From contig JAGVNU010000030.1 of assembly GCA_020053105.1 (NCBI GenBank), positions 1 through 64,000 on the forward strand: a DNA stretch of 64,000 nucleotides. The letters run 5' to 3'. Shown here one piece after another: positions 1-64,000 of this stretch; position 1 is the first letter of the stretch, and each line of letters starts with the position of its first letter. The stretch is from Thermodesulfovibrionia bacterium (GTDB taxonomy: Bacteria > Nitrospirota > Thermodesulfovibrionia > UBA6902). The translations under genes were made by a program, and so were the position numbers. The notes under the pieces were generated by a model that saw nothing but the letters and a program-made list of their open reading frames with translations, searched no databases and was not told the DNA's origin.

Positions 1-174
1 CAATTAAGTTAATCGGAAAATAATCCTTTGTCAAGTATTTTCTCTTCCAGATTATTACCTTCGTTATTTATTTCCGCTCAAAACTGGGGGATGGCAAGTT
101 CCTGACTGCCTTGACATGCAGGGAAATTGCTTTTATTCTATGCGTATCTTACTTTCACTCATAGGGGGGTAATA

Positions 175-1632
175 ATGCAGAAACCTTTATATATTGCAAA
201 AAGTGATAAGGAAATATATCTGCTTCCCAATATGGCTAACCGGCACGGGCTTATCGCCGGCGCTACCGGGACAGGCAAAACCATTACTCTCCGCGTCCTG
301 GCCGAACAGTTCAGCAATATCGGGGTCCCGGTTTTTATGGCAGACGTCAAAGGAGACCTTTCAGGCATGGCCTTCCCCGGCAGTGAGCATCCCAAAATAA
401 ATGAAAGGGTACAGATGTTGCAATTGCAGGACTTCCGCTTTGAAGGATGTCCTGTTGTCTTCTGGGACGTATTCGGTGAACAGGGGCATCCTGTCCGTAC
501 CACAATATCTGAAATGGGGCCCCTTCTCCTGAGCCGTCTATTAAATCTCAATGAGGTGCAGAGCGGCGTACTCTCTATTATTTTTAAAATAGCCGACGAG
601 AACGGACTGCTGCTTCTGGACCTTAAGGACCTCCGCTCAATGGCCCAATTTGTCGGAGACAATTCAACGCAGTTCAAGACGCAGTACGGAAATATCTCCG
701 CAGCGAGCATCGGCGCTATTCAGCGCGGACTCCTTACGATTGAAGAACAGAGCGGGGACAGGCTCTTTGGAGAGCCCGCGCTGAATCTTGAGGACCTAAT
801 GCAGACAGATGCAAGGGGCAGAGGCGTTATAAATATTATTACAGCAGATAAACTGATGCAGTCCCCGAAGCTGTATTCAACCTTTCTGCTCTGGATGATG
901 TCGGAACTGTTTGAGGAACTCCCTGAAGCCGGAGACCCGGAGAAACCGAAACTGGTCTTCTTCTTTGATGAGGCGCATCTACTCTTTGACGATGCACCGA
1001 AGGCGCTTGTGGACAAGATAGAACAGGTTGTGCGCCTTATCCGCTCAAAAGGCGTAGGCATATACTTCATTACACAAAATCCGCTGGACCTTCCAGAGAC
1101 CGTAATCGGGCAGCTTGGCAACAGGGTACAGCATGCGCTGAGGGCCTTTACACCCAGGGACCAGAAGGCCGTGAAATCAGCAGCAGAGACCTTCCGGACA
1201 AACCCGAAGCTCGATACCTCAAAGGCCATCATGGAACTGGGTGTAGGCGAGGCACTCGTTTCGTTACTTGATGAAAAAGGCACGCCGACGATTGTGGAGA
1301 GGGCACTCATCTGTCCCCCGTCAAGCCGCATCACACCGTTAACACCTGCTGAGCGAAAACAGATTGTCCAGGGGTCGGTCATATATGGTCATTACGAACA
1401 GGTCACAGACCGCGAGTCAGCCTATGAACACCTGAAGGCAAAAGTCGCGCAGAAGGCCGAGATACAGCCGGATGCGCCTTCTGCAAGAGGCAGAAAGGCT
1501 GAGCCCAAGTCCCAACCCGAAGTGCTTTTCGGCGCGCTGGCAAAGAGCGCGGCCCATGCAATAGGAAGCCAGGTCGGTAGGCAAATTATCAGAGGGGTGC
1601 TCGGCTCACTTTTCGGCAGCAGAAGAAGATGA
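175..1632 (+). CDS. HerA/DUF853-like ATPase (helicase HerA-like C-terminal family)
   Basis: Walker A GATGTGKT, Walker [27 protein letters not shown]-terminus; likely ATG at 175 ([10 protein letters not shown]) rather than the track start at 127. Confidence 0.85.
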
Positions 1633-1776
1633 TGATATTATGAGTTGTCTGCCTGATTCAATACTCCCCTCAAGACAGCGGAAACAAGGGCCGTGGCTGA
1701 CCATCTGATAAAATCGCACCCTTTTGATCAGGATTTATTCTTTACTCTCATATCCAAGTCTTTACTTTTGACATTG

Positions 1777-1805
1777 TTGACAGCATGCCAATTGTCCAAT
1801 ATAAT
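1777..1805 (+). promoter_or_regulatory. sigma70-type promoter of the RES/Xre module
   Basis: TTGACA (1777-1782), 17-nt spacer, TATAAT (1800-1805); followed by palindrome GACATATGTC (1810-1819) and SD AAGGAGG. Confidence 0.7.
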
Positions 1806-1834
1806 ATAAGACATATGTCAAGGAGGTGATGAGT

Positions 1835-2332
1835 ATGACAACCGTGACCGCGGTTTTGGGTGGTGAAAAAGAACTCGGACAGAAAGTCGAAAGACGTATT
1901 GACTTCGACGCCCTGATAAAGAAGGGTATCCCGTGGGGAGTGATATCCTACATCAAGAATGCGTTTAATCTGCCGGATGAAGTCATTGCCGGAATCATCG
2001 GCGTCAGCCCCCGTACAATTGCACGGAGGAGGAAAACCGTAATAGTGTCTGCTAAACCGGGCGTTGTGTCAAAGAGGTCCCGTAAAGAAAAGACAGCTCC
2101 TGCTTCGGCAGAAAGGCTTTCTCCTGTGGAAAGCGACAGGGTCTACCGTTTTGCAAGGATCATCGCCCTTGCCGAGGATGTATTTGAAGATAAGGATGAA
2201 GCGCTTGAGTGGCTCAAAAGCCCCCAGTACGGACTGGGCGGTCTTGTCCCGTTTGATATGCTTCAAACTGATGCGGGTGCATGCGAGGTCGAAGAACTGC
2301 TGGTCCGTATTGACTACGGTGTCATTTCGTGA
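1835..2332 (+). CDS. Xre/MbcA/ParS-type antitoxin (DUF2384-like)
   Basis: 165-aa ORF with HTH-like segment (LPDEVIAGIIGVSPRTIARRR) and C-terminal segment (ALEWLKSPQYGLGGLVPFDMLQTDAGACEVEELLVRIDYGVIS); SD AAGGAGG 8 nt before ATG 1835; overlaps the RES gene by 4 nt. Confidence 0.88.
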   Translation: MTTVTAVLGGEKELGQKVERRIDFDALIKKGIPWGVISYIKNAFNLPDEVIAGIIGVSPRTIARRRKTVIVSAKPGVVSKRSRKEKTAPASAERLSPVESDRVYRFARIIALAEDVFEDKDEALEWLKSPQYGLGGLVPFDMLQTDAGACEVEELLVRIDYGVIS

Positions 2333-2799
2333 CAAGGGCATGGCGTATCGTTCGGAAGAAACGTTTACCGGACGCCTTTACTGGAGACGGAGCGCGACTT
2401 GGCGGCGGCCGGTGGAATCACCCCGGCACTTCTGTCGTCTATGTGAGTGAATCCCTGTCATTGGCGGCACTAGAGCTGTATGTTCATTTCACAAGAAACG
2501 ATATAGAGCTGAGCAAATCCCTGTTTGCAATTCCGGTAGATATCCCTGATTCTCTGACAATAACAGAAGTATTTCTTAAAGGTCTTACCCCGGTCTGGAG
2601 GGTATCGCCTCCCCCGGATTCTACAAAAGACATCGGCACAGAGTGGGCGCAAAAAGGGACCTCTGCGATACTGCGTGTCCCTTCAGCGGTCATCCCGGAG
2701 GAATATAATTTCATGCTTAATCCAAAGCATGTTGATTTCAAAAAGATAAAGATCGGAAAGCCGCAGCCATTTACGCTTGATAAGCGCGTGTGGAAATAG
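2329..2799 (+). CDS. RES-domain toxin
   Basis: RES family pattern: AWRIV...FTGDGARLGGGRWNHPGTSVVYVSESLSLAALELYVH; adjacent Xre antitoxin. Confidence 0.88.
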   Translation: MTRAWRIVRKKRLPDAFTGDGARLGGGRWNHPGTSVVYVSESLSLAALELYVHFTRNDIELSKSLFAIPVDIPDSLTITEVFLKGLTPVWRVSPPPDSTKDIGTEWAQKGTSAILRVPSAVIPEEYNFMLNPKHVDFKKIKIGKPQPFTLDKRVWK

Positions 2800-2804
2800 T
2801 TAGT

Positions 2805-4217
2805 CTACCCTATCGCCTTTATCGCCCTCTCCAACCTTCTAACCGTCTTCTCCTTCCCCAAAACCTCAAGCACCTCAAATATCCCCGGACTCTCCGTGCC
2901 GCCGGTCATTGCAACGCGGACGGGCTGAGCAAGGTCTTTGAGCTTGACGCCGTGCTTTTCCACGAGCGATTTAAACACCTGTTCAAGCTCATGATGAGAG
3001 AATTCAGGAATTGAAGATAGGGCGTCTCTTAATGCAGCCAGCAGATCCCGGCTCTTTTCATTGAGAAACTTTTCCTTTGCCTTCTCATTATATTCGACTT
3101 CCTCGGCAATGTAATAGCGCAGGGAATTTGCAAGCTCAACTATAGTCTTTGAGCGTTCCTTGAGCGTGCCGACAGCCTTTGACAGCCAGGCCATATCCAT
3201 GGCCTGCCCTTTTTCTATGACACCGTTCTTTACAAGAAAAGGCAGCGCCAGTTCGGCAAGTTTGTCTGTTGAAGAATTTATAATATATTGACTGTTAAGC
3301 CACAGGAGCTTTTCCGGGTTGAAGACAGCCGCTGCCTTGCCTACGTTCTCAAAGGAGAAGTATTTCATCAGCTCATCGCGAGTGAAGACCTCCTGGTCTC
3401 CGTAAGACCAGCCGAGCCGCACAAGGTAATTCACAAGCGCCTCCGGCAGATATCCCATATCATAATAAGCCATCACTGACGTGGCCCCGTGTCTTTTGGA
3501 AAGCCTTGCCTTGTCAGAACCGAGGATCATCGGCAGATGCGCAAACTTCGGCACAGGATATCCAAATGCTCTGTAAAACTGTATCTGCTTCGGGGTATTG
3601 TTCAGATGGTCGTCGCCCCTGATGACATGCGTAATTTTCATATCAACATCATCCACGACAACTGTCAGATTGTATGTCGGCGTGCCGTCGGAGCGGAGGA
3701 TAATAAGATCATCAAGTTGTTCATTTTCAAATGTGACCATGCCTTTTATAAGGTCATCAACTATGGTCTGCCCTTCCGCAGGCATCCTGAATCTGACTAC
3801 CGGGTTCACGCCGGGGACCGGCACTTTCAGGTCTCTGCACTTGCCGTTATACTTCAGCGCCCTTCCCTGCAGCATCGACTCTTTACGCCTGGCCTCAAGC
3901 TCTTCCGGGGAGCAGTAACAATAGTAGGCCCTGCCTTCTTTCACAAGTTTGTCCGCGTAACTCCTGTAGACATCAAACCTGTCGGTCTGCCTGAAAGGCC
4001 CTTCGTCCCAGTCAAGGCCGAGCCATTTCATACCCTCGATGATTGCTTCGATATATTCATCGGTGGAACGGGTCGTGTCCGTGTCTTCAATTCTCAAGAT
4101 GAATGTCCCGTTGCTATGTCTTGCGTATAACCAGTTAAACAGGGCGGTCCTGGCCCCTCCAATATGCAGATGTCCGGTGGGACTCGGCGCAAAGCGTACT
4201 CTGATTTTATCTGTCAA
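2805..4217 (-). CDS. gltX: Glutamyl-tRNA synthetase
   Basis: [22 protein letters not shown] (HIGH) and LSKRHGA (KMSKS-like); TTG start at 4217 preceded by GGGAGG. Confidence 0.95.
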
Positions 4218-5013
4218 TGTGTCCTCCCTGTTTCGATCTTTCAAAGATTATGAAATTAACAAGTCCCGTCTTTTGAAGTATGAACTTTACCATGACGAGA
4301 AGAGTCTGCAGCCCGTATGTAATGCTCCTCTTTAAATTAATAGATGACGCCTCGGGGAAGTATCGCGTAGGAATCGGTATGTCTCCTATGCGGAACTTAT
4401 GATAAACAGACTGGGCCAGAAATTCGGTATCGAAGATGAAGTCATTCGAGTTGTGTTTGTAATTGATGGTTTCCAGCACTTCCCTTCTATAAACCCGGAA
4501 CCCGGTGTGGAAGTCGCCGATATTCTGTCCTAAAACAATATTTTCAATAAGCGTCAGAAAGCGGTTGCTGATGTATTTATAAACCGGCATTCCTCCTTCA
4601 AGGGTTTCTTCCCTCGTCCTGATTCGTGAGCCTAAGACGACATCGCAAATACCGGTCATAATAAAGCCTGCGGCAAAAGGTATTACGCGGGGATCATACT
4701 GATAATCCGGATGGATCATTACAACTATGTCCGCGCCCTTTTTCAATGCGGCTTCATAGCAGGTTTTCTGATTGCCGCCATAACCCAGGTTCTTTTCATG
4801 GGTGTAAACCGTGATCCCTAATTTGTTCGCAATTTCAACTGTCCTGTCTTTACTGCAGTCATCCGTAAGAATAACTTCATCCACAGCGCCTTCAGGTATA
4901 TCTTTATAAGTATTCTCAAGAGTTGCTTCCGCGTTATAAGCCGGCATTACGACTATGATCCTGGGGCGTGATTTATCTGATATGTTTATCATCCTGTCAG
5001 GTCCTTTCCTCAC
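4207..5013 (-). CDS. Family 2 glycosyltransferase, polyprenyl-phosphate sugar transferase-like
   Basis: [38 protein letters not shown] motifs; an alternative ATG start at 4992 is possible. Confidence 0.85.
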
Positions 5014-6505
5014 GGGGAATATTCATGGCGGTTACGGGCAATATCTCAACAAGAAAATACCGGATACGGCTTCTGCCGTACGGACCTGTTTTAACCATAA
5101 AACGGACATGGTCTTTCAAAGGAGAATTGTCTATATCCGGGAAATCTTCACTTGAGACAATGCAGTATAATTCTCCCTCCCTCTCTCTGCGTTCCCTTGC
5201 GAGGTCTTCCACGGAATTAATCTGTTTGTCGAGATAACGGCCCGCATAAAAACTAAGTCCCTGCATCGTGGCCCAGTCAAGCCCCCTGTAATTGAGTATC
5301 GGCTTATCTTCGGGGATGATATAATTTATCGTCTTGACAAGGTCAATCTGGGGGTGTCCCCTTCTATCCAGTGCAATGGGAGTACAGGTCCCCAGCAGAA
5401 CAAAAAATATTACAACAACCGTTACCACACGACTGAATTCACAGAATTTATCGTCCTCAATCCATCTGGACAGCGCTATCCCGCCGCACAGGGAAAGCGC
5501 GGGGACCACTGTAAGCATATATCTTTCAAATACACTGCTGGAGACCATGAGAGAAAGTAATATAATCCCTGTCCAGGTAAATATCAGTAATGCGGCCCTC
5601 TCTCTTATGCCTTCCCGAATCAGAAGAAATATCCCATAAACGCTCACAGGTATCCAGGGCCAATACACCTGGAACAGTATTGCCAATGGAACATAAAAAG
5701 GCATGTGCAGTCCCTGCACGGCCCCCCGGTGGATTACCGGGGAAATACCGGATTGAGAATATATAAATGTTGCTCCATAGGCCGAAATCTGCGGCCAGAT
5801 CCAGGCTGCCAGCAGTGCGGCGGCGGCTGCATAGGAGGCCAGCATGGTGGGCCTTATCAGTCTTTTCCACTGCCCGGAGATGATTAAATAGAGGGGGCCG
5901 ATCACACCGACATAGAGCCCCTGAATGGCCTTTATATAGTAACCGATCGCAACGGCCAGGCCGAACAGCAGATCATAGCGTTTCTCTTTTTCGCCGCGAA
6001 CAAGGGCATAAATGCCAAGGGTCGTGGCAAAGGCAACGGGGACGTCAAGCATGGCGCGCCTGGAATACTTCAGAAAGAAAAAAGACGTTGCGAGCACGAC
6101 CATGCTCATAAAGCCGGTCTTTCTGTTATACAGCCTGCTTCCGATTGAATAAATGAGAAATAGCGTTGCGTATCCTGCAAGGGCAGACGGGAAGCGGGCC
6201 CAGAATTCGGACTGTCCGAATATCCTGAAAAATATGGCCTCCACCCAGAAGTAAAGCGGGGGCTTAAGCCAGCTCGGCTCACCATTATAATGCATTGTAA
6301 ACCAGTCGCCGGTTTTAAGTATATCGGTCGCCATTGCAGCGTGCAATAACTCGTCTGTTTTGAGGAGCGTATTTTCGCCCAGACGGCCGAAAAATACCGG
6401 CAGCAGGAGAAGGAAGATGACAAAAACGGACCAGCGATATGAATCGGTATTTCCCCAATCCCTGACCCTTCCGCAAAATATGAAATCACGTAATTTCTGA
6501 AACAT
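4997..6505 (-). CDS. Family 39 (ArnT/PMT-like) membrane glycosyltransferase
   Basis: Multi-TM protein; N-terminal [37 protein letters not shown] typical of ArnT-like GT39. Confidence 0.85.
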
Positions 6506-6510
6506 GCCTG

Positions 6511-7932
6511 CTAATTTGCCTTTGATATAATAAGTCTCAATAATTTTTCCGACTGCGCGGTCACCCTGAATCTGTCATCCGCCCGAAAACCTGCAACGCA
6601 TATAATATCATTTCCGGAGACAACAATTGGAGTCCTGTCCCGCTCTTCCCTCGGTACTTTTTCATCGACAAAAAAATCCTGGAGCTTCTTCTTTTTTCCA
6701 AAGCCCATGGGATAGAAAAAATCTCCGGCCGCCCTGGCCCTGATCTTGAGAGGGAACTTCATCATGCCGGCGTCTAAAAGGACCGAGGCCTTACCATCGC
6801 CGGGGTCTCCGCCGTTTTCTTCAAAAGAGGCCTTCAGTATCAGGCCGGCTTCCTTCACCCTGATCTCGCACGGAGGATGCATTTCGTATTCTGAAAGCGC
6901 CGGGGGCTTGTCCGAAGTTATCTTCAGGATGGAATATTCCCTGACTACCCTGACATCTTCGGGAAGATTAATGCTGTCTCCCGCCCTTCCCTTTTTCAGT
7001 AAACTGATTATATCTTCAATATGCGCAAACGTTATTCCCCTGAGCCCGCTGGTCGCATCAAGCGCCCTTCTCAGGACACGTCTCAATATAGGTATTTCAA
7101 TTTTCTCAAGGGGTGTAAGGAACAACTCGATGGAACTTTCGCTTTTTCTGCTTATGAGCCTCATAAGGGTCTTGGTCACGATCACCTCAAGGTATTCCTC
7201 TTCTTCCCTTAAAATGCCGGCTGTCCTGCATATGTCATGCACTACCGCCGGATTTTTTCCCCTGATCTCTTTCATCAAAGAAAGCCTTATCCAGTTTCTT
7301 AAGTAATCTTCCCTGAGATTAGATGTGTCAACCATAAACGGTTGGCCTTCATGCAGGGGCAATTTACCCTGAAGGGCACAGGCATGAATTGCCCCTGCAA
7401 GGAATTCCTCAATTTCAGTCCTCTCAATTTCAATAAGCGGTCTGATGATATTCTTTCTCACAGGCGGGATGCCGGTCAAACCTTTTCTGCCCGAACCCCT
7501 GAAAAGCCTCATCAGGACAGTTTCAGCCTGATCGTCGGCATTATGACCGAGGGCGATCCTGCCTGCATTAATGCTGCGTGAGACTTCCTCGCAGGCGCCA
7601 TGCCGGAGTTCCCTTGCCGCCTCCTGAAGATTTATGCCGGCATACTTCTTCACTTCAATCTTTCTGACGTGAAAATTTATCCGGAGCTGCGCACAGAGGC
7701 CCTCACAGAATTCCAGTTCCTTTTTAACTTCTTCAGGCCTCAAAGAATGATCAACATATACCGCACTCAATGAAAGATTGTAATCCTCCCTGAGTTTGTC
7801 TAAAATAACCGCAAGGCAAACGGAATCAGGCCCGCCGGACAGGCCGACCAGCACATGGTCCCTGTCAGAGAGCATGGAATACTTTTGAATCGTTTCCCGT
7901 ACTTTTTGTATGATTTCCATAGGCAGTTCCAT
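6511..7932 (-). CDS. tilS: tRNA(Ile)-lysidine synthase
   Basis: PP-loop VGLSGGPDSVCLA; GHNADDQAETVLMRLFRGSGRKGLTGIP; carries an apparent in-frame palindromic insertion (see repeat 7352-7399). Confidence 0.93.
   Translation of the reverse strand: MELPMEIIQKVRETIQKYSMLSDRDHVLVGLSGGPDSVCLAVILDKLREDYNLSLSAVYVDHSLRPEEVKKELEFCEGLCAQLRINFHVRKIEVKKYAGINLQEAARELRHGACEEVSRSINAGRIALGHNADDQAETVLMRLFRGSGRKGLTGIPPVRKNIIRPLIEIERTEIEEFLAGAIHACALQGKLPLHEGQPFMVDTSNLREDYLRNWIRLSLMKEIRGKNPAVVHDICRTAGILREEEEYLEVIVTKTLMRLISRKSESSIELFLTPLEKIEIPILRRVLRRALDATSGLRGITFAHIEDIISLLKKGRAGDSINLPEDVRVVREYSILKITSDKPPALSEYEMHPPCEIRVKEAGLILKASFEENGGDPGDGKASVLLDAGMMKFPLKIRARAAGDFFYPMGFGKKKKLQDFFVDEKVPREERDRTPIVVSGNDIICVAGFRADDRFRVTAQSEKLLRLIISKAN
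7352..7399. repeat. Palindromic repeat-like element inside tilS
   Basis: Perfect 13-bp inverted repeat TGCAGGGGCAATT (7352-7364) / AATTGCCCCTGCA (7387-7399). Confidence 0.7.
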
Positions 7933-8041
7933 TATACCGGAATCATATTTATTAATTTAAGCTCTCATGAAATTCTCTGAATAAATATATATAATAGAAA
8001 TTCGCAAAATAAACATGAATAATAATTCAACAATTTAAACT

Positions 8042-9313
8042 ATGCACGATTTCAAGTATAAAAATTCCGAATTATATGCTGAAGATGTTCCGGTCAGAAA
8101 GATAGCGGAGGCAGTCGGGACGCCGGTTTATATCTACAGTCATAACACTTTCCTCAGACATTTCAATGCGTACAGGGACGCCTTTGACGGGCAGCCCCAC
8201 ACCATATGCTTCGCGCTTAAGGCCAATTCAAATCTTGCGGTCCTGAGACTTCTCGCCAATAACGGCTGCGGCGCGGATGTTGTTTCAGGGGGTGAGCTTC
8301 ACCTGGCCCTGAAGGCGGGCATGCCGCCTAAAAAAATTGTATATGCGGGTGTAGGGAAAACCGAACGGGAAATTGTCCAGGCCCTGAAAGCCGGAATTCT
8401 CATGTTTAATATCGAGTCATCTGATGAGATGCTGGTTATTAATGAAATTGCCGGACAGTTGAAGAAAAAGGCCCCGGTTGCGCTCAGGGTCAATCCTGAC
8501 ATCGATCCTGAAACGCACCCCTATATTTCAACGGGACTGAAAGAAAGCAAGTTCGGTATCCCTATTGAGGAAGCGCTGGAGCATTACAAACTCGCGCGGA
8601 AACTGCCGCACCTGAATATCCTCGGAATACACAAACATATAGGTTCCCAGATAACTACTATAAGGCCCTTTGTCGATGCGCTGCAGAAAGTCATATCACT
8701 TGCCAGGACATTGAAGTCGCATGGAATCTCTATTGACTACATCGATATGGGTGGGGGCCTCGGAATTCCATACAGGAATGAGCATCCGCCCCATCCTTCA
8801 GAATTGTCAAAGGCCATAATGCCTCTCCTGAAAGACGGCAATTTCAATCTTATACTGGAGCCGGGCAGATCAATATCAGGCAATGCCGGGATACTTGTGA
8901 CAAAGGTCCTTTATATAAAGAAACATCCCCAGAAGGAGTTCGTCATTGTCGATGGCGGGATGAACGATCTCATAAGGCCGAGTCTTTATGACGCGTATCA
9001 CAATGTGCTTCCAGTGAAAAAAAGCAGCCGCAGAAAGGTCGTCTCGGACCTTGTCGGGCCGATATGTGAATCCGGAGATTTCCTGGCAAAAAACCGTGAG
9101 CTGAACAAAGCGTCCAGGGGAGATTTACTCGCTGTCATGAGCGCCGGCGCCTATGGATTTACGATGAGTTCAAATTATAACAGCAGGCCAAGGGTAGCTG
9201 AAGTCCTTGTCAGGGGCAATGAGTTCTTTGTCGTGCGTGAAAGGGAAACATATAGTGACCTGGCAAGAGGATCAAAGATACCCGAATTTTTAAAGTTGCA
9301 AAGGAAATCATGA
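8042..9313 (+). CDS. lysA: Diaminopimelate decarboxylase
   Basis: CFALKANSNLAVLRLLA PLP-lysine motif, HKHIGSQ, LEPGRSISGNAG, GPICESGDF. Confidence 0.96.
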   Translation: MHDFKYKNSELYAEDVPVRKIAEAVGTPVYIYSHNTFLRHFNAYRDAFDGQPHTICFALKANSNLAVLRLLANNGCGADVVSGGELHLALKAGMPPKKIVYAGVGKTEREIVQALKAGILMFNIESSDEMLVINEIAGQLKKKAPVALRVNPDIDPETHPYISTGLKESKFGIPIEEALEHYKLARKLPHLNILGIHKHIGSQITTIRPFVDALQKVISLARTLKSHGISIDYIDMGGGLGIPYRNEHPPHPSELSKAIMPLLKDGNFNLILEPGRSISGNAGILVTKVLYIKKHPQKEFVIVDGGMNDLIRPSLYDAYHNVLPVKKSSRRKVVSDLVGPICESGDFLAKNRELNKASRGDLLAVMSAGAYGFTMSSNYNSRPRVAEVLVRGNEFFVVRERETYSDLARGSKIPEFLKLQRKS

Positions 9314-10191
9314 AACTTGATTTTACAAAAATGCATGCCCTCGGCAATGACTTTATAGTCATTGACGACAGGGACGCGAAATTAAAAAGTGTCTCCCGCC
9401 TTTCGGAAAAACTCTGCAACCGCAGATTTGGAATCGGCGCGGACCAGCTGCTTCTTTTAGGCCATTCAAAAACCGCAGATTTCAGGATGCGGACATTCAA
9501 TGCCGACGGTTCCGAAGTCGAAATGTGCGGAAACGGGATACGATGTCTGGGCAAATATATATGGGACAATATAATTCAATGTAACGACAGCGCCATTGCA
9601 AAGAAATATTGCCAGTCCATCGAATCCCTTGCCATCGAAACTTTGGCCGGGATTAAGTATATATATAAATCAGGCAATCTCTTCAGGATTGATATGGGAG
9701 AGCCTGTATTTGAACCGGCACAGATACCTGTAGTATCAAAAACAGTGCAGGACCATTTAAGGGACGGCAAGGTTATCCGGTATCCTCTTAAAGCAGGAAA
9801 GATGAATTATAAGATTACCTGCGTTTCAATGGGCAATCCTCATGCGGTCATTGTAGTTAAAGATGTTGATGCGGTCCAACTGAACAATATCGGGCCCGTG
9901 ATAGAGAACTATAAACTTTTCCCTAAAAGGACCAATGTAGAGTTCGTTCAACCGCAGGGCAGAGGCAATATTAAAATGAGGGTATGGGAAAGAGGTGCAG
10001 GTGAAACAATGGCCTGCGGCACAGGGGCTTGCGCATCTGCGGTCGCGTCGGCGCTGTTGGGAATGACCGGAAGAAAAGTGCATGTCCACCTGCCCGGCGG
10101 CAGGCTCCTCATTGACTGGTCGGAAAAAGACAATCATGTCTATATGACGGGCCCGGCGGTAACTGTATTTGAAGGAACGATGGAAGTATAA
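9310..10191 (+). CDS. dapF: Diaminopimelate epimerase
   Basis: MHALGNDFIVID, EMCGNGIRCLGKY, ETMACGTGACASAVA. Confidence 0.96.
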   Translation: MKLDFTKMHALGNDFIVIDDRDAKLKSVSRLSEKLCNRRFGIGADQLLLLGHSKTADFRMRTFNADGSEVEMCGNGIRCLGKYIWDNIIQCNDSAIAKKYCQSIESLAIETLAGIKYIYKSGNLFRIDMGEPVFEPAQIPVVSKTVQDHLRDGKVIRYPLKAGKMNYKITCVSMGNPHAVIVVKDVDAVQLNNIGPVIENYKLFPKRTNVEFVQPQGRGNIKMRVWERGAGETMACGTGACASAVASALLGMTGRKVHVHLPGGRLLIDWSEKDNHVYMTGPAVTVFEGTMEV

Positions 10192-10245
10192 TCCAATATT
10201 AACAATTCTTGAAACGGGTCAAGTCCGGCAAGAACCATAATTTAC

Positions 10246-10434
10246 ATGAAAATCAAGTGCCCCATCTGCAAACAAAAGACTGACTGGCAGGACAATCCCT
10301 ACAGACCGTTTTGTTCTGAACGCTGTAAACTTATTGATCTCGGGTCCTGGGCATCAGAAGAATATAAAATCGAAGGCAGGCTTGAAGATGAGTCAGGCCG
10401 GGGGCCTTCGGAAAAGGAGACAAATAATGATTAA
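10246..10434 (+). CDS. yacG: YacG-like zinc-binding DNA gyrase inhibitor
   Basis: 62 aa; [38 protein letters not shown]. Confidence 0.9.
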
Positions 10435-11230
10435 CTTAATCGTATCAGGGGCCTCGGGCAAAATGGGAAGCCGCATTATAACACTTTCAAGGGATATTAC
10501 TGACATTAAACTTACGGGGGCCTTGGAACGTAAGGGACATACACATCTGGGAAAAGATATCGGCACTGTCATCGGCCTGGGGACAACAGGGGTCGCCATT
10601 ACGGATGATGTAAAAACAGTCCTTGGAAAAGGCGATGTGCTGGTTGACTTCTCATCTCCCTCAGCGACAATCGAATGTCTGAAATCACTCTCCGGCAAAC
10701 CTGTGCCGGTAGTCATAGGCACGACCGGGTTCAGCAAGGACGAAGTGGAATTTATAAAGCTGTACGCGCAAGGCACTCCATGCGTTTTTGCTCCTAACAT
10801 GAGTGTTGGGGTAAACCTTCTTCTAAAGGTCCTCGAAGACATCGCAAAAGTCACCGGTGATGACTATGATGTTGAGATAGTGGAAGCCCATCACAGGCTG
10901 AAAAAAGACGCGCCATCCGGCACTGCCATGAAAATGGCCCAGGTCCTGGCCTCGGCGCTTAACAGAAACCTGGAAGACACCGCTGTTTATGCCAGGCACG
11001 GCCTCATCGGTGAACGCACTAAAAAAGAGATCGGCATTCAGACAGTGCGTGCCGGCGATATTGTGGGTGAACACACGGTGCTGTTCGGGGGCCTGGGAGA
11101 AAGAATAGAGATAACCCACAAGGCATCGAGCAGGGACACTTTTGCAAGAGGAGCACTTAAGGCCGCTCAATGGGTCTATAAACAGACCCCCGGGCTTTAT
11201 GATATGCAGGATGTGCTGGGGTTGAAATGA
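10427..11230 (+). CDS. dapB: 4-hydroxy-tetrahydrodipicolinate reductase
   Basis: [40 protein letters not shown] at 10427. Confidence 0.95.
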
Positions 11231-11232
11231 AT

Positions 11233-11296
11233 GCAGGGGTGGGGTCTTCCCGCCCTTATTGATGGTTATTGGTGGGCGGGAAGACGCCGCCCCTAC
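11233..11296. repeat. Imperfect palindromic (MITE/REP-like) element at the dapB / HD-GYP convergent junction
   Basis: GCAGGGGTGGGGTCTTCCCGCCC (11233-11255) vs GGGCGGGAAGACGCCGCCCCTAC (11274-11296), about 20 of 23 positions complementary. Confidence 0.7.
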
Positions 11297-12332
11297 AGCA
11301 GGACACATTACCCTTTAATATAATATCCACAATCTCCGGATCAAACTGTTTGTCTGTATTTTCTCTTAATTCGCTCTCAACCTTACCCATTGTGAGAGCG
11401 TCTCTGTATGGCCTTGCACTCATCATTGCATCGATTGCGTCCGCAACCACAACTATTCTCGCGGACAATGGTATCTGCTCGCCTTTAAGTCCCCCGGGAT
11501 AACCCATTCCATCATACCGTTCATGGTGGTGAAGGATAACAGGGATCGCGTCTTCAAGAAACGGCACCGACTGGACGATCCTGGCGCCTATCGCGGGATG
11601 TTTTTTTATTTCCGTATATTCATCCAGCGTAAGCTTCCCGTTTTTCCTGAGGATATTCTCTTCTATCCCGATCTTTCCGATATCATGAATTGCAGCCGCA
11701 TTTTCTATCTCTTTTATCGTCTTGGCGGGGATCCCCAGCGCCCCGGCGATAGAAGAAGAAAGCTTTGCCACCCGGTTGGAGTGGTTGTGTGTATAATGGT
11801 CTTTTGCGTCTATAGTAAGAATAAGGGCATTCACCGTCCCCTCATAACAGGTCATGATATTGCTCCTGGCCTTTATTACCTGATCTTCAAGATATGAGGC
11901 CCTGTCCAGCAATATGTCCCTTTCCAGTTTTAAGCCGGTATTGGCGCGCCTTTTCTTCAGGCCTTTTTCTACAACCAGTAAAACATCGTCCTTGTCAAAA
12001 GGTTTAATCAGATAATCAAATGCGCCGAAGCGTATGGCGTCCCTGGCCGTTTCAAGACTCGCGTATGCCGTTAACAGTATAACTTCAGTATCAGGATGTT
12101 TCTTCTTGATTTCCTGTAAAGCCGTGATGCCGTCCATCTTCGGCATCTTTATGTCCATCACTATGAGGTCATAAGGGTCCTGGAGCATCATATCAATTCC
12201 TTCAAAAGCCCCGGAAGCTGTTGATACCCTGTATTTGTCTTTTAAAACCATCCGGATAGATTCCCTGGGCGCAAGCTCATCATCAATTACGAGAATACGT
12301 TCTATGCTATCCACTAATGCGACCTCCCTCAA
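11256..12332 (-). CDS. Response regulator with HD-GYP domain (c-di-GMP phosphodiesterase type)
   Basis: REC (LVIDDELAPRES, DLIVMDIKMPKMDG, KPFDKDD) plus HDIGKIGI and HHERYDGMGYPGG. Confidence 0.93.
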   Translation of the reverse strand: MREVALVDSIERILVIDDELAPRESIRMVLKDKYRVSTASGAFEGIDMMLQDPYDLIVMDIKMPKMDGITALQEIKKKHPDTEVILLTAYASLETARDAIRFGAFDYLIKPFDKDDVLLVVEKGLKKRRANTGLKLERDILLDRASYLEDQVIKARSNIMTCYEGTVNALILTIDAKDHYTHNHSNRVAKLSSSIAGALGIPAKTIKEIENAAAIHDIGKIGIEENILRKNGKLTLDEYTEIKKHPAIGARIVQSVPFLEDAIPVILHHHERYDGMGYPGGLKGEQIPLSARIVVVADAIDAMMSARPYRDALTMGKVESELRENTDKQFDPEIVDIILKGNVSCCRGGVFPPTNNHQ

Positions 12333-14346
12333 TCGAAATAATAGAGCTCCTTCTCTCCAGAATCGGCAATTTAACTATGAAGGCATTTATACCGTCCCCG
12401 CTTTTCACATCCAGACTTCCACCGTGTCCTTCGATAATTTTGTGGCTTATGGGAATATTCAGTTCGGTCCCGAGATGTTTAATATCCAGAAGAGGTTTCA
12501 TCAAATCCTGTTTCCCCTCCCCGATCAGTTCATCCCCTGCAAACGAGATGGCTATCTCAACTGAAGGGACCTCCTGTGCCACTGCATTCGTATTCATTGT
12601 GATAAATGTGCCGTCAGGCGTCCTGTCAATAATGCCGAGCACGAGATAATAGACGGACTTTATTAAATTCTTCCTGTCAATGTTGATATACATGGTCTTA
12701 TCGGTCAATTGTTTGGAAAACTTGTGGGTCTCGGGGATATTTTTTGAAATAAAGGCCGCAGCTTCATTCATGAAATCATTTATATTTACTTTTTCAAAAT
12801 TATAATTCTGGGAACTCGAGAAGGTCACCAGTTTGTCGATTAAACTGTCAAGCATTCTTATTGACTGGCTTACCGTCGAGATATAGAATTTATTCAGGTC
12901 ATCATCAGAGTATTTTTCATTGAGCAGTTGTGTAAACGTCTGGATGGATGTAAGGGGATTTCTGACTTCATGGGCTATTTTTGCCATAAGGTCATTTACA
13001 GCCTTGAGTTTTTCGGCCTTATTGCGCTGCTCCTCCAGTTTCTTGGAGTCGGAAAGATCGGAAAATACAATGCCGGCCCCGATGGGGTTCTGCTGTTCAT
13101 CAATGAGCCTGTAGCTGTTTATCCCGAGCGGCAGCCTGGAAGGATTTATAATCACTTCAAAACGTTTGTATGTCTTCCCGGTTACCATTGTTTCATACAG
13201 GATGTCCCCCAATGGAGACGGGAGCTCCCTCAGATCGCTGCCGACAATATGGGCAGGATCAAAATTCAGGATCTCTGATGCCTGCTGATTAAATATGGTT
13301 ATTTTTTCATCCCTGTCTATAGCTATCATTCCACTGCTCATGCTTGAAAGGACCTTGTTCGTAAATTCCTTCTGATACCACATCTGATGATAGAGGTCCA
13401 CATCCTTAACCGCGGCAGCGAGGTAATTGCACAATACATAAATTATCTCTAATTCTTCCCTGTAAAAAGGCTCTTCAGTAACTTTGTTGTCCATATTAAA
13501 AATTCCAATCAGCTTCCCCTTGTAAATCATTGGGAATGAAATCAGACACTGCAATGCCCCCATTTCGCCGGCAATACTTACTGAAGAAGAATCTACAAAA
13601 CTCACCGGTTTGTTCAGTATCCGCCCCGTCTTTGCCAGCCAGGACGCAAGGGCGCTGTCCTTGCCGAGCTTAATGTTGTCAGCGATATATGGATCGAGCC
13701 CGTATTGGGCCCTTACGTGAAACCCTGTCTTGTCTTTAAGCATCACTGACATCTTGCATACGCGGGCTATTTCCATGACAGAATCTATAAAATGGTCCAG
13801 AAGCTTGTGCATATCAAAACTCACTGTCAGCATCCTTGCAAAATTCACTATGACCTTTTCGTGAATATACCTTCCCGCAGGAACGGAATCATAGCGGACA
13901 GGGGAACTCTCGGCCTCCCCCCTGTTAAGGACCTGCACCTGCGCCGTACTTGCGACATCCCGCGACTGTTTTAACATCCTTAATTCATTCTCAAACCTCT
14001 GCCGTTCAAGCGCGCGTCTCACTACAACCGGCAGGTCATTCATGACTGTTCCGGCCTCGACACAATCAAAAATACTATTCGGCAGATTGTCCATTTCATA
14101 TTTATCAGGCTTCTCGGGGGCAATAAGCACTACCCTGTTTTCATCAAGCCTGTTCAGGAAGTCTCTGAGAGAAAACAGCTTATGGGAATCAGTGTCGATA
14201 AGAATAAGGTTCAGAGGGATATTACCGTATAATTCTTCGAGTTCTTCCAGTGTTTTGAGGGGATAAACCGTGAATTGATGGAGGGCTTTTTTGACATTAG
14301 GAATAATCACATCATCGCTGTCACTTAATAAAGCCAGTAGTTCCAT
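12307..14346 (-). CDS. GAF/PAS histidine kinase-like protein with degenerate HATPase domain
   Basis: HisKA IAHEVRNPLTSIQTF present; N, G1 and G2 boxes not canonical (SVYYLVLGIIDRT; FAGDELIGEGK; LGTELNIPIS). Confidence 0.85.
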   Translation of the reverse strand: MELLALLSDSDDVIIPNVKKALHQFTVYPLKTLEELEELYGNIPLNLILIDTDSHKLFSLRDFLNRLDENRVVLIAPEKPDKYEMDNLPNSIFDCVEAGTVMNDLPVVVRRALERQRFENELRMLKQSRDVASTAQVQVLNRGEAESSPVRYDSVPAGRYIHEKVIVNFARMLTVSFDMHKLLDHFIDSVMEIARVCKMSVMLKDKTGFHVRAQYGLDPYIADNIKLGKDSALASWLAKTGRILNKPVSFVDSSSVSIAGEMGALQCLISFPMIYKGKLIGIFNMDNKVTEEPFYREELEIIYVLCNYLAAAVKDVDLYHQMWYQKEFTNKVLSSMSSGMIAIDRDEKITIFNQQASEILNFDPAHIVGSDLRELPSPLGDILYETMVTGKTYKRFEVIINPSRLPLGINSYRLIDEQQNPIGAGIVFSDLSDSKKLEEQRNKAEKLKAVNDLMAKIAHEVRNPLTSIQTFTQLLNEKYSDDDLNKFYISTVSQSIRMLDSLIDKLVTFSSSQNYNFEKVNINDFMNEAAAFISKNIPETHKFSKQLTDKTMYINIDRKNLIKSVYYLVLGIIDRTPDGTFITMNTNAVAQEVPSVEIAISFAGDELIGEGKQDLMKPLLDIKHLGTELNIPISHKIIEGHGGSLDVKSGDGINAFIVKLPILERRSSIISIEGGRISG

Positions 14347-14426
14347 TTTTATATGTTCGTCCGGATAATGAGTTATTGAACAGCCGTCTCTTCAGGATAA
14401 AAACTATATTATTATATATATATTCA

Positions 14427-16535
14427 TCAATTCTGTACAGGCAAAGAAATTGTAAATGTTGTGCCTTTTAATAACTGACTTTTCACTTTTATGCTGCCTT
14501 TATGGTCTTCCACAATCCTCTTGCTTATGGCCAGTCCCAGGCCTATTCCCATCTCCTTTGTCGTGACAAAAGGGTCGAATATCTTTGATATATCGTCCGG
14601 GTGGATCCCCTCCCCGGTGTCGGTTATAGCTATATCCACGTAGTCACCGTCAGGATTAATTTGAACTTTCAGCATGCCTTCTCCATACATGGCCTGACAT
14701 CCGTTTGTAATTAAGTTGATAAATGCCTGTTTCAGGTTTGTAGCATCACCCGACATCTCTATCACGCTGATACCGTAATATTTTTCTATAGTTATTTTCT
14801 TTTTTTCAAAGTCGAGTTTCCCCTTCACATAATCAACTGTCTCATCTACGAGCGACACAAGATTGAAATTGTTGGAACGGGACGATTTCTTCTCTGTAGA
14901 ATAATCCAGGAGGTCGTTAATAAGTCCGTCTATTCTTTCAATTTCACCTTCAACTATCTTGGAAAAAGAGACCCTGAACTCCTCATCGTTGTATTTTTCC
15001 GGCATCAACTGGGCAAATGTTTTAAGAGATGTCAAAGGATTTCTTATTTCGTGAGCAAAAGTCGCCGACATCATTCCTATTGACGCAAGTCTTTCAGAAT
15101 GGACTTTGTCCTTATATAATTGGGCATTTTTTATCGAGACAGCAAACTGGTTGGAGATAATGCCGAGCAAATTGATGTCATCATTTGTAAACATGTCTCC
15201 GGACAGTTTTTCACCAAGGACCAATAAAAGTACAAGTTTCGTGTCATTAAATACCGGGACTACTACTTCACCATGAAATGGCTCAAGATCGCTCTTTATA
15301 CGTTCAATGATTTCCTGTCCGAGCTGTTTCTCATGTGCCGGGAGTTCATCCTTAACGAGGACATCTTCAGATTTTCGGTAAAATTTAACCACCTCGGAAT
15401 TTATCTGTATTTTCATTTCTTCATCATTTTCAGAATGATCATTCTTGTCTTTTTCATCCTGGTCTTTTTTATTCGACTGAGAATATACGATTTCATAACC
15501 ACTGCCCGGCACAGCATGCAGGACATATATATTTGTCAGTCCAAGAGTCGATACGATTGCGTTTCCGACATATTTAAATAAATCATCAAGATCGAAAATT
15601 GAAGTAAGCTCGCGGCTTATCTTCCGTATTGTAGGATAATAATCGTAATTTTTTTTATAAAAGCTCTTGTCGATAAATGACTGTATTTTGTTCTTGAGCG
15701 GGTTAAAAAGAAAGGCGATGATGAGCGCTGCAACGACAGTCACGGCAAATGATTTTACGCCGGCTATGCTGGACAAAAATTTTGTCATACTAACAACCAG
15801 GACTACAAACAGACTGGTCAATATTCCGGCGGATATTGAATACACCATACTCTTTCGAAACACAAAATTTATGTCCATGAGTCGATAACGGAGGATAGCG
15901 TAAGTCGAAATAAGGCAATATATCGGTATCGTGAAATTACCGAATGGATATATATCGATTCCGAACATGGGAAAAAAGTTGGTGCTGCCTCCTGCAAAGC
16001 CTAATAGCATTCCAATAAAAAAATATATACTTTGATGTCTCTTGATACCACTGCTTTTCCTATAATATTTAATCAATTCATAATGTCCCCAAACAACCAG
16101 GCCCACCCAAATTATGAAAAAAACCGGATAAGATACGCCGGCAGCCTGATTATAATAAAGAGAATTAAAGGCAAACCTTACCTTAGTTATAAAAAAGTCG
16201 GTAAAATTCATGAAGAGGAAAAAAAATCCCTGTAAATATGCGAATTGAATGGCCCGCTTTCGCTTAGTATCAATTTCACAAAACACGCAAATCGTATGGA
16301 AAAAACATACAGGAATAAAAATACCGCCTACGTGAGCGAGTTTCCAGCTGATTATTGCCGATGAAGGTGTAGTAGAGATTCCGATAAAAAAAGCCCCGGC
16401 GCCCCATATTGCCACTGATAAATTGAACAGGGCCCAAACACGATGCAGTGTTGTTTTCCCATACAACACGACAAGCAAGGCCAATGACAAACAGGTCGTC
16501 CCAAGTACTGCGCCCGCAAATGCAAATAAGTTCAA
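14427..16535 (-). CDS. Sensor histidine kinase with N-terminal multi-TM and GAF-like domains
   Basis: N-terminal TM helices; FAHEIRNPLTSLKTFAQL; NLITNGCQAM, DTGEGI, GIGLGLAISKRIVEDHKG. Confidence 0.92.
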   Translation of the reverse strand: MNLFAFAGAVLGTTCLSLALLVVLYGKTTLHRVWALFNLSVAIWGAGAFFIGISTTPSSAIISWKLAHVGGIFIPVCFFHTICVFCEIDTKRKRAIQFAYLQGFFFLFMNFTDFFITKVRFAFNSLYYNQAAGVSYPVFFIIWVGLVVWGHYELIKYYRKSSGIKRHQSIYFFIGMLLGFAGGSTNFFPMFGIDIYPFGNFTIPIYCLISTYAILRYRLMDINFVFRKSMVYSISAGILTSLFVVLVVSMTKFLSSIAGVKSFAVTVVAALIIAFLFNPLKNKIQSFIDKSFYKKNYDYYPTIRKISRELTSIFDLDDLFKYVGNAIVSTLGLTNIYVLHAVPGSGYEIVYSQSNKKDQDEKDKNDHSENDEEMKIQINSEVVKFYRKSEDVLVKDELPAHEKQLGQEIIERIKSDLEPFHGEVVVPVFNDTKLVLLLVLGEKLSGDMFTNDDINLLGIISNQFAVSIKNAQLYKDKVHSERLASIGMMSATFAHEIRNPLTSLKTFAQLMPEKYNDEEFRVSFSKIVEGEIERIDGLINDLLDYSTEKKSSRSNNFNLVSLVDETVDYVKGKLDFEKKKITIEKYYGISVIEMSGDATNLKQAFINLITNGCQAMYGEGMLKVQINPDGDYVDIAITDTGEGIHPDDISKIFDPFVTTKEMGIGLGLAISKRIVEDHKGSIKVKSQLLKGTTFTISLPVQN

Positions 16536-17935
16536 CGAATGGTTTCCTTCTCTAATATTTTATTTGATGTGTCCCGTCCCAGGTATGCAACTCCCCCTAC
16601 TCCCTGATATAAAGTGGTCCAATGACCCGTCAGATAAAAATTCTCTATACCTGTATTTTGTGTAAAACCTGATACAGCAAACTGCGAAGGGGTCTTGGCC
16701 CACCCATAAGCCGCTCCTTTATGATTAGATGTCCATTTATTTAAGGTCATGGGTGTCGCGGCATCTTTAAATGTTACATGACGCGACAAATCCGGGATCA
16801 AACGTTCCATCTTATTTATATAAACATCAATCAACCTTTTTTTGTTGGCTTGCCAGTATGCTTCATTAATAAACGGCACATTAACGAACATAAATAGACT
16901 ATCATTAGACGATAACCGGGCCAGGAACCAGTCCAGTTCATCGACTTTCCCCTGTATGGTTAAATTGTAAATATTATCTATATCATAATGCGGCATAAAC
17001 CATACGACTGAATCTTTGCAGACATTTTCAAGCTTGCCGTCTGTTCCCAAATACAAGATGAACGCTGACAGGGAAGGTTCCATTTCATTTAACAAGCTCA
17101 TTATTTTTTGACCTGACACCTCCTCCCCAATGAGCGATACATACGCATACGCAGCATCACTATTGGAAATTAAATACTTAGATGAGAAGGCATCATTTGT
17201 TACTGTTTCAACTCCCTGTACCTTTCCGTCACTTACTTTGATTCTGTTTGCAGCACAGGAAAACAATATGTCGCCGCCAAACTCTCCAAACCGTGCAGCA
17301 AGGATGTCCGCCAGGGCCTGAACAGAGCCGTCCGGACAATACCCTCCGTCAAACATAAATTCCTTATAAATAAGAACTGCGGTAACAGACGATATTTTAG
17401 ACGGCGGCAAACCGGCATTACCCAATACAGGCAGCGAAAGGACCGCTTTCAATCTATTGTCTTTAAAATACCTGTCGAGCAAAATCTGAAATGTAATGGA
17501 TTTCAATGACATCAGAGAAATACCTTCACAGCTCCGGATATAATCAAAAAACGTCCTGATACTCTCTGACTCAGCAGGGAAAATATCCTGAAATTCACGG
17601 ACCGTCTTATCCAAATCGTTCCAGTAATGAATCGTAAAATCCGGAGCAATAATTATATCCGATGGGTCATGTCTTGTGATCTTTAATCGTTTCTCGATAT
17701 CCAGTTCTTTCAGAATAGTCCTTACGTTGCCGCCATTTCTCAGACTTCCCAGTGAATGAACGCATGCATCAAATTGAAAGCCCCCGCGTTTAAATGACGT
17801 GCAGTACCCTCCCGGTTTTGCGTTTTTCTCAACAATTAAAACCTTCATCCCGCCCTTTGCCAAATAGCATCCGCAAACGAGACCGCTTATTCCGGCTCCT
17901 ATAATTATTGCGTCATAATCATACTGTTGTGCCAT
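16532..17935 (-). CDS. FAD-dependent oxidoreductase, phytoene desaturase (CrtI)/retinol saturase-like
   Basis: YDAIIIGAGISGLVCGCYLAKGGMKVLIVEKNAKPGGYC dinucleotide-binding motif; likely ATG at 17935 (MAQQYDYD). Confidence 0.85.
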   Translation of the reverse strand: MAQQYDYDAIIIGAGISGLVCGCYLAKGGMKVLIVEKNAKPGGYCTSFKRGGFQFDACVHSLGSLRNGGNVRTILKELDIEKRLKITRHDPSDIIIAPDFTIHYWNDLDKTVREFQDIFPAESESIRTFFDYIRSCEGISLMSLKSITFQILLDRYFKDNRLKAVLSLPVLGNAGLPPSKISSVTAVLIYKEFMFDGGYCPDGSVQALADILAARFGEFGGDILFSCAANRIKVSDGKVQGVETVTNDAFSSKYLISNSDAAYAYVSLIGEEVSGQKIMSLLNEMEPSLSAFILYLGTDGKLENVCKDSVVWFMPHYDIDNIYNLTIQGKVDELDWFLARLSSNDSLFMFVNVPFINEAYWQANKKRLIDVYINKMERLIPDLSRHVTFKDAATPMTLNKWTSNHKGAAYGWAKTPSQFAVSGFTQNTGIENFYLTGHWTTLYQGVGGVAYLGRDTSNKILEKETIR

Positions 17936-17936
17936 A

Positions 17937-19235
17937 TCAGTGTAACCTCTTGAATACCGCTGCTGAATTATAGCCTGCAAAGGCACAGCATGTTTTCATT
18001 GCCATATTCACTTCAGTTTCAATTTTCTCTTTGACCGGAGATATATTGAAAGCGGGATTAACGTTCTCACAATTAAGAGTAGGCAACACTGTTTTGTGTT
18101 CGAGCGACAGCAGAAGAATTGCAGTTTCCAATAAGGCGCTCCCCCCAAGGTTATGACCTACATACGGCTTAAATGCCGTAATAAGGGGCTTTGCGGGATT
18201 TAATCCAAAGATATCCGTTATTGCCTTTGCTTCATAATGATCAATAGATTGAGAACCCACTCCATGAGGACACAGCATTTCAATTTCTTCTTTATTGATT
18301 TTGCTTTGAGATATGGCTTTCAATATCGCCTTTTGATATGAATCGCTCCCGATTTGAGGGGTCGTTACTTTCCACCCTTCAAGGTGGAACCCTCCCCCCA
18401 GGTACTCTGCATATATATGAGCATTTCTCTTTTCAGCATGTTCGAGTGCCTCTAAAACTAGACCCACTCCACCGTCGCCAAAGACAAGACCGTTACTGTC
18501 TTTACAAAATGGTCTGATCTTTCCATCCCGGGAATAAAGGCCGATATCTCTGAACCAGAGATACTTATATATTTCCGTGTACTCCGAGGCAGCCACAACA
18601 ACTGCGGAACTCTGATTGCATTTTATCATCTGTGCGGCAGATTCCAGGGCATAAAGCCCTGATGCGCAGGCATTGTTTGTGAACAGTGAGTAATTATGGA
18701 TATTAAAAGCCTTGGCCACATGAAACAGCGTCATAAAAGTCTGCACATCATAACCGCTTTTCAGACAGTCACGGTACAGCTTTTCATAAAATTCCTTCCT
18801 GGATAAATTTGCGCCGATATCGGATTTCAGGGCATCGTATGATACCTGACTGAGCTTCAGGAGAAACGGCATGAGGCCCATATTTTCATGGGTCAAAACA
18901 AGGCTGAGACCATTATCTTCTGTACCGTATCCGAGCCCGCTGTCTTCCAGGGACAACGCGACTGCAGCCATGAGGTAATTCAAATCTACCGGCGGCTCTT
19001 CCTGTTTCCAGTCCTTCATATAGGCCATGGCGAATTCATCTACCTGAAATTTTCCGAAGTCAAAATCTTTTACGCTATGCACCGGGAAACTCTCCCAGGA
19101 TGCCCCATCGATGTTAAATTCCCTTGAACTTAACCCGGTCCGCTGTTCAATGATGCCCTGCCAGAACGCGTCCTTCCCGATTCCTGCTGAAGCTATGGGG
19201 CCGATGCCTGTAACTACAACTCTATTTTGTTTCAT
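17937..19235 (-). CDS. Beta-ketoacyl-ACP synthase (KS1), catalytic triad intact
   Basis: Cys in NNACASGLYAL, His in CPHGVGS, His in KPYVGHNLGGSA. Confidence 0.88.
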   Translation of the reverse strand: MKQNRVVVTGIGPIASAGIGKDAFWQGIIEQRTGLSSREFNIDGASWESFPVHSVKDFDFGKFQVDEFAMAYMKDWKQEEPPVDLNYLMAAVALSLEDSGLGYGTEDNGLSLVLTHENMGLMPFLLKLSQVSYDALKSDIGANLSRKEFYEKLYRDCLKSGYDVQTFMTLFHVAKAFNIHNYSLFTNNACASGLYALESAAQMIKCNQSSAVVVAASEYTEIYKYLWFRDIGLYSRDGKIRPFCKDSNGLVFGDGGVGLVLEALEHAEKRNAHIYAEYLGGGFHLEGWKVTTPQIGSDSYQKAILKAISQSKINKEEIEMLCPHGVGSQSIDHYEAKAITDIFGLNPAKPLITAFKPYVGHNLGGSALLETAILLLSLEHKTVLPTLNCENVNPAFNISPVKEKIETEVNMAMKTCCAFAGYNSAAVFKRLH

Positions 19236-19242
19236 AACTTAT

Positions 19243-20487
19243 TTACTGTTCCTTAAACTTCTTGACAACCAGGCAGGAGTTATTCCCGCCGAAGGCAAAT
19301 GCATTATTCAATGCTATATTCACTTTCTTTACTTTTGCCTTGTTGGGCACACAATCCACACTGCAATTCGGGTCCGGGGTCTCAAAATTTATTGTAGGGG
19401 GAATAATGTTTTCTTTGACAGTAAGACAGCAGGCAAGCGCCTCAATTGCAGACGCAGCGCCCATAGGATGGCCAAGCATCGATTTTATCGAACTGACAGG
19501 GATGTACTCATATCTGTCCTTGAAAACACTTTTTATTGCAGAGCACTCGGTTTTATCATTGCCCTGTGTGCCGGTCCCGTGAGCATTTATATAATCAACA
19601 TCATCCTTATTAGTACGTGTATATTTCAGCGCCTTCAGTATCGCCTTTTCTATGCCGTCAGCCTTTGATGCGGTCATATGATAGGCATCACAACTGATGC
19701 CGTAACCCGGTATCTCCGCGTATATTTCCACATTCCTGCTCAGCGCTGACTCCAGAGACTCCAGAAAAAGGACCGCCGCTCCTTCACCCACGAGCATCCC
19801 TTTCCTGTTTTTATCAAAAGGCTGACACTTCTCGGGGGCCATTGCATAGACGCGATGAAAACCCGTAAATGCAAGCTTGGAAAACGCGTCAGCTCCGCCC
19901 ACTATCGCGAAGTCCAGATCGCCCCTTTTAATGAAATCAAATCCGTACCCCACGGCATAGTTGCCGGCAGCGCAGGCTGTCGGGATCATATAATTAGGAC
20001 CGTCAATCTTAAAGAACATTGCGATATTAGCAGGTATGTTATTGGCCGAGGATTGGGCTATATTTGTTTTACTCAGATCATAACTGCCTTTCATTACCCA
20101 CTCATCTACAACTTCTTCGATCAGTTTTTCGCCCATTGTGGTCCCAATAAATATTCCGGTTTTTTGGCCGTTAATTTTAGACAGGGGGAATTTGGCATCC
20201 TTTAATGCCAATGCTGCAGCAGCGATGGACAGTTGTGAAGTCCGTCCCAGATATGGAAGTTTCCGTCTATTGATAAACGCTTCGGGTTGGAAATTTTTTA
20301 TCTCCCCGGCATGATGACATCTGTATTCTTTTGTGTCAAAAGATGAAACCCTGCTGATACCGGATGTACCGCTGATTATTGCCTTCCAGAATTCATCCTT
20401 GCCGATCCCTACTGACGACACTACGCCTAAACCGGTAACGACAACCCTGCGTTTCTGGACATTGATTGGTTTCATGCCGTGAGACAA
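19243..20487 (-). CDS. Beta-ketoacyl-ACP synthase (KS2), FabF-like, catalytic triad intact
   Basis: PTACAAGNYA, YINAHGTGTQGND, KSMLGHPMGAASA. Confidence 0.93.
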   Translation of the reverse strand: MSHGMKPINVQKRRVVVTGLGVVSSVGIGKDEFWKAIISGTSGISRVSSFDTKEYRCHHAGEIKNFQPEAFINRRKLPYLGRTSQLSIAAAALALKDAKFPLSKINGQKTGIFIGTTMGEKLIEEVVDEWVMKGSYDLSKTNIAQSSANNIPANIAMFFKIDGPNYMIPTACAAGNYAVGYGFDFIKRGDLDFAIVGGADAFSKLAFTGFHRVYAMAPEKCQPFDKNRKGMLVGEGAAVLFLESLESALSRNVEIYAEIPGYGISCDAYHMTASKADGIEKAILKALKYTRTNKDDVDYINAHGTGTQGNDKTECSAIKSVFKDRYEYIPVSSIKSMLGHPMGAASAIEALACCLTVKENIIPPTINFETPDPNCSVDCVPNKAKVKKVNIALNNAFAFGGNNSCLVVKKFKEQ

Positions 20488-20548
20488 TCATGATACAAAC
20501 AATATTCAATATCCACAAACATACTGCAGCAGTCTATGATCACGTTAT

Positions 20549-20986
20549 TCATTTCTTTTGAATACTGAATATAAGGTTCGCTTTTGCTATTACTCTGTCA
20601 TCTACTTTCACGACAGCATCCGTAATCGCAGCATTATCAAGGAATTTCACCTTCTTTGATTCTATAATTAATTTATCGCCCGGATAAGCCGGGGACATAA
20701 ATTCCGACTTGACCTTCCCTAAATAGTAATCAGGGTGTTCTGCCGCTACCGCAGGTCTGTCAATCGAAAAAAGAATTACTGAAGCCTGCGCCATTGCCTC
20801 GATGATCAACACTCCCGGCATCATGGGATTGCCAGGGAAGTGGCCTTTAAAATAGCTTTCACTGTCCCTTAAAATTTTTATCGCTACCACCCGTTGAGTG
20901 CCTTCAATTTCAATTACTTCGTCAATAAAAAGAAAAGGTTCCCGATGAGGCAAGACAGCCTTGATCTTTATCTTGTCCCATATCAT
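20549..20986 (-). CDS. FabZ-like 3-hydroxyacyl-ACP dehydratase
   Basis: LPHREPFLFIDEV and GHFPGNPMMPGVLIIEAMAQ. Confidence 0.93.
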   Translation of the reverse strand: MIWDKIKIKAVLPHREPFLFIDEVIEIEGTQRVVAIKILRDSESYFKGHFPGNPMMPGVLIIEAMAQASVILFSIDRPAVAAEHPDYYLGKVKSEFMSPAYPGDKLIIESKKVKFLDNAAITDAVVKVDDRVIAKANLIFSIQKK

Positions 20987-21234
20987 GAAAGTGGTTCTTT
21001 ATTTAATGGGGCCGTATATTCGACAACCTGCCTGAGATTCCTGATTTTTGGAATGTCCTGTTCAGGAATGATAATCCTGTACTTTTTCTCAAATGCCGCG
21101 ACAATTTCAATGGCCTTTAATGAATCAATGTTTAAATCTCTGAAAAAGTCCGCATCAGGCGTAAGTTTATCAATCGGGATTTCAAGAATTTCCGAAACCA
21201 TGTTCCTTATTTCTTCTTCGTAGTTGTTGCTCAC
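20983..21234 (-). CDS. Acyl carrier protein
   Basis: 83 aa; DLNIDSLKAIEIVAAFEKKYRIIIPEQD with phosphopantetheine Ser. Confidence 0.93.
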   Translation of the reverse strand: MSNNYEEEIRNMVSEILEIPIDKLTPDADFFRDLNIDSLKAIEIVAAFEKKYRIIIPEQDIPKIRNLRQVVEYTAPLNKEPLS

Positions 21235-21246
21235 AAATAGTCCTCC

Positions 21247-22479
21247 TCAATGCCATTTCGATAAAATAAATGCTGCATTACTTCCTCCGGGGCCATAGTT
21301 GTTGATCAATACATTATTGATCCTTGTCAGACGCGATTTATTGGCCACATAATCGAGATCACAATCTTTATCATTCATTTCATAGTTAATCGTGGGGGGG
21401 ATAAAATTTTTGTACATGCTGCCTATAGTTGCGGCAATCTGAAACATGCCCCCGGCGCTAAATGTCTCGCCTATCATGGATTTAATGGAACTGACAGGGA
21501 TGTTATACGCATATCTGCCGAAAACACTTTTAATCGCCATTGTCTCTAATCTGTCCTGTTCCGGGACTGAATTTGCGGAAGCGCTGATATAGTCGATGTC
21601 CGATACCCCGATCTCGGAAGTCCTGAGGGCCTCCCTGATACTTTCCTTTAAACCATTGGCCCCGGGATGATATTTACCCATTTTATACGCCTCAAAACAG
21701 TTCCCGATCCCGTTCACCTCCGCATAGATTTTCGCATTCCTGCTGCGGGCGTATTCCTCATCTTCGATTATGACAACAGCTGCCCCTTCGCCCAGGATGA
21801 TCCCGTTTCTCCTTTTGTCAAACGGACAGGACAGTTCTTCTCCATTTATGCCGGCAAAAAAACCCAGGCGATAGAAACCGCTGTAATTTACCAGAGAAAG
21901 ACTTTCGACTCCGCCTACTAACACTGCCTTGATCCGTCTGAGCTTGATAAAATCAATTGCGTATTTTAATGCATCTATGCTTGAACTGTAGCCGTTAGAG
22001 ATTGTCGTATTAAATCCCTGGATATTAAACCGGATTGATACCTGACTGGAGGCCGCGTTCATTACCGTTCCAGGGAAAAGTGCAACATTTGTAAAAAGAG
22101 GGCCTTCCTGAATTGTCTCTTTATCAAATTGGGCAAAATTCCATAAAGATGACAGGGTAGTTCCTGTACAGACCCCGATGTCATCAGTATTTTCATGGTT
22201 AATGCTGAGGCCTGCATCCTCAATCGCCAATTTTGCCGCAGAACAAAGCAATCTTGAAGTTCTCTCGAGGTCCCGCAATCCTTTCTGTCCCAGAAACTTT
22301 GCAGGGGTGAAATTATCAATCTCACCTGCCAGTTTGCATTTAAACTGGCCTGTATCGAATCGTTTAACACGTTTGATCCCGGACCTTCCTTCTTTGAGGG
22401 CATGCCAGTACTCTTCCTTGCCTGTCCCGTTAGGCGCGATTACTCCCAATCCTGTAATTACAATTCGTCTATCTTTCAT
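21247..22479 (-). CDS. Ketosynthase-like protein with all three catalytic residues replaced (CLF-like, KS3)
   Basis: KS fold motifs retained; Cys position is Tyr (TISNGYSSSIDAL), His positions are Ser (YISASANSV) and Glu (KSMIGETFSAGG). Confidence 0.88.
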   Translation of the reverse strand: MKDRRIVITGLGVIAPNGTGKEEYWHALKEGRSGIKRVKRFDTGQFKCKLAGEIDNFTPAKFLGQKGLRDLERTSRLLCSAAKLAIEDAGLSINHENTDDIGVCTGTTLSSLWNFAQFDKETIQEGPLFTNVALFPGTVMNAASSQVSIRFNIQGFNTTISNGYSSSIDALKYAIDFIKLRRIKAVLVGGVESLSLVNYSGFYRLGFFAGINGEELSCPFDKRRNGIILGEGAAVVIIEDEEYARSRNAKIYAEVNGIGNCFEAYKMGKYHPGANGLKESIREALRTSEIGVSDIDYISASANSVPEQDRLETMAIKSVFGRYAYNIPVSSIKSMIGETFSAGGMFQIAATIGSMYKNFIPPTINYEMNDKDCDLDYVANKSRLTRINNVLINNYGPGGSNAAFILSKWH

Positions 22480-22483
22480 AATT

Positions 22484-23230
22484 TCAAACTATGCTCAGTC
22501 CGCCGTCTATTACGAAAGTTTGGCCGGTAATATAACCGGCATCATCACTGACTAAAAATTTAACAAGTATTGCAACTTCTTCAGCCCTGCCCACTCTGGC
22601 TAAAGGGACCTGTTTTATTAACTGTTCTTTATATTCATCTTTTAAACCTGCAAGCATGTCTGTCTCAATAAAGCCGGGCGCAACGGCATTCACCCTGATT
22701 TTATATGGCGCAACTTCCCTGGCAAGAGATTTGGTAAACCCAATGATTCCTGCTTTTGATGCAGAATAATTAGTTTGCCGGGCTATACCTACCATTCCGC
22801 TTACGGATGTAATATTAAGAATTACGCCGCTCTTCTGTTTTATTAGTCCTACTATGGCAGCCCGGCTGAGATTGAATGTTCCGTCCAAATTTGTATTTAT
22901 TACTTCATGCCAGTCCTCGGGAGCCATAAGAGCCAGCGCCTTATCTTTAACCACACCGGCATTATTAATAACAATATCCAATCCTCCGAATAATTCTCTG
23001 GACTCATCTACCCATGATTTAACAGCGGCATAATCTTTAATGTCTGCTTGAAATGCTTTGGCTTTACCGCCTGAATCAAGTACTTCTTTCTCAAGAGTAA
23101 GCGCATCCTCGCTGCTTTTGAGAAAATTAAAACTTATATTTACACCTTCACGTGCCAGTTCAAGCGCTATGGCGCGGCCAATACCTCTCGCGGCTCCACT
23201 GATAATCGCTGTCTTATTTCCTTTCGTCAC
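22484..23230 (-). CDS. FabG-like 3-oxoacyl-ACP reductase (SDR)
   Basis: GAARGIGRAIA, NNAG, S...YSASKAG, ITGQTFVIDGG. Confidence 0.95.
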   Translation of the reverse strand: MTKGNKTAIISGAARGIGRAIALELAREGVNISFNFLKSSEDALTLEKEVLDSGGKAKAFQADIKDYAAVKSWVDESRELFGGLDIVINNAGVVKDKALALMAPEDWHEVINTNLDGTFNLSRAAIVGLIKQKSGVILNITSVSGMVGIARQTNYSASKAGIIGFTKSLAREVAPYKIRVNAVAPGFIETDMLAGLKDEYKEQLIKQVPLARVGRAEEVAILVKFLVSDDAGYITGQTFVIDGGLSIV

Positions 23231-23570
23231 TACAAAACCTGTCTTTCATTATAATAGCGCCTGATTTTATAAGATGTCCGGCATTTTCTATCTGATTAAA
23301 TAACATCTCAATTTATACTAATATTGTTACAATTCAGTGCAGATGGCCTAACGGACTCTATAAAAATAGATTTTGATATGAAAAAAATTGCGATGTATTC
23401 ATTATTAACAATTTCCCCCTGAGAAATCAAGCAAAATGACACATTATACCCTCTTCTAATTTATAAGGTTATTATCAACAATATGGCATCGGCTGAAATG
23501 TGCTTCACTTTTTATTGTTGACTGACGTATCATACATTTAATGCACTAAATCCGTAAGAGGAATAAATAT

Positions 23571-23756
23571 ATGGACCTTGAATCAAGAATCAAGTGTAGA
23601 GAATGTAAAGGGCAACTGACCCTGAAAATCGGCTGAAAAAGTGTCTATCTACGCTGCATGGATTGCAGCAGGAATTATACGATAGAAGAATATATCGATG
23701 AAATGGACCCCGCTTTTTGGCAGCAATTGTCTAAGCGTTCATGTGACAGGGCCTAG
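23571..23756 (+). CDS. Putative small selenoprotein: dual-CxxC protein with in-frame TGA (Sec) at codon 22; not in the ORF track
   Basis: MDLESRIKCRECKGQLTLKIG-U-KSVYLRCMDCSRNYTIEEYIDEMDPAFWQQLSKRSCDRA; TGA at 23634-23636, TAG at 23754-23756; purine-rich RBS before ATG; frame downstream of TGA is protein-like. Confidence 0.65.
23653..23669 (+). promoter_or_regulatory. bSECIS-like hairpin downstream of the TGA codon
   Basis: gctgca-tggat-tgcagc: perfect 6-bp stem, 5-nt loop with G at position 2, loop starting about 22 nt after the TGA. Confidence 0.55.
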
Positions 23757-23879
23757 AATTGTTGAACAAATCATTCGCCCTTTCCATCTTTTTTCCACTC
23801 CAAGTATTGACAATTAAAATCATATTCCATTATCATGATATGTTCAAAATATTTCGCAACTCATGTATAGAGAGGACAT

Positions 23880-24317
23880 ATGAAAACTATTTTTACTAAA
23901 AAAACCGATGTCAAACAGAAATGGCATATTGTAGATGCTGATGGTTTGGTTGTTGGGAGGCTGGCCTCACAGGTCGCAAAAGTGTTAAGAGGTAAAAACA
24001 AACCGGTTTTTACGCCCAATACGGATACCGGCGATTTCGTCGTTATCGTTAACGCAGACAAAGTGCGCTTTACAGGGAATAAACTTGAGCAAAAGGCATA
24101 TTATCATCATTCTGGTTATCCAGGAGGAATTAAAAAGGAAATTGCCAGGGACATAATGGAAAAAAATCCTGAACGCATTCTTCTTTCTGCAGTCCGCGGT
24201 ATGCTCCCGAAAAACAGACTTGGCAGACAGCAGCTCAGTAAATTAAAAGTATACAGAGGACTGGACCATCCGCATACAGCCCAGAACCCGGAAACTTTAA
24301 ATCTCAATATCCAATAA
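23880..24317 (+). CDS. rplM: 50S ribosomal protein L13
   Basis: KWHIVDADGLVVGRLASQVAKVLRGKNKPVFTPNTDTGDFVVIVNA. Confidence 0.97.
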   Translation: MKTIFTKKTDVKQKWHIVDADGLVVGRLASQVAKVLRGKNKPVFTPNTDTGDFVVIVNADKVRFTGNKLEQKAYYHHSGYPGGIKKEIARDIMEKNPERILLSAVRGMLPKNRLGRQQLSKLKVYRGLDHPHTAQNPETLNLNIQ

Positions 24318-24331
24318 GGAGCTTTTGAAAT

Positions 24332-24724
24332 ATGGCAGAAATTCAATATAACGCAACAGGCAGAAGGAAGACTTCCATCGCACAGGTATCTGTGAAACCA
24401 GGGACAGGCAATATTATTGTTAATAAAAAAGCTCTCAATCAATATTTCCCGCATGAGACAATGAAGATGATTATACAGCAGCCCCTGAATGTAGCTGCCG
24501 TAAATGGTAAATATGACGTAACAGTGAGGGTCAAAGGCGGCGGATACAGCGGACAGGCCGCTGCAATCAGACATGCCATCTCGCGTGCCTTGTTATCAGT
24601 CAATTCGGACTTCAGGGGACAACTCAAAAAAGAAGGGCTATTGACAAGGGACCCAAGAGTAGTGGAACGTAAGAAGTACGGCCAGAAGGGCGCAAGAAAA
24701 CGTTTCCAGTTCTCAAAGAGATAA
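24332..24724 (+). CDS. rpsI: 30S ribosomal protein S9
   Basis: ATGRRKTSIAQV and C-terminal KKYGQKGARKRFQFSKR. Confidence 0.97.
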   Translation: MAEIQYNATGRRKTSIAQVSVKPGTGNIIVNKKALNQYFPHETMKMIIQQPLNVAAVNGKYDVTVRVKGGGYSGQAAAIRHAISRALLSVNSDFRGQLKKEGLLTRDPRVVERKKYGQKGARKRFQFSKR

Positions 24725-24822
24725 TTTTAATCCGTGATGAGCAAAGTGTGTTAGCTTGTAGACAGATATCGATAACAACAGGTCTCACTCTTATAACTCA
24801 TCACCAAACATTACGGTTCTAA

Positions 24823-25854
24823 ATGCTGAAAGTCGCTATCTTAGGAGGAAGTGGTTACACAGGGTCCGAACTGTTACGTCTGCTTTTTTCACATCCGAAT
24901 GCAGAAGTTACTGCCGTCACCTCTGAACGTTCATCCGGTCTGTTCATCTCTGACACGTTCATTAATTTCAGAAATACCTCATTAAAATTCGAAGCGCTTG
25001 ATTTAAAAGCCCTGACAAAAAAAGCCGACCTGTTTTTTCTTTGTCTTCCGCACAAGACTTCTCAGGAAACAGTGGCGTTTTTCCATAATGCCGGGAAAAG
25101 AGTTATTGATCTTTCTGCAGATTACCGGCTAAAAGACGCAGAGGTATACAAAGAGTGGTACAAGATTCCCCACCTTTACTCCCCTCTTCTGAAAAATGCC
25201 GTTTACGGTTTGCCTGAACTTTACAGGAATAAAATCAAAAAGGCATCAATCATAGCCAACCCGGGGTGTTATCCCACGAGCGCTATACTTGGTCTTGCCC
25301 CGGTCATGGGGGAAGATTTTATAAATGCAAATTCAATTATTATAGATTCAAAATCGGGGACATCCGGCGCCGGCAGAAGTCCTGCACAGCCGTTTATGTT
25401 CTGCGAGGTCAATGAATCTGTCAGGGCATATGCAATAGGGGTCCACCGGCATACTCCGGAGATTGAGCAGGAACTGAGTTCTCTTTCAAAGAAAAAAATA
25501 AAAGTAATCTTTACTCCTCACCTTATCCCCATGGACAGAGGAATACTCAGCACTATTTACGTTCGTTTAAAAAAGAAGACGACCCTCTCGGATGTACAGA
25601 AATTATACCACCAGTTTTATCACAAAGAACCTTTTGTAAGAGTTTTGAAGAACGGTATATTTCCAGCCACAAAAGCTGTTAAAGGAAGCAACTATTGTGA
25701 CATATCCGTTTCTATCGATAAGCAGACTCTCATAATCGTCAGCGCTATTGACAACCTCTTAAAGGGGGCCTCCGGCACAGCCGTGCATAACATGAATATA
25801 ATGTATGGCTTTGACGAGACTGCCGGATTAATGTCCTCCCCTGCTTTCCCCTGA
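24823..25854 (+). CDS. argC: N-acetyl-gamma-glutamyl-phosphate reductase
   Basis: AILGGSGYTGSELLRLL, ANPGCYPTSAILGLAP. Confidence 0.95.
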   Translation: MLKVAILGGSGYTGSELLRLLFSHPNAEVTAVTSERSSGLFISDTFINFRNTSLKFEALDLKALTKKADLFFLCLPHKTSQETVAFFHNAGKRVIDLSADYRLKDAEVYKEWYKIPHLYSPLLKNAVYGLPELYRNKIKKASIIANPGCYPTSAILGLAPVMGEDFINANSIIIDSKSGTSGAGRSPAQPFMFCEVNESVRAYAIGVHRHTPEIEQELSSLSKKKIKVIFTPHLIPMDRGILSTIYVRLKKKTTLSDVQKLYHQFYHKEPFVRVLKNGIFPATKAVKGSNYCDISVSIDKQTLIIVSAIDNLLKGASGTAVHNMNIMYGFDETAGLMSSPAFP

Positions 25855-27053
25855 TGAAAAGGGGTCCTGCACGAAATTTCGTCATACCGGGCTTTAAATT
25901 CGCAGGCATATCAGCTGGAATAAAAAAGTCCGGCAATAGAGATCTGGCCCTGATATACTCGGAGGGCCCTTCCGTCACCGCCGGTCTTTTCACTACAAAC
26001 AGGATTAAAGCGGCTCCGGTAAAGCTGGCTATCAAAAACATTACATCCGGTAAAGCACAGGCCATTATTATAAACAGCGGTAATGCCAACGCCTGTACCG
26101 GTGAAAAAGGCATGAAAGCAGCCCGTGAGATCATCACAGGCACAGCGCATGAACTCGGCATTTCCCCTGAACTTGTTTATTCATCATCCACCGGCATTAT
26201 AGGCAGACCCTTTCCTGCGGAGACAATAAAAGAAGCTCTCCCTGCATTAATCAGAAAGCTGTCTCCTTTATCCTTAAAGCATGCAGCCTCTGCAATAATG
26301 ACAACCGATACCTTTGCAAAGATATCTTTCAAGCAAGTAGAAATCGCCGGGAAAAAAGGAACAATTGCGGGAATTGCAAAGGGCGCCGGAATGATCTGCC
26401 CCAACATGGCCACGATGCTGTGTTTTATAGTCACCGATATAGCAATAAATCCACAGGCGCTTGATGCAGCGCTCAGGGAAGCGGCAAACAGGTCCTTTAA
26501 CATGTTATCTGTTGATAACGACATGAGCACGAATGACACCATAATGATTATGGCGAACGGCCTGCTTAATAATCCTCTTATAACAAAACGCTCCCCTGAC
26601 TACGCAAATTTTAAAAGTGCGTTGAATGAATTAACATACGACCTTGCCAGGATGATTGCCGAAGACGGGGAAGGCGCGACAAAATTAATTGAGGTAATTG
26701 TTGAAGGAGCCAGGTCTGAATCAGATGCCGGGCGAATTGCCCTGTCAGTTGCCAATTCGATGCTTGTAAAAACCGCAGTATATGGACGGGACCCGAACTG
26801 GGGCAGAATCATGGCCGCGATCGGTTACGCAGGTGCAGATGTCAATGAAAACAGGATAGATATCAGCATTAATAAAGTCAAACTTGTCAGCAAAGGCCTG
26901 GGGACCAAAAGGGAAAAAGCCGCAAGGACCGCTCTCTTAAATAAAAATATTGCCATCAGGATTGATTTGGGAACAGGCAAAGAAAACGCCAGGGCACTTA
27001 CGTGTGATCTAACGGAAGGGTATATAAAAATAAATGCTCATTACGGGACGTAA
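25854..27053 (+). CDS. argJ: Bifunctional glutamate N-acetyltransferase/amino-acid acetyltransferase
   Basis: INSGNANACTGEKG, KGAGMICPNMATML autocleavage motif, DPNWGRIMAAIGYAG. Confidence 0.96.
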   Translation: MKRGPARNFVIPGFKFAGISAGIKKSGNRDLALIYSEGPSVTAGLFTTNRIKAAPVKLAIKNITSGKAQAIIINSGNANACTGEKGMKAAREIITGTAHELGISPELVYSSSTGIIGRPFPAETIKEALPALIRKLSPLSLKHAASAIMTTDTFAKISFKQVEIAGKKGTIAGIAKGAGMICPNMATMLCFIVTDIAINPQALDAALREAANRSFNMLSVDNDMSTNDTIMIMANGLLNNPLITKRSPDYANFKSALNELTYDLARMIAEDGEGATKLIEVIVEGARSESDAGRIALSVANSMLVKTAVYGRDPNWGRIMAAIGYAGADVNENRIDISINKVKLVSKGLGTKREKAARTALLNKNIAIRIDLGTGKENARALTCDLTEGYIKINAHYGT

Positions 27054-27150
27054 ATTCAATTATTTTTCAACTGATGTTTTCAGAATATTCAGAATAAGAA
27101 CTCTGCCAGTAATAATCTACTGATCCTTTTAATATCTGTGACTGAAGAAC

Positions 27151-27179
27151 TTGACACAATCTGACTACTCCTTTATTGT
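27151..27179 (+). promoter_or_regulatory. sigma70-type promoter upstream of the LysM gene
   Basis: TTGACA (27151-27156), 17-nt spacer, TATTGT (27174-27179). Confidence 0.5.
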
Positions 27180-27225
27180 AGTGTATATGTAACTAATTGC
27201 TTATAAAAATGCGGGAGAGTAAAAA

Positions 27226-28281
27226 ATGAAAAAAACTTTATTCTGGCTTCTTGTATTTAATATTTTTTTCATGACGGCTCAGATTACACGGGTGTCTGCA
27301 TCAGAAGAATATATTGTAGAAAAAAAGGACACCCTGTGGGACATTTCCACCAGAAAGCTGGAAGACCCCTTTCTGTGGCCCAAGCTCTGGAATGTAAACC
27401 CTCATATTGAAAATCCGGACCTTATCTATCCAGGCACAAAAATATTTATCCCTTCCAGGGACGAGTTAATGCAAATACCTGCTTTGCCAGATAAAGAGGT
27501 CCCGATGGCCGGAAAGCAACAAATTGAAACATCAAAACCTAAAGCAAAACCTAAAGCAGAATCTAAATCCATCTGGAAATATGCGCCGGCAATGCAGAGA
27601 AAACATATCATTGAGAAGAATCTCTTTATAGCAAGCGGCTGGATATCGGACAAGTATCCGGGTATTGGAGAGGTAATATCCTCACCAACTAACCAGAAAA
27701 TGGCCAGTAAAGCCGATATTGTTTACATAAAACTCCCGGAATCTCTTTCTCCGGACAAGCCGGCCTTCATTATTTCCGGAAATGACGATGCCATGATTAA
27801 AAAGCGGTTCTTTGCTATAAGAGATATAAAAATAGTTGAGCATCCGGTTTCAGGGGAAGAGATAGGACATCAAATAAGGATAGCCGGAATTCTGGAAGTA
27901 ATCGGCATGGACGGCAATACTACTAAAGCAAGAATTACCGATTCTTTTGAAAATATTAACATTGGCGATGGATTATTACCATATCAAGAATTGGAGCCGC
28001 CGCTTATCCCAGAGACTGTTCGCACGCCCAATATTCAGGGGTACATTATAGAATCACACATGAATTCTTATCTGGTAAGTGAAGGCAACGTTATTTTTCT
28101 GGATAAAGGGGAAAATGATGGCATCAAAGTCGGAGATGTTTTTTCAGTCCTGAGAGAACAACCAGCAGAAGGACCGATAGGTAAAATACAAATAGTGTCT
28201 CTCCAGCCGACAACATCAGGCGCAGTTATATTACAAAACTCTCAGGAAATAAAAATAGGTACGAAGTGGGGCCAGGAATAA
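27226..28281 (+). CDS. LysM peptidoglycan-binding domain protein, exported
   Basis: Signal peptide; EEYIVEKKDTLWDISTRKLEDPFLWPKLWNVNPHIENPDLIYPGTKIFIP. Confidence 0.85.
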   Translation: MKKTLFWLLVFNIFFMTAQITRVSASEEYIVEKKDTLWDISTRKLEDPFLWPKLWNVNPHIENPDLIYPGTKIFIPSRDELMQIPALPDKEVPMAGKQQIETSKPKAKPKAESKSIWKYAPAMQRKHIIEKNLFIASGWISDKYPGIGEVISSPTNQKMASKADIVYIKLPESLSPDKPAFIISGNDDAMIKKRFFAIRDIKIVEHPVSGEEIGHQIRIAGILEVIGMDGNTTKARITDSFENINIGDGLLPYQELEPPLIPETVRTPNIQGYIIESHMNSYLVSEGNVIFLDKGENDGIKVGDVFSVLREQPAEGPIGKIQIVSLQPTTSGAVILQNSQEIKIGTKWGQE

Positions 28282-28301
28282 TCCATAGCTGCAGATAATA
28301 T

Positions 28302-28339
28302 AAAAAGGTGAGCAATAATGATTTCTGCTCACCTTTTTT
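28302..28339. terminator. Bidirectional Rho-independent terminator between convergent LysM gene and rpoD
   Basis: AAAAAGGTGAGCA...TGCTCACCTTTTTT. Confidence 0.85.
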
Positions 28340-28366
28340 ATTTTAGAATGAATCCCGGATAAATTC

Positions 28367-29797
28367 TTATGTGCTTACCAGCGCCTTGAGGGCCTTCAGC
28401 CTGCTCGGGTGTTTCAGTTTCCTCAGTGCCTTTGCTTCAATCTGCCTTACTCTCTCTCTGGTAATTGTGAGATGCCTGCCCACCTCTTCAAGTGTATGGT
28501 CCCTGTCAACACCGATTCCAAATCTCATCCTGATGACCTTTTCTTCTTTGGGGGTCAGGGTACCGAGGACCTTCTTGATATATCCCGAAATTTCCTTGCC
28601 TTCAGCATCAGCATACGGTGAAGGACTGTTCTTGTCTCCAATAAAATCTTCCAGTTCAGTGTCCTCATCACCAACAGGCGTCTGCAATGCAATCGGGTCC
28701 TGAATTGCCCTGAAAACTTCTTCGACCTTTCTTGTAGGAACTGTCAGTTTTTTTGCTATTTCATCGTCAGTGGGTTCACGCCCCAATTCCTGCGTCAATT
28801 CCCTTGATGCTTTGGTGACTCTGTTATAAAATTCCATCATATGCACAGGCACCCGGATCGTTTTTGTCTGATCAATAAGCGCCCTGGTAATTGCCTGTCT
28901 TATCCACCATGTTGCGTATGTGCTGAATTTAAAACCCTTCTCATGTTTAAATTTATCTACAGCCTTCATAAGACCGATATTGCCTTCCTGAATCAGGTCA
29001 AGCAGAGGCAAGCCCCTGCCGACATAATTTTTGGCAATATTGACTACCAGTCTGAGATTTCGTGTAATTAATTCGTTTTTAGCCTCAAGAACAAATGCCT
29101 GTACCCTGCTGATTCTTTCCCACAGTGTTATCAGCGTATCAACCTTTACACCTATCTCTCCCTCAATTTTCCTGAAAGTCAATTGGACCCGGTTAGCAAG
29201 TTCTTCCATTGAAGTCAGTAATGCGCCACGCACTCTTTTCTTGCTCTTTTCGTTTATTATAAGGACCTTAAGAGACTTAAGGGAACCGCCATATTGATCC
29301 AGTTCTGTCTTGAAATCATCAACAACTTCGACATAAAGTTCAAGTCTGTAAAGGGTCAGTTCAATTATATGCGCTTTCCTTTCGTCTTCCTCCATTTCCA
29401 GCATGTCTTCATCACTGATGTAATCCTTTTCAATCTTCTTTGTTAAAGGAATAGTCTGGACGATTTCCGCGATTATTTCTTTTCCTTCATCCAGTTTTTT
29501 TGCCAACTCTACTTCTTCATCCTTGGAGAGAATTGAAATATCTCCCATCGAATGGAAATAAGCCTGAACCAGATCTTCAGTCTTTTCATATTCCTGGGGT
29601 TCCACTTCTTCCAGCGGGAGTGCCTCGTCTGAATCAACTATACGCACCCCCATGTCACTAAGGAGGTCCATAAGGTCTTCAATCTCATCAGGGGTAAAAA
29701 ACTCCGAGGGCAGGGCCTCATTTATCTCATCATATGTGAGGACCCCACGTTTTTTCCCGACCTCAATTATTTCATCGAATACATCTTTTTCTTTCAT
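28367..29797 (-). CDS. rpoD: RNA polymerase sigma factor RpoD (sigma-70)
   Basis: NLRLVVNIAKNYVGRGLPLLDLIQEGNIGLMKAVDKFKHEKGFKFSTYATWWIRQAITRA; region 4.2 ITRERVRQIEAKALRKLKHP. Confidence 0.96.
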   Translation of the reverse strand: MKEKDVFDEIIEVGKKRGVLTYDEINEALPSEFFTPDEIEDLMDLLSDMGVRIVDSDEALPLEEVEPQEYEKTEDLVQAYFHSMGDISILSKDEEVELAKKLDEGKEIIAEIVQTIPLTKKIEKDYISDEDMLEMEEDERKAHIIELTLYRLELYVEVVDDFKTELDQYGGSLKSLKVLIINEKSKKRVRGALLTSMEELANRVQLTFRKIEGEIGVKVDTLITLWERISRVQAFVLEAKNELITRNLRLVVNIAKNYVGRGLPLLDLIQEGNIGLMKAVDKFKHEKGFKFSTYATWWIRQAITRALIDQTKTIRVPVHMMEFYNRVTKASRELTQELGREPTDDEIAKKLTVPTRKVEEVFRAIQDPIALQTPVGDEDTELEDFIGDKNSPSPYADAEGKEISGYIKKVLGTLTPKEEKVIRMRFGIGVDRDHTLEEVGRHLTITRERVRQIEAKALRKLKHPSRLKALKALVST

Positions 29798-30035
29798 ATT
29801 TTCCCTTTATTAATATTCAACTTGTAAGTTTAACATATCTTTTTGTCAAATTCTAGGTTCTCTAATAAATATTTTTCAATTAACTTATTTGCTTTAATTT
29901 CAAACAGTTTGACTTTCCTATCGGCTTCCCGGGCTAGAAACATAAATGGGCACATTAACCTGTCAGTATTTCATGGCAAACTCAATTCAGCACCAGCACA
30001 AATTTCCCCGAATTCTCCGGGTCTAAATCCCGCGA

Positions 30036-30554
30036 CTATTCATGGCTGGTTTGCTTAACAAAATATTTCAGAAGCTTATCATAAGTTTTGCTTAAATGTT
30101 CAGGCATGACCCTCGTCTCGGCAATAATGGGCATACTGTCTGTATCACCTGTCCAGCGAGGGACAACATGGATATGCATATGTGATTCCATTCCTGCGCC
30201 TGCAACTTTGCCGAAATTAAGACCCATATTAAACCCATCAGGTCGCAGAACTTTCTTTAGTATCCGTACAGAACCATCTACAGTCTTGATTAAATCAAAA
30301 AGGACGTCATCAGACAGGCCATCGAAAGTCGAAGTGTGAAAATAAGGCACCACCATGAGGTGCCCGCTGTTATACGGATATCGGTTTAAAATTGTAAAAC
30401 AGTATTTGCCTCTGTGTAATATCAGATTCTTTTTATCTCTGCTTTTGTTGATCTTGCTTCCGTCGTTTCCGGATACATTACAAAACAAGCAGCCATCATG
30501 TTTTTTTTCATCAAGGATATACTCCATCCTCCAGGGGGCCCACAGTCGTTTCAT
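30036..30554 (-). CDS. HIT family nucleotide-binding protein
   Basis: MKRLWAPWRMEYI start and HMHIHVVPRW histidine triad. Confidence 0.93.
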   Translation of the reverse strand: MKRLWAPWRMEYILDEKKHDGCLFCNVSGNDGSKINKSRDKKNLILHRGKYCFTILNRYPYNSGHLMVVPYFHTSTFDGLSDDVLFDLIKTVDGSVRILKKVLRPDGFNMGLNFGKVAGAGMESHMHIHVVPRWTGDTDSMPIIAETRVMPEHLSKTYDKLLKYFVKQTSHE

Positions 30555-30645
30555 TTAACCTCCAAATTAAACATAACAGTTTAAACCTTTCCAGCCGTTT
30601 TAACTGTTTAAGCAGTTCAGGCTTTAACGGCTTTATATTAATAAA

Positions 30646-31416
30646 TCATTTCAATTTTTCGAGAACTTTTTGCATGTCCTCCCAGGTCAGCCATTTATCC
30701 TTCGGGTTCCTTAAAAGATACGCAGGATGAAATGTCGGCATGACCGGTATATCGTTATAACTATGGAAATTCCCCCTGAGCTTGCTGATTGTAATCTTCG
30801 AGCGTATTATCGTCTGTGCCGAAATCTTGCCGAGACAGACAATGACCTTCGGATTAATTATCGCTATTTGTCGTTCAACAAACGGCCCGCATATGGAAAT
30901 TTCATCCTCCTCCGGGTTCCTGTTATTCGGAGGCCTGCACTTAACAATATTCGCTATATAAACATCTTGACGCTGTAGTCCCAATTTCAGGATAAGATTC
31001 GTAAGAAGTTTCCCTGCATCTCCGACAAAAGGTCTTGCCTGTATATCTTCGTCTCTGCCCGGCCCCTCGCCGATAAACATAATATCTGCATCGGCTTTCC
31101 CTTCTCCAAAGACAATGTTTTTACGGCCCGTTGAGAGCTTACACCGGTGGCAATCACCTATTTCATTTCTGAGTTCCTCCAGTGCAGTTTCTTTATTCGA
31201 ATAATAATCGGCCGTTTGTTCTGCCACCTGCTGAGAGGGACTGCCCCGGTCCGGTTTATAATCTAAAACTGCTCCTCCTGATATTAAATTTAAAATATTC
31301 GCCCTCTTTAAGGGCAAATATTCAAACCCCAAGTCACTATATAACTCCATTGCCTTTTTTAGTTCCTGTATCATCCCGGCCCTGTTATTCATTATTAACG
31401 GGAGTTGATCCTTCAT
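30646..31416 (-). CDS. Type-4 (Fe-S) uracil-DNA glycosylase
   Basis: CHRCKLSTGRKNIVFGEGKADADIMFIGEGPGRDEDIQARPFVGDAGKLL. Confidence 0.92.
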   Translation of the reverse strand: MKDQLPLIMNNRAGMIQELKKAMELYSDLGFEYLPLKRANILNLISGGAVLDYKPDRGSPSQQVAEQTADYYSNKETALEELRNEIGDCHRCKLSTGRKNIVFGEGKADADIMFIGEGPGRDEDIQARPFVGDAGKLLTNLILKLGLQRQDVYIANIVKCRPPNNRNPEEDEISICGPFVERQIAIINPKVIVCLGKISAQTIIRSKITISKLRGNFHSYNDIPVMPTFHPAYLLRNPKDKWLTWEDMQKVLEKLK

Positions 31417-31423
31417 ATTTCGA

Positions 31424-32269
31424 CTACTCTCCCCATTTCAGCTTGGTCCTCAAAATGCGAAAATAATCTCTGTCATGCACAATGAGGAACTTAATTTTAT
31501 ACTCAGCTTTCCGTATCCTCACTTTATCAGTCACCTTTAAAGGAAATCCTTCCTGTCCGTCAAGGGTCATATATATGTCCTCTCCGGTCTTGATGCCTGC
31601 CTCCAATATGAATGCATCCGGCAGCACTATCGGTCTGCTGGTAAGTGTGTGAGGGCATATGGGGGTCAGCAGAAATGATTCAAGTGTGGGGTACATAATG
31701 GGGCCTCCGGCTGAAAGTGAATGGCCAGTTGATCCGGTAGGGGTGGACACAATTAATCCATCAACCCTGAATGTGGTGACATACTGATTGTTAATGCGTA
31801 TGTCGATCTCGAACATTCTGGAGAGGGCGCTCTTATTTAACACAACATCGTTAAATGCACTGTTCTGTATTACCTTCTTTCCTCCCCTGTACACATCAGC
31901 CAGAAGCATTATCCGTTCTTCAAAACAGTACTTCTCGGAAAAAACCATGTCAATACAGTCACTGATCTCATCTCTGCTCAGTTCAGTAATAAAGCCAAGA
32001 CTTCCGAGATTAACTCCAAGAATAGGAACGCCTGAATCGCCTACAAGTCTTGTTACGCTTAAAAGAGTCCCGTCCCCCCCGAATACTATGATTATATCTG
32101 TTTTGGAGGGGATCTTTTTCCTCGGATAACCATCAATTTTGAGGACCGCAGCCACATCATTCTCAACATACAGCTCACATTTCCTGCCTTTTAACAGGCG
32201 TATAAATTCCTTTATAGCCTTAATGGCCTCCGGTTCACCTCTTTTTGCAATTATCCCGATTCTCTTCAT
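31424..32269 (-). CDS. nadK: NAD(+) kinase
   Basis: FGGDGTLLSVTRLVGDSGVPILGVNLGSLGFITE; STPTGSTGHSLSAGGPIM. Confidence 0.95.
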   Translation of the reverse strand: MKRIGIIAKRGEPEAIKAIKEFIRLLKGRKCELYVENDVAAVLKIDGYPRKKIPSKTDIIIVFGGDGTLLSVTRLVGDSGVPILGVNLGSLGFITELSRDEISDCIDMVFSEKYCFEERIMLLADVYRGGKKVIQNSAFNDVVLNKSALSRMFEIDIRINNQYVTTFRVDGLIVSTPTGSTGHSLSAGGPIMYPTLESFLLTPICPHTLTSRPIVLPDAFILEAGIKTGEDIYMTLDGQEGFPLKVTDKVRIRKAEYKIKFLIVHDRDYFRILRTKLKWGE

Positions 32270-32367
32270 AACTATAAGTAATTATACCTGACTCTTAACT
32301 GTGCCGAAGAAAAAAGCATCTAAACGTACAATCCGCGTTTTCAGGATTTAACAGATAATTGACTTCT

Positions 32368-32799
32368 TCAATCAGGCGTCCCGATGTGGATGCCTTTTAT
32401 TTCAATCTCTCTTGTATTTTCTTCTTTATGATGCAAAATTACACGGACACTTTGTTCCGGGACCTCTTCCTCGGCCCTTTCGGCCCACTCAATTACGGCA
32501 ATACCGTCAGCGCCGAGATAGTCCCGCAGTCCAAGCTCCGGCACTTCAGCAGGAGATAGCCTGTAAAGGTCTATATGATAAAAAGGTATGCTGACATTAT
32601 ATTCCGCAATGATAGTATAACTGGCGCTGGTTATGTCCCTTTCATTTATACCAAAAGCAGACGCAATCCCCTTGACCATCGTAGTCTTTCCTGCGCCAAG
32701 CTCGCCATAAAGACATACTACATCCCCGCGCTTAAGACGCTCTCCCAGCCTGTGACCGATTTCCCTTGTCTCGGCATCGCTGTTACTTTGAAGCATCAT
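32368..32799 (-). CDS. tsaE: tRNA threonylcarbamoyladenosine biosynthesis ATPase TsaE
   Basis: LYGELGAGKTTMVKGIASAFG; HIDLYRL. Confidence 0.94.
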   Translation of the reverse strand: MMLQSNSDAETREIGHRLGERLKRGDVVCLYGELGAGKTTMVKGIASAFGINERDITSASYTIIAEYNVSIPFYHIDLYRLSPAEVPELGLRDYLGADGIAVIEWAERAEEEVPEQSVRVILHHKEENTREIEIKGIHIGTPD

Positions 32800-33241
32800 A
32801 AGTTATAGCTCTCACCATGTCCGCCTTGCCGACTATTCCGACGACAGCGCTTCCGTTCAGTACAGGGAGCAGGTGGACATGCTGCTCAGCCATAATCGTT
32901 GCAATATCCTCCAGAGAGGATTCTTCCCTTATTGATACAACTTTCTTAGTGCATATTTCATCAACCGTTGCAGCAGCCATTTTTCTTATCTCTTCTTCTG
33001 CCTTGCCGGAACCCAAGAGTATATAGGCATCAAAAAGCCTGATCACTGTAGGAATATGGAACCGTTTATTCTTTCTGATGAGATCGTTTTCTGTAACAAT
33101 ACCAACCATCTTCTTTTCGTTGTTAACGACCGGGACCCCGCTGATTTTATGCTCCATAAGCAATCTCGCCAGCTCTTCTACCGTTGCTTCGGGTCTTACA
33201 GTAATCACGTCCTTTGTCATTATGTCCTTTGCCGTAAGCAT
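32783..33241 (-). CDS. CBS domain protein
   Basis: Two CBS motifs (ARLLMEHKISGVPVVNNEKKMVGIVTENDLI; MAEQHVHLLPVLNGSAVVGIVGKADMVRA). Confidence 0.93.
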   Translation of the reverse strand: MLTAKDIMTKDVITVRPEATVEELARLLMEHKISGVPVVNNEKKMVGIVTENDLIRKNKRFHIPTVIRLFDAYILLGSGKAEEEIRKMAAATVDEICTKKVVSIREESSLEDIATIMAEQHVHLLPVLNGSAVVGIVGKADMVRAITYDASK

Positions 33242-33296
33242 TGCTCCTCCTTGGTAAAACGATTAAATTCTTCATCTGATAAAACGGTTTCCTATT

Positions 33297-33983
33297 CTAC
33301 CACATTCCTATAAAACCACCCTGCCTTCCAGTACTGCCTCCGCTGTACCTGTAAGAATAATACTTGTGCGGATCACAGAAGGTGCAGTCTTCAGACTGCC
33401 AGATGCTCTGCGGAGGGATACCCATTTTTAATGCCTGAATCCGGTTTGCAGATGAAAGGTCGAGAAAGTATTTATTGCCCTGCCTGCTGTAATAGTCCCC
33501 TTTGCCTGTTGCCTTCTGCACCGCTGCATTAACATCATCATCAACTTCATAGCTGCATTGCCTGATACTGGGGCCTATGGCGACCGATATTTCCGCTGGA
33601 AGGCATCCGAACTGCTCCTGCATTGCAGCTATTGTCTCCTTTAAAATCTGTTTTGCTGTCCCCCTCCAGCCTGCATGAACAGCGCCTATTATCCCTTTTC
33701 GTCCATCATATAAGAGAATAGGCACGCAATCAGCAACTAATATCCCGATAAATATGTTTCTGACGTCAGTAACAACTGCGTCAGCAATTACAGGTTCACG
33801 GCCAGACTCAAGGATCTGAATATTACTGGTATGTTTTTGAATCGGCAAATAAATATCGTCCTTTGAAATATTAAATTCCCCGGCCAGGACTTCTTTAATA
33901 TTATCATTGTCCTTTGACATATTCTTCGTCGTAAAAAAAGCCCTTACATTTAAAGAAGCTATATTGGCAGGTTCAATGATCAT
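33297..33983 (-). CDS. pgeF: Peptidoglycan editing factor PgeF (laccase-domain, YfiH family)
   Basis: ADCVPILLYD, GAVHAGWRGTAKQI, SIRQCSYEVD. Confidence 0.93.
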   Translation of the reverse strand: MIIEPANIASLNVRAFFTTKNMSKDNDNIKEVLAGEFNISKDDIYLPIQKHTSNIQILESGREPVIADAVVTDVRNIFIGILVADCVPILLYDGRKGIIGAVHAGWRGTAKQILKETIAAMQEQFGCLPAEISVAIGPSIRQCSYEVDDDVNAAVQKATGKGDYYSRQGNKYFLDLSSANRIQALKMGIPPQSIWQSEDCTFCDPHKYYSYRYSGGSTGRQGGFIGMW

Positions 33984-35587
33984 ACTATAGATTTAATTAC
34001 CGATGGTATAGCATTAATAATATCAGAGGCAGTCAGTGACTGCTGGCTCTTCTTTTCGGCAGAAATGTCACCTGCAAAACCATGCAAAAAAACACCCAGC
34101 ATCGATGCATCCGCAGGGGACATGCCTTGCGCAAGCAGGGCGGAGATCATTCCTGTCAGCACATCGCCCGCCCCGGCAGTGGCCATCCCGGGATTGCCGG
34201 TAGAATTCATGAAAGCTTCGCCCTTAGGCGTTGCCGTAACAGTAGGAACGCCTTTAAGTACGAGACAGGTTTTCGTTTTACTGGCAAAATCAAGAGCTAT
34301 ATTAATCCTGTCCTTCTCTATCTCCTCCCGATGGTTAAGGCGGGAGGTTGCCCCTGGGCTCCGCCGGCCAGCCGCCGGCTGATTCATTAACAGTCCTGCC
34401 ATTTCACCCGGATGGGGCGTCAGGATTACCGGGGCGCTGCTCTTCTTTAATACCCCGGTGTTACCTGCAATGGCATTCAAACCATCGGCATCGATTACCA
34501 TCGGAACGCGGGATTCCCGTATAAGCAGACTTACAAGGCCTGATAATTCTCTATCTACTGAAAGCCCGGGGCCTATGGCAAGGACATTCCCCCTTTTTTT
34601 GAGGAAATCAAGGATACCATCAGCTGCATTCATTGAAAGGGTCCCGTTTCCTTTATCAGAAAGCGGAAGAATCATCTCTTCAGTAACTCTTGATTGGAAT
34701 GTATTCACAAGTGTATCGGGAATTCCAATTGTTACCAGACCTGCTCCGGTTCGCAGACATGCCTTTGCAGCCATCAGTGCAGCTCCTGTTTTCCCCCTTG
34801 ATCCGGCAACTATCAGCACATGACCATACGTCCCCTTATGAGAATATTTCGGCCTTACAGGAAGTAAAGACATGATGTCTTCTTTCTGGACCAGATTAAT
34901 CTTTATCTTTTCTGATGCAAGCAGTGTCCGGGGAAAGCCGATCTCCTCAATATACAGCTGTCCGGCATACTCAGCGCCCGGATAGAGAAAATGCCCTCTC
35001 TTGGGCAGGCCAAATGTAACAGTGAAACGCGCTTTTACGGCACAGCCCATTACCTGCCCTGTATCAGAAGAAATACCTGACGGGATATCCACTGAGACGA
35101 CCGGGGCTGAAATTTTATTGATTGTTTTTATGACTTCGGCAAGCGGCGCCCTTACCTCCCTGCTTAGACCCGTACCAAGAAGTGCATCTACAATTAAAAA
35201 TTCATTTGCACCACCTGAAGTGTATTTCGTCAGAAAATGACTGACCGGACGCATTATGACACCGAATTTCCCTGCGGCTTCGTAATTTATTTTCGCATCG
35301 CCTTTTAAGCTTCCCGGATTTGCTGTCAGGTAAACTTCAACTTCCCTGCCCTGATTGTGCAGTAACCTTGCAATAACAAAACCATCGCCTCCGTTATTGC
35401 CTCCACCGCAGACAACTATTATCTTTCTTGCTTTGTTTTTGTTTGTGCCCTGACAAAATAAGTCATCTATCCGGGCAACAACACCGAGACCTGCCCTTTC
35501 CATAAGAACAGCCCCCGGTATACCGTATCTTTCAATGGAAATCCGGTCTATCCGCTGCATCTCTTCTGAAGTTGCTACTTTCAGCAT
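33980..35587 (-). CDS. Bifunctional NAD(P)H-hydrate epimerase / ADP-dependent dehydratase
   Basis: N-terminal epimerase GGGNNGGDGFVIAR; C-terminal dehydratase TPHPGEMAGLL and GNPGMATAGAGDVLTG. Confidence 0.94.
   Translation of the reverse strand: MLKVATSEEMQRIDRISIERYGIPGAVLMERAGLGVVARIDDLFCQGTNKNKARKIIVVCGGGNNGGDGFVIARLLHNQGREVEVYLTANPGSLKGDAKINYEAAGKFGVIMRPVSHFLTKYTSGGANEFLIVDALLGTGLSREVRAPLAEVIKTINKISAPVVSVDIPSGISSDTGQVMGCAVKARFTVTFGLPKRGHFLYPGAEYAGQLYIEEIGFPRTLLASEKIKINLVQKEDIMSLLPVRPKYSHKGTYGHVLIVAGSRGKTGAALMAAKACLRTGAGLVTIGIPDTLVNTFQSRVTEEMILPLSDKGNGTLSMNAADGILDFLKKRGNVLAIGPGLSVDRELSGLVSLLIRESRVPMVIDADGLNAIAGNTGVLKKSSAPVILTPHPGEMAGLLMNQPAAGRRSPGATSRLNHREEIEKDRINIALDFASKTKTCLVLKGVPTVTATPKGEAFMNSTGNPGMATAGAGDVLTGMISALLAQGMSPADASMLGVFLHGFAGDISAEKKSQQSLTASDIINAIPSVIKSIV
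34324..34381. repeat. GC-rich palindromic insertion-like segment inside the NAD(P)HX dehydratase domain
   Basis: CCTCCCG (34324-34330) / CGGGAGG (34341-34347) and CAGCCGCCGGCTG (34369-34381); coincides with extra peptide NQPAAGRRSPGATSRLNHREE. Confidence 0.55.
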
Positions 35588-35780
35588 ATCGTTCTCACTG
35601 ATTTTATATCTTTTGATATTTATTCACTCATTAGATTAAAGTAATAAATTATGAATTATCAACCGGAATCTTAACCTGTTCCGGTCTGTTAACTATATTC
35701 TGCAGAAACAAGACTGCCGGCATAATTGAAAAAATATTTATCATCTTCATGTTCAATCTTATTCAGAAGGAGAATATACT

Positions 35781-36215
35781 ATGGCAAGGATCGGTATTTT
35801 GACCTGTTCCAATGCAACCCAGGACCTTGGATGCTCATCATCCAGCTGTCTTGCTGATCTTCGAAAACGTAAAGGCGCATTTGAGGAATATCCCGAGGAC
35901 AAGGAATTAACTCTGGTCGGTATTATCAACTGTCCGGGATGTCCCACGCTTACAGGTCCCGATAAGCTCCTTCAAAGGATTAAAGCATTAACTGAATATA
36001 AAGTGGACGCAATCCATTTTACCTATTGCATGACTGCACTCTGTCCATTCAAAGAAAAATATAGAAACGCTCTGGAAGAGAAATTCCCTGATATTAAGAT
36101 TGTGATGGGCACCCATAAATCAGCGCTCACTCCTGAGGCATACAGGGAGAAGATTAAAAAGCTTTTCAATCAGGACAGAAAAACAATGGTAGATGTGATT
36201 TTAAAGAGAGATTAA
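35781..36215 (+). CDS. CGGC domain protein
   Basis: Cys-rich: ILTCSNATQDLGCSSSSCLADLRKRKGAF, IINCPGCPT, HFTYCMTALCPF. Confidence 0.85.
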   Translation: MARIGILTCSNATQDLGCSSSSCLADLRKRKGAFEEYPEDKELTLVGIINCPGCPTLTGPDKLLQRIKALTEYKVDAIHFTYCMTALCPFKEKYRNALEEKFPDIKIVMGTHKSALTPEAYREKIKKLFNQDRKTMVDVILKRD

Positions 36216-36273
36216 GCCGGAGAGACCAGGTGGACCTTCATAGCTTTGCATAGCTACTGACTGCCGCCATTCA

Positions 36274-36999
36274 CTACCTGCTGTTTGTGTCAATCAGTCC
36301 CTTCATCTCTCTTACGGCTTTTTCTATCCCGACATAGATTGAATTGGCAATTATACTGTGGCCGATATACAATCCTCTCAGCCCTTTAATGGCGGCGATC
36401 TTTTTTACATTCGCAAAGTTAAGCCCGTGGCCTGCATTCACCTGCAGCCCTAACTCAAGCCCTTTCCTGACTGCCTTCTTTACCCTGTTAAGCTCCTCCG
36501 TCTTTTTTCTGCCTTTGGAATTGGCATAAAGTCCGGTATGAATTTCAATCATCCGGGCGCCAAGTTCTTTTGAAATTACAATATCGGAGTCTGAGGGATT
36601 TATAAAAAGACTTACCGGTATCCCACTGCCCTGTATAATGTCGATTGCGTATTTTATTTTCTTTCTGCCCTTTATCAGATCAAGCCCGCCTTCTGTCGTC
36701 AACTCTTCCCTCTTCTCAGGCACGAGAGTCACCATATCAGGTCTGACCTTAAGCGCGATGCTTATCATTTCTTTTGTGGCGGCCATTTCCAGATTCAGTT
36801 CAATCGATATCTCACGCCTCACATTTATTAAGTCTCTGTCCTGAATGTGCCTTCTGTCTTCCCTGAGATGCAGGGTAATGCCATCCGCGCCGCCGAGTAC
36901 AGCCAGCTCAGCCGCAGTCAGGGGGTCCGGCTCCATTTCTCTTCTCGCCTCTCTTACAGTGGCCACATGATCAACATTTACACCAAGAAGCATATACAC
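36274..36999 (-). CDS. pdxJ: Pyridoxine 5'-phosphate synthase
   Basis: LGVNVDHVATVREARR, GADGITLHLREDRRHIQD, VNAGHGLNFANV. Confidence 0.96.
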   Translation of the reverse strand: MYMLLGVNVDHVATVREARREMEPDPLTAAELAVLGGADGITLHLREDRRHIQDRDLINVRREISIELNLEMAATKEMISIALKVRPDMVTLVPEKREELTTEGGLDLIKGRKKIKYAIDIIQGSGIPVSLFINPSDSDIVISKELGARMIEIHTGLYANSKGRKKTEELNRVKKAVRKGLELGLQVNAGHGLNFANVKKIAAIKGLRGLYIGHSIIANSIYVGIEKAVREMKGLIDTNSR

Positions 37000-37200
37000 C
37001 TCCAGAATAAATCCCGAATAACATTAATAAGTAACCGGTCAAAATATTCGTACAAATTTTACTGGTTAACTTAATTTAAACAAAGAATCTTTGTCAAGCA
37101 GAAACACACTAAAATAAACATTGAAGATGATTTGACTTAGTTGTAATAAATCTGTTAATTTACAACTTATTTAAAATTTACAATATTACCGAGGGCAAAT

Positions 37201-37755
37201 ATGACAAAGAAAACAACAGCCAAGAAATCGAATATAAAAGCTGCCAGGACAACTAAATCGGTAAAGAAAGATCCAAAAAAGAATATGAAAGCATCCTCTA
37301 AATCGTCAACCCCCAAGAAAGAAATCGTGACCGCACCTTCAAAAAAGAAGCCGTCCGAAGCGCAAAAAAAGACGTCGTTATCAGAAAGAGATGCCGTAAT
37401 ACAGCGGATAAAACAGGACCTTCTAAATCAGAGAGAGGCTTTACTCAAGGAAGCAGAAGAAACTCTAAGCAGTCTCCCATCCGAGCTTAACTTCCCGGAC
37501 ATGGGGGACCAGGCCACTGCAGAAGCTGATCGAAATTTCATGCTCAGGCTCAGAGACAGAGAACGCATGCTGTTGAAAAAAATCGAAGAGACTATTGACC
37601 GTATTGAAAACGGCCCTTACGGCATATGCGATGAATGCGGTAACGAAATCGGAATAAAGCGTCTTGAGGCAAGGCCGGTGACAACATTGTGCATCGAATG
37701 TAAAACACGCCAGGAAGAAGAAGAAAGAATAGCCGAGGGCGGAAAATCGGAGTGA
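37201..37755 (+). CDS. TraR/DksA-type C4 zinc finger protein with Lys-rich N-terminal extension
   Basis: GPYGICDECGNEIGIKRLEARPVTTLCIECKTRQEEEE; basic SPKK/KKP-rich N-terminus. Confidence 0.92.
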   Translation: MTKKTTAKKSNIKAARTTKSVKKDPKKNMKASSKSSTPKKEIVTAPSKKKPSEAQKKTSLSERDAVIQRIKQDLLNQREALLKEAEETLSSLPSELNFPDMGDQATAEADRNFMLRLRDRERMLLKKIEETIDRIENGPYGICDECGNEIGIKRLEARPVTTLCIECKTRQEEEERIAEGGKSE

Positions 37756-37789
37756 TTTAGCATTCGGAGTCATTTAACGGAGCATTTCA

Positions 37790-37821
37790 AACCCTGCAGT
37801 ATACTGCAGGGTTTTTTATTT
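37790..37821 (+). terminator. Rho-independent terminator after the DksA-like gene
   Basis: AACCCTGCAGTATACTGCAGGGTT followed by TTTTATTTTA. Confidence 0.88.
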
Positions 37822-37942
37822 TATTTCCTGACAGCGCCTTAATTACTGCTGATTACATGTGACAACATGATAATCTTCACCAGGTGGAAGAGTAGTCGGC
37901 GTGTAGTGTATTATATAAAAACTGAAATTGAAAACAGATAAT

Positions 37943-38016
37943 GCCACCGTGGCTCAATCCGGCAGAGCATCGCATTCGTAATGCGGAGGTTAGGGGTTCA
38001 ACTCCCCTCGGTGGCT
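37943..38016 (+). tRNA. tRNA-Thr(CGT)
   Basis: Acceptor GCCACCG/CGGTGGC, anticodon loop TTCGTAA (anticodon CGT), T-loop GGTTCAACTCC. Confidence 0.93.
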
Positions 38017-38144
38017 TATTAAACATGTTCTATCAGGTTTAATATAGCGGGAGATGCGCCGTCCCGATAGATTTTCAGGGGTGTCTGGTTATTCGGGGAA
38101 CATGGACGGCATATTTTTTGGTCCAAACGCGCGGGTCCAGCGGT

Positions 38145-39860
38145 TCAAGTAAACATATGGACATCAGAGCATTTCCATATATGTTCAAAATTGCAGATGA
38201 CAACTAACGGACTGCCTGAGGTATCTTTTATTATTTCCCCGTTGCCGCTTACTGCCAGCAGCAGATCATCGAGTTTTAATAGTGATCCGTCGTAATCAAC
38301 ATCCCTGAGATTCTCCCTGACCTGCCTGAACAGCACCCTGCACTGTGCTTCATCAATAAGCCCCCTGAAGACTGCCCGGGCAAGATCTACAGGCGTATAG
38401 AGCGGGCCCGTCTGCCGGGCGACCCACTGGTCCGGCCCGTTATAGTAACCGCGAATGGTAATGTAATTATGACTTTCCTGAAGGATGGGATTGCCTTCCG
38501 GGTCCAAAATGTTAATATGTGATTCATATCTTCTGCGGTCCGTCGATGACTCTATCTTGGCGGTGCCGGTCATATATATGGCCCTTACATATACACAAGG
38601 TATCCCGAGTTTGTTCAGGTGATGGGCTATGGCAAATTCTTCGAAAGGACTGTTTATGCCGAACTCGCGGACCCTGGGATTTAATCTCACCTCTTCTTCA
38701 TCCGGAATTTCGCCGACCCTTGAAGTTTCCCAGACAAGATGAATATTGTCCTTTGTGATCGTATAGAAAACATCCTTGGCACTGGACAACCTGATAGACG
38801 GGGTCTTCCTCCATCGTTCAGGGAGAAAGTAGTCAAATAAACGGGCGTTATTACCGACGACCCACAGATGCCCTCCCGTGCTTTCTGCATGACCATGAAT
38901 ATACGGCACGCCGAAGATCTCCATGTTTGTCAAATGATCAGGCATAGGGGTCGGCGTAAAACGGTCACGCTGATCATCCAGGTAGGAATGCCTTCTGGAG
39001 TTCTTTACTTCCAGTTCGTGTTCAGGCGTGCGCAGCAGAAGTTCATAATCAACCACTGAATATTTTCCAATACTGATAAGATTATAGAGATAGTATATTT
39101 GATCGTCTCTGGAATCAATTGTCTGTGCCTGTCCGATTTCCCTGATCCGCTCTGTATCGGCTTCGCTTATTATAATATGCTCCGGTTTCATGTCTGCAAC
39201 TAAATATCCCTTTTTATTAAGGTCCGATGTAACGATCCTGTCTATTGCTTTAAGATGATGAATACGCATATCGTCTTCGAAATTAATATGCTGGAAAACT
39301 TCAGGGAGATTGTAGCCCTCAATCCATTCGTAAATAAGTTTGTACTGCTTGAGTATATCGATATCTATGCCCGGATGCCTGGCCCGGATACGGTTTATTT
39401 TTGCCTTTGACCTGCCGCTCTGCCACATCTGCATTATTTCCGGCGGCACATAAATGACCATTGGAAGCTGAGTAATTATTTTCAGGTCCTTCGGGCCAAA
39501 CCGGCACTCCCGCATTTCCATAACAAGGGAAAACTCTTCCCATGGGCTGTTAAACTCGGCGTCGCAAAATTCCATCAGCGTATGCGTATCTATAGGGACA
39601 TCCTCCCCGACCCGGCAGTTCTTTACTACCAGATTAAGGACTTTCCCATCAACTTCTTTGGTCGGCAGCTTGTAGACAGAGCCAGTGCCTTTGAGTCTTA
39701 ATTTATGCCTGTTGAACCAGTCCGGCTCATACCAGTTTTGCGTGTCGAAATGCCTCAGGTACTGTTCTGCAAATCTTGTTAAGTAAAGGTCCCCCCCATC
39801 ACTGGTCTTGACGTGGGCATATACAACACCTAACACATTAACTAATGTTTTTTTATGCAT
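38145..39860 (-). CDS. Uncharacterised protein with two related kinase-like halves
   Basis: Internal duplication: VVKNCRVGEDVP...FNSPWEEFSLVMEM vs VWETSRVGEIP...INSPFEEFAIAHHL; catalytic-loop-like YLVADMKPEHIII in the first half. Confidence 0.6.
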   Translation of the reverse strand: MHKKTLVNVLGVVYAHVKTSDGGDLYLTRFAEQYLRHFDTQNWYEPDWFNRHKLRLKGTGSVYKLPTKEVDGKVLNLVVKNCRVGEDVPIDTHTLMEFCDAEFNSPWEEFSLVMEMRECRFGPKDLKIITQLPMVIYVPPEIMQMWQSGRSKAKINRIRARHPGIDIDILKQYKLIYEWIEGYNLPEVFQHINFEDDMRIHHLKAIDRIVTSDLNKKGYLVADMKPEHIIISEADTERIREIGQAQTIDSRDDQIYYLYNLISIGKYSVVDYELLLRTPEHELEVKNSRRHSYLDDQRDRFTPTPMPDHLTNMEIFGVPYIHGHAESTGGHLWVVGNNARLFDYFLPERWRKTPSIRLSSAKDVFYTITKDNIHLVWETSRVGEIPDEEEVRLNPRVREFGINSPFEEFAIAHHLNKLGIPCVYVRAIYMTGTAKIESSTDRRRYESHINILDPEGNPILQESHNYITIRGYYNGPDQWVARQTGPLYTPVDLARAVFRGLIDEAQCRVLFRQVRENLRDVDYDGSLLKLDDLLLAVSGNGEIIKDTSGSPLVVICNFEHIWKCSDVHMFT

Positions 39861-39938
39861 TCCAATTTAATTTTGTCTTTAGCAGTTATTTCCGAATGAT
39901 AACAAGGGGACATTCGCATGTATATTCATACTATTGCC

Positions 39939-40649
39939 CTACGGCAGGGTTAACGTAAAGCAGCCTCCTCCGTACTCACCGCCGTTACTGATTGAGATAA
40001 ATCCTTCCCGGTCTTTGTTCTTATGCAGCTTTACAACCATCGACGCAAAATAAAGACCGAGACCTGTACTGCCGGTCTTGAAACTGACCCCACTGCCTTT
40101 CTGTACCCCTGTTCCCAGCATTTCCTCAGGATAACCCTGTCCGTCATCCTCTATGCTGAGCACCAGCCAGCCATTGATTTCATTAGCCCGTATTAATATC
40201 CTGCTTTTGGTATACCGGTATGCATTATTCAATATATTATTAATAACCCCTGATATGAGATTGCTGTCCATAAACCAGGTCAAATCATCAGGGCATTCAT
40301 TTAATATCTCTATCCCCTTATAATCCAGCAAGGGCCTATTCTGCAGGGCGATCTCCTCAATCAGCTCGGAGACAGGGTAGTGAGATATATTAATGCTGAA
40401 CTGATCACGGTCCATTTTATATAAGGTCAACAATTGTATAAGATTAAAATTTACCCGTGTTGCTTCGTACTGCATTTGTGAAAGGTGCCTGTGTGACGGA
40501 CATTTTTCAGACGTGCATGTGCCGACAACCTCATCAAGCGTATTAAGCAGCATGCTGAGTGAATTTTTCATATCGTGGGCCATTGAGGCCAGAAATGCCG
40601 GGAAGTCTACAAGCCGTTCAGTTTTGTCCATAATTATGTCCTCACGCAT
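39939..40649 (-). CDS. Small cytosolic sensor histidine kinase
   Basis: MAHDMKNSLSMLL; NNILNNAYRYT; DDGQGY; GSTGLGLYFA. Confidence 0.88.
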   Translation of the reverse strand: MREDIIMDKTERLVDFPAFLASMAHDMKNSLSMLLNTLDEVVGTCTSEKCPSHRHLSQMQYEATRVNFNLIQLLTLYKMDRDQFSINISHYPVSELIEEIALQNRPLLDYKGIEILNECPDDLTWFMDSNLISGVINNILNNAYRYTKSRILIRANEINGWLVLSIEDDGQGYPEEMLGTGVQKGSGVSFKTGSTGLGLYFASMVVKLHKNKDREGFISISNGGEYGGGCFTLTLP

Positions 40650-42285
40650 CCGGCTTCTTGGAAGAGCCGGCTACTTTTTCATACAGGTTCAATAACTTCT
40701 GATATTTATCATAAGAAGGATCTATACTTTTAATCCGGTCAAGATACTGTGATGCCGTATAAAGGTACTTTTCGTTCGTCCCGCTCTTCTGCATATACAT
40801 CATCAATGCCTGTGCGGCATTAGCATTGATGATCTTGCTCTCAGGAAGGCCCTTTGCTGCCTTTTCAAAATATTCGATGGCATCTTCAAGTTTGCCTTCC
40901 TCGATAAGACTCACCCCCTCATTGTTCAGTTTTATGACTTCGTTCTTGGTTGTAGTTATGACCTTTGCCCCTTCTTCCTCTAGCTGAGAGTCCTTAAATA
41001 CACCCTGCACCATAGCGAGGACCTTGTCATTGTCGTGATTGTTCCTCACGATATTCTGCATGAACTGCATACCCTTTTCTTTTTCACCCAAATCAAAGCA
41101 GACCCTGGCAAGGTCCATGGTTGCCTCCATCGGGACCTTGCCCGACAGTTTTTCGAGAAGCCTCGTGGCCTCCTGAATTGTCTTCCTGGCATCTTCTTTC
41201 CGGTTCATTCCCTTATAAACAATCCCTTCCATAGAGACGGTCTGAAACATGGCTTCAATGTTTCCCTTGAACTCATTACGTGCGCTGTTAAGGACCTGGA
41301 GCGCCTCATCCGGGGAGTCCTTTTTTATCATGGTTTTTGCCAGGCCGGTGTAATAAGACGGACTTTTGAAACATGAATGTTTCCCTATGGCAATAGCCGA
41401 TTTAAAGGCCTCTTCCGCTGCGTCATAATCGCCGATTTTACCGGAAATGTCCCCTATTGTCTGGTGACGCAATATGGCTTTAGGCGATATCCCGATAGCT
41501 GTCAAAAGCACCTTCTGCGCCTCGTCCAGCGCCTCCAGTTCCTGAAGAGCCTTTGCCAGCCAGTCGTATGCCTCCATATAAGTTTTGTTGTCATCTAAAA
41601 CCGACTTGAACATGTCCTTTGCCTTCAGATATTCCCCTTTATGGAAATGCACCTTTCCCATTCCCATTTTGGCCCATGAGATTTCCCTCATGGAAAGCAC
41701 TTTCTCAAAAACGGCCGCAGCTTCATCATAGCGCCCGATAGTGATACAGAGATCGCCTTTCAACCTCAGATACTCAAGCATATACCTCGGAATATTTATT
41801 GCGCGCTCATCGCAGAGTGTAATTGCACGTAAATATTCCTTATTGCGGACTGCGGTTTCAATGTCCTCAAAATCGGTTTTTCTCTTTAAGATTTTCTCCA
41901 GTCTCATTGTTACCATTTCTTTAGAAATCGGCTTAATCAGATAGTCATCGGGCTGATATTCAACAGCTCCCATGACCATAGGCATGGTGTTTTCAGCCGT
42001 CAGCATTACAAAGATGCTGGAATACCGGATCAGGCCCCGGTGCTTGGCCTCTTCCAGTATCTGCTGGCCGTCTTTTTTGTCATGTCCGAGATTGTAATCG
42101 CACATAACAATATCGTATGCCTTGCTCTCCATCTTCTGGATCGCACTGTCACCACTGTAGGCATCGTCAATATCCTTTGCGCCTAATGATTCGAGCATCC
42201 TTACCATGAGCCGCCTGAAACTGGAGAAGTCATCAACGATCAGGATTTTCTTATGTTTATAGTCAATTGCCATTTGTTGATTCAA
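40642..42285 (-). CDS. Response regulator (REC) with TPR array
   Basis: [32 protein letters not shown]; multiple TPR-like repeats. Confidence 0.92.
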
Positions 42286-44078
42286 ACCTGTTTCCCGAGT
42301 GCGTCAATGAATCCCTGAAACTGTTTTTTAAGTCTCTCCGGCATACGATTGCCGAATGTGGAGAAGTGTTTTTCGATATCAGGGACCTCCGCCTTCCAGG
42401 CCGTCAGGTCTATGCTCATCAGTTCTTTCATGTTATCAGTTGACAGATTAAGGCCGCTGAGATCAAGGTCTTTTTCGTTAGGCAATAACCCTATGGGGGT
42501 CTTTTGGGCCCCTACCCTGCCGTCTATGCGCTCGCATATCCATTTCAGCACACGGCTGTTGTCGCTGAATCCGGGCCATAAAAATTTGCCGTCCTGACTC
42601 TTTCTGAACCAGTTAACATAAAAAACCCTCGGCGCCCTGCTGCCCAGCCTGTCACCCATATCAAACCAATGCTGGAAATAGTCGCCCATGTTGTACCCGC
42701 AGAACGGCTTCATGGCAAACGGATCTCTCCTGAGATTGCCGACAGCCCCTATGTTGGCTGCTGTTGTCTCCGAGGCCGCGGTTGCGCCAAGGAAGACCCC
42801 GTGGTCCCAGTCAAAGGCCTCATACACCAACGGCACTACATCAGTGCGGCGGCCGCCGAATATGAAGATATCAATAGGCACGCCCTCGGGCTTCTCCCAG
42901 TCTTTACATATTACCGGACACTGGGACGCTGGAGCTGTAAAGCGCGCATTTGCATGGGCGGCGTCAGTGGAACTCTGAGGCGTCCAGTCCTTCCCCTTCC
43001 AGTCAATCACATGCGCAGGCTCGTCGCCGTCCATGCCTTCCCACCATACATCTCCATCATCGGTAAGGGCGCAATTTGTAAAAATAACATTTTCCTTCAA
43101 TGTGTCCATTGCCATCGGGTTCGTGCTGTATGATGTCCCTGGGGCCACTCCAAAAAACCCGTTTTCAGGATTGATGGCATGAAGACGTCCGTCAGGCCCA
43201 ACATTCATCCAGGCAATGTCATCTCCGATACATTCGCATTTCCAGCCGGCAATTGAAGGCTGCATCATTGCCAGATTGGTCTTTCCGCAGGCAGAGGGAA
43301 AGGCGGCCGCAATATGATACTGTTTCCCTTCAGGGTTGGTGAGACGGAGAATCAGCATATGCTCCGCCATCCATCCTTCGCGTTTTGCCATGGCTGACGC
43401 AATACGAAGGGCCAGGCACTTCTTCCCAAGCAGGGCGTTGCCGCCGTAGCCTGATCCATATGACCAGATCAGGTTCTCTTCGGGGAAATGACTGATATAT
43501 TTTTTCTCAATCGGCGCACACGGCCATTTGGTGTCTTTCTGCCCCGGCGCAAGAGGAGCGCCGACTGAATGGAGACAGGGAATAAAGTCGCCGTATGCGC
43601 CCAGCAGTTCCAGCACCTGTGAACTGACACGGGTCATAATATGCATATTCACAACTACATAAGGACTGTCGGAGATTTCAATTCCGATTTTTGAAATAGG
43701 AGAGCCGATGGGTCCCATTGAAAAAGGTATCACATACATCGTGCGGCCCTTCATGCATCCCCTGTAAAGATCCAGCATGGTCTTTTTTAAATCACTTGGG
43801 GCAATCCAGTTGTTCGTAGGTCCGGCATCTTCCCTTGAAGCAGTGCTGATATAAGTATTGTCTTCGACCCGGGCCACATCGCTTGGATCGGACCTGAATA
43901 AAAAACTGTTCGGACGTTTCTTGAGCGGTATCGCTATCCCGCTTTTAATGAGTTTGTCCATCATGAGCCTGTATTCATCTTTAGAGCCGCTGCATACATA
44001 AATATCATCAGGGGCACATAGGTCCGCCACTTCCCTGATCCATCTGTTGAGCTTTTCATTCTTAACGGTAACGCTCAT
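42282..44078 (-). CDS. pckG: Phosphoenolpyruvate carboxykinase (GTP)
   Basis: [13 protein letters not shown] kinase-1a motif; [25 protein letters not shown]. Confidence 0.96.
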
Positions 44079-44284
44079 ATATTTCTCTCCTTGTATTTCT
44101 CCTTTTTTCTTTCATTCGTACTCTTGAATTCCACGGGGAAAACGAAGAAATCGTACTGACCTGGCTGCCGGGCATCTGTCTCTACGGTCAATTATACATA
44201 TTGTCACTCTATTATTTCCATGATAGTAATTCTATGGTAGAGGCAATGAATTAATTGCCCGCTTTAGGTTACAATACTACCGCT

Positions 44285-44953
44285 ATGACGATGGATTTCC
44301 CGGACATGATAAGACAACTGGTAGTATCCGCACTCCCGATACTTATTGCAATTACATTCCATGAGGTGTCTCATGGTTACATAGCTTACAGGCTTGGCGA
44401 CCCCACCGCGAAGTTAATGGGAAGACTCACGCTTAATCCACTTGCTCACATCGACCTTATAGGCACTATAATTCTGCCCGGCATTCTTCTGATCACAGGC
44501 GCCCCTGTCTTCGGATACGCAAAGCCTGTCCCGATTAACCCTGCCAACTTCAGAGATCCAAAAAGAGATATGGCCATATCTGCAGCGGCCGGGCCTATAA
44601 CAAACGCGTGTCTCGCTATTTTAAGCCTGCTGATCTTAAAGTTCCTGATAATCCCATCGGCGTCTTTATTGCCAGGGAGCCTGGGCCACGCAGTCCTTAC
44701 GCCGTTAACAATGATGTTCACCCAAAGCATCATAATAAACGTTGTCCTTGCTTCGTTCAACCTGCTGCCCATTCCTCCTCTTGACGGAGGCAGGGTGCTT
44801 GTCGGGCTTTTGCCTCACAGGCAGGCTGTTGCATATAGCAGGATTGAGCCATACGGTTTTTTTATTGTAATCCTTCTTCTGATGACGGGGATCGCAAATT
44901 TTTTTGTTACTCCTCTTATCAATATATTTTTGGCGTTTCTCAGTCTGTTCTGA
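44285..44953 (+). CDS. Site-2 protease family (M50) membrane metalloprotease
   Basis: ITFHEVSHGYIAYRLGDPTAKLMGRLTLNPLAHIDLIGTI; NLLPIPPLDGGRVL. Confidence 0.93.
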   Translation: MTMDFPDMIRQLVVSALPILIAITFHEVSHGYIAYRLGDPTAKLMGRLTLNPLAHIDLIGTIILPGILLITGAPVFGYAKPVPINPANFRDPKRDMAISAAAGPITNACLAILSLLILKFLIIPSASLLPGSLGHAVLTPLTMMFTQSIIINVVLASFNLLPIPPLDGGRVLVGLLPHRQAVAYSRIEPYGFFIVILLLMTGIANFFVTPLINIFLAFLSLF

Positions 44954-44971
44954 GAGAAAGGGGTTTATTAG

Positions 44972-45967
44972 TTGGCAAAACAGAGAGTCCTCAGCGGAAT
45001 TCAGCCCAGCGGCAGATTGCATATAGGCAATCTCGTGGGCGCCCTGCAAAACTGGGTGAAATTGCAGGACAAATATGAATGCTTTTATTTTATCGCGGAC
45101 TGGCATGCGCTCACATCTCAATATGCGGACACATCACAGTTAAAAGATAATATCAAAGATGTGCTGGTTAATTGCCTCGCTGCGGGGCTTGATCCGGAAA
45201 GGGCAACCATCTTTGCACAGTCCCGAGTTGTTGAACACGCCGAACTTCATGTGCTGCTGTCAATGGTCACTCCGTTGGCCTGGCTTGAACGGGTTCCTAC
45301 ATATAAAGAAAAACAGACAGAGGTCAAGGACAAAGACCTTAACACTTACGGCTTCCTCGGCTACCCGCTGCTTCAGTCGGCAGACATATTGATTTACCGT
45401 GCGAATTATGTGCCGGTAGGCGTTGACCAGATGCCTCACCTTGAGATTACACGGGAGATAGGCAGACGGTTTAATAATTTGTACGGGGAGGTTTTCCCTG
45501 AGCCTGAGGGGTTGCTGACTGAATTCCCCAAGGTTGTCGGGACTGACGGCAGAAAGATGAGCAAGACGTACGGCAACTGCATTTACCTTTCTGATTCGCC
45601 AAAAGAAGTTGAGCAGAAGGTAAGAACAATGACAACCGATCCCCACAGGATCAAGCGAACCGACAAAGGCGATCCGGAACTTTCTCCTGTCTATCATCTC
45701 CACAAAATATTTTCTTCAAAAGAAGAGCAGCAACAGGTCTCCGACGGATGCCGCACAGCCGGGATAGGATGCATTGACTGCAAAAAGGTCCTGATAAAAA
45801 ATCTCTTATCAGTGATGGAGCCGATTTGGGAAAAGCGAAATCACTTCCTTGGGCAGCCGGACCTTCTTGAAGACATATTGGCATCAGGTTCTGAAAAGGC
45901 AAGACACGCGGCAAAAGATACTATGCTTAATGTCAGAAAAGCAATCGGACTTGGCAGTATATCGTAA
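44972..45967 (+). CDS. trpS: Tryptophanyl-tRNA synthetase
   Basis: LSGIQPSGRLHIGNLVGAL, KMSKTYGN; TTG start. Confidence 0.96.
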   Translation: MAKQRVLSGIQPSGRLHIGNLVGALQNWVKLQDKYECFYFIADWHALTSQYADTSQLKDNIKDVLVNCLAAGLDPERATIFAQSRVVEHAELHVLLSMVTPLAWLERVPTYKEKQTEVKDKDLNTYGFLGYPLLQSADILIYRANYVPVGVDQMPHLEITREIGRRFNNLYGEVFPEPEGLLTEFPKVVGTDGRKMSKTYGNCIYLSDSPKEVEQKVRTMTTDPHRIKRTDKGDPELSPVYHLHKIFSSKEEQQQVSDGCRTAGIGCIDCKKVLIKNLLSVMEPIWEKRNHFLGQPDLLEDILASGSEKARHAAKDTMLNVRKAIGLGSIS

Positions 45968-45980
45968 TCATTTTTTTGGA

Positions 45981-46865
45981 TCAAGCCTGCCGCTTGAATA
46001 ATTTAATACCTGTGCGGAAAGCCTCCAACGATTCCAAAGAAGACGCGATTCTCCAGTCACATTCCTTGTAGACATCAAACCAGATCAGCGCCTGAATGCG
46101 TGGGAATTTTGTCTCAATGACATGTAATGCTTCATTTATCCAAAGCCCTTTGTTTCCACCTGCCCCCGTGCTGGCCATCTCCCCTATCATAATCGGGCAA
46201 CGGCTGAGAGCAGTCAGCGTATTGTAGGCATCTGAAAAAATCTCTTCAAAACTCTGCCATTCCGACCACTCCCTTTCACCTCCCCAGTTATATCCGTCCA
46301 TTGCCACCCAATCAACAACGTCATCTCCTGGAAAATAGTCTTCCATCCTGTTAACAGGTGTCGGCGGATATGAACGTGCATATGGACTCCATACCCATTG
46401 AATCCTGAAAGAGGCTTCCCTGTTGACGAGATTTCGAATATGGTCCCATGCAGCGATAAAATCACCGGGAGAATTGCCATTCACTGTACCGCACCACGGA
46501 TACCAGTTCCCGTTCATTTCATGCATTACCCTCAGAAACACAGTACGGGGGAATGATGAAAGCTCTCCGGCAAAAGACCGGATATAATCATCGTATCGGC
46601 CTGCAATGATATTTTTCAATGCAAAATCGGGTTGGTCGCAAGCCCTCTCCTCACGCTCCGGAAGCATCCAGGGTTCCCATGTCAGAAATACATCACGTGT
46701 CGATGATTTAAGGCGGTCAAGCCAGGGAAGATCGTCCTTAATGGAACACCGGTTCCAGGCCCTGAATACAGAAACAATATCTATTGCCGTCCCATAGGCG
46801 TCTTCAATAGATGCAAGTTCAGATTCATCAAGGGGCTCATGAAGACGGTAAATTCCGAACTTCAT
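45981..46865 (-). CDS. GH26-like glycoside hydrolase
   Basis: FLRVMHEMNGNWYPW (acid/base Glu) and PIMIGEMAS (candidate nucleophile). Confidence 0.75.
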   Translation of the reverse strand: MKFGIYRLHEPLDESELASIEDAYGTAIDIVSVFRAWNRCSIKDDLPWLDRLKSSTRDVFLTWEPWMLPEREERACDQPDFALKNIIAGRYDDYIRSFAGELSSFPRTVFLRVMHEMNGNWYPWCGTVNGNSPGDFIAAWDHIRNLVNREASFRIQWVWSPYARSYPPTPVNRMEDYFPGDDVVDWVAMDGYNWGGEREWSEWQSFEEIFSDAYNTLTALSRCPIMIGEMASTGAGGNKGLWINEALHVIETKFPRIQALIWFDVYKECDWRIASSLESLEAFRTGIKLFKRQA

Positions 46866-48400
46866 CGCATAAGACGTTTTGGATAAAGGCTCAGCTCAAC
46901 AAAACGCCAGAGGATAGCAACGGTCCAGCAGGCCCAGAACACATTGATAACAAGGAACCAGCGATCGTTCCTGATCGTTACAATCCCATATACCACCGCA
47001 GCCACGGACAAAAGAATAAACAATACGTGCGGAAGGCATTTTGATATACGCGTGCCGATCTTGTAGTGCCCGCTGCTTTTATTAGTGACCGTGTATTCAG
47101 GGAGACTGCTCCTGCTGAACAATGCCGTAAAAAAAGCGCTGAAATATACATGAAAGAGTCCGGCCTGGGCCTGGAACCTTTTAAAGGTATGCAAATTATA
47201 AGTTGTAATCTTGTTGGAGAACAAATAAAGTAAAAAGTAAGGCGTTCTTGCAATAACATAATGCCAGAACGGCTCCCGTAACATGAAATGGTGGGTAAAG
47301 AGCGCCCAAATCGGAATAATAAAGAATATGGGCAGGAAAATACCAAACGCCACATAGTGAAACCCATTGTGGAAATATTGCAGCCGCTGATAAAAATCAA
47401 GCCCCTTCTTAAAAAGTGGATTGTCCCACAATATTGAACGTATTGAATCAACAGCCCATTGCCACCGCTGCTTTGTATGGCTGACCACTTCTTGAGGAGC
47501 GGTCCCTTCTGTATAGCTTTCATCATGGTATACAGATCTCCAGCCATTACTGTGGAGCAGCATTGAGGTGTACACGTCCTCAACCATGTTCCATGTTGAA
47601 AATCCCCCGACAGATTCAAGCGCGGACCTTCTGTACATGACCCCGCTGCCGCAGGAAAACGCCGCGTTGTCATAGTCCTTCCCGGACATCATAACTCCGT
47701 AAAACACATCGTCTGCATTGCTCCATGGATCGCCCTGGGGGAGTTTAAAAACCTGTTTGGTCTGGACAAAGCCTATTTTCGGAAGACTGAAATATCCGAT
47801 GATGCGGTCAATGATCTCAGGACGCGCAACCTGGTCCGCGTCAAGGGCCAGAATAAGCTCACCGCCGGTAAGTTTCAACCCGTAGTTCAGATTTCCTGCT
47901 TTTCGGTCTTCATGGGTCAGCCTTCGGATGTACTGAACGGAGTACCGTTCACATAGTGATTGAACTGTATCATCCTCACCGTCATCCAGCACATAGATTT
48001 TTTTATTGTCATAATTAATGAATGACGCAGCAGACAGTGTTTTCTCGATGATCTCAACCGGCTCTTTGTTGACAGGAATTAAAATATCCACGCTGAAGTT
48101 CTGTTTTTCAAGCGGCGGCCCTTCCGGCCGGTGATGCCGTTTGGCCCACAGCACATTTCCCCACAGGAGAAAGAGCAGGAGGAATACGGACTCTGTCACA
48201 AGAAAAGGGACAACTATATACCAGTATTGCCATTGCGCATTCACATAACACCAGCCAAGGTAGAATGCGGCAGCAAGGGTAACGGCAATGGAAAAAAGCT
48301 GCCCTGAAATCCTGTTTTTCCTGCGTTCCTTCTCGCCGTACCTCTGGTAAGTTCCTTTACCGCGAAGATCATTTATCCAACTTTTGATATTATTTTTCAT
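46862..48400 (-). CDS. Cellulose synthase-like processive family 2 glycosyltransferase
   Basis: D, D-x-D (ALDAD), VED, QRWQW motifs; multi-TM; ATG at 48400 (MKNNIKSW). Confidence 0.9.
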   Translation of the reverse strand: MKNNIKSWINDLRGKGTYQRYGEKERRKNRISGQLFSIAVTLAAAFYLGWCYVNAQWQYWYIVVPFLVTESVFLLLFLLWGNVLWAKRHHRPEGPPLEKQNFSVDILIPVNKEPVEIIEKTLSAASFINYDNKKIYVLDDGEDDTVQSLCERYSVQYIRRLTHEDRKAGNLNYGLKLTGGELILALDADQVARPEIIDRIIGYFSLPKIGFVQTKQVFKLPQGDPWSNADDVFYGVMMSGKDYDNAAFSCGSGVMYRRSALESVGGFSTWNMVEDVYTSMLLHSNGWRSVYHDESYTEGTAPQEVVSHTKQRWQWAVDSIRSILWDNPLFKKGLDFYQRLQYFHNGFHYVAFGIFLPIFFIIPIWALFTHHFMLREPFWHYVIARTPYFLLYLFSNKITTYNLHTFKRFQAQAGLFHVYFSAFFTALFSRSSLPEYTVTNKSSGHYKIGTRISKCLPHVLFILLSVAAVVYGIVTIRNDRWFLVINVFWACWTVAILWRFVELSLYPKRLMR

Positions 48401-48408
48401 AAGAAGTG

Positions 48409-49476
48409 TTAAAACCTGTGTTGAAAGGCAAGAGTATAATTTATTGCCCAATAGCGGTCGGTCTCTCCCTGCCTGTCAATACCCTCGTTCTGATCAAACC
48501 ATCTTACATCAAACCGCAGGGACGATTGTTCCGTGAATTTGTAAGACGTGGAAAGGAAGGCGGCCTTTGACAGCCCGTCGCTTTTGGGAGAATATGAAAG
48601 GGCGCCCTCTGCGCCAAATGAGAGATGCTCCCGGTAATCCTGACGATACTCAAGCCGAAGGGTATGCGTCTCAAAATTCACAGGGTCCCAGTAGGCGGAC
48701 TCGACATGATCTCCGCTTCTCGTGAGAGGCGACGGGTCATTAATATCAAGATAAAAGTAATTGTAAGCTGTCCTTATATACGGAGCGTCAAGCACCTGAT
48801 AACCTGCTTCGAACATGAAACTTTTTTTCTCATTGCTGTCTGAATAGTCACCATATATAATTTCTCCTGCAAATGAGACCTTCGGGACAGGGGCATATAA
48901 AAGATAAAACTTATAGTCGTCACTTTTAATGTCAAGATCAACCGGGCCGATGGTCACCACATAGCTGTAAATGATATTATTAAACGGCAGCACGGTGTCA
49001 ATAATATCAAAGTGCCTGAAACTCAATTCAGTAAACACGTTAGCTGATGGCTGATAGCGTATGCTCGCCCCGCCATTCAGGTTTGAATTGTCATTATCAT
49101 AATAATTTTCAGACAAGCGGGCCAATACGCTTGTGCTTTCCGAAATCCTCTTTTCTCCCTTAATAAACAGACTGTGTCTCAAGATATCGTCAAAGCCATC
49201 CTGAGAAAATTCCGAAAGGACATAGCCGGCCTCAAGATATAAATCCGTCCCAGGGGAAACACCAAACTCAACTCCTGCGCTTTTCCGCGTAAAATCAGAT
49301 GAGTTGGTAAAGTATTCTGACAGGAGTCTCATTGATGGAGCAGTGAAAAAGGGAAAAGAGTCATTCTGCTCTTGTATTTGCGGCGCTGATATATCGCTGC
49401 CTTCAGCAGCAGGCGAGATTTCAGCTGTCATGCATAATAATGCTGTCAGGAGTAAAATGATTGTATTCTGTCGCAT
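48409..49476 (-). CDS. Outer-membrane beta-barrel protein
   Basis: Signal peptide; alternating beta-strand pattern with C-terminal YWAINYTLAFQHRF ending in Phe. Confidence 0.75.
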   Translation of the reverse strand: MRQNTIILLLTALLCMTAEISPAAEGSDISAPQIQEQNDSFPFFTAPSMRLLSEYFTNSSDFTRKSAGVEFGVSPGTDLYLEAGYVLSEFSQDGFDDILRHSLFIKGEKRISESTSVLARLSENYYDNDNSNLNGGASIRYQPSANVFTELSFRHFDIIDTVLPFNNIIYSYVVTIGPVDLDIKSDDYKFYLLYAPVPKVSFAGEIIYGDYSDSNEKKSFMFEAGYQVLDAPYIRTAYNYFYLDINDPSPLTRSGDHVESAYWDPVNFETHTLRLEYRQDYREHLSFGAEGALSYSPKSDGLSKAAFLSTSYKFTEQSSLRFDVRWFDQNEGIDRQGETDRYWAINYTLAFQHRF

Positions 49477-49641
49477 GTCTTCAGATATTTTGATTACTAA
49501 TGATACAGGAATTTCTTCGTCGAGGCAAGCAATAAACGGTATAATGAATTCAGATTTAAATACAAAAGGGGCGCCGGAAGAGGATTCCGGCGCATAAAGA
49601 TTTTTTCTATCGAAGGGACAGTTGCACGGCCCTTTTCATCA

Positions 49642-50358
49642 TTAATAACATTTTTTTCTCTGATGCCAGACAACTAACAGAGTGGCCCCTGTTATAAACA
49701 ATAATACTTGTCCCGGCTCCGGCACAACATTGACATTCAACTTCACACTGCCTGCATTGTCAACGGAATTATAGTCATTGATATAAAAATAAAGGTTGGT
49801 GTCTTCTTTTAAGGAAATGGTCATTCCATCCACGTTTGAACGGTAGTAATTTAATGCATTATCTTTGGTGTCGGTAATGTAGGAGCCTTCGCCGAACTTG
49901 AAGCTGTCTCCGTATGAAGCATACATTTGTACATAAGCATTCCAGTCATTATTTCCCCAGTGGTCAGTCAAGTTATAGGCTTCAGAATCAGGGGCCAGAC
50001 TTATCTCATACAAACCCTTCTCTAAAAAAACGCTGGTCCAGATCGGACTTGACGGCTTATTAAACGGGTCCCCTCCGGATTCCAGCCACCAATTAAAATT
50101 CTGCCCCTTTAAATCCGTTACAAGTTCATCCAGATTGTTCCACTGAAGTGCTCCTGATCCATACCGCCACTGATAAGTATAAATGCCGCTATCTCTGTCC
50201 CTGACATAAAGATATGTACTCTCCAGGTTGTCTGCCCACCATCCAGCATTTGCAATACCGTCAAGAGTCACAGTAGTGGTTGAAGCATGAGAGTATGAAA
50301 AGGAAATTACTACCTGCAGCATAATCGCAAACAAAATACTGATTAACCTTTGACGCAT
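49642..50358 (-). CDS. PEP-CTERM sorting-domain protein
   Basis: Signal peptide and C-terminal VVPEPGQVLLFITGATLLVVWHQRKKCY. Confidence 0.85.
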   Translation of the reverse strand: MRQRLISILFAIMLQVVISFSYSHASTTTVTLDGIANAGWWADNLESTYLYVRDRDSGIYTYQWRYGSGALQWNNLDELVTDLKGQNFNWWLESGGDPFNKPSSPIWTSVFLEKGLYEISLAPDSEAYNLTDHWGNNDWNAYVQMYASYGDSFKFGEGSYITDTKDNALNYYRSNVDGMTISLKEDTNLYFYINDYNSVDNAGSVKLNVNVVPEPGQVLLFITGATLLVVWHQRKKCY

Positions 50359-50448
50359 TTTTTAGTCTCCTAATATATATATTTCATTCATCTGAGACGG
50401 GTTGAATAAATAATTTCTCTGCTAATTTTCATATTACCGAAACGAGTT

Positions 50449-50976
50449 TTATATTCTTCTTCTCACATACCTTCTGACTGCCAGTGTTGCGCCGCCGGCT
50501 AAAAACAGTATCGTGCTTACAGGCTCAGGCACAACCGTGGTCGTGCCGGAGAATGCGAATTTATTTCCCTGGGCGTTATTAAATTCAGCTGCAAAGTCAC
50601 TGTCCCCTAATTGATGATCAATAATAAAGCTAAATCCGCCAAGGGAATTGCCGGCAGCAATATAATCATTCTGGTTTATGGACATTGTATTTACAAATGT
50701 GTTTGTATTTGTCCCGGTCCATACCGTGCCAAACCACCCGTCGGGAAGCGGAGAACCTGTGGTCGTAGACAGGATATCGAAGTAAAAACGTACTTTATAA
50801 AGAGATTCACCTGCCGTGGATGTGTTATTAAAAATGTAATCATACTGATATGATCCGCTTCCTAAATTTGTCTCATTGTATAATATGCTTGCACTTGGAG
50901 ATGCAAATGCCGTTGAAACAAACATTAGCATGCAAGCTAAAACCACTGTCGTCATTAAAAGATTTTTCAGTTTCAT
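50449..50976 (-). CDS. PEP-CTERM sorting-domain protein
   Basis: Signal peptide and C-terminal VVPEPVSTILFLAGGATLAVRRYVRRRI. Confidence 0.88.
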   Translation of the reverse strand: MKLKNLLMTTVVLACMLMFVSTAFASPSASILYNETNLGSGSYQYDYIFNNTSTAGESLYKVRFYFDILSTTTGSPLPDGWFGTVWTGTNTNTFVNTMSINQNDYIAAGNSLGGFSFIIDHQLGDSDFAAEFNNAQGNKFAFSGTTTVVPEPVSTILFLAGGATLAVRRYVRRRI

Positions 50977-51011
50977 AACATTCTCCCTATATTTTTTATA
51001 TTTTTAATTTA

Positions 51012-52424
51012 CTAAGTTATCGTGAACCCTGAGCCGTCTATCAGATGCAAAGGACCTGCCACTGGATCAGGAACGGCGACTCCGTCAATCTCCATACCCA
51101 TTCTGTCAGGGCTGCCGTCTTTCACAGTTACTGTAAAGGTGTGTCCCTGCTCTCCATTCAATGTCCCTGTGCCTGTGATAGTTGCAGTTCCATTTGCAAT
51201 TACCGGCGCATTAATTGATGTGGCCTGAAAGAATGTGTCCTCAAAGTCATAGCTTAATGAACCCTCTCCGATGTCTGACACATTCAGATTCAATGTTGCC
51301 GGGAACGGACAGGTCTGGCCAATTCCTGAAATAGAAGTGTCTTCTATCGTAAAACCTGCGCCATCTATGATCAGTAATGGACCTACAATAGAGACTGTCC
51401 CGGAAATACCGTCAATCTGCATAGCCATCTTATCCGGGCCGTCTTTAACAGTTGCTATAAATATATGGTTCGGGTCGCCATTCAGATTTCCAGTGCCTGT
51501 GATAAGCGCTGATCCATCGGGAAGCATTATCACACTTGAAATTTCTGTGGCCTCCAGAAATGTTTCCTGGTACTCATACCTCAACGTACTCGTTTCAAGA
51601 GAAGTTACATCTACATTCAAGTTTAAAGTCGCCGGGAACGGACATGTTTGGCCCGTGCCTGATACGAAAGAGTCTGTAAGCGCATTTGCTACCTCTCCTT
51701 CTTCAATGAGATCGTCCGGCTCATCTAACTTGTCGAAATGTGCCTCTCCGACCGGGACCCCGTTTAATGAAATTATGACCGTCCCATGGGTTATATCTAT
51801 ATACAGATTGAGGTCGTCAATTACACCGTCAAGGCCTGTTCCGTCTGCTTCATAATCATCATCGGTGAGCGGATTGCTATTTGAGGCATTGTAAGCCGGA
51901 TTATTAAGTATTGGGGCCAGCAAAGTCAGGATATCACTAATAGCTTTATCGATATCAGTTTGTGCTACTGGATGAGTCAGCGGGTTATTGTAAACATCAG
52001 CCGGGTCTAAGCCGGAAGCAGCAGCTATTGCGAGATTTGTCAGAGGATTAACATTGGCAGTCCCTGGATTAATCGAGACGGAATAAAGAGTAATAGGCCG
52101 TCCATTTATTACGCCCTCTGCGCGAATATAAAAAGGCGGGTTGTTGAACCCGGTTACATCAATAGAATAATTTCCATTCGCATCTATCGGATATGGCCCG
52201 TGCTCCGTACCACTTGAATCTTTAACATAAACGTTGCCACCTGCCAGCGGAGCCCCAATTGCCGCAACACCTGATACTGTCTCAGGCTGACTGCCTGGCT
52301 GCGGGATAGAACCACTGCTGCTGCCGCCACCACCTCCTCCTCCGCTGCCGCAAGCTGTTAAAGATAAGGCCAGTAAAACTGCCAATAACATGCCGATGAT
52401 ATATCTCAACTCTTTGTGTTTCAT
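51012..52424 (-). CDS. Lipoprotein with duplicated C-terminal module
   Basis: Lipobox ALSLTAC followed by GSGGGGGGGSSSG; two copies of a module starting SG(T/I)GQTCPFPATLNLNV; ATG at 52424. Confidence 0.75.
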   Translation of the reverse strand: MKHKELRYIIGMLLAVLLALSLTACGSGGGGGGGSSSGSIPQPGSQPETVSGVAAIGAPLAGGNVYVKDSSGTEHGPYPIDANGNYSIDVTGFNNPPFYIRAEGVINGRPITLYSVSINPGTANVNPLTNLAIAAASGLDPADVYNNPLTHPVAQTDIDKAISDILTLLAPILNNPAYNASNSNPLTDDDYEADGTGLDGVIDDLNLYIDITHGTVIISLNGVPVGEAHFDKLDEPDDLIEEGEVANALTDSFVSGTGQTCPFPATLNLNVDVTSLETSTLRYEYQETFLEATEISSVIMLPDGSALITGTGNLNGDPNHIFIATVKDGPDKMAMQIDGISGTVSIVGPLLIIDGAGFTIEDTSISGIGQTCPFPATLNLNVSDIGEGSLSYDFEDTFFQATSINAPVIANGTATITGTGTLNGEQGHTFTVTVKDGSPDRMGMEIDGVAVPDPVAGPLHLIDGSGFTIT

Positions 52425-52815
52425 CTCTTCTTTATTACCCCCTATTTTGATCGACTTTGCAAAACGGCATTCATTGACTGTTGTATTAAGGATATGAAGC
52501 GACACTTAACCACCTTACTAAATTTTAATTTTGGATTTATCTCAGCTAATGAAATCGATAAACGACTACAGGGGATAAAGCAAAATATTTGCCAGCACTT
52601 CTATAGCAAAAACATTATTGGCTTTTTCGTTACTAAACAGGTCGTTAAGTCAATAGAGAGTTGTTTTTCATTGTACACGGACGAATAAAAGATGTGCCTT
52701 TGAACTGGATGTCCCGCACACTTGTGTGCCATGCTACACTTAGCAATTCTTCCTTATAATTCCTCAAGTTTTCTCTTCCAGCTCCGATATAACAACTAAG
52801 ACCAGGGAGGATAAA

Positions 52816-53868
52816 ATGATAGTAAACAGCTCTGACATATCAATGGCCTCAAAGTATTCGCTTGTTCAGCATTACGAAAAAACCGAAGAACTTCAGATGT
52901 GGGTCGGGGAAGAAAATCCTTTCGAGCCACGGGAAAAACGGTCCGCGTCACAGGACAGGGTTTCCATAACAGAAGACGCAAGAAACTATGTTGCGAAAAA
53001 ACGGGAGGCCCAGGAGGCGGAAGAAGCCGATCTAGAAGAAAGGGTGACCGGCAAGCTCATGCTTATAAAGCTCCTAGTCGAATCCTTTACAGGAAAGAAA
53101 ATAAACCTGAGGGACCTTAAGGAAATGAATGATGATTCAGATTCAGCAGTGACCTCTTCGGAGACAGAAGAAGCCCATGCTGAGGAAGGACAGCCTGAAA
53201 GATGGGGCTTAATATATAACAGCCGTGAATCCTACTATGAACATGAGAAGCTGTCATTTAAGGCTAAAGGGACTGTCACGACAGCAGACGGCAGGGAAAT
53301 AGACTTCAAGCTTCACCTTAAACTGGACAGAAAATACATGTCTGAAGAATCCGTCAGTATCCGTGCTGGGGACGCGGCATTGACGGATCCACTGGTGATA
53401 AATTATGCAGGCCCGGCAGCTGATCTCACAAACACCAAATTTTCTTTTGACCTTGATGCAGACGGTACAGATGATAATATCTCCTTTGTCAGGCCTGGAA
53501 GCGGGCTTCTCACCCTAGACCTGAATAATGATGGGGCAGTCAACAACGGCACAGAGCTCTTCGGCCCCTCGACAGGGAATGGATTTACTGAACTGGCGGC
53601 ATATGATGAGGACGTTAACAGATGGATCGACGAGAACGATTCGGTATTTACCAAACTCAGTATATGGACAAAGGACGCTGAGGGAAACGATATTCTTTCC
53701 TCGCTGAAGGAAAAGGGTATCGGAGCCATATATCTGGAAAATATCAGTACGGAGTTTAACTTAAAAGATACCGGCAACCAGCTTAACGGGCAGGTTGCAA
53801 GTACGGGCTTATACCTGAATGAGAACGGTACCCCCGGGACTATTCAGCAGGCAAATATCGTAGTATAA
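52816..53868 (+). CDS. Uncharacterised protein with Asp-rich, calcium-binding-like motifs
   Basis: DLDADGTDDNISFVRPGSGLLTLDLNNDGAVNNGTELFGPSTGNGF. Confidence 0.6.
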   Translation: MIVNSSDISMASKYSLVQHYEKTEELQMWVGEENPFEPREKRSASQDRVSITEDARNYVAKKREAQEAEEADLEERVTGKLMLIKLLVESFTGKKINLRDLKEMNDDSDSAVTSSETEEAHAEEGQPERWGLIYNSRESYYEHEKLSFKAKGTVTTADGREIDFKLHLKLDRKYMSEESVSIRAGDAALTDPLVINYAGPAADLTNTKFSFDLDADGTDDNISFVRPGSGLLTLDLNNDGAVNNGTELFGPSTGNGFTELAAYDEDVNRWIDENDSVFTKLSIWTKDAEGNDILSSLKEKGIGAIYLENISTEFNLKDTGNQLNGQVASTGLYLNENGTPGTIQQANIVV

Positions 53869-53895
53869 TAATTTACTGTTTACAGCAAAGCAGGA

Positions 53896-53925
53896 AGGGT
53901 CTGGAAATTTCCGGAACCTTTTTGT
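53896..53925 (+). terminator. Probable Rho-independent terminator
   Basis: AAGGGTCTGGAAATTTCCGGAACCTTTTT between 53868 and truA. Confidence 0.65.
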
Positions 53926-53947
53926 TTTAATTGTTGAAGCTGATATC

Positions 53948-54715
53948 ATGAACCACATAAAACTTATCCTACAATATGACGGGACAGACTACGCGGGATG
54001 GCAGGTACAGGCAAATGCCGCCACTATCCAGGGACATCTTGAAGATATCATCTTTACAATCACTGGAGAACGCTCAAGAGTTACTGGAGCGGGAAGGACT
54101 GACGCCGGAGTTCACGCACTTGAGCAGGTTGCCGCTTTCAGGACAAACTCCAATTTATCTCCTGAGGTTTTCATGCGCGCCCTTAACGCTACTTTGCCGC
54201 CGGACATCAGGGTATTGAATGCAGCGGGATGTCCCGAAGATTTTCATCCCCGTTATGATGCAAAAAACAAGACGTACACGTATCTTATTTCCGGCATGGG
54301 GGCATATTCCGTTTTCATCCCAAGATATTCATGGAATATGCGCTGTAAACTTGATACAGGCTCAATGAAAGAAGCAGCGTTTTACTTAATAGGGAGACAT
54401 GATTATTCTTCTTTTCGCGCGTCAGGGTGCAGTTCCAGTCACCCTGTCAGGGAAATCAGCGGGATTGAAATCTCTGAAATGGATACGATCGAGTTTATTG
54501 GTTTCAGCTTCGATATCCCCGTAATAAAAATAAGCATAACGGCTACGGCCTTTCTGAGACATATGGTACGTAACATCGTTGGGACTCTTGTTGATGCGGG
54601 AAGGAAGAAATTTACGCCATCGCGTATAAAGCAGATTCTTGATGCAAAAGACAGGCGTCTTGCGGGAAGGACAGCGCCGGCCTGCGGGTTGTATATGGAA
54701 AAAATAGTGTATTAG
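53948..54715 (+). CDS. truA: tRNA pseudouridine synthase A
   Basis: YDGTDYAGWQVQ, GAGRTDAGVHALEQVA, FLRHMVRNIVGTL. Confidence 0.95.
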   Translation: MNHIKLILQYDGTDYAGWQVQANAATIQGHLEDIIFTITGERSRVTGAGRTDAGVHALEQVAAFRTNSNLSPEVFMRALNATLPPDIRVLNAAGCPEDFHPRYDAKNKTYTYLISGMGAYSVFIPRYSWNMRCKLDTGSMKEAAFYLIGRHDYSSFRASGCSSSHPVREISGIEISEMDTIEFIGFSFDIPVIKISITATAFLRHMVRNIVGTLVDAGRKKFTPSRIKQILDAKDRRLAGRTAPACGLYMEKIVY

Positions 54716-54730
54716 AAGTCTAAAAGGTCT

Positions 54731-56107
54731 TCACCCCACGACATTAAAATTCCTGACCCTCAGCTCTACGCCCAAATCCTTTGCAACCTCTCTGCATTTT
54801 TCGATATTTATTCCGGGTACTTTGACAACGGTGACCTTCACATCAGGAATAACTTTAAGCGCTTCCTGTATAAATGAGATAACGCCCCTGTACGCGCCCT
54901 TGATGGAAGGCCTGCATATTTTGTCGTATTTTTTTTCATCCTCCGCATCGAGGCTGATTGAAATGCTGTCAACAACGTCCTTTAATTCCGGGACTATGTT
55001 TCTCCCGTTGATTATATTCCCGTGTCCATTCGTGTTTATCCTGACCCTGCCGCCCTGCCCTTTTATCCATTTGGCCACTTTCTTCACAACATCAAGCCTT
55101 AACAGCGGCTCGCCGATGCCGCAGAAGACAATTTCACTGTATGCCTTCGGGTCCTTTATCGCCTTGATTACCTGTGCTGCAGTTGGCTCTTTTTCAAGCT
55201 GAAGGTTATGTCCCTTTACATAGGTCGTGCGGAACTTGACACAGAACCCGCATTTATTGGTGCATTTGTTCGTAATGTTCAGGTACAGCGAGTCCCTTAT
55301 CCTGTATGCTATTTCTCCATGTTCAGATATGTCCCCTATCTTGAAAAGTCTCATTGCATTGTGAGTCGTAATCCGGGCCAGATCAGCAAAATTGACACCC
55401 CTTATGTCCGCCACAACCTCCGCTGTATGTTTAAGGCATGCCGGCTCGTTCCTTTTCCCCCTTAAAGGTACAGGACTCAGATAAGGGGCGTCCGTTTCTA
55501 TCAGTAAAAAATCATCCGGGATTAATTTAGCCGCTTCCCTCAGATCAGCCGCATTCTTATATGTGACCGGTCCTGCAATAGAGATGCAGAAGCCGAGTTC
55601 CATCGCCTTTTCAGCCATGTCCATGTCCCCTGAAAAACAGTGGAGAACGCCCAGTGTGTCTGACGACTCTTCCCTGAGCACCCGCAGCGTATCATTTTTT
55701 GCTTCCCTGCTATGAACGATTGCCGGCAGACCAAGTCCCTTTGCAAGTGCGAGCTGCTTCCTGAAAGCCTCTATCTGCACCCCTTTGGGAGAATGCAGAT
55801 AATGATAATCAAGGCCTATTTCCCCGATTGCTACTACCTTAGGCTCTTTCGCCCACTTCTTCACTTCCTTATATAACGAGTCATCCAGGTCCTTAGCATC
55901 ATGCGGATGGATCCCTGCTGCGGCATATACATTAGGATACTTTTTCGATAACTCCAGGCCTCTTAAGTTTCCATTTTTGTCAGAACCTGCATTTATCATG
56001 TATCCTATGCCTGCTTCCTCAGCACGCTTCAGAACATCGGCTCTGTCTTCATCAAATGCCTCATTTTCCAGATGGCAATGCGTATCTATAAGCACATGTT
56101 TCACCAA
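54731..56107 (-). CDS. TatD family hydrolase fused to a radical SAM domain
   Basis: N-terminal IDTHCHLENEAFDEDR...ETDAPYLSP; C-terminal NITNKCTNKCGFCVKF (CxxxCxxC) and GIGEPLLR. Confidence 0.92.
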   Translation of the reverse strand: MVKHVLIDTHCHLENEAFDEDRADVLKRAEEAGIGYMINAGSDKNGNLRGLELSKKYPNVYAAAGIHPHDAKDLDDSLYKEVKKWAKEPKVVAIGEIGLDYHYLHSPKGVQIEAFRKQLALAKGLGLPAIVHSREAKNDTLRVLREESSDTLGVLHCFSGDMDMAEKAMELGFCISIAGPVTYKNAADLREAAKLIPDDFLLIETDAPYLSPVPLRGKRNEPACLKHTAEVVADIRGVNFADLARITTHNAMRLFKIGDISEHGEIAYRIRDSLYLNITNKCTNKCGFCVKFRTTYVKGHNLQLEKEPTAAQVIKAIKDPKAYSEIVFCGIGEPLLRLDVVKKVAKWIKGQGGRVRINTNGHGNIINGRNIVPELKDVVDSISISLDAEDEKKYDKICRPSIKGAYRGVISFIQEALKVIPDVKVTVVKVPGINIEKCREVAKDLGVELRVRNFNVVG

Positions 56108-56317
56108 GCGGTTTCCTCCATAACTGTATAATTATGTACTTTTTTTAATAGAAGAATCGGGACCCGCGATAATTTCCGTTTATGCAATTAATTCACAAGC
56201 TTCCAGATTCTGATTTTTATGTTAGTGAAATATTAATGATTTGTCAAAGCCGTGACCTTGTAATTTTCCGTAGAATATGGTAATTTCTCAATTTATTATA
56301 TATAAGGGGGAGCCCAT

Positions 56318-56533
56318 ATGAAAGAAGAGGAAACCATGAGTGTTTTAAGGAATGAGAATGAAGAATATAGAAAACTTGAGGAAGATCACAGGAAATTAGA
56401 TCAGGCCCTTGATGCAATGCATAAAAAGAAGTATCTTACCACTGATGAAGAGGTAGAGAAAAAGAGAATGCAGAAACAGAAACTTCAATATAAAGACCGT
56501 ATGGCCCAGATAATCAGAGACCATAAACATTAA
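56318..56533 (+). CDS. DUF465/YdcH family small protein
   Basis: EEYRKLEEDHRKLDQALDAMHKKKYLTTDEEVEKKRMQKQKLQYKDRMAQIIRDH. Confidence 0.85.
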   Translation: MKEEETMSVLRNENEEYRKLEEDHRKLDQALDAMHKKKYLTTDEEVEKKRMQKQKLQYKDRMAQIIRDHKH

Positions 56534-56535
56534 AG

Positions 56536-56562
56536 GTATGGGCGGGGTCACCCCGCCCGTAC
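56536..56562. repeat. GC-rich palindrome between the DUF465 gene and ilvD
   Basis: GTATGGGCGGGGT-C-ACCCCGCCCGTAC, 12 of 13 positions complementary. Confidence 0.7.
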
Positions 56563-56594
56563 ATGTTAGGCGGGCCGTTTAAATATAAAAAAAA

Positions 56595-58250
56595 ATGAAA
56601 AGTGATTTAATTAAAAAAGGACTGGAAAGAGTACCGCACAGGGCCTTGCTGTATGCTACGGGAATTCCCCGTTCTGAGATGAATAAACCCTTTATCGGGG
56701 TAGCCACAAGCTTTACGGATATTATCCCCGGGCATGCCGGCATGCGTGACCTTGAAAGGTTTATAGAAAAAGGCGTCCATACCGGCGGCGGTTATCCGTT
56801 CTTCTTTGGAATTCCCGGGATTTGTGACGGCATTGCCATGGGGCACCGCGGGATGCATTACAGCCTTGCTTCAAGGGAACTGATCGCGGACATGGTTGAA
56901 ACCGTTGCCGAGGCCCATCAGCTGGACGGCCTTGTGCTTCTCACTAATTGTGACAAAATTACCCCTGGAATGCTAATGGCAGCTGCCAGGGTCAATGTCC
57001 CGTCAATAGTGGTCACCGCCGGTCCCATGATGTCAGGGCACTTAAGAGGCAAGAGACTTTCATTCGTAAATGACGCCTATGAAGCAATCGGCAAATATAA
57101 AAAAGGACTTCTGACTAATTCCGACCTGGCAGAGCTGGAGGTATGCTCCTGTCCCGGAGCAGGGTCCTGTCAGGGGATGTATACTGCAAACACGATGGCC
57201 TGTGTGACCGAGGCCCTCGGTATGAGCCTTCCCGGATGCGCAACCGCCCTCGCAGTGTCGTCAAAAAAGCGGAGACTTGCATTTGAAAGCGGCAGCAGAA
57301 TAGTGGAACTCGTGAAAAAGAATATAACACCCCGGAAGATATTGACCCAAAAGGCCTTTGAAAACGCAATCAGGGTAGATATGGCATTAGGAGGCTCAAC
57401 AAATACGGTTTTACATATTCCGGCAATCGCTCACGAGGCTGAGGTATCTCTGTCCCTGGAACTATTTGATAAAATAAGCAGCAAGACCCCTCATATCTCC
57501 AATATGCTGCCGGGCGGGACCCATTATCTGGAAGACCTCGATTATGCAGGCGGGATACCGGCAGTTTTCAAGAGATTGAAATCCAGCCTGAATAACGCTG
57601 CCACCATTTCGGGCATGAAAACATTCGACATTGCCGACAAGGCTGAGATCATAGATCCTGAAGTTATAAGACCGCTCAACAAGGCATACCATAAAGAAGG
57701 CGGTATAGCGGTCTTAAAGGGCTCTCTTGCCCCTGACGGAGCAGTGGTAAAACAGACGGCAGTGAGCAGTAACATGATGCGATTCAAAGGCAAGGCAAGG
57801 GTGTTTAACTCAGAGGAAAATACAATGAAGGCCATTCTCTCAGGAAAGATCAGGCCCGGTGACGTTGTAGTCATCCGGTACGAGGGGCCTAAGGGCGGGC
57901 CTGGCATGCGTGAGATGTTAAACGCAACCGCCACTATAGCCGGCATGGGAATGGGCGAGTCAGTGGCATTAATAACCGACGGACGTTTTTCCGGGGGAAC
58001 AAGGGGGCCGTGTATCGGCCATGTATCTCCGGAAGCAATGGAAGGCGGCCCTATTGCAATTGTCAGGGACGGCGATATTATCAGTATTGATATACCGAAA
58101 AGAAAAATTGATTTACTTGTGAAAGAAGAAGAGATAACGAAGAGATTTAAAACACACAAGGCGATTAAACCCAAAATAAACAAGGGCTGGCTTGCGAGAT
58201 ACGCTAAATTAGTGACCTCGGCAAGCACAGGCGCAGTGATGAAGTCGTAG
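56595..58250 (+). CDS. ilvD: Dihydroxy-acid dehydratase
   Basis: [55 protein letters not shown]. Confidence 0.96.
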
Positions 58251-58299
58251 GGCAAAGTCATCTCGCCCTTCAAGGTTCAAAATTAAATATGGAGATAAA

Positions 58300-60030
58300 A
58301 TGAAAAAAAGCGGCGCTGAAATATTGATTGAATGTCTGAAGAAAGAAGGGGTAAAACACATCTTCGGTTATCCGGGAGGCGTGGTCCTCAATATCTTTGA
58401 TGTTCTTTATTATGCAAAAGATATTGAGCTTATCCTTACCAGGCATGAACAGGGGGCAGTACATGCGGCAGACGGTTATGCAAGGGCAAGCGGTAAAGTC
58501 GGTGTTGTGCTTATTACCTCAGGTCCCGGAGCAACCAACACGGTAACCGGAATTGCCACCGCCTCGATGGATTCCATCCCGCTTGTGGTGTTTTCCGGAC
58601 AGGTGCCGACTATGCTCATCGGAAATGACGCGTTTCAGGAAGCAGACATAGTAGGGATCACAAGGCCATGTACAAAACACAATTTCCTTGTAAAAGACGT
58701 TAAGGACCTCGCACAGACTGTGAGAGAAGCATTTCACATAGCATCTACGGGAAGACCGGGCCCTGTTTTAATAGACCTGCCAAAGGACGTGACAGCGGGT
58801 TCAACCGATTTCATCTGGCCTGAGGAAGTCAAGATCAGAAGTTATAACCCGACGTATCACGGGAACAAATATATGATAAACCAGGCCGCTCAGATGATAG
58901 CACAGGCGAAGAAGCCTGTCATAATGGCCGGAGGGGGCGTGATATTATCAGGCGCGTCAAAAGAGCTGAAGGAATTGGCGGAGCTTGCAAAAATGCCTGT
59001 TACCATGACCCTGATGGGGCTCGGCGGATTTCCCGGGACCAATAAACTGTCCATGGGCATGCTTGGCATGCACGGCACATTTTATGCCAACACAGCCGTT
59101 CAGAATTCAGACCTTCTCATAGGAATCGGTGTGAGGTTTGACGACCGCGTCACTGGAAAGACCGACTCGTTTGCTCCTCATGCAAAGATAATCCAGATTG
59201 ACATTGATCCGACATCAATCAGGAAAAATGTACGGGTGGACCTGCCGGTAGTCGGAGATGTAAAAAACGTATTAAAAGACCTGATAAAGGTACTCAAGGA
59301 ATCAAAAGAACAGTGGGGCGCGATCAGAAGCTCGTGGCTAAAGCAGATAGACAAATGGAAAGAGGAAAGACCTCTCACATACAGATTTGACAAAAATATC
59401 ATCAAACCCGAATTTGTCGTGGAAAAGATATACGAACTCACAAAAGGTGAAGCGATAATCTGCACCGAAGTGGGACAGAACCAGATGTGGGCAGCACAGT
59501 TTTACAAATATGATCAGCCGAGAAAATTTGTATCTTCCGGCGGGCTCGGGACCATGGGGTACGGGTTCCCTGCCGCAATCGGCGCCCAGTTCGCATGTCC
59601 TGACAAAGTTGTCATTGACATAGCAGGAGATGGAAGCATCCAGATGAACATTCAGGAACTGGCAACCGCAGTCATCAATAAACTGCCGGTTAAAGTGGCG
59701 ATCCTGAACAACGGCTACCTTGGAATGGTCAGGCAGTGGCAGGAATTGTTCTTCAAAGAGCGTTATTCTCATACGCACCTTGAATCCGGGAACCCTGATT
59801 TCGTCAAGGTCGCAGAGGCCTATGGCGCAGTAGGATTAAGGGCGACTAAGCCGGAGGAAGTGGCGCCTGTTATCAAAGAGGCGCTCAAGGTAAAGAACCG
59901 TCCGGTCTTTATGGACTTCGTCGTGGACTGGAAGGCAAAGGTCTTCCCGATGGTCCCTGCGGGAGCGGCAATAGACCAGATGATATTCAATGAAGAAAAA
60001 GAAGAGAAGAAACTTAAGGCAGTGAAATAG
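58300..60030 (+). CDS. ilvB: Acetolactate synthase large subunit
   Basis: GYPGGVVLNIFD, RHEQGAVHAADGYARASGKVGV, TPP motif GDGSIQMNIQELATAVINKLPVKVAILNN. Confidence 0.96.
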   Translation: MKKSGAEILIECLKKEGVKHIFGYPGGVVLNIFDVLYYAKDIELILTRHEQGAVHAADGYARASGKVGVVLITSGPGATNTVTGIATASMDSIPLVVFSGQVPTMLIGNDAFQEADIVGITRPCTKHNFLVKDVKDLAQTVREAFHIASTGRPGPVLIDLPKDVTAGSTDFIWPEEVKIRSYNPTYHGNKYMINQAAQMIAQAKKPVIMAGGGVILSGASKELKELAELAKMPVTMTLMGLGGFPGTNKLSMGMLGMHGTFYANTAVQNSDLLIGIGVRFDDRVTGKTDSFAPHAKIIQIDIDPTSIRKNVRVDLPVVGDVKNVLKDLIKVLKESKEQWGAIRSSWLKQIDKWKEERPLTYRFDKNIIKPEFVVEKIYELTKGEAIICTEVGQNQMWAAQFYKYDQPRKFVSSGGLGTMGYGFPAAIGAQFACPDKVVIDIAGDGSIQMNIQELATAVINKLPVKVAILNNGYLGMVRQWQELFFKERYSHTHLESGNPDFVKVAEAYGAVGLRATKPEEVAPVIKEALKVKNRPVFMDFVVDWKAKVFPMVPAGAAIDQMIFNEEKEEKKLKAVK

Positions 60031-60044
60031 ATTGTCAGTTGTTT

Positions 60045-60113
60045 GTCATTCCCGCGAAGGCGGATATCCAGAACATATTTAAAATACTGGATTCCCGTTT
60101 CCACGGGAATGAC
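60045..60113. repeat. Dispersed palindromic repeat-like element between ilvB and ilvH
   Basis: GTCATTCCCG...ATCCAG / CTGGAT...CGGGAATGAC terminal inverted arms, with smaller inner hairpins. Confidence 0.75.
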
Positions 60114-60150
60114 GCTAAAGCAAATCTCTAAACAAATTCGAGGAGAAAAC

Positions 60151-60642
60151 ATGCGTCATACAATTTCGGTGCTTGTAGAAAATAAATTCGGGGTCCTTTC
60201 GAGAATCTCCGGGTTGTTCAGTGGAAGGGGTTATAACATCGAAAGCCTTTCAGTAGGTGAAACAATTGACCCGGCAGTTTCAGTTATGACAATTGTTACA
60301 ACAGGTGAAGACCAGGTAGTTGAACAGATAACAAAGCAGCTTAACAAGCTCATTGACGTCATCAAGGTCGTGGACTTCATGGAGATCGAGCACGTAGAAA
60401 GGGAGATGGTCCTCGTAAAGGTCTCTCCGAGAAAGGAAGACCGCATCGAGGTCTTGAGACTCGCGGAGATATTCAGGGGCAGGATAGTCGATTCAGGGAC
60501 AACGACATTCACCATAGAAATCACCGGTGAAGAAAAAAAGATAGCCGCCTTCATCGAACTCGTCAAGCCCTTCGGCATAAAAGAGTTCGTCCGCACCGGC
60601 AAGGTCGCCATCGCCCGTGAAGGGGTTAAGAAAGCGAAATAG
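60151..60642 (+). CDS. ilvH: Acetolactate synthase small subunit
   Basis: [39 protein letters not shown] at 60151 after AGGAG. Confidence 0.95.
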
Positions 60643-60810
60643 GAAGCTTTGATTCCCCGAAGCAAAACAATCGGGAACTGACACGATATACTTGCATGCA
60701 GATTTATTTTAATCTCAGAGCGATTTTATAATATCTTCTCAATTAGCCAGGCACTTAATTTATAGTTTTTCCGACCAGCAAGATATCCTGTCCGGAAAAG
60801 GAGACTAGCC

Positions 60811-61509
60811 ATAGCGGATTCAATTGCACTACTGTCTTTGTTAATAGGCCTTGAATTAGTCCTCGGGGTAGACAACGTTCTGGTGATCGCCATCTTCGTG
60901 GGACGCCTGGAGGAGTCACAGAGAAACAGGGCAAGGCTTCTGGGTTTAAGCCTTGCCCTGATCGCCAGGATTGTGATGCTTGTCATCGTCCTGGCCCTTG
61001 CCAGTCTGACAAACCCGGTCATATGGAATTTATCGGCCAGGGATTTGATCCTGCTTGCGGGCGGGCTGTTTCTGTTGTATAAGGCGGTGCGGGAGATACA
61101 TCATACAGTTGAGCTGAGGGAAGAGGCGGAGATGGCCGCGAGGAAGAGCCCGGGTAATTATTTCAATATCATTCTGCAGATCGTGCTTTTAGACATCGTA
61201 TTTTCCATTGATTCAGTAATAACAGCCGTTGGATTAACGAATAAATTGTGGGTCATTATAGTCTCGGTGCTGGTGTCTTTTGCCGCTATTCTCGCTTATG
61301 CAAAACCTATCGGCGAATATATCATCCGGCACCCGGCGCTGAAGATCCTGGCCCTGTCGTTTCTGATAACCATCGGCGTGACCATCTTTATGGAAGGAAT
61401 GCACAAGCATGTTCCCAAGGCCTATATTTACCTGCCGATGGGGTTCGCGTTATTGGTGGAGATACTGCAGATGAGATATGCATTTAAAAAGAAGGCCCTG
61501 CGGCTGTAA
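60811..61509 (+). CDS. TerC family integral membrane protein, apparent ATA start codon
   Basis: ADSIALLSLLIGLELVLGVDNVLVIAIFVGRLE; SD AAAAGGAG (60796-60803) 7 nt before ATA 60811; first in-frame canonical alternative is TTG 60838. Confidence 0.88.
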   Translation: MADSIALLSLLIGLELVLGVDNVLVIAIFVGRLEESQRNRARLLGLSLALIARIVMLVIVLALASLTNPVIWNLSARDLILLAGGLFLLYKAVREIHHTVELREEAEMAARKSPGNYFNIILQIVLLDIVFSIDSVITAVGLTNKLWVIIVSVLVSFAAILAYAKPIGEYIIRHPALKILALSFLITIGVTIFMEGMHKHVPKAYIYLPMGFALLVEILQMRYAFKKKALRL

Positions 61510-61532
61510 CTGTAAACAATTTGAGACGGGGT

Positions 61533-62891
61533 CTATGCTTCCAATCCGTATTTTTTCAGTTTTCTCCAGAGCGACACCCTGTCTATGCCGAGTATCTGCG
61601 CTGCAAGTGTTTTATTTTCTCCGGCCTCTTTTAATACCCACTTTATATAAGACTCTTCCTGCTCCTGAAGAGACGGGATCTTGCCTTCTTTTTTCCTGAA
61701 AGTCCTGATGCTCAATTCCCTTAAATCCTCCGGCAGATGGACCACCTCGATTGCATTGCCGTTTGAAAGCGCGACACCCCTTTCCATGATATTTTCCAGT
61801 TCCCTTACATTGCCCGGGAAATCATAATTCATCAAAAGGCCTATTACATCCGGAGATATTTCAGAAACGTCCTTTTTCATAAGAGTCGCATACTTTTTTA
61901 AAAAATAATAGCTTAAAAAAGGGATATCGTCTTTTCGCTCCGACAAAGGGGGAATAAACAAAGAGACAACGTTTATCCTGAAATAAAGGTCCTGCCTGAA
62001 AAGCCCCTCTTTTATCGCGCCCTGTATGTCCCTGTTGGTGGCAGCCACGAACCGGACATCGGCTTTTATTGAGGCAGTCCCCCCGAGCCGCAGGAACTCT
62101 TTCTCCTGAATCGCCCTTAAAATCTTGACCTGCATGGAAGGCGGCATCTCCACTATCTCATCAAGGAATAAAGTGCCGCCTGAGGCCATTTCTATCAACC
62201 CTTTTTTCATCTCGTTGGCCCCTGTAAACGCACCCTTTTCATGTCCGAAGAGTTCATTCGACAGAAGCTCCTCAGTAAAAGCGCCGCAGTTGATCGCGAA
62301 AAAAGGCCCTTCTGCGCGGCTGCTGTTAAAATGTATATACCTTGCCATCAATTCCTTCCCGGTACCGCTCTCCCCCCTCAGCAGGACATTGCAATCCGTA
62401 GGCGCTATCTGCCGCGCGGTATCGAGGAGCCTCTGCATATTGACATCCTGGGTCACTATCTTGACCTTCCCCTCATATCTCTCCAGTTGCTCCCTTAACT
62501 GAGCATTCTCTTTTTTCAGCCTGACTTTTTCAAAGGCCTCCTTTACTATCTTTCTGACTTCGTCGAGTTTGAAGGGCTTTGTTATGTAGTCATAAGCCCC
62601 TTCTTTCATGGCCATAATGGCTGACTGGACCGTTGCATAACCGGTCATCATGATCACCTCGGTATCGGGATAGATATTCCGGCATTTCTCGAGTATCTGC
62701 GCGCCGTCCACTTTTTCCATCCGCAGATCGGTAAGCACAACATCAAATTCCTGATTATCGAGAATCTTTAAAGCATTAGGCCCGCTGTTTGCCCCGACAA
62801 CCTCATATCCTTCTTTTTTCATGGCGTGCACTAAATTTCTAAGTGCAATTTTTTCATCTTCTACGATCAGCATTCTTGTCTTGCCGTTCAT
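61533..62891 (-). CDS. Sigma-54-dependent response regulator (NtrC family)
   Basis: REC domain; GESGTGKELMARYIH, GAFTGA, C-terminal HTH LAAQILGIDRVSLWRKLKKYGL. Confidence 0.95.
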   Translation of the reverse strand: MNGKTRMLIVEDEKIALRNLVHAMKKEGYEVVGANSGPNALKILDNQEFDVVLTDLRMEKVDGAQILEKCRNIYPDTEVIMMTGYATVQSAIMAMKEGAYDYITKPFKLDEVRKIVKEAFEKVRLKKENAQLREQLERYEGKVKIVTQDVNMQRLLDTARQIAPTDCNVLLRGESGTGKELMARYIHFNSSRAEGPFFAINCGAFTEELLSNELFGHEKGAFTGANEMKKGLIEMASGGTLFLDEIVEMPPSMQVKILRAIQEKEFLRLGGTASIKADVRFVAATNRDIQGAIKEGLFRQDLYFRINVVSLFIPPLSERKDDIPFLSYYFLKKYATLMKKDVSEISPDVIGLLMNYDFPGNVRELENIMERGVALSNGNAIEVVHLPEDLRELSIRTFRKKEGKIPSLQEQEESYIKWVLKEAGENKTLAAQILGIDRVSLWRKLKKYGLEA

Positions 62892-64000
62892 TTTATCAGC
62901 ACCATATCAACAATATCTTCGACCCTGTCCACCAGATGAATTTCGAGCCCCTTTTTAACATCCGCGGGAAGACCTTCAATATTCACATTGTTCCTCGACG
63001 GCAATATCACTGTACTCACCCCTGCCCTGCGCGCAGCCAGAAGCTTTTCCTTTATCCCTCCGACAGGAAGTATTCTTCCGCTCAGGGTCAATTCGCCTGA
63101 CACAGCCACATCCCTTTTTGCCGGCCTTCCGGTCAATAGCGAGATCAGGGAGATCACGATAGTTGCGCCTGCGGAAGGCCCGTCCTTGGGGATAGCTCCT
63201 GCAGGGACATGGACATGGATGTCCTGCAATTCAAAGAAGTTCTCGTCGATATTAAAAGAAACGGCGTTGCTTCTTATATAGCTCAGTGCGGCCTGCGCGG
63301 ATTCACGCATGACAGTGCCGAGCGAACCCGTCAAAATAAGTTCTCCTTTTCCCTTCATCTTGGCCGCCTCGACAAAAATAATGGCGCCTCCTGTTTCGGT
63401 CCATACGAGTCCGGTTGTAACGCCGACGCGGTTCTTCTCGTCCGCTACTTCAAAGTAATATTTTTTCGATCCAAGATATTTCTCTACAAGCTCAGGCGTT
63501 ATCCTTAATACCTCTTCACCTTCCTTTGGAAACGAAGAGGCCCGGGCGGATTTCTGGACATGCTCAGCGGCTATTTTCCTGCACATGGCGGCAATCTGCC
63601 TTTCGAGATTTCTTATGCCTGCCTCATGGGTATATTCCTGAATGATCTTTAATACAGCCCCGGAAGAAAATTCCGGAGGAAACTCCGACAGGCCCTTTTC
63701 ATGTATCTGTTTTGGAACAATATACCTCATGGCGATATTCGCTTTTTCATCTTCCGTGTAACCCGAGAATTCTATTATTTCCATCCGGTCTCTAAGGGCG
63801 GCCTGAATATTGTCCGCGACATTTGCCGTTACAATAAACATGACACTTGAAAGGTCAAAAGGCACGTCGACATAATGGTCGATGAAATTCAGGTTCTGCT
63901 CCGGGTCAAGGACCTCAAGCAAGGCTGACGCAGGGTCCCCCTTAAAATCCTGTCCCACCTTGTCCAGTTCATCGAGCATAATAACAGGATTGGACGATTC
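62888..64000 (-). CDS. lon: ATP-dependent protease Lon, 5' end beyond the window
   Basis: MLDELDKVGQDFKGDPASALLEVLDPEQN; catalytic KDGPSAGATI and AARRAGVSTVILPSRN. Confidence 0.95.
   Translation of the reverse strand, partial: ESSNPVIMLDELDKVGQDFKGDPASALLEVLDPEQNLNFIDHYVDVPFDLSSVMFIVTANVADNIQAALRDRMEIIEFSGYTEDEKANIAMRYIVPKQIHEKGLSEFPPEFSSGAVLKIIQEYTHEAGIRNLERQIAAMCRKIAAEHVQKSARASSFPKEGEEVLRITPELVEKYLGSKKYYFEVADEKNRVGVTTGLVWTETGGAIIFVEAAKMKGKGELILTGSLGTVMRESAQAALSYIRSNAVSFNIDENFFELQDIHVHVPAGAIPKDGPSAGATIVISLISLLTGRPAKRDVAVSGELTLSGRILPVGGIKEKLLAARRAGVSTVILPSRNNVNIEGLPADVKKGLEIHLVDRVEDIVDMVLIK

Follow-up and report, generated by a model that had tools for sequence, protein, structure and literature searches.

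The stretch of DNA analyzed here (64,000 nucleotides, referred to as the window) belongs to contig C5 of a 3.27-Mb draft genome from the phylum Nitrospirota (class Thermodesulfovibrionia) that is 83% complete. Immediately upstream of rplM it contains a short reading frame with an in-frame TGA, which raises the question of whether this codon ends a peptide of 21 residues, the length of the first ORF when TGA is taken as a stop, or whether it is read as selenocysteine (Sec) within a longer protein. A sequence-only reading of the window had proposed the latter and had described the small gene as a candidate for a hidden selenoprotein.

A small dual-CxxC protein of a named family

The sequence, coordinates and translation proposed in that reading were all reproduced. 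When the TGA is read through, the frame translates as MDLESRIKCRECKGQLTLKIG-U-KSVYLRCMDCSRNYTIEEYIDEMDPAFWQQLSKRSCDRA (Table 1). Its ATG is preceded by a Shine-Dalgarno-like AGAGGA, and no ORF of at least 60 amino acids competes with it over the same positions. The 2 CxxC motifs indeed flank the TGA, and their 4 cysteines (C9, C12, C29, and C32) are invariant in 73 aligned homologues, in which Y41, E44, D46, W50, R56, and R60 are nearly so. The conserved-looking CDR near the C-terminus corresponds to a motif with Asp or Asn at position 59 and a nearly invariant R60 in the homologues. Inspection by eye of the uncovered stretches of the window revealed no convincing candidate for a further gene with a single TGA to be read through.

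Table 1. Positions in the window of the predicted selenoprotein gene, its motifs and its downstream neighbor
Feature	Position	Strand	Evidence
CDS, predicted 61-aa dual-CxxC selenoprotein (NF041197)	23571..23756	+	TGA as Sec, TAG stop; NF041197 65.2 bits
In-frame TGA, predicted Sec22	23634..23636	+	130 TGA, 9 Cys, 0 other among 139 aligned genes
First CxxC (C9-R-E-C12), predicted first zinc knuckle	23595..23606	+	C9 and C12 invariant
Predicted bacterial SECIS hairpin, 6-bp stem GCUGCA/UGCAGC, loop UGGAU	23653..23669	+	-8.6 kcal/mol
Second CxxC (C29-M-D-C32), predicted second zinc knuckle	23655..23666	+	C29 and C32 invariant
C-terminal C58-[D/N]59-R60 motif	23742..23750	+	C58 is Cys in 117/133 homologues of equal spacing
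rplM, next gene downstream	23880..24317	+	Conserved neighbor in the window's own family and the next family (27 loci)

The read-through protein matched NCBIfam NF041197 well above the cut-off of 40 bits and over model positions 1–52 of 53, and all 73 aligned homologues matched the same model. No Pfam family covers the protein. The full-length match extends to the CxxC_Se_CxxC architecture of NF041197, with a single Sec between the 2 motifs. A 2026 review of prokaryotic selenoproteomes lists NF041197 as "dual CXXC motif small protein (hypothetical protein OS_HP3)", attributing it to Zhang and Gladyshev 2007, and maps to it also the "hypothetical protein DW" of the deep-Sep study of 2025 (PMC13188914). 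The Sec motif in the tables of this review is RxU or GxU, whereas that of the window protein is G-U-K (PMC13188914). The family appears in several published selenoproteome lists, and no function is given for NF041197, OS_HP3, or DW in the passages of these sources drawn on here (PMC13188914, PMC12013277, PMC9312934). The sequence-only reading had pointed to small dual-CxxC (seleno)proteins as a possibly named family, and this was right. The hidden or novel side of its proposal is weak: NCBIfam and published selenoproteome lists already include the family, which is thus not new, though functionally unstudied. The window gene is from Nitrospirota, unlike the published examples in one of these lists (PMC12013277), which belong to the phylum Desulfobacterota. 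Altogether, the ORF is very probably a genuine selenoprotein gene, and it belongs to the already named family NF041197.

This family was found in 193 of 231 Thermodesulfovibrionia genomes (84%), nearly always as one copy, and it occurs also in another class of Nitrospirota. The sole match outside Nitrospirota in the collection search (L244) lies inside a gene resembling Sir2-type deacetylases and was rejected as a family member.

Probable recoding of the TGA and the downstream hairpin

To analyze codon 22, we used 140 loci plus the window, of which 139, from 18 family-level groups, could be aligned with the full motif; the remaining 2 (L110 and L113) were represented by an incorrect or incomplete reading frame. 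Looking for Sec or Cys in homologues had been suggested as a check, and codon 22 was TGA in 130 genes, TGT in 7, TGC in 2, and no other codon in any, in a count restricted to genes with TGA or a Cys codon by the motif used to locate the position, from which other residues would drop out. Homology was continuous across the TGA in all homologues. The pN/pS ratio was 0.24 for the codons preceding the TGA, 0.27 for those following it, and 0.24 for the part past the hairpin described below. Purifying selection is thus equally strong on either side of the TGA, and the decay of the downstream part that would have spoken against a selenoprotein was not observed.

A 6-bp stem with the 5-nt loop UGGAU had been proposed downstream of the TGA and was found exactly there. 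The proposed distance of about 22 nt applies to the loop, whereas the stem starts 16 nt past the TGA. Folding of positions 23634–23680, another suggested check, returned this stem-loop as the apical part of a longer stem with imperfect pairing (-11.5 kcal/mol, z = -2.1). The codons of the second CxxC motif also build the stem-loop. According to the model summarized in the 2026 review, bacterial SECIS elements have a loop of 3–9 nt with a G in the first 2 positions and a stem of 4–16 bp, lie 16–37 nt from the UGA, and have a minimum free energy of -7.5 or lower (PMC13188914). With its UGGAU loop, 6 bp, 22 nt, and free energy (Table 1), the hairpin fits these values, as it fits the general SECIS rule invoked for it earlier. 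A search of Rfam at gathering cut-offs gave no known element at this site.

We then scored every gene for a hairpin that obeys the published model at -5 kcal/mol or lower. Such hairpins were present in 87.7% of the TGA genes, compared with 24.6% of controls with synonymous codons, in which the protein is kept, and 11.7% of codon-shuffled controls. The synonymous control is the stricter one, and it matters because the CxxC codons themselves favor a hairpin. For the window gene, an equally good hairpin arose in 0.7% of 1000 synonymous-codon randomizations. Only 1 of the 9 Cys genes (L178) had a hairpin. In the window's own family and the neighboring family, the stem was paired in 97.4% of cells and its covariation was 0.158, compared with 0.107 after shuffling (0 of 500 shuffles reached the observed value), while sliding the stem to other registers gave 0.03 or less. 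Across the class-wide set, 16 cells carried changes on both sides of the stem vs 5.8 after shuffling. The outer pairs 20-36 and 19-37, which do not overlap the Cys codons, show compensatory changes. Shared descent of the sequences can inflate the shuffle comparison, so we place the weight on the slid registers and on the Sec/Cys contrast.

Some genes depart from this pattern. No hairpin fitting the simple SECIS model was found in 16 of the 130 TGA genes, which are enriched in groups f17 and f18 (L160–L162, Thermodesulfovibrio-like, in f18, and several f17 loci); these genes may have a divergent SECIS. The exceptional Cys-form gene (L178:488-652) carries a strong SECIS-like hairpin of -8.2 kcal/mol, and in its genome, G158, selB is absent among the matches listed. 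This suggests a recent Sec-to-Cys change, or loss of Sec use, with the hairpin still kept.

The genome has machinery for Sec insertion. On contig C8 we detected selA (620 bits, TIGR00474), selB (358 bits), and a tRNA-Sec with anticodon UCA (74 bits); PF12390, a poor and short model, gave no match when used as a selA probe. The best match to selD in the 83%-complete assembly was below the cut-off. That SelD is itself a selenoprotein is a known arrangement, and selD was found in 4 of 4 congeners (L048–L051), each time with one in-frame TGA. The likeliest reason for its absence here is a gap in the draft assembly, given its 83% completeness. The check on selA, selB, selC, and selD proposed by the sequence-only reading was thus positive in this genome except for selD, which was seen only in congeners. 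Genomes with the Cys form lacked selB more often (4 of 9, G081, G099, G125, and G158) than TGA genomes (about 14 of ~184; Fisher p ~0.005), a comparison in which several genomes are incomplete drafts, the TGA total is approximate, and the selB-less status of G158 and G176 means absence among the matches listed. Altogether, these data strongly support recoding of the UGA as Sec through the predicted SECIS: tRNA-Sec and SelB, recognizing the hairpin, would decode this codon as Sec.

TGA is normally a stop, and the first ORF does end there, so that the downstream frame could be a chance ORF or the decaying remnant of a pseudogene. We give this explanation practically no weight: homology is unbroken across the TGA in all homologues, codon 22 is only TGA or Cys, pN/pS hardly differs between the 2 sides, and the hairpin is specific to TGA genes. 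Since the gene is known here from DNA alone, the TGA could also specify another amino acid (e.g., Trp if the code were reassigned) or simply be read through. This too is extremely improbable, considering that homologues without the TGA invariably have Cys in its place, that the genome has tRNA-Sec, selA, and selB and the hairpin is tied to TGA, and that the remaining genes of the window are intact under the standard bacterial code. Very unlikely, finally, is an origin of the hairpin as a by-product of the CxxC codons, in which UGC followed by A is self-complementary, rather than as a SECIS. About a quarter of synonymous draws still yield an adequate hairpin and several stem pairs vary never or hardly, as this explanation would have it, but 88% were observed against 25% expected, Cys homologues that encode the same CxxC motifs mostly lack the hairpin, and the compensatory changes lie outside the Cys codons.

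Predicted fold, gene neighborhood and possible role

The AlphaFold model of the protein (pLDDT 76, pTM 0.56) has strands at residues 15–20, 25–29, and 35–37 followed by helices on the C-terminal side (beta-beta-beta-alpha), with the first 2 strands between the CxxC motifs. The nearest folds were zinc ribbons of RNA polymerase III, topoisomerase I, and ZifS, with E values of 0.28–0.5 that are not significant, and sequence search found no solved relative, its matches being unrelated zinc fingers and ribbons. The protein shares the CxxC-x16-CxxC layout and a weak profile resemblance with Trm112, archaeal S27e, and RPB9-type zinc ribbons, and a weak fold resemblance with those of RNA polymerase III. 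However, sequence scores against the former 3 are far below cut-offs or marginal (Trm112, 17.3 bits vs a cut-off of 77), and these families are not known to contain Sec. Judging from the invariant residues and a model of moderate confidence, the protein is most likely a single zinc ribbon in which the knuckles 9–12 and 29–32 would hold the metal and Sec22, flanked by G21 and K/R23, would sit at the tip of a beta-hairpin. Because residue 22 lies in the turn between the first 2 modeled strands, Sec22 is probably exposed at this tip rather than serving the ribbon as a metal ligand. The exposed Sec22 is most likely the reactive residue, and the chemistry of Sec and its replacement by Cys only suggest a redox or soft-metal role, by thiol/selenol exchange or by metal binding, with the frequently present Cys58 as a possible partner.

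In the window's family the selenoprotein gene lies upstream of rplM-rpsI-argC-argJ. A good promoter-like site is located between it and rplM (23807–23836), and therefore the selenoprotein gene is probably a transcription unit of its own. Directly upstream, on the minus strand, is a fatty-acid-synthase-like cluster (17937–23230) with 3 ketosynthase-like genes, an acyl carrier protein, a dehydratase, and a reductase; some members of the window's family have kept it beside the selenoprotein gene. Neighbors vary by lineage: rplM in f1/f2, rpsT in f16, gltX in f3, asnS in f8, ubiD in f13, aspS in the other class, and cytochromes in f17/f19 (all but ubiD named by sequence inspection). Class-wide, the neighborhood points to no single function. 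We hold it very probable that the reading as a whole is correct, namely an NF041197 selenoprotein with UGA read as Sec through a SECIS, most likely a zinc ribbon with a reactive Sec at its tip, and encoded by what appears to be its own transcription unit.

One recurrent neighbor provides a concrete lead to function. Proteins with a CxxCxxxCC motif made up 42 of 579 ORFs within 1.5 kb of the selenoprotein gene vs 0 of 814 further out, in 5 family-level groups, counts that ignore kinship and that shared gene-order ancestry can explain in part. Such genes were seen at L106, L103, L095, and 32 other loci in 2 arrangements, a downstream type that matches PF03692 ("putative zinc- or iron-chelating") and a second type divergently upstream; a gene for a YacP-type NYN nuclease often follows further downstream of the pair. 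Sec22 might be no redox residue at all, but part of a site for metal or selenium delivery formed with this neighbor. The enrichment near the gene and the PF03692 match speak for such a site, but neither the window's own family nor 12 other groups have the neighbor, and common ancestry of gene order can account for part of the count; we consider such a site rather unlikely. That the zinc ribbon with its Sec tip and the PF03692-like protein constitute an undescribed metal/redox handling pair widespread in Thermodesulfovibrionia is a still more doubtful proposal.

Gene callers that use the standard code would truncate this small gene at the TGA. New here are the presence of the family in most genomes of the class, the quantitative evidence for the SECIS, the Sec/Cys contrast, and the CxxCxxxCC neighbor. 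The locus offers a clean and strongly conserved case for an orphan selenoprotein family, for which the Cys-form relatives serve as natural controls. Its presence in 84% of the genomes of the class, mostly as a single copy and nearly always with Sec, points to a core function for which selenium is an advantage.
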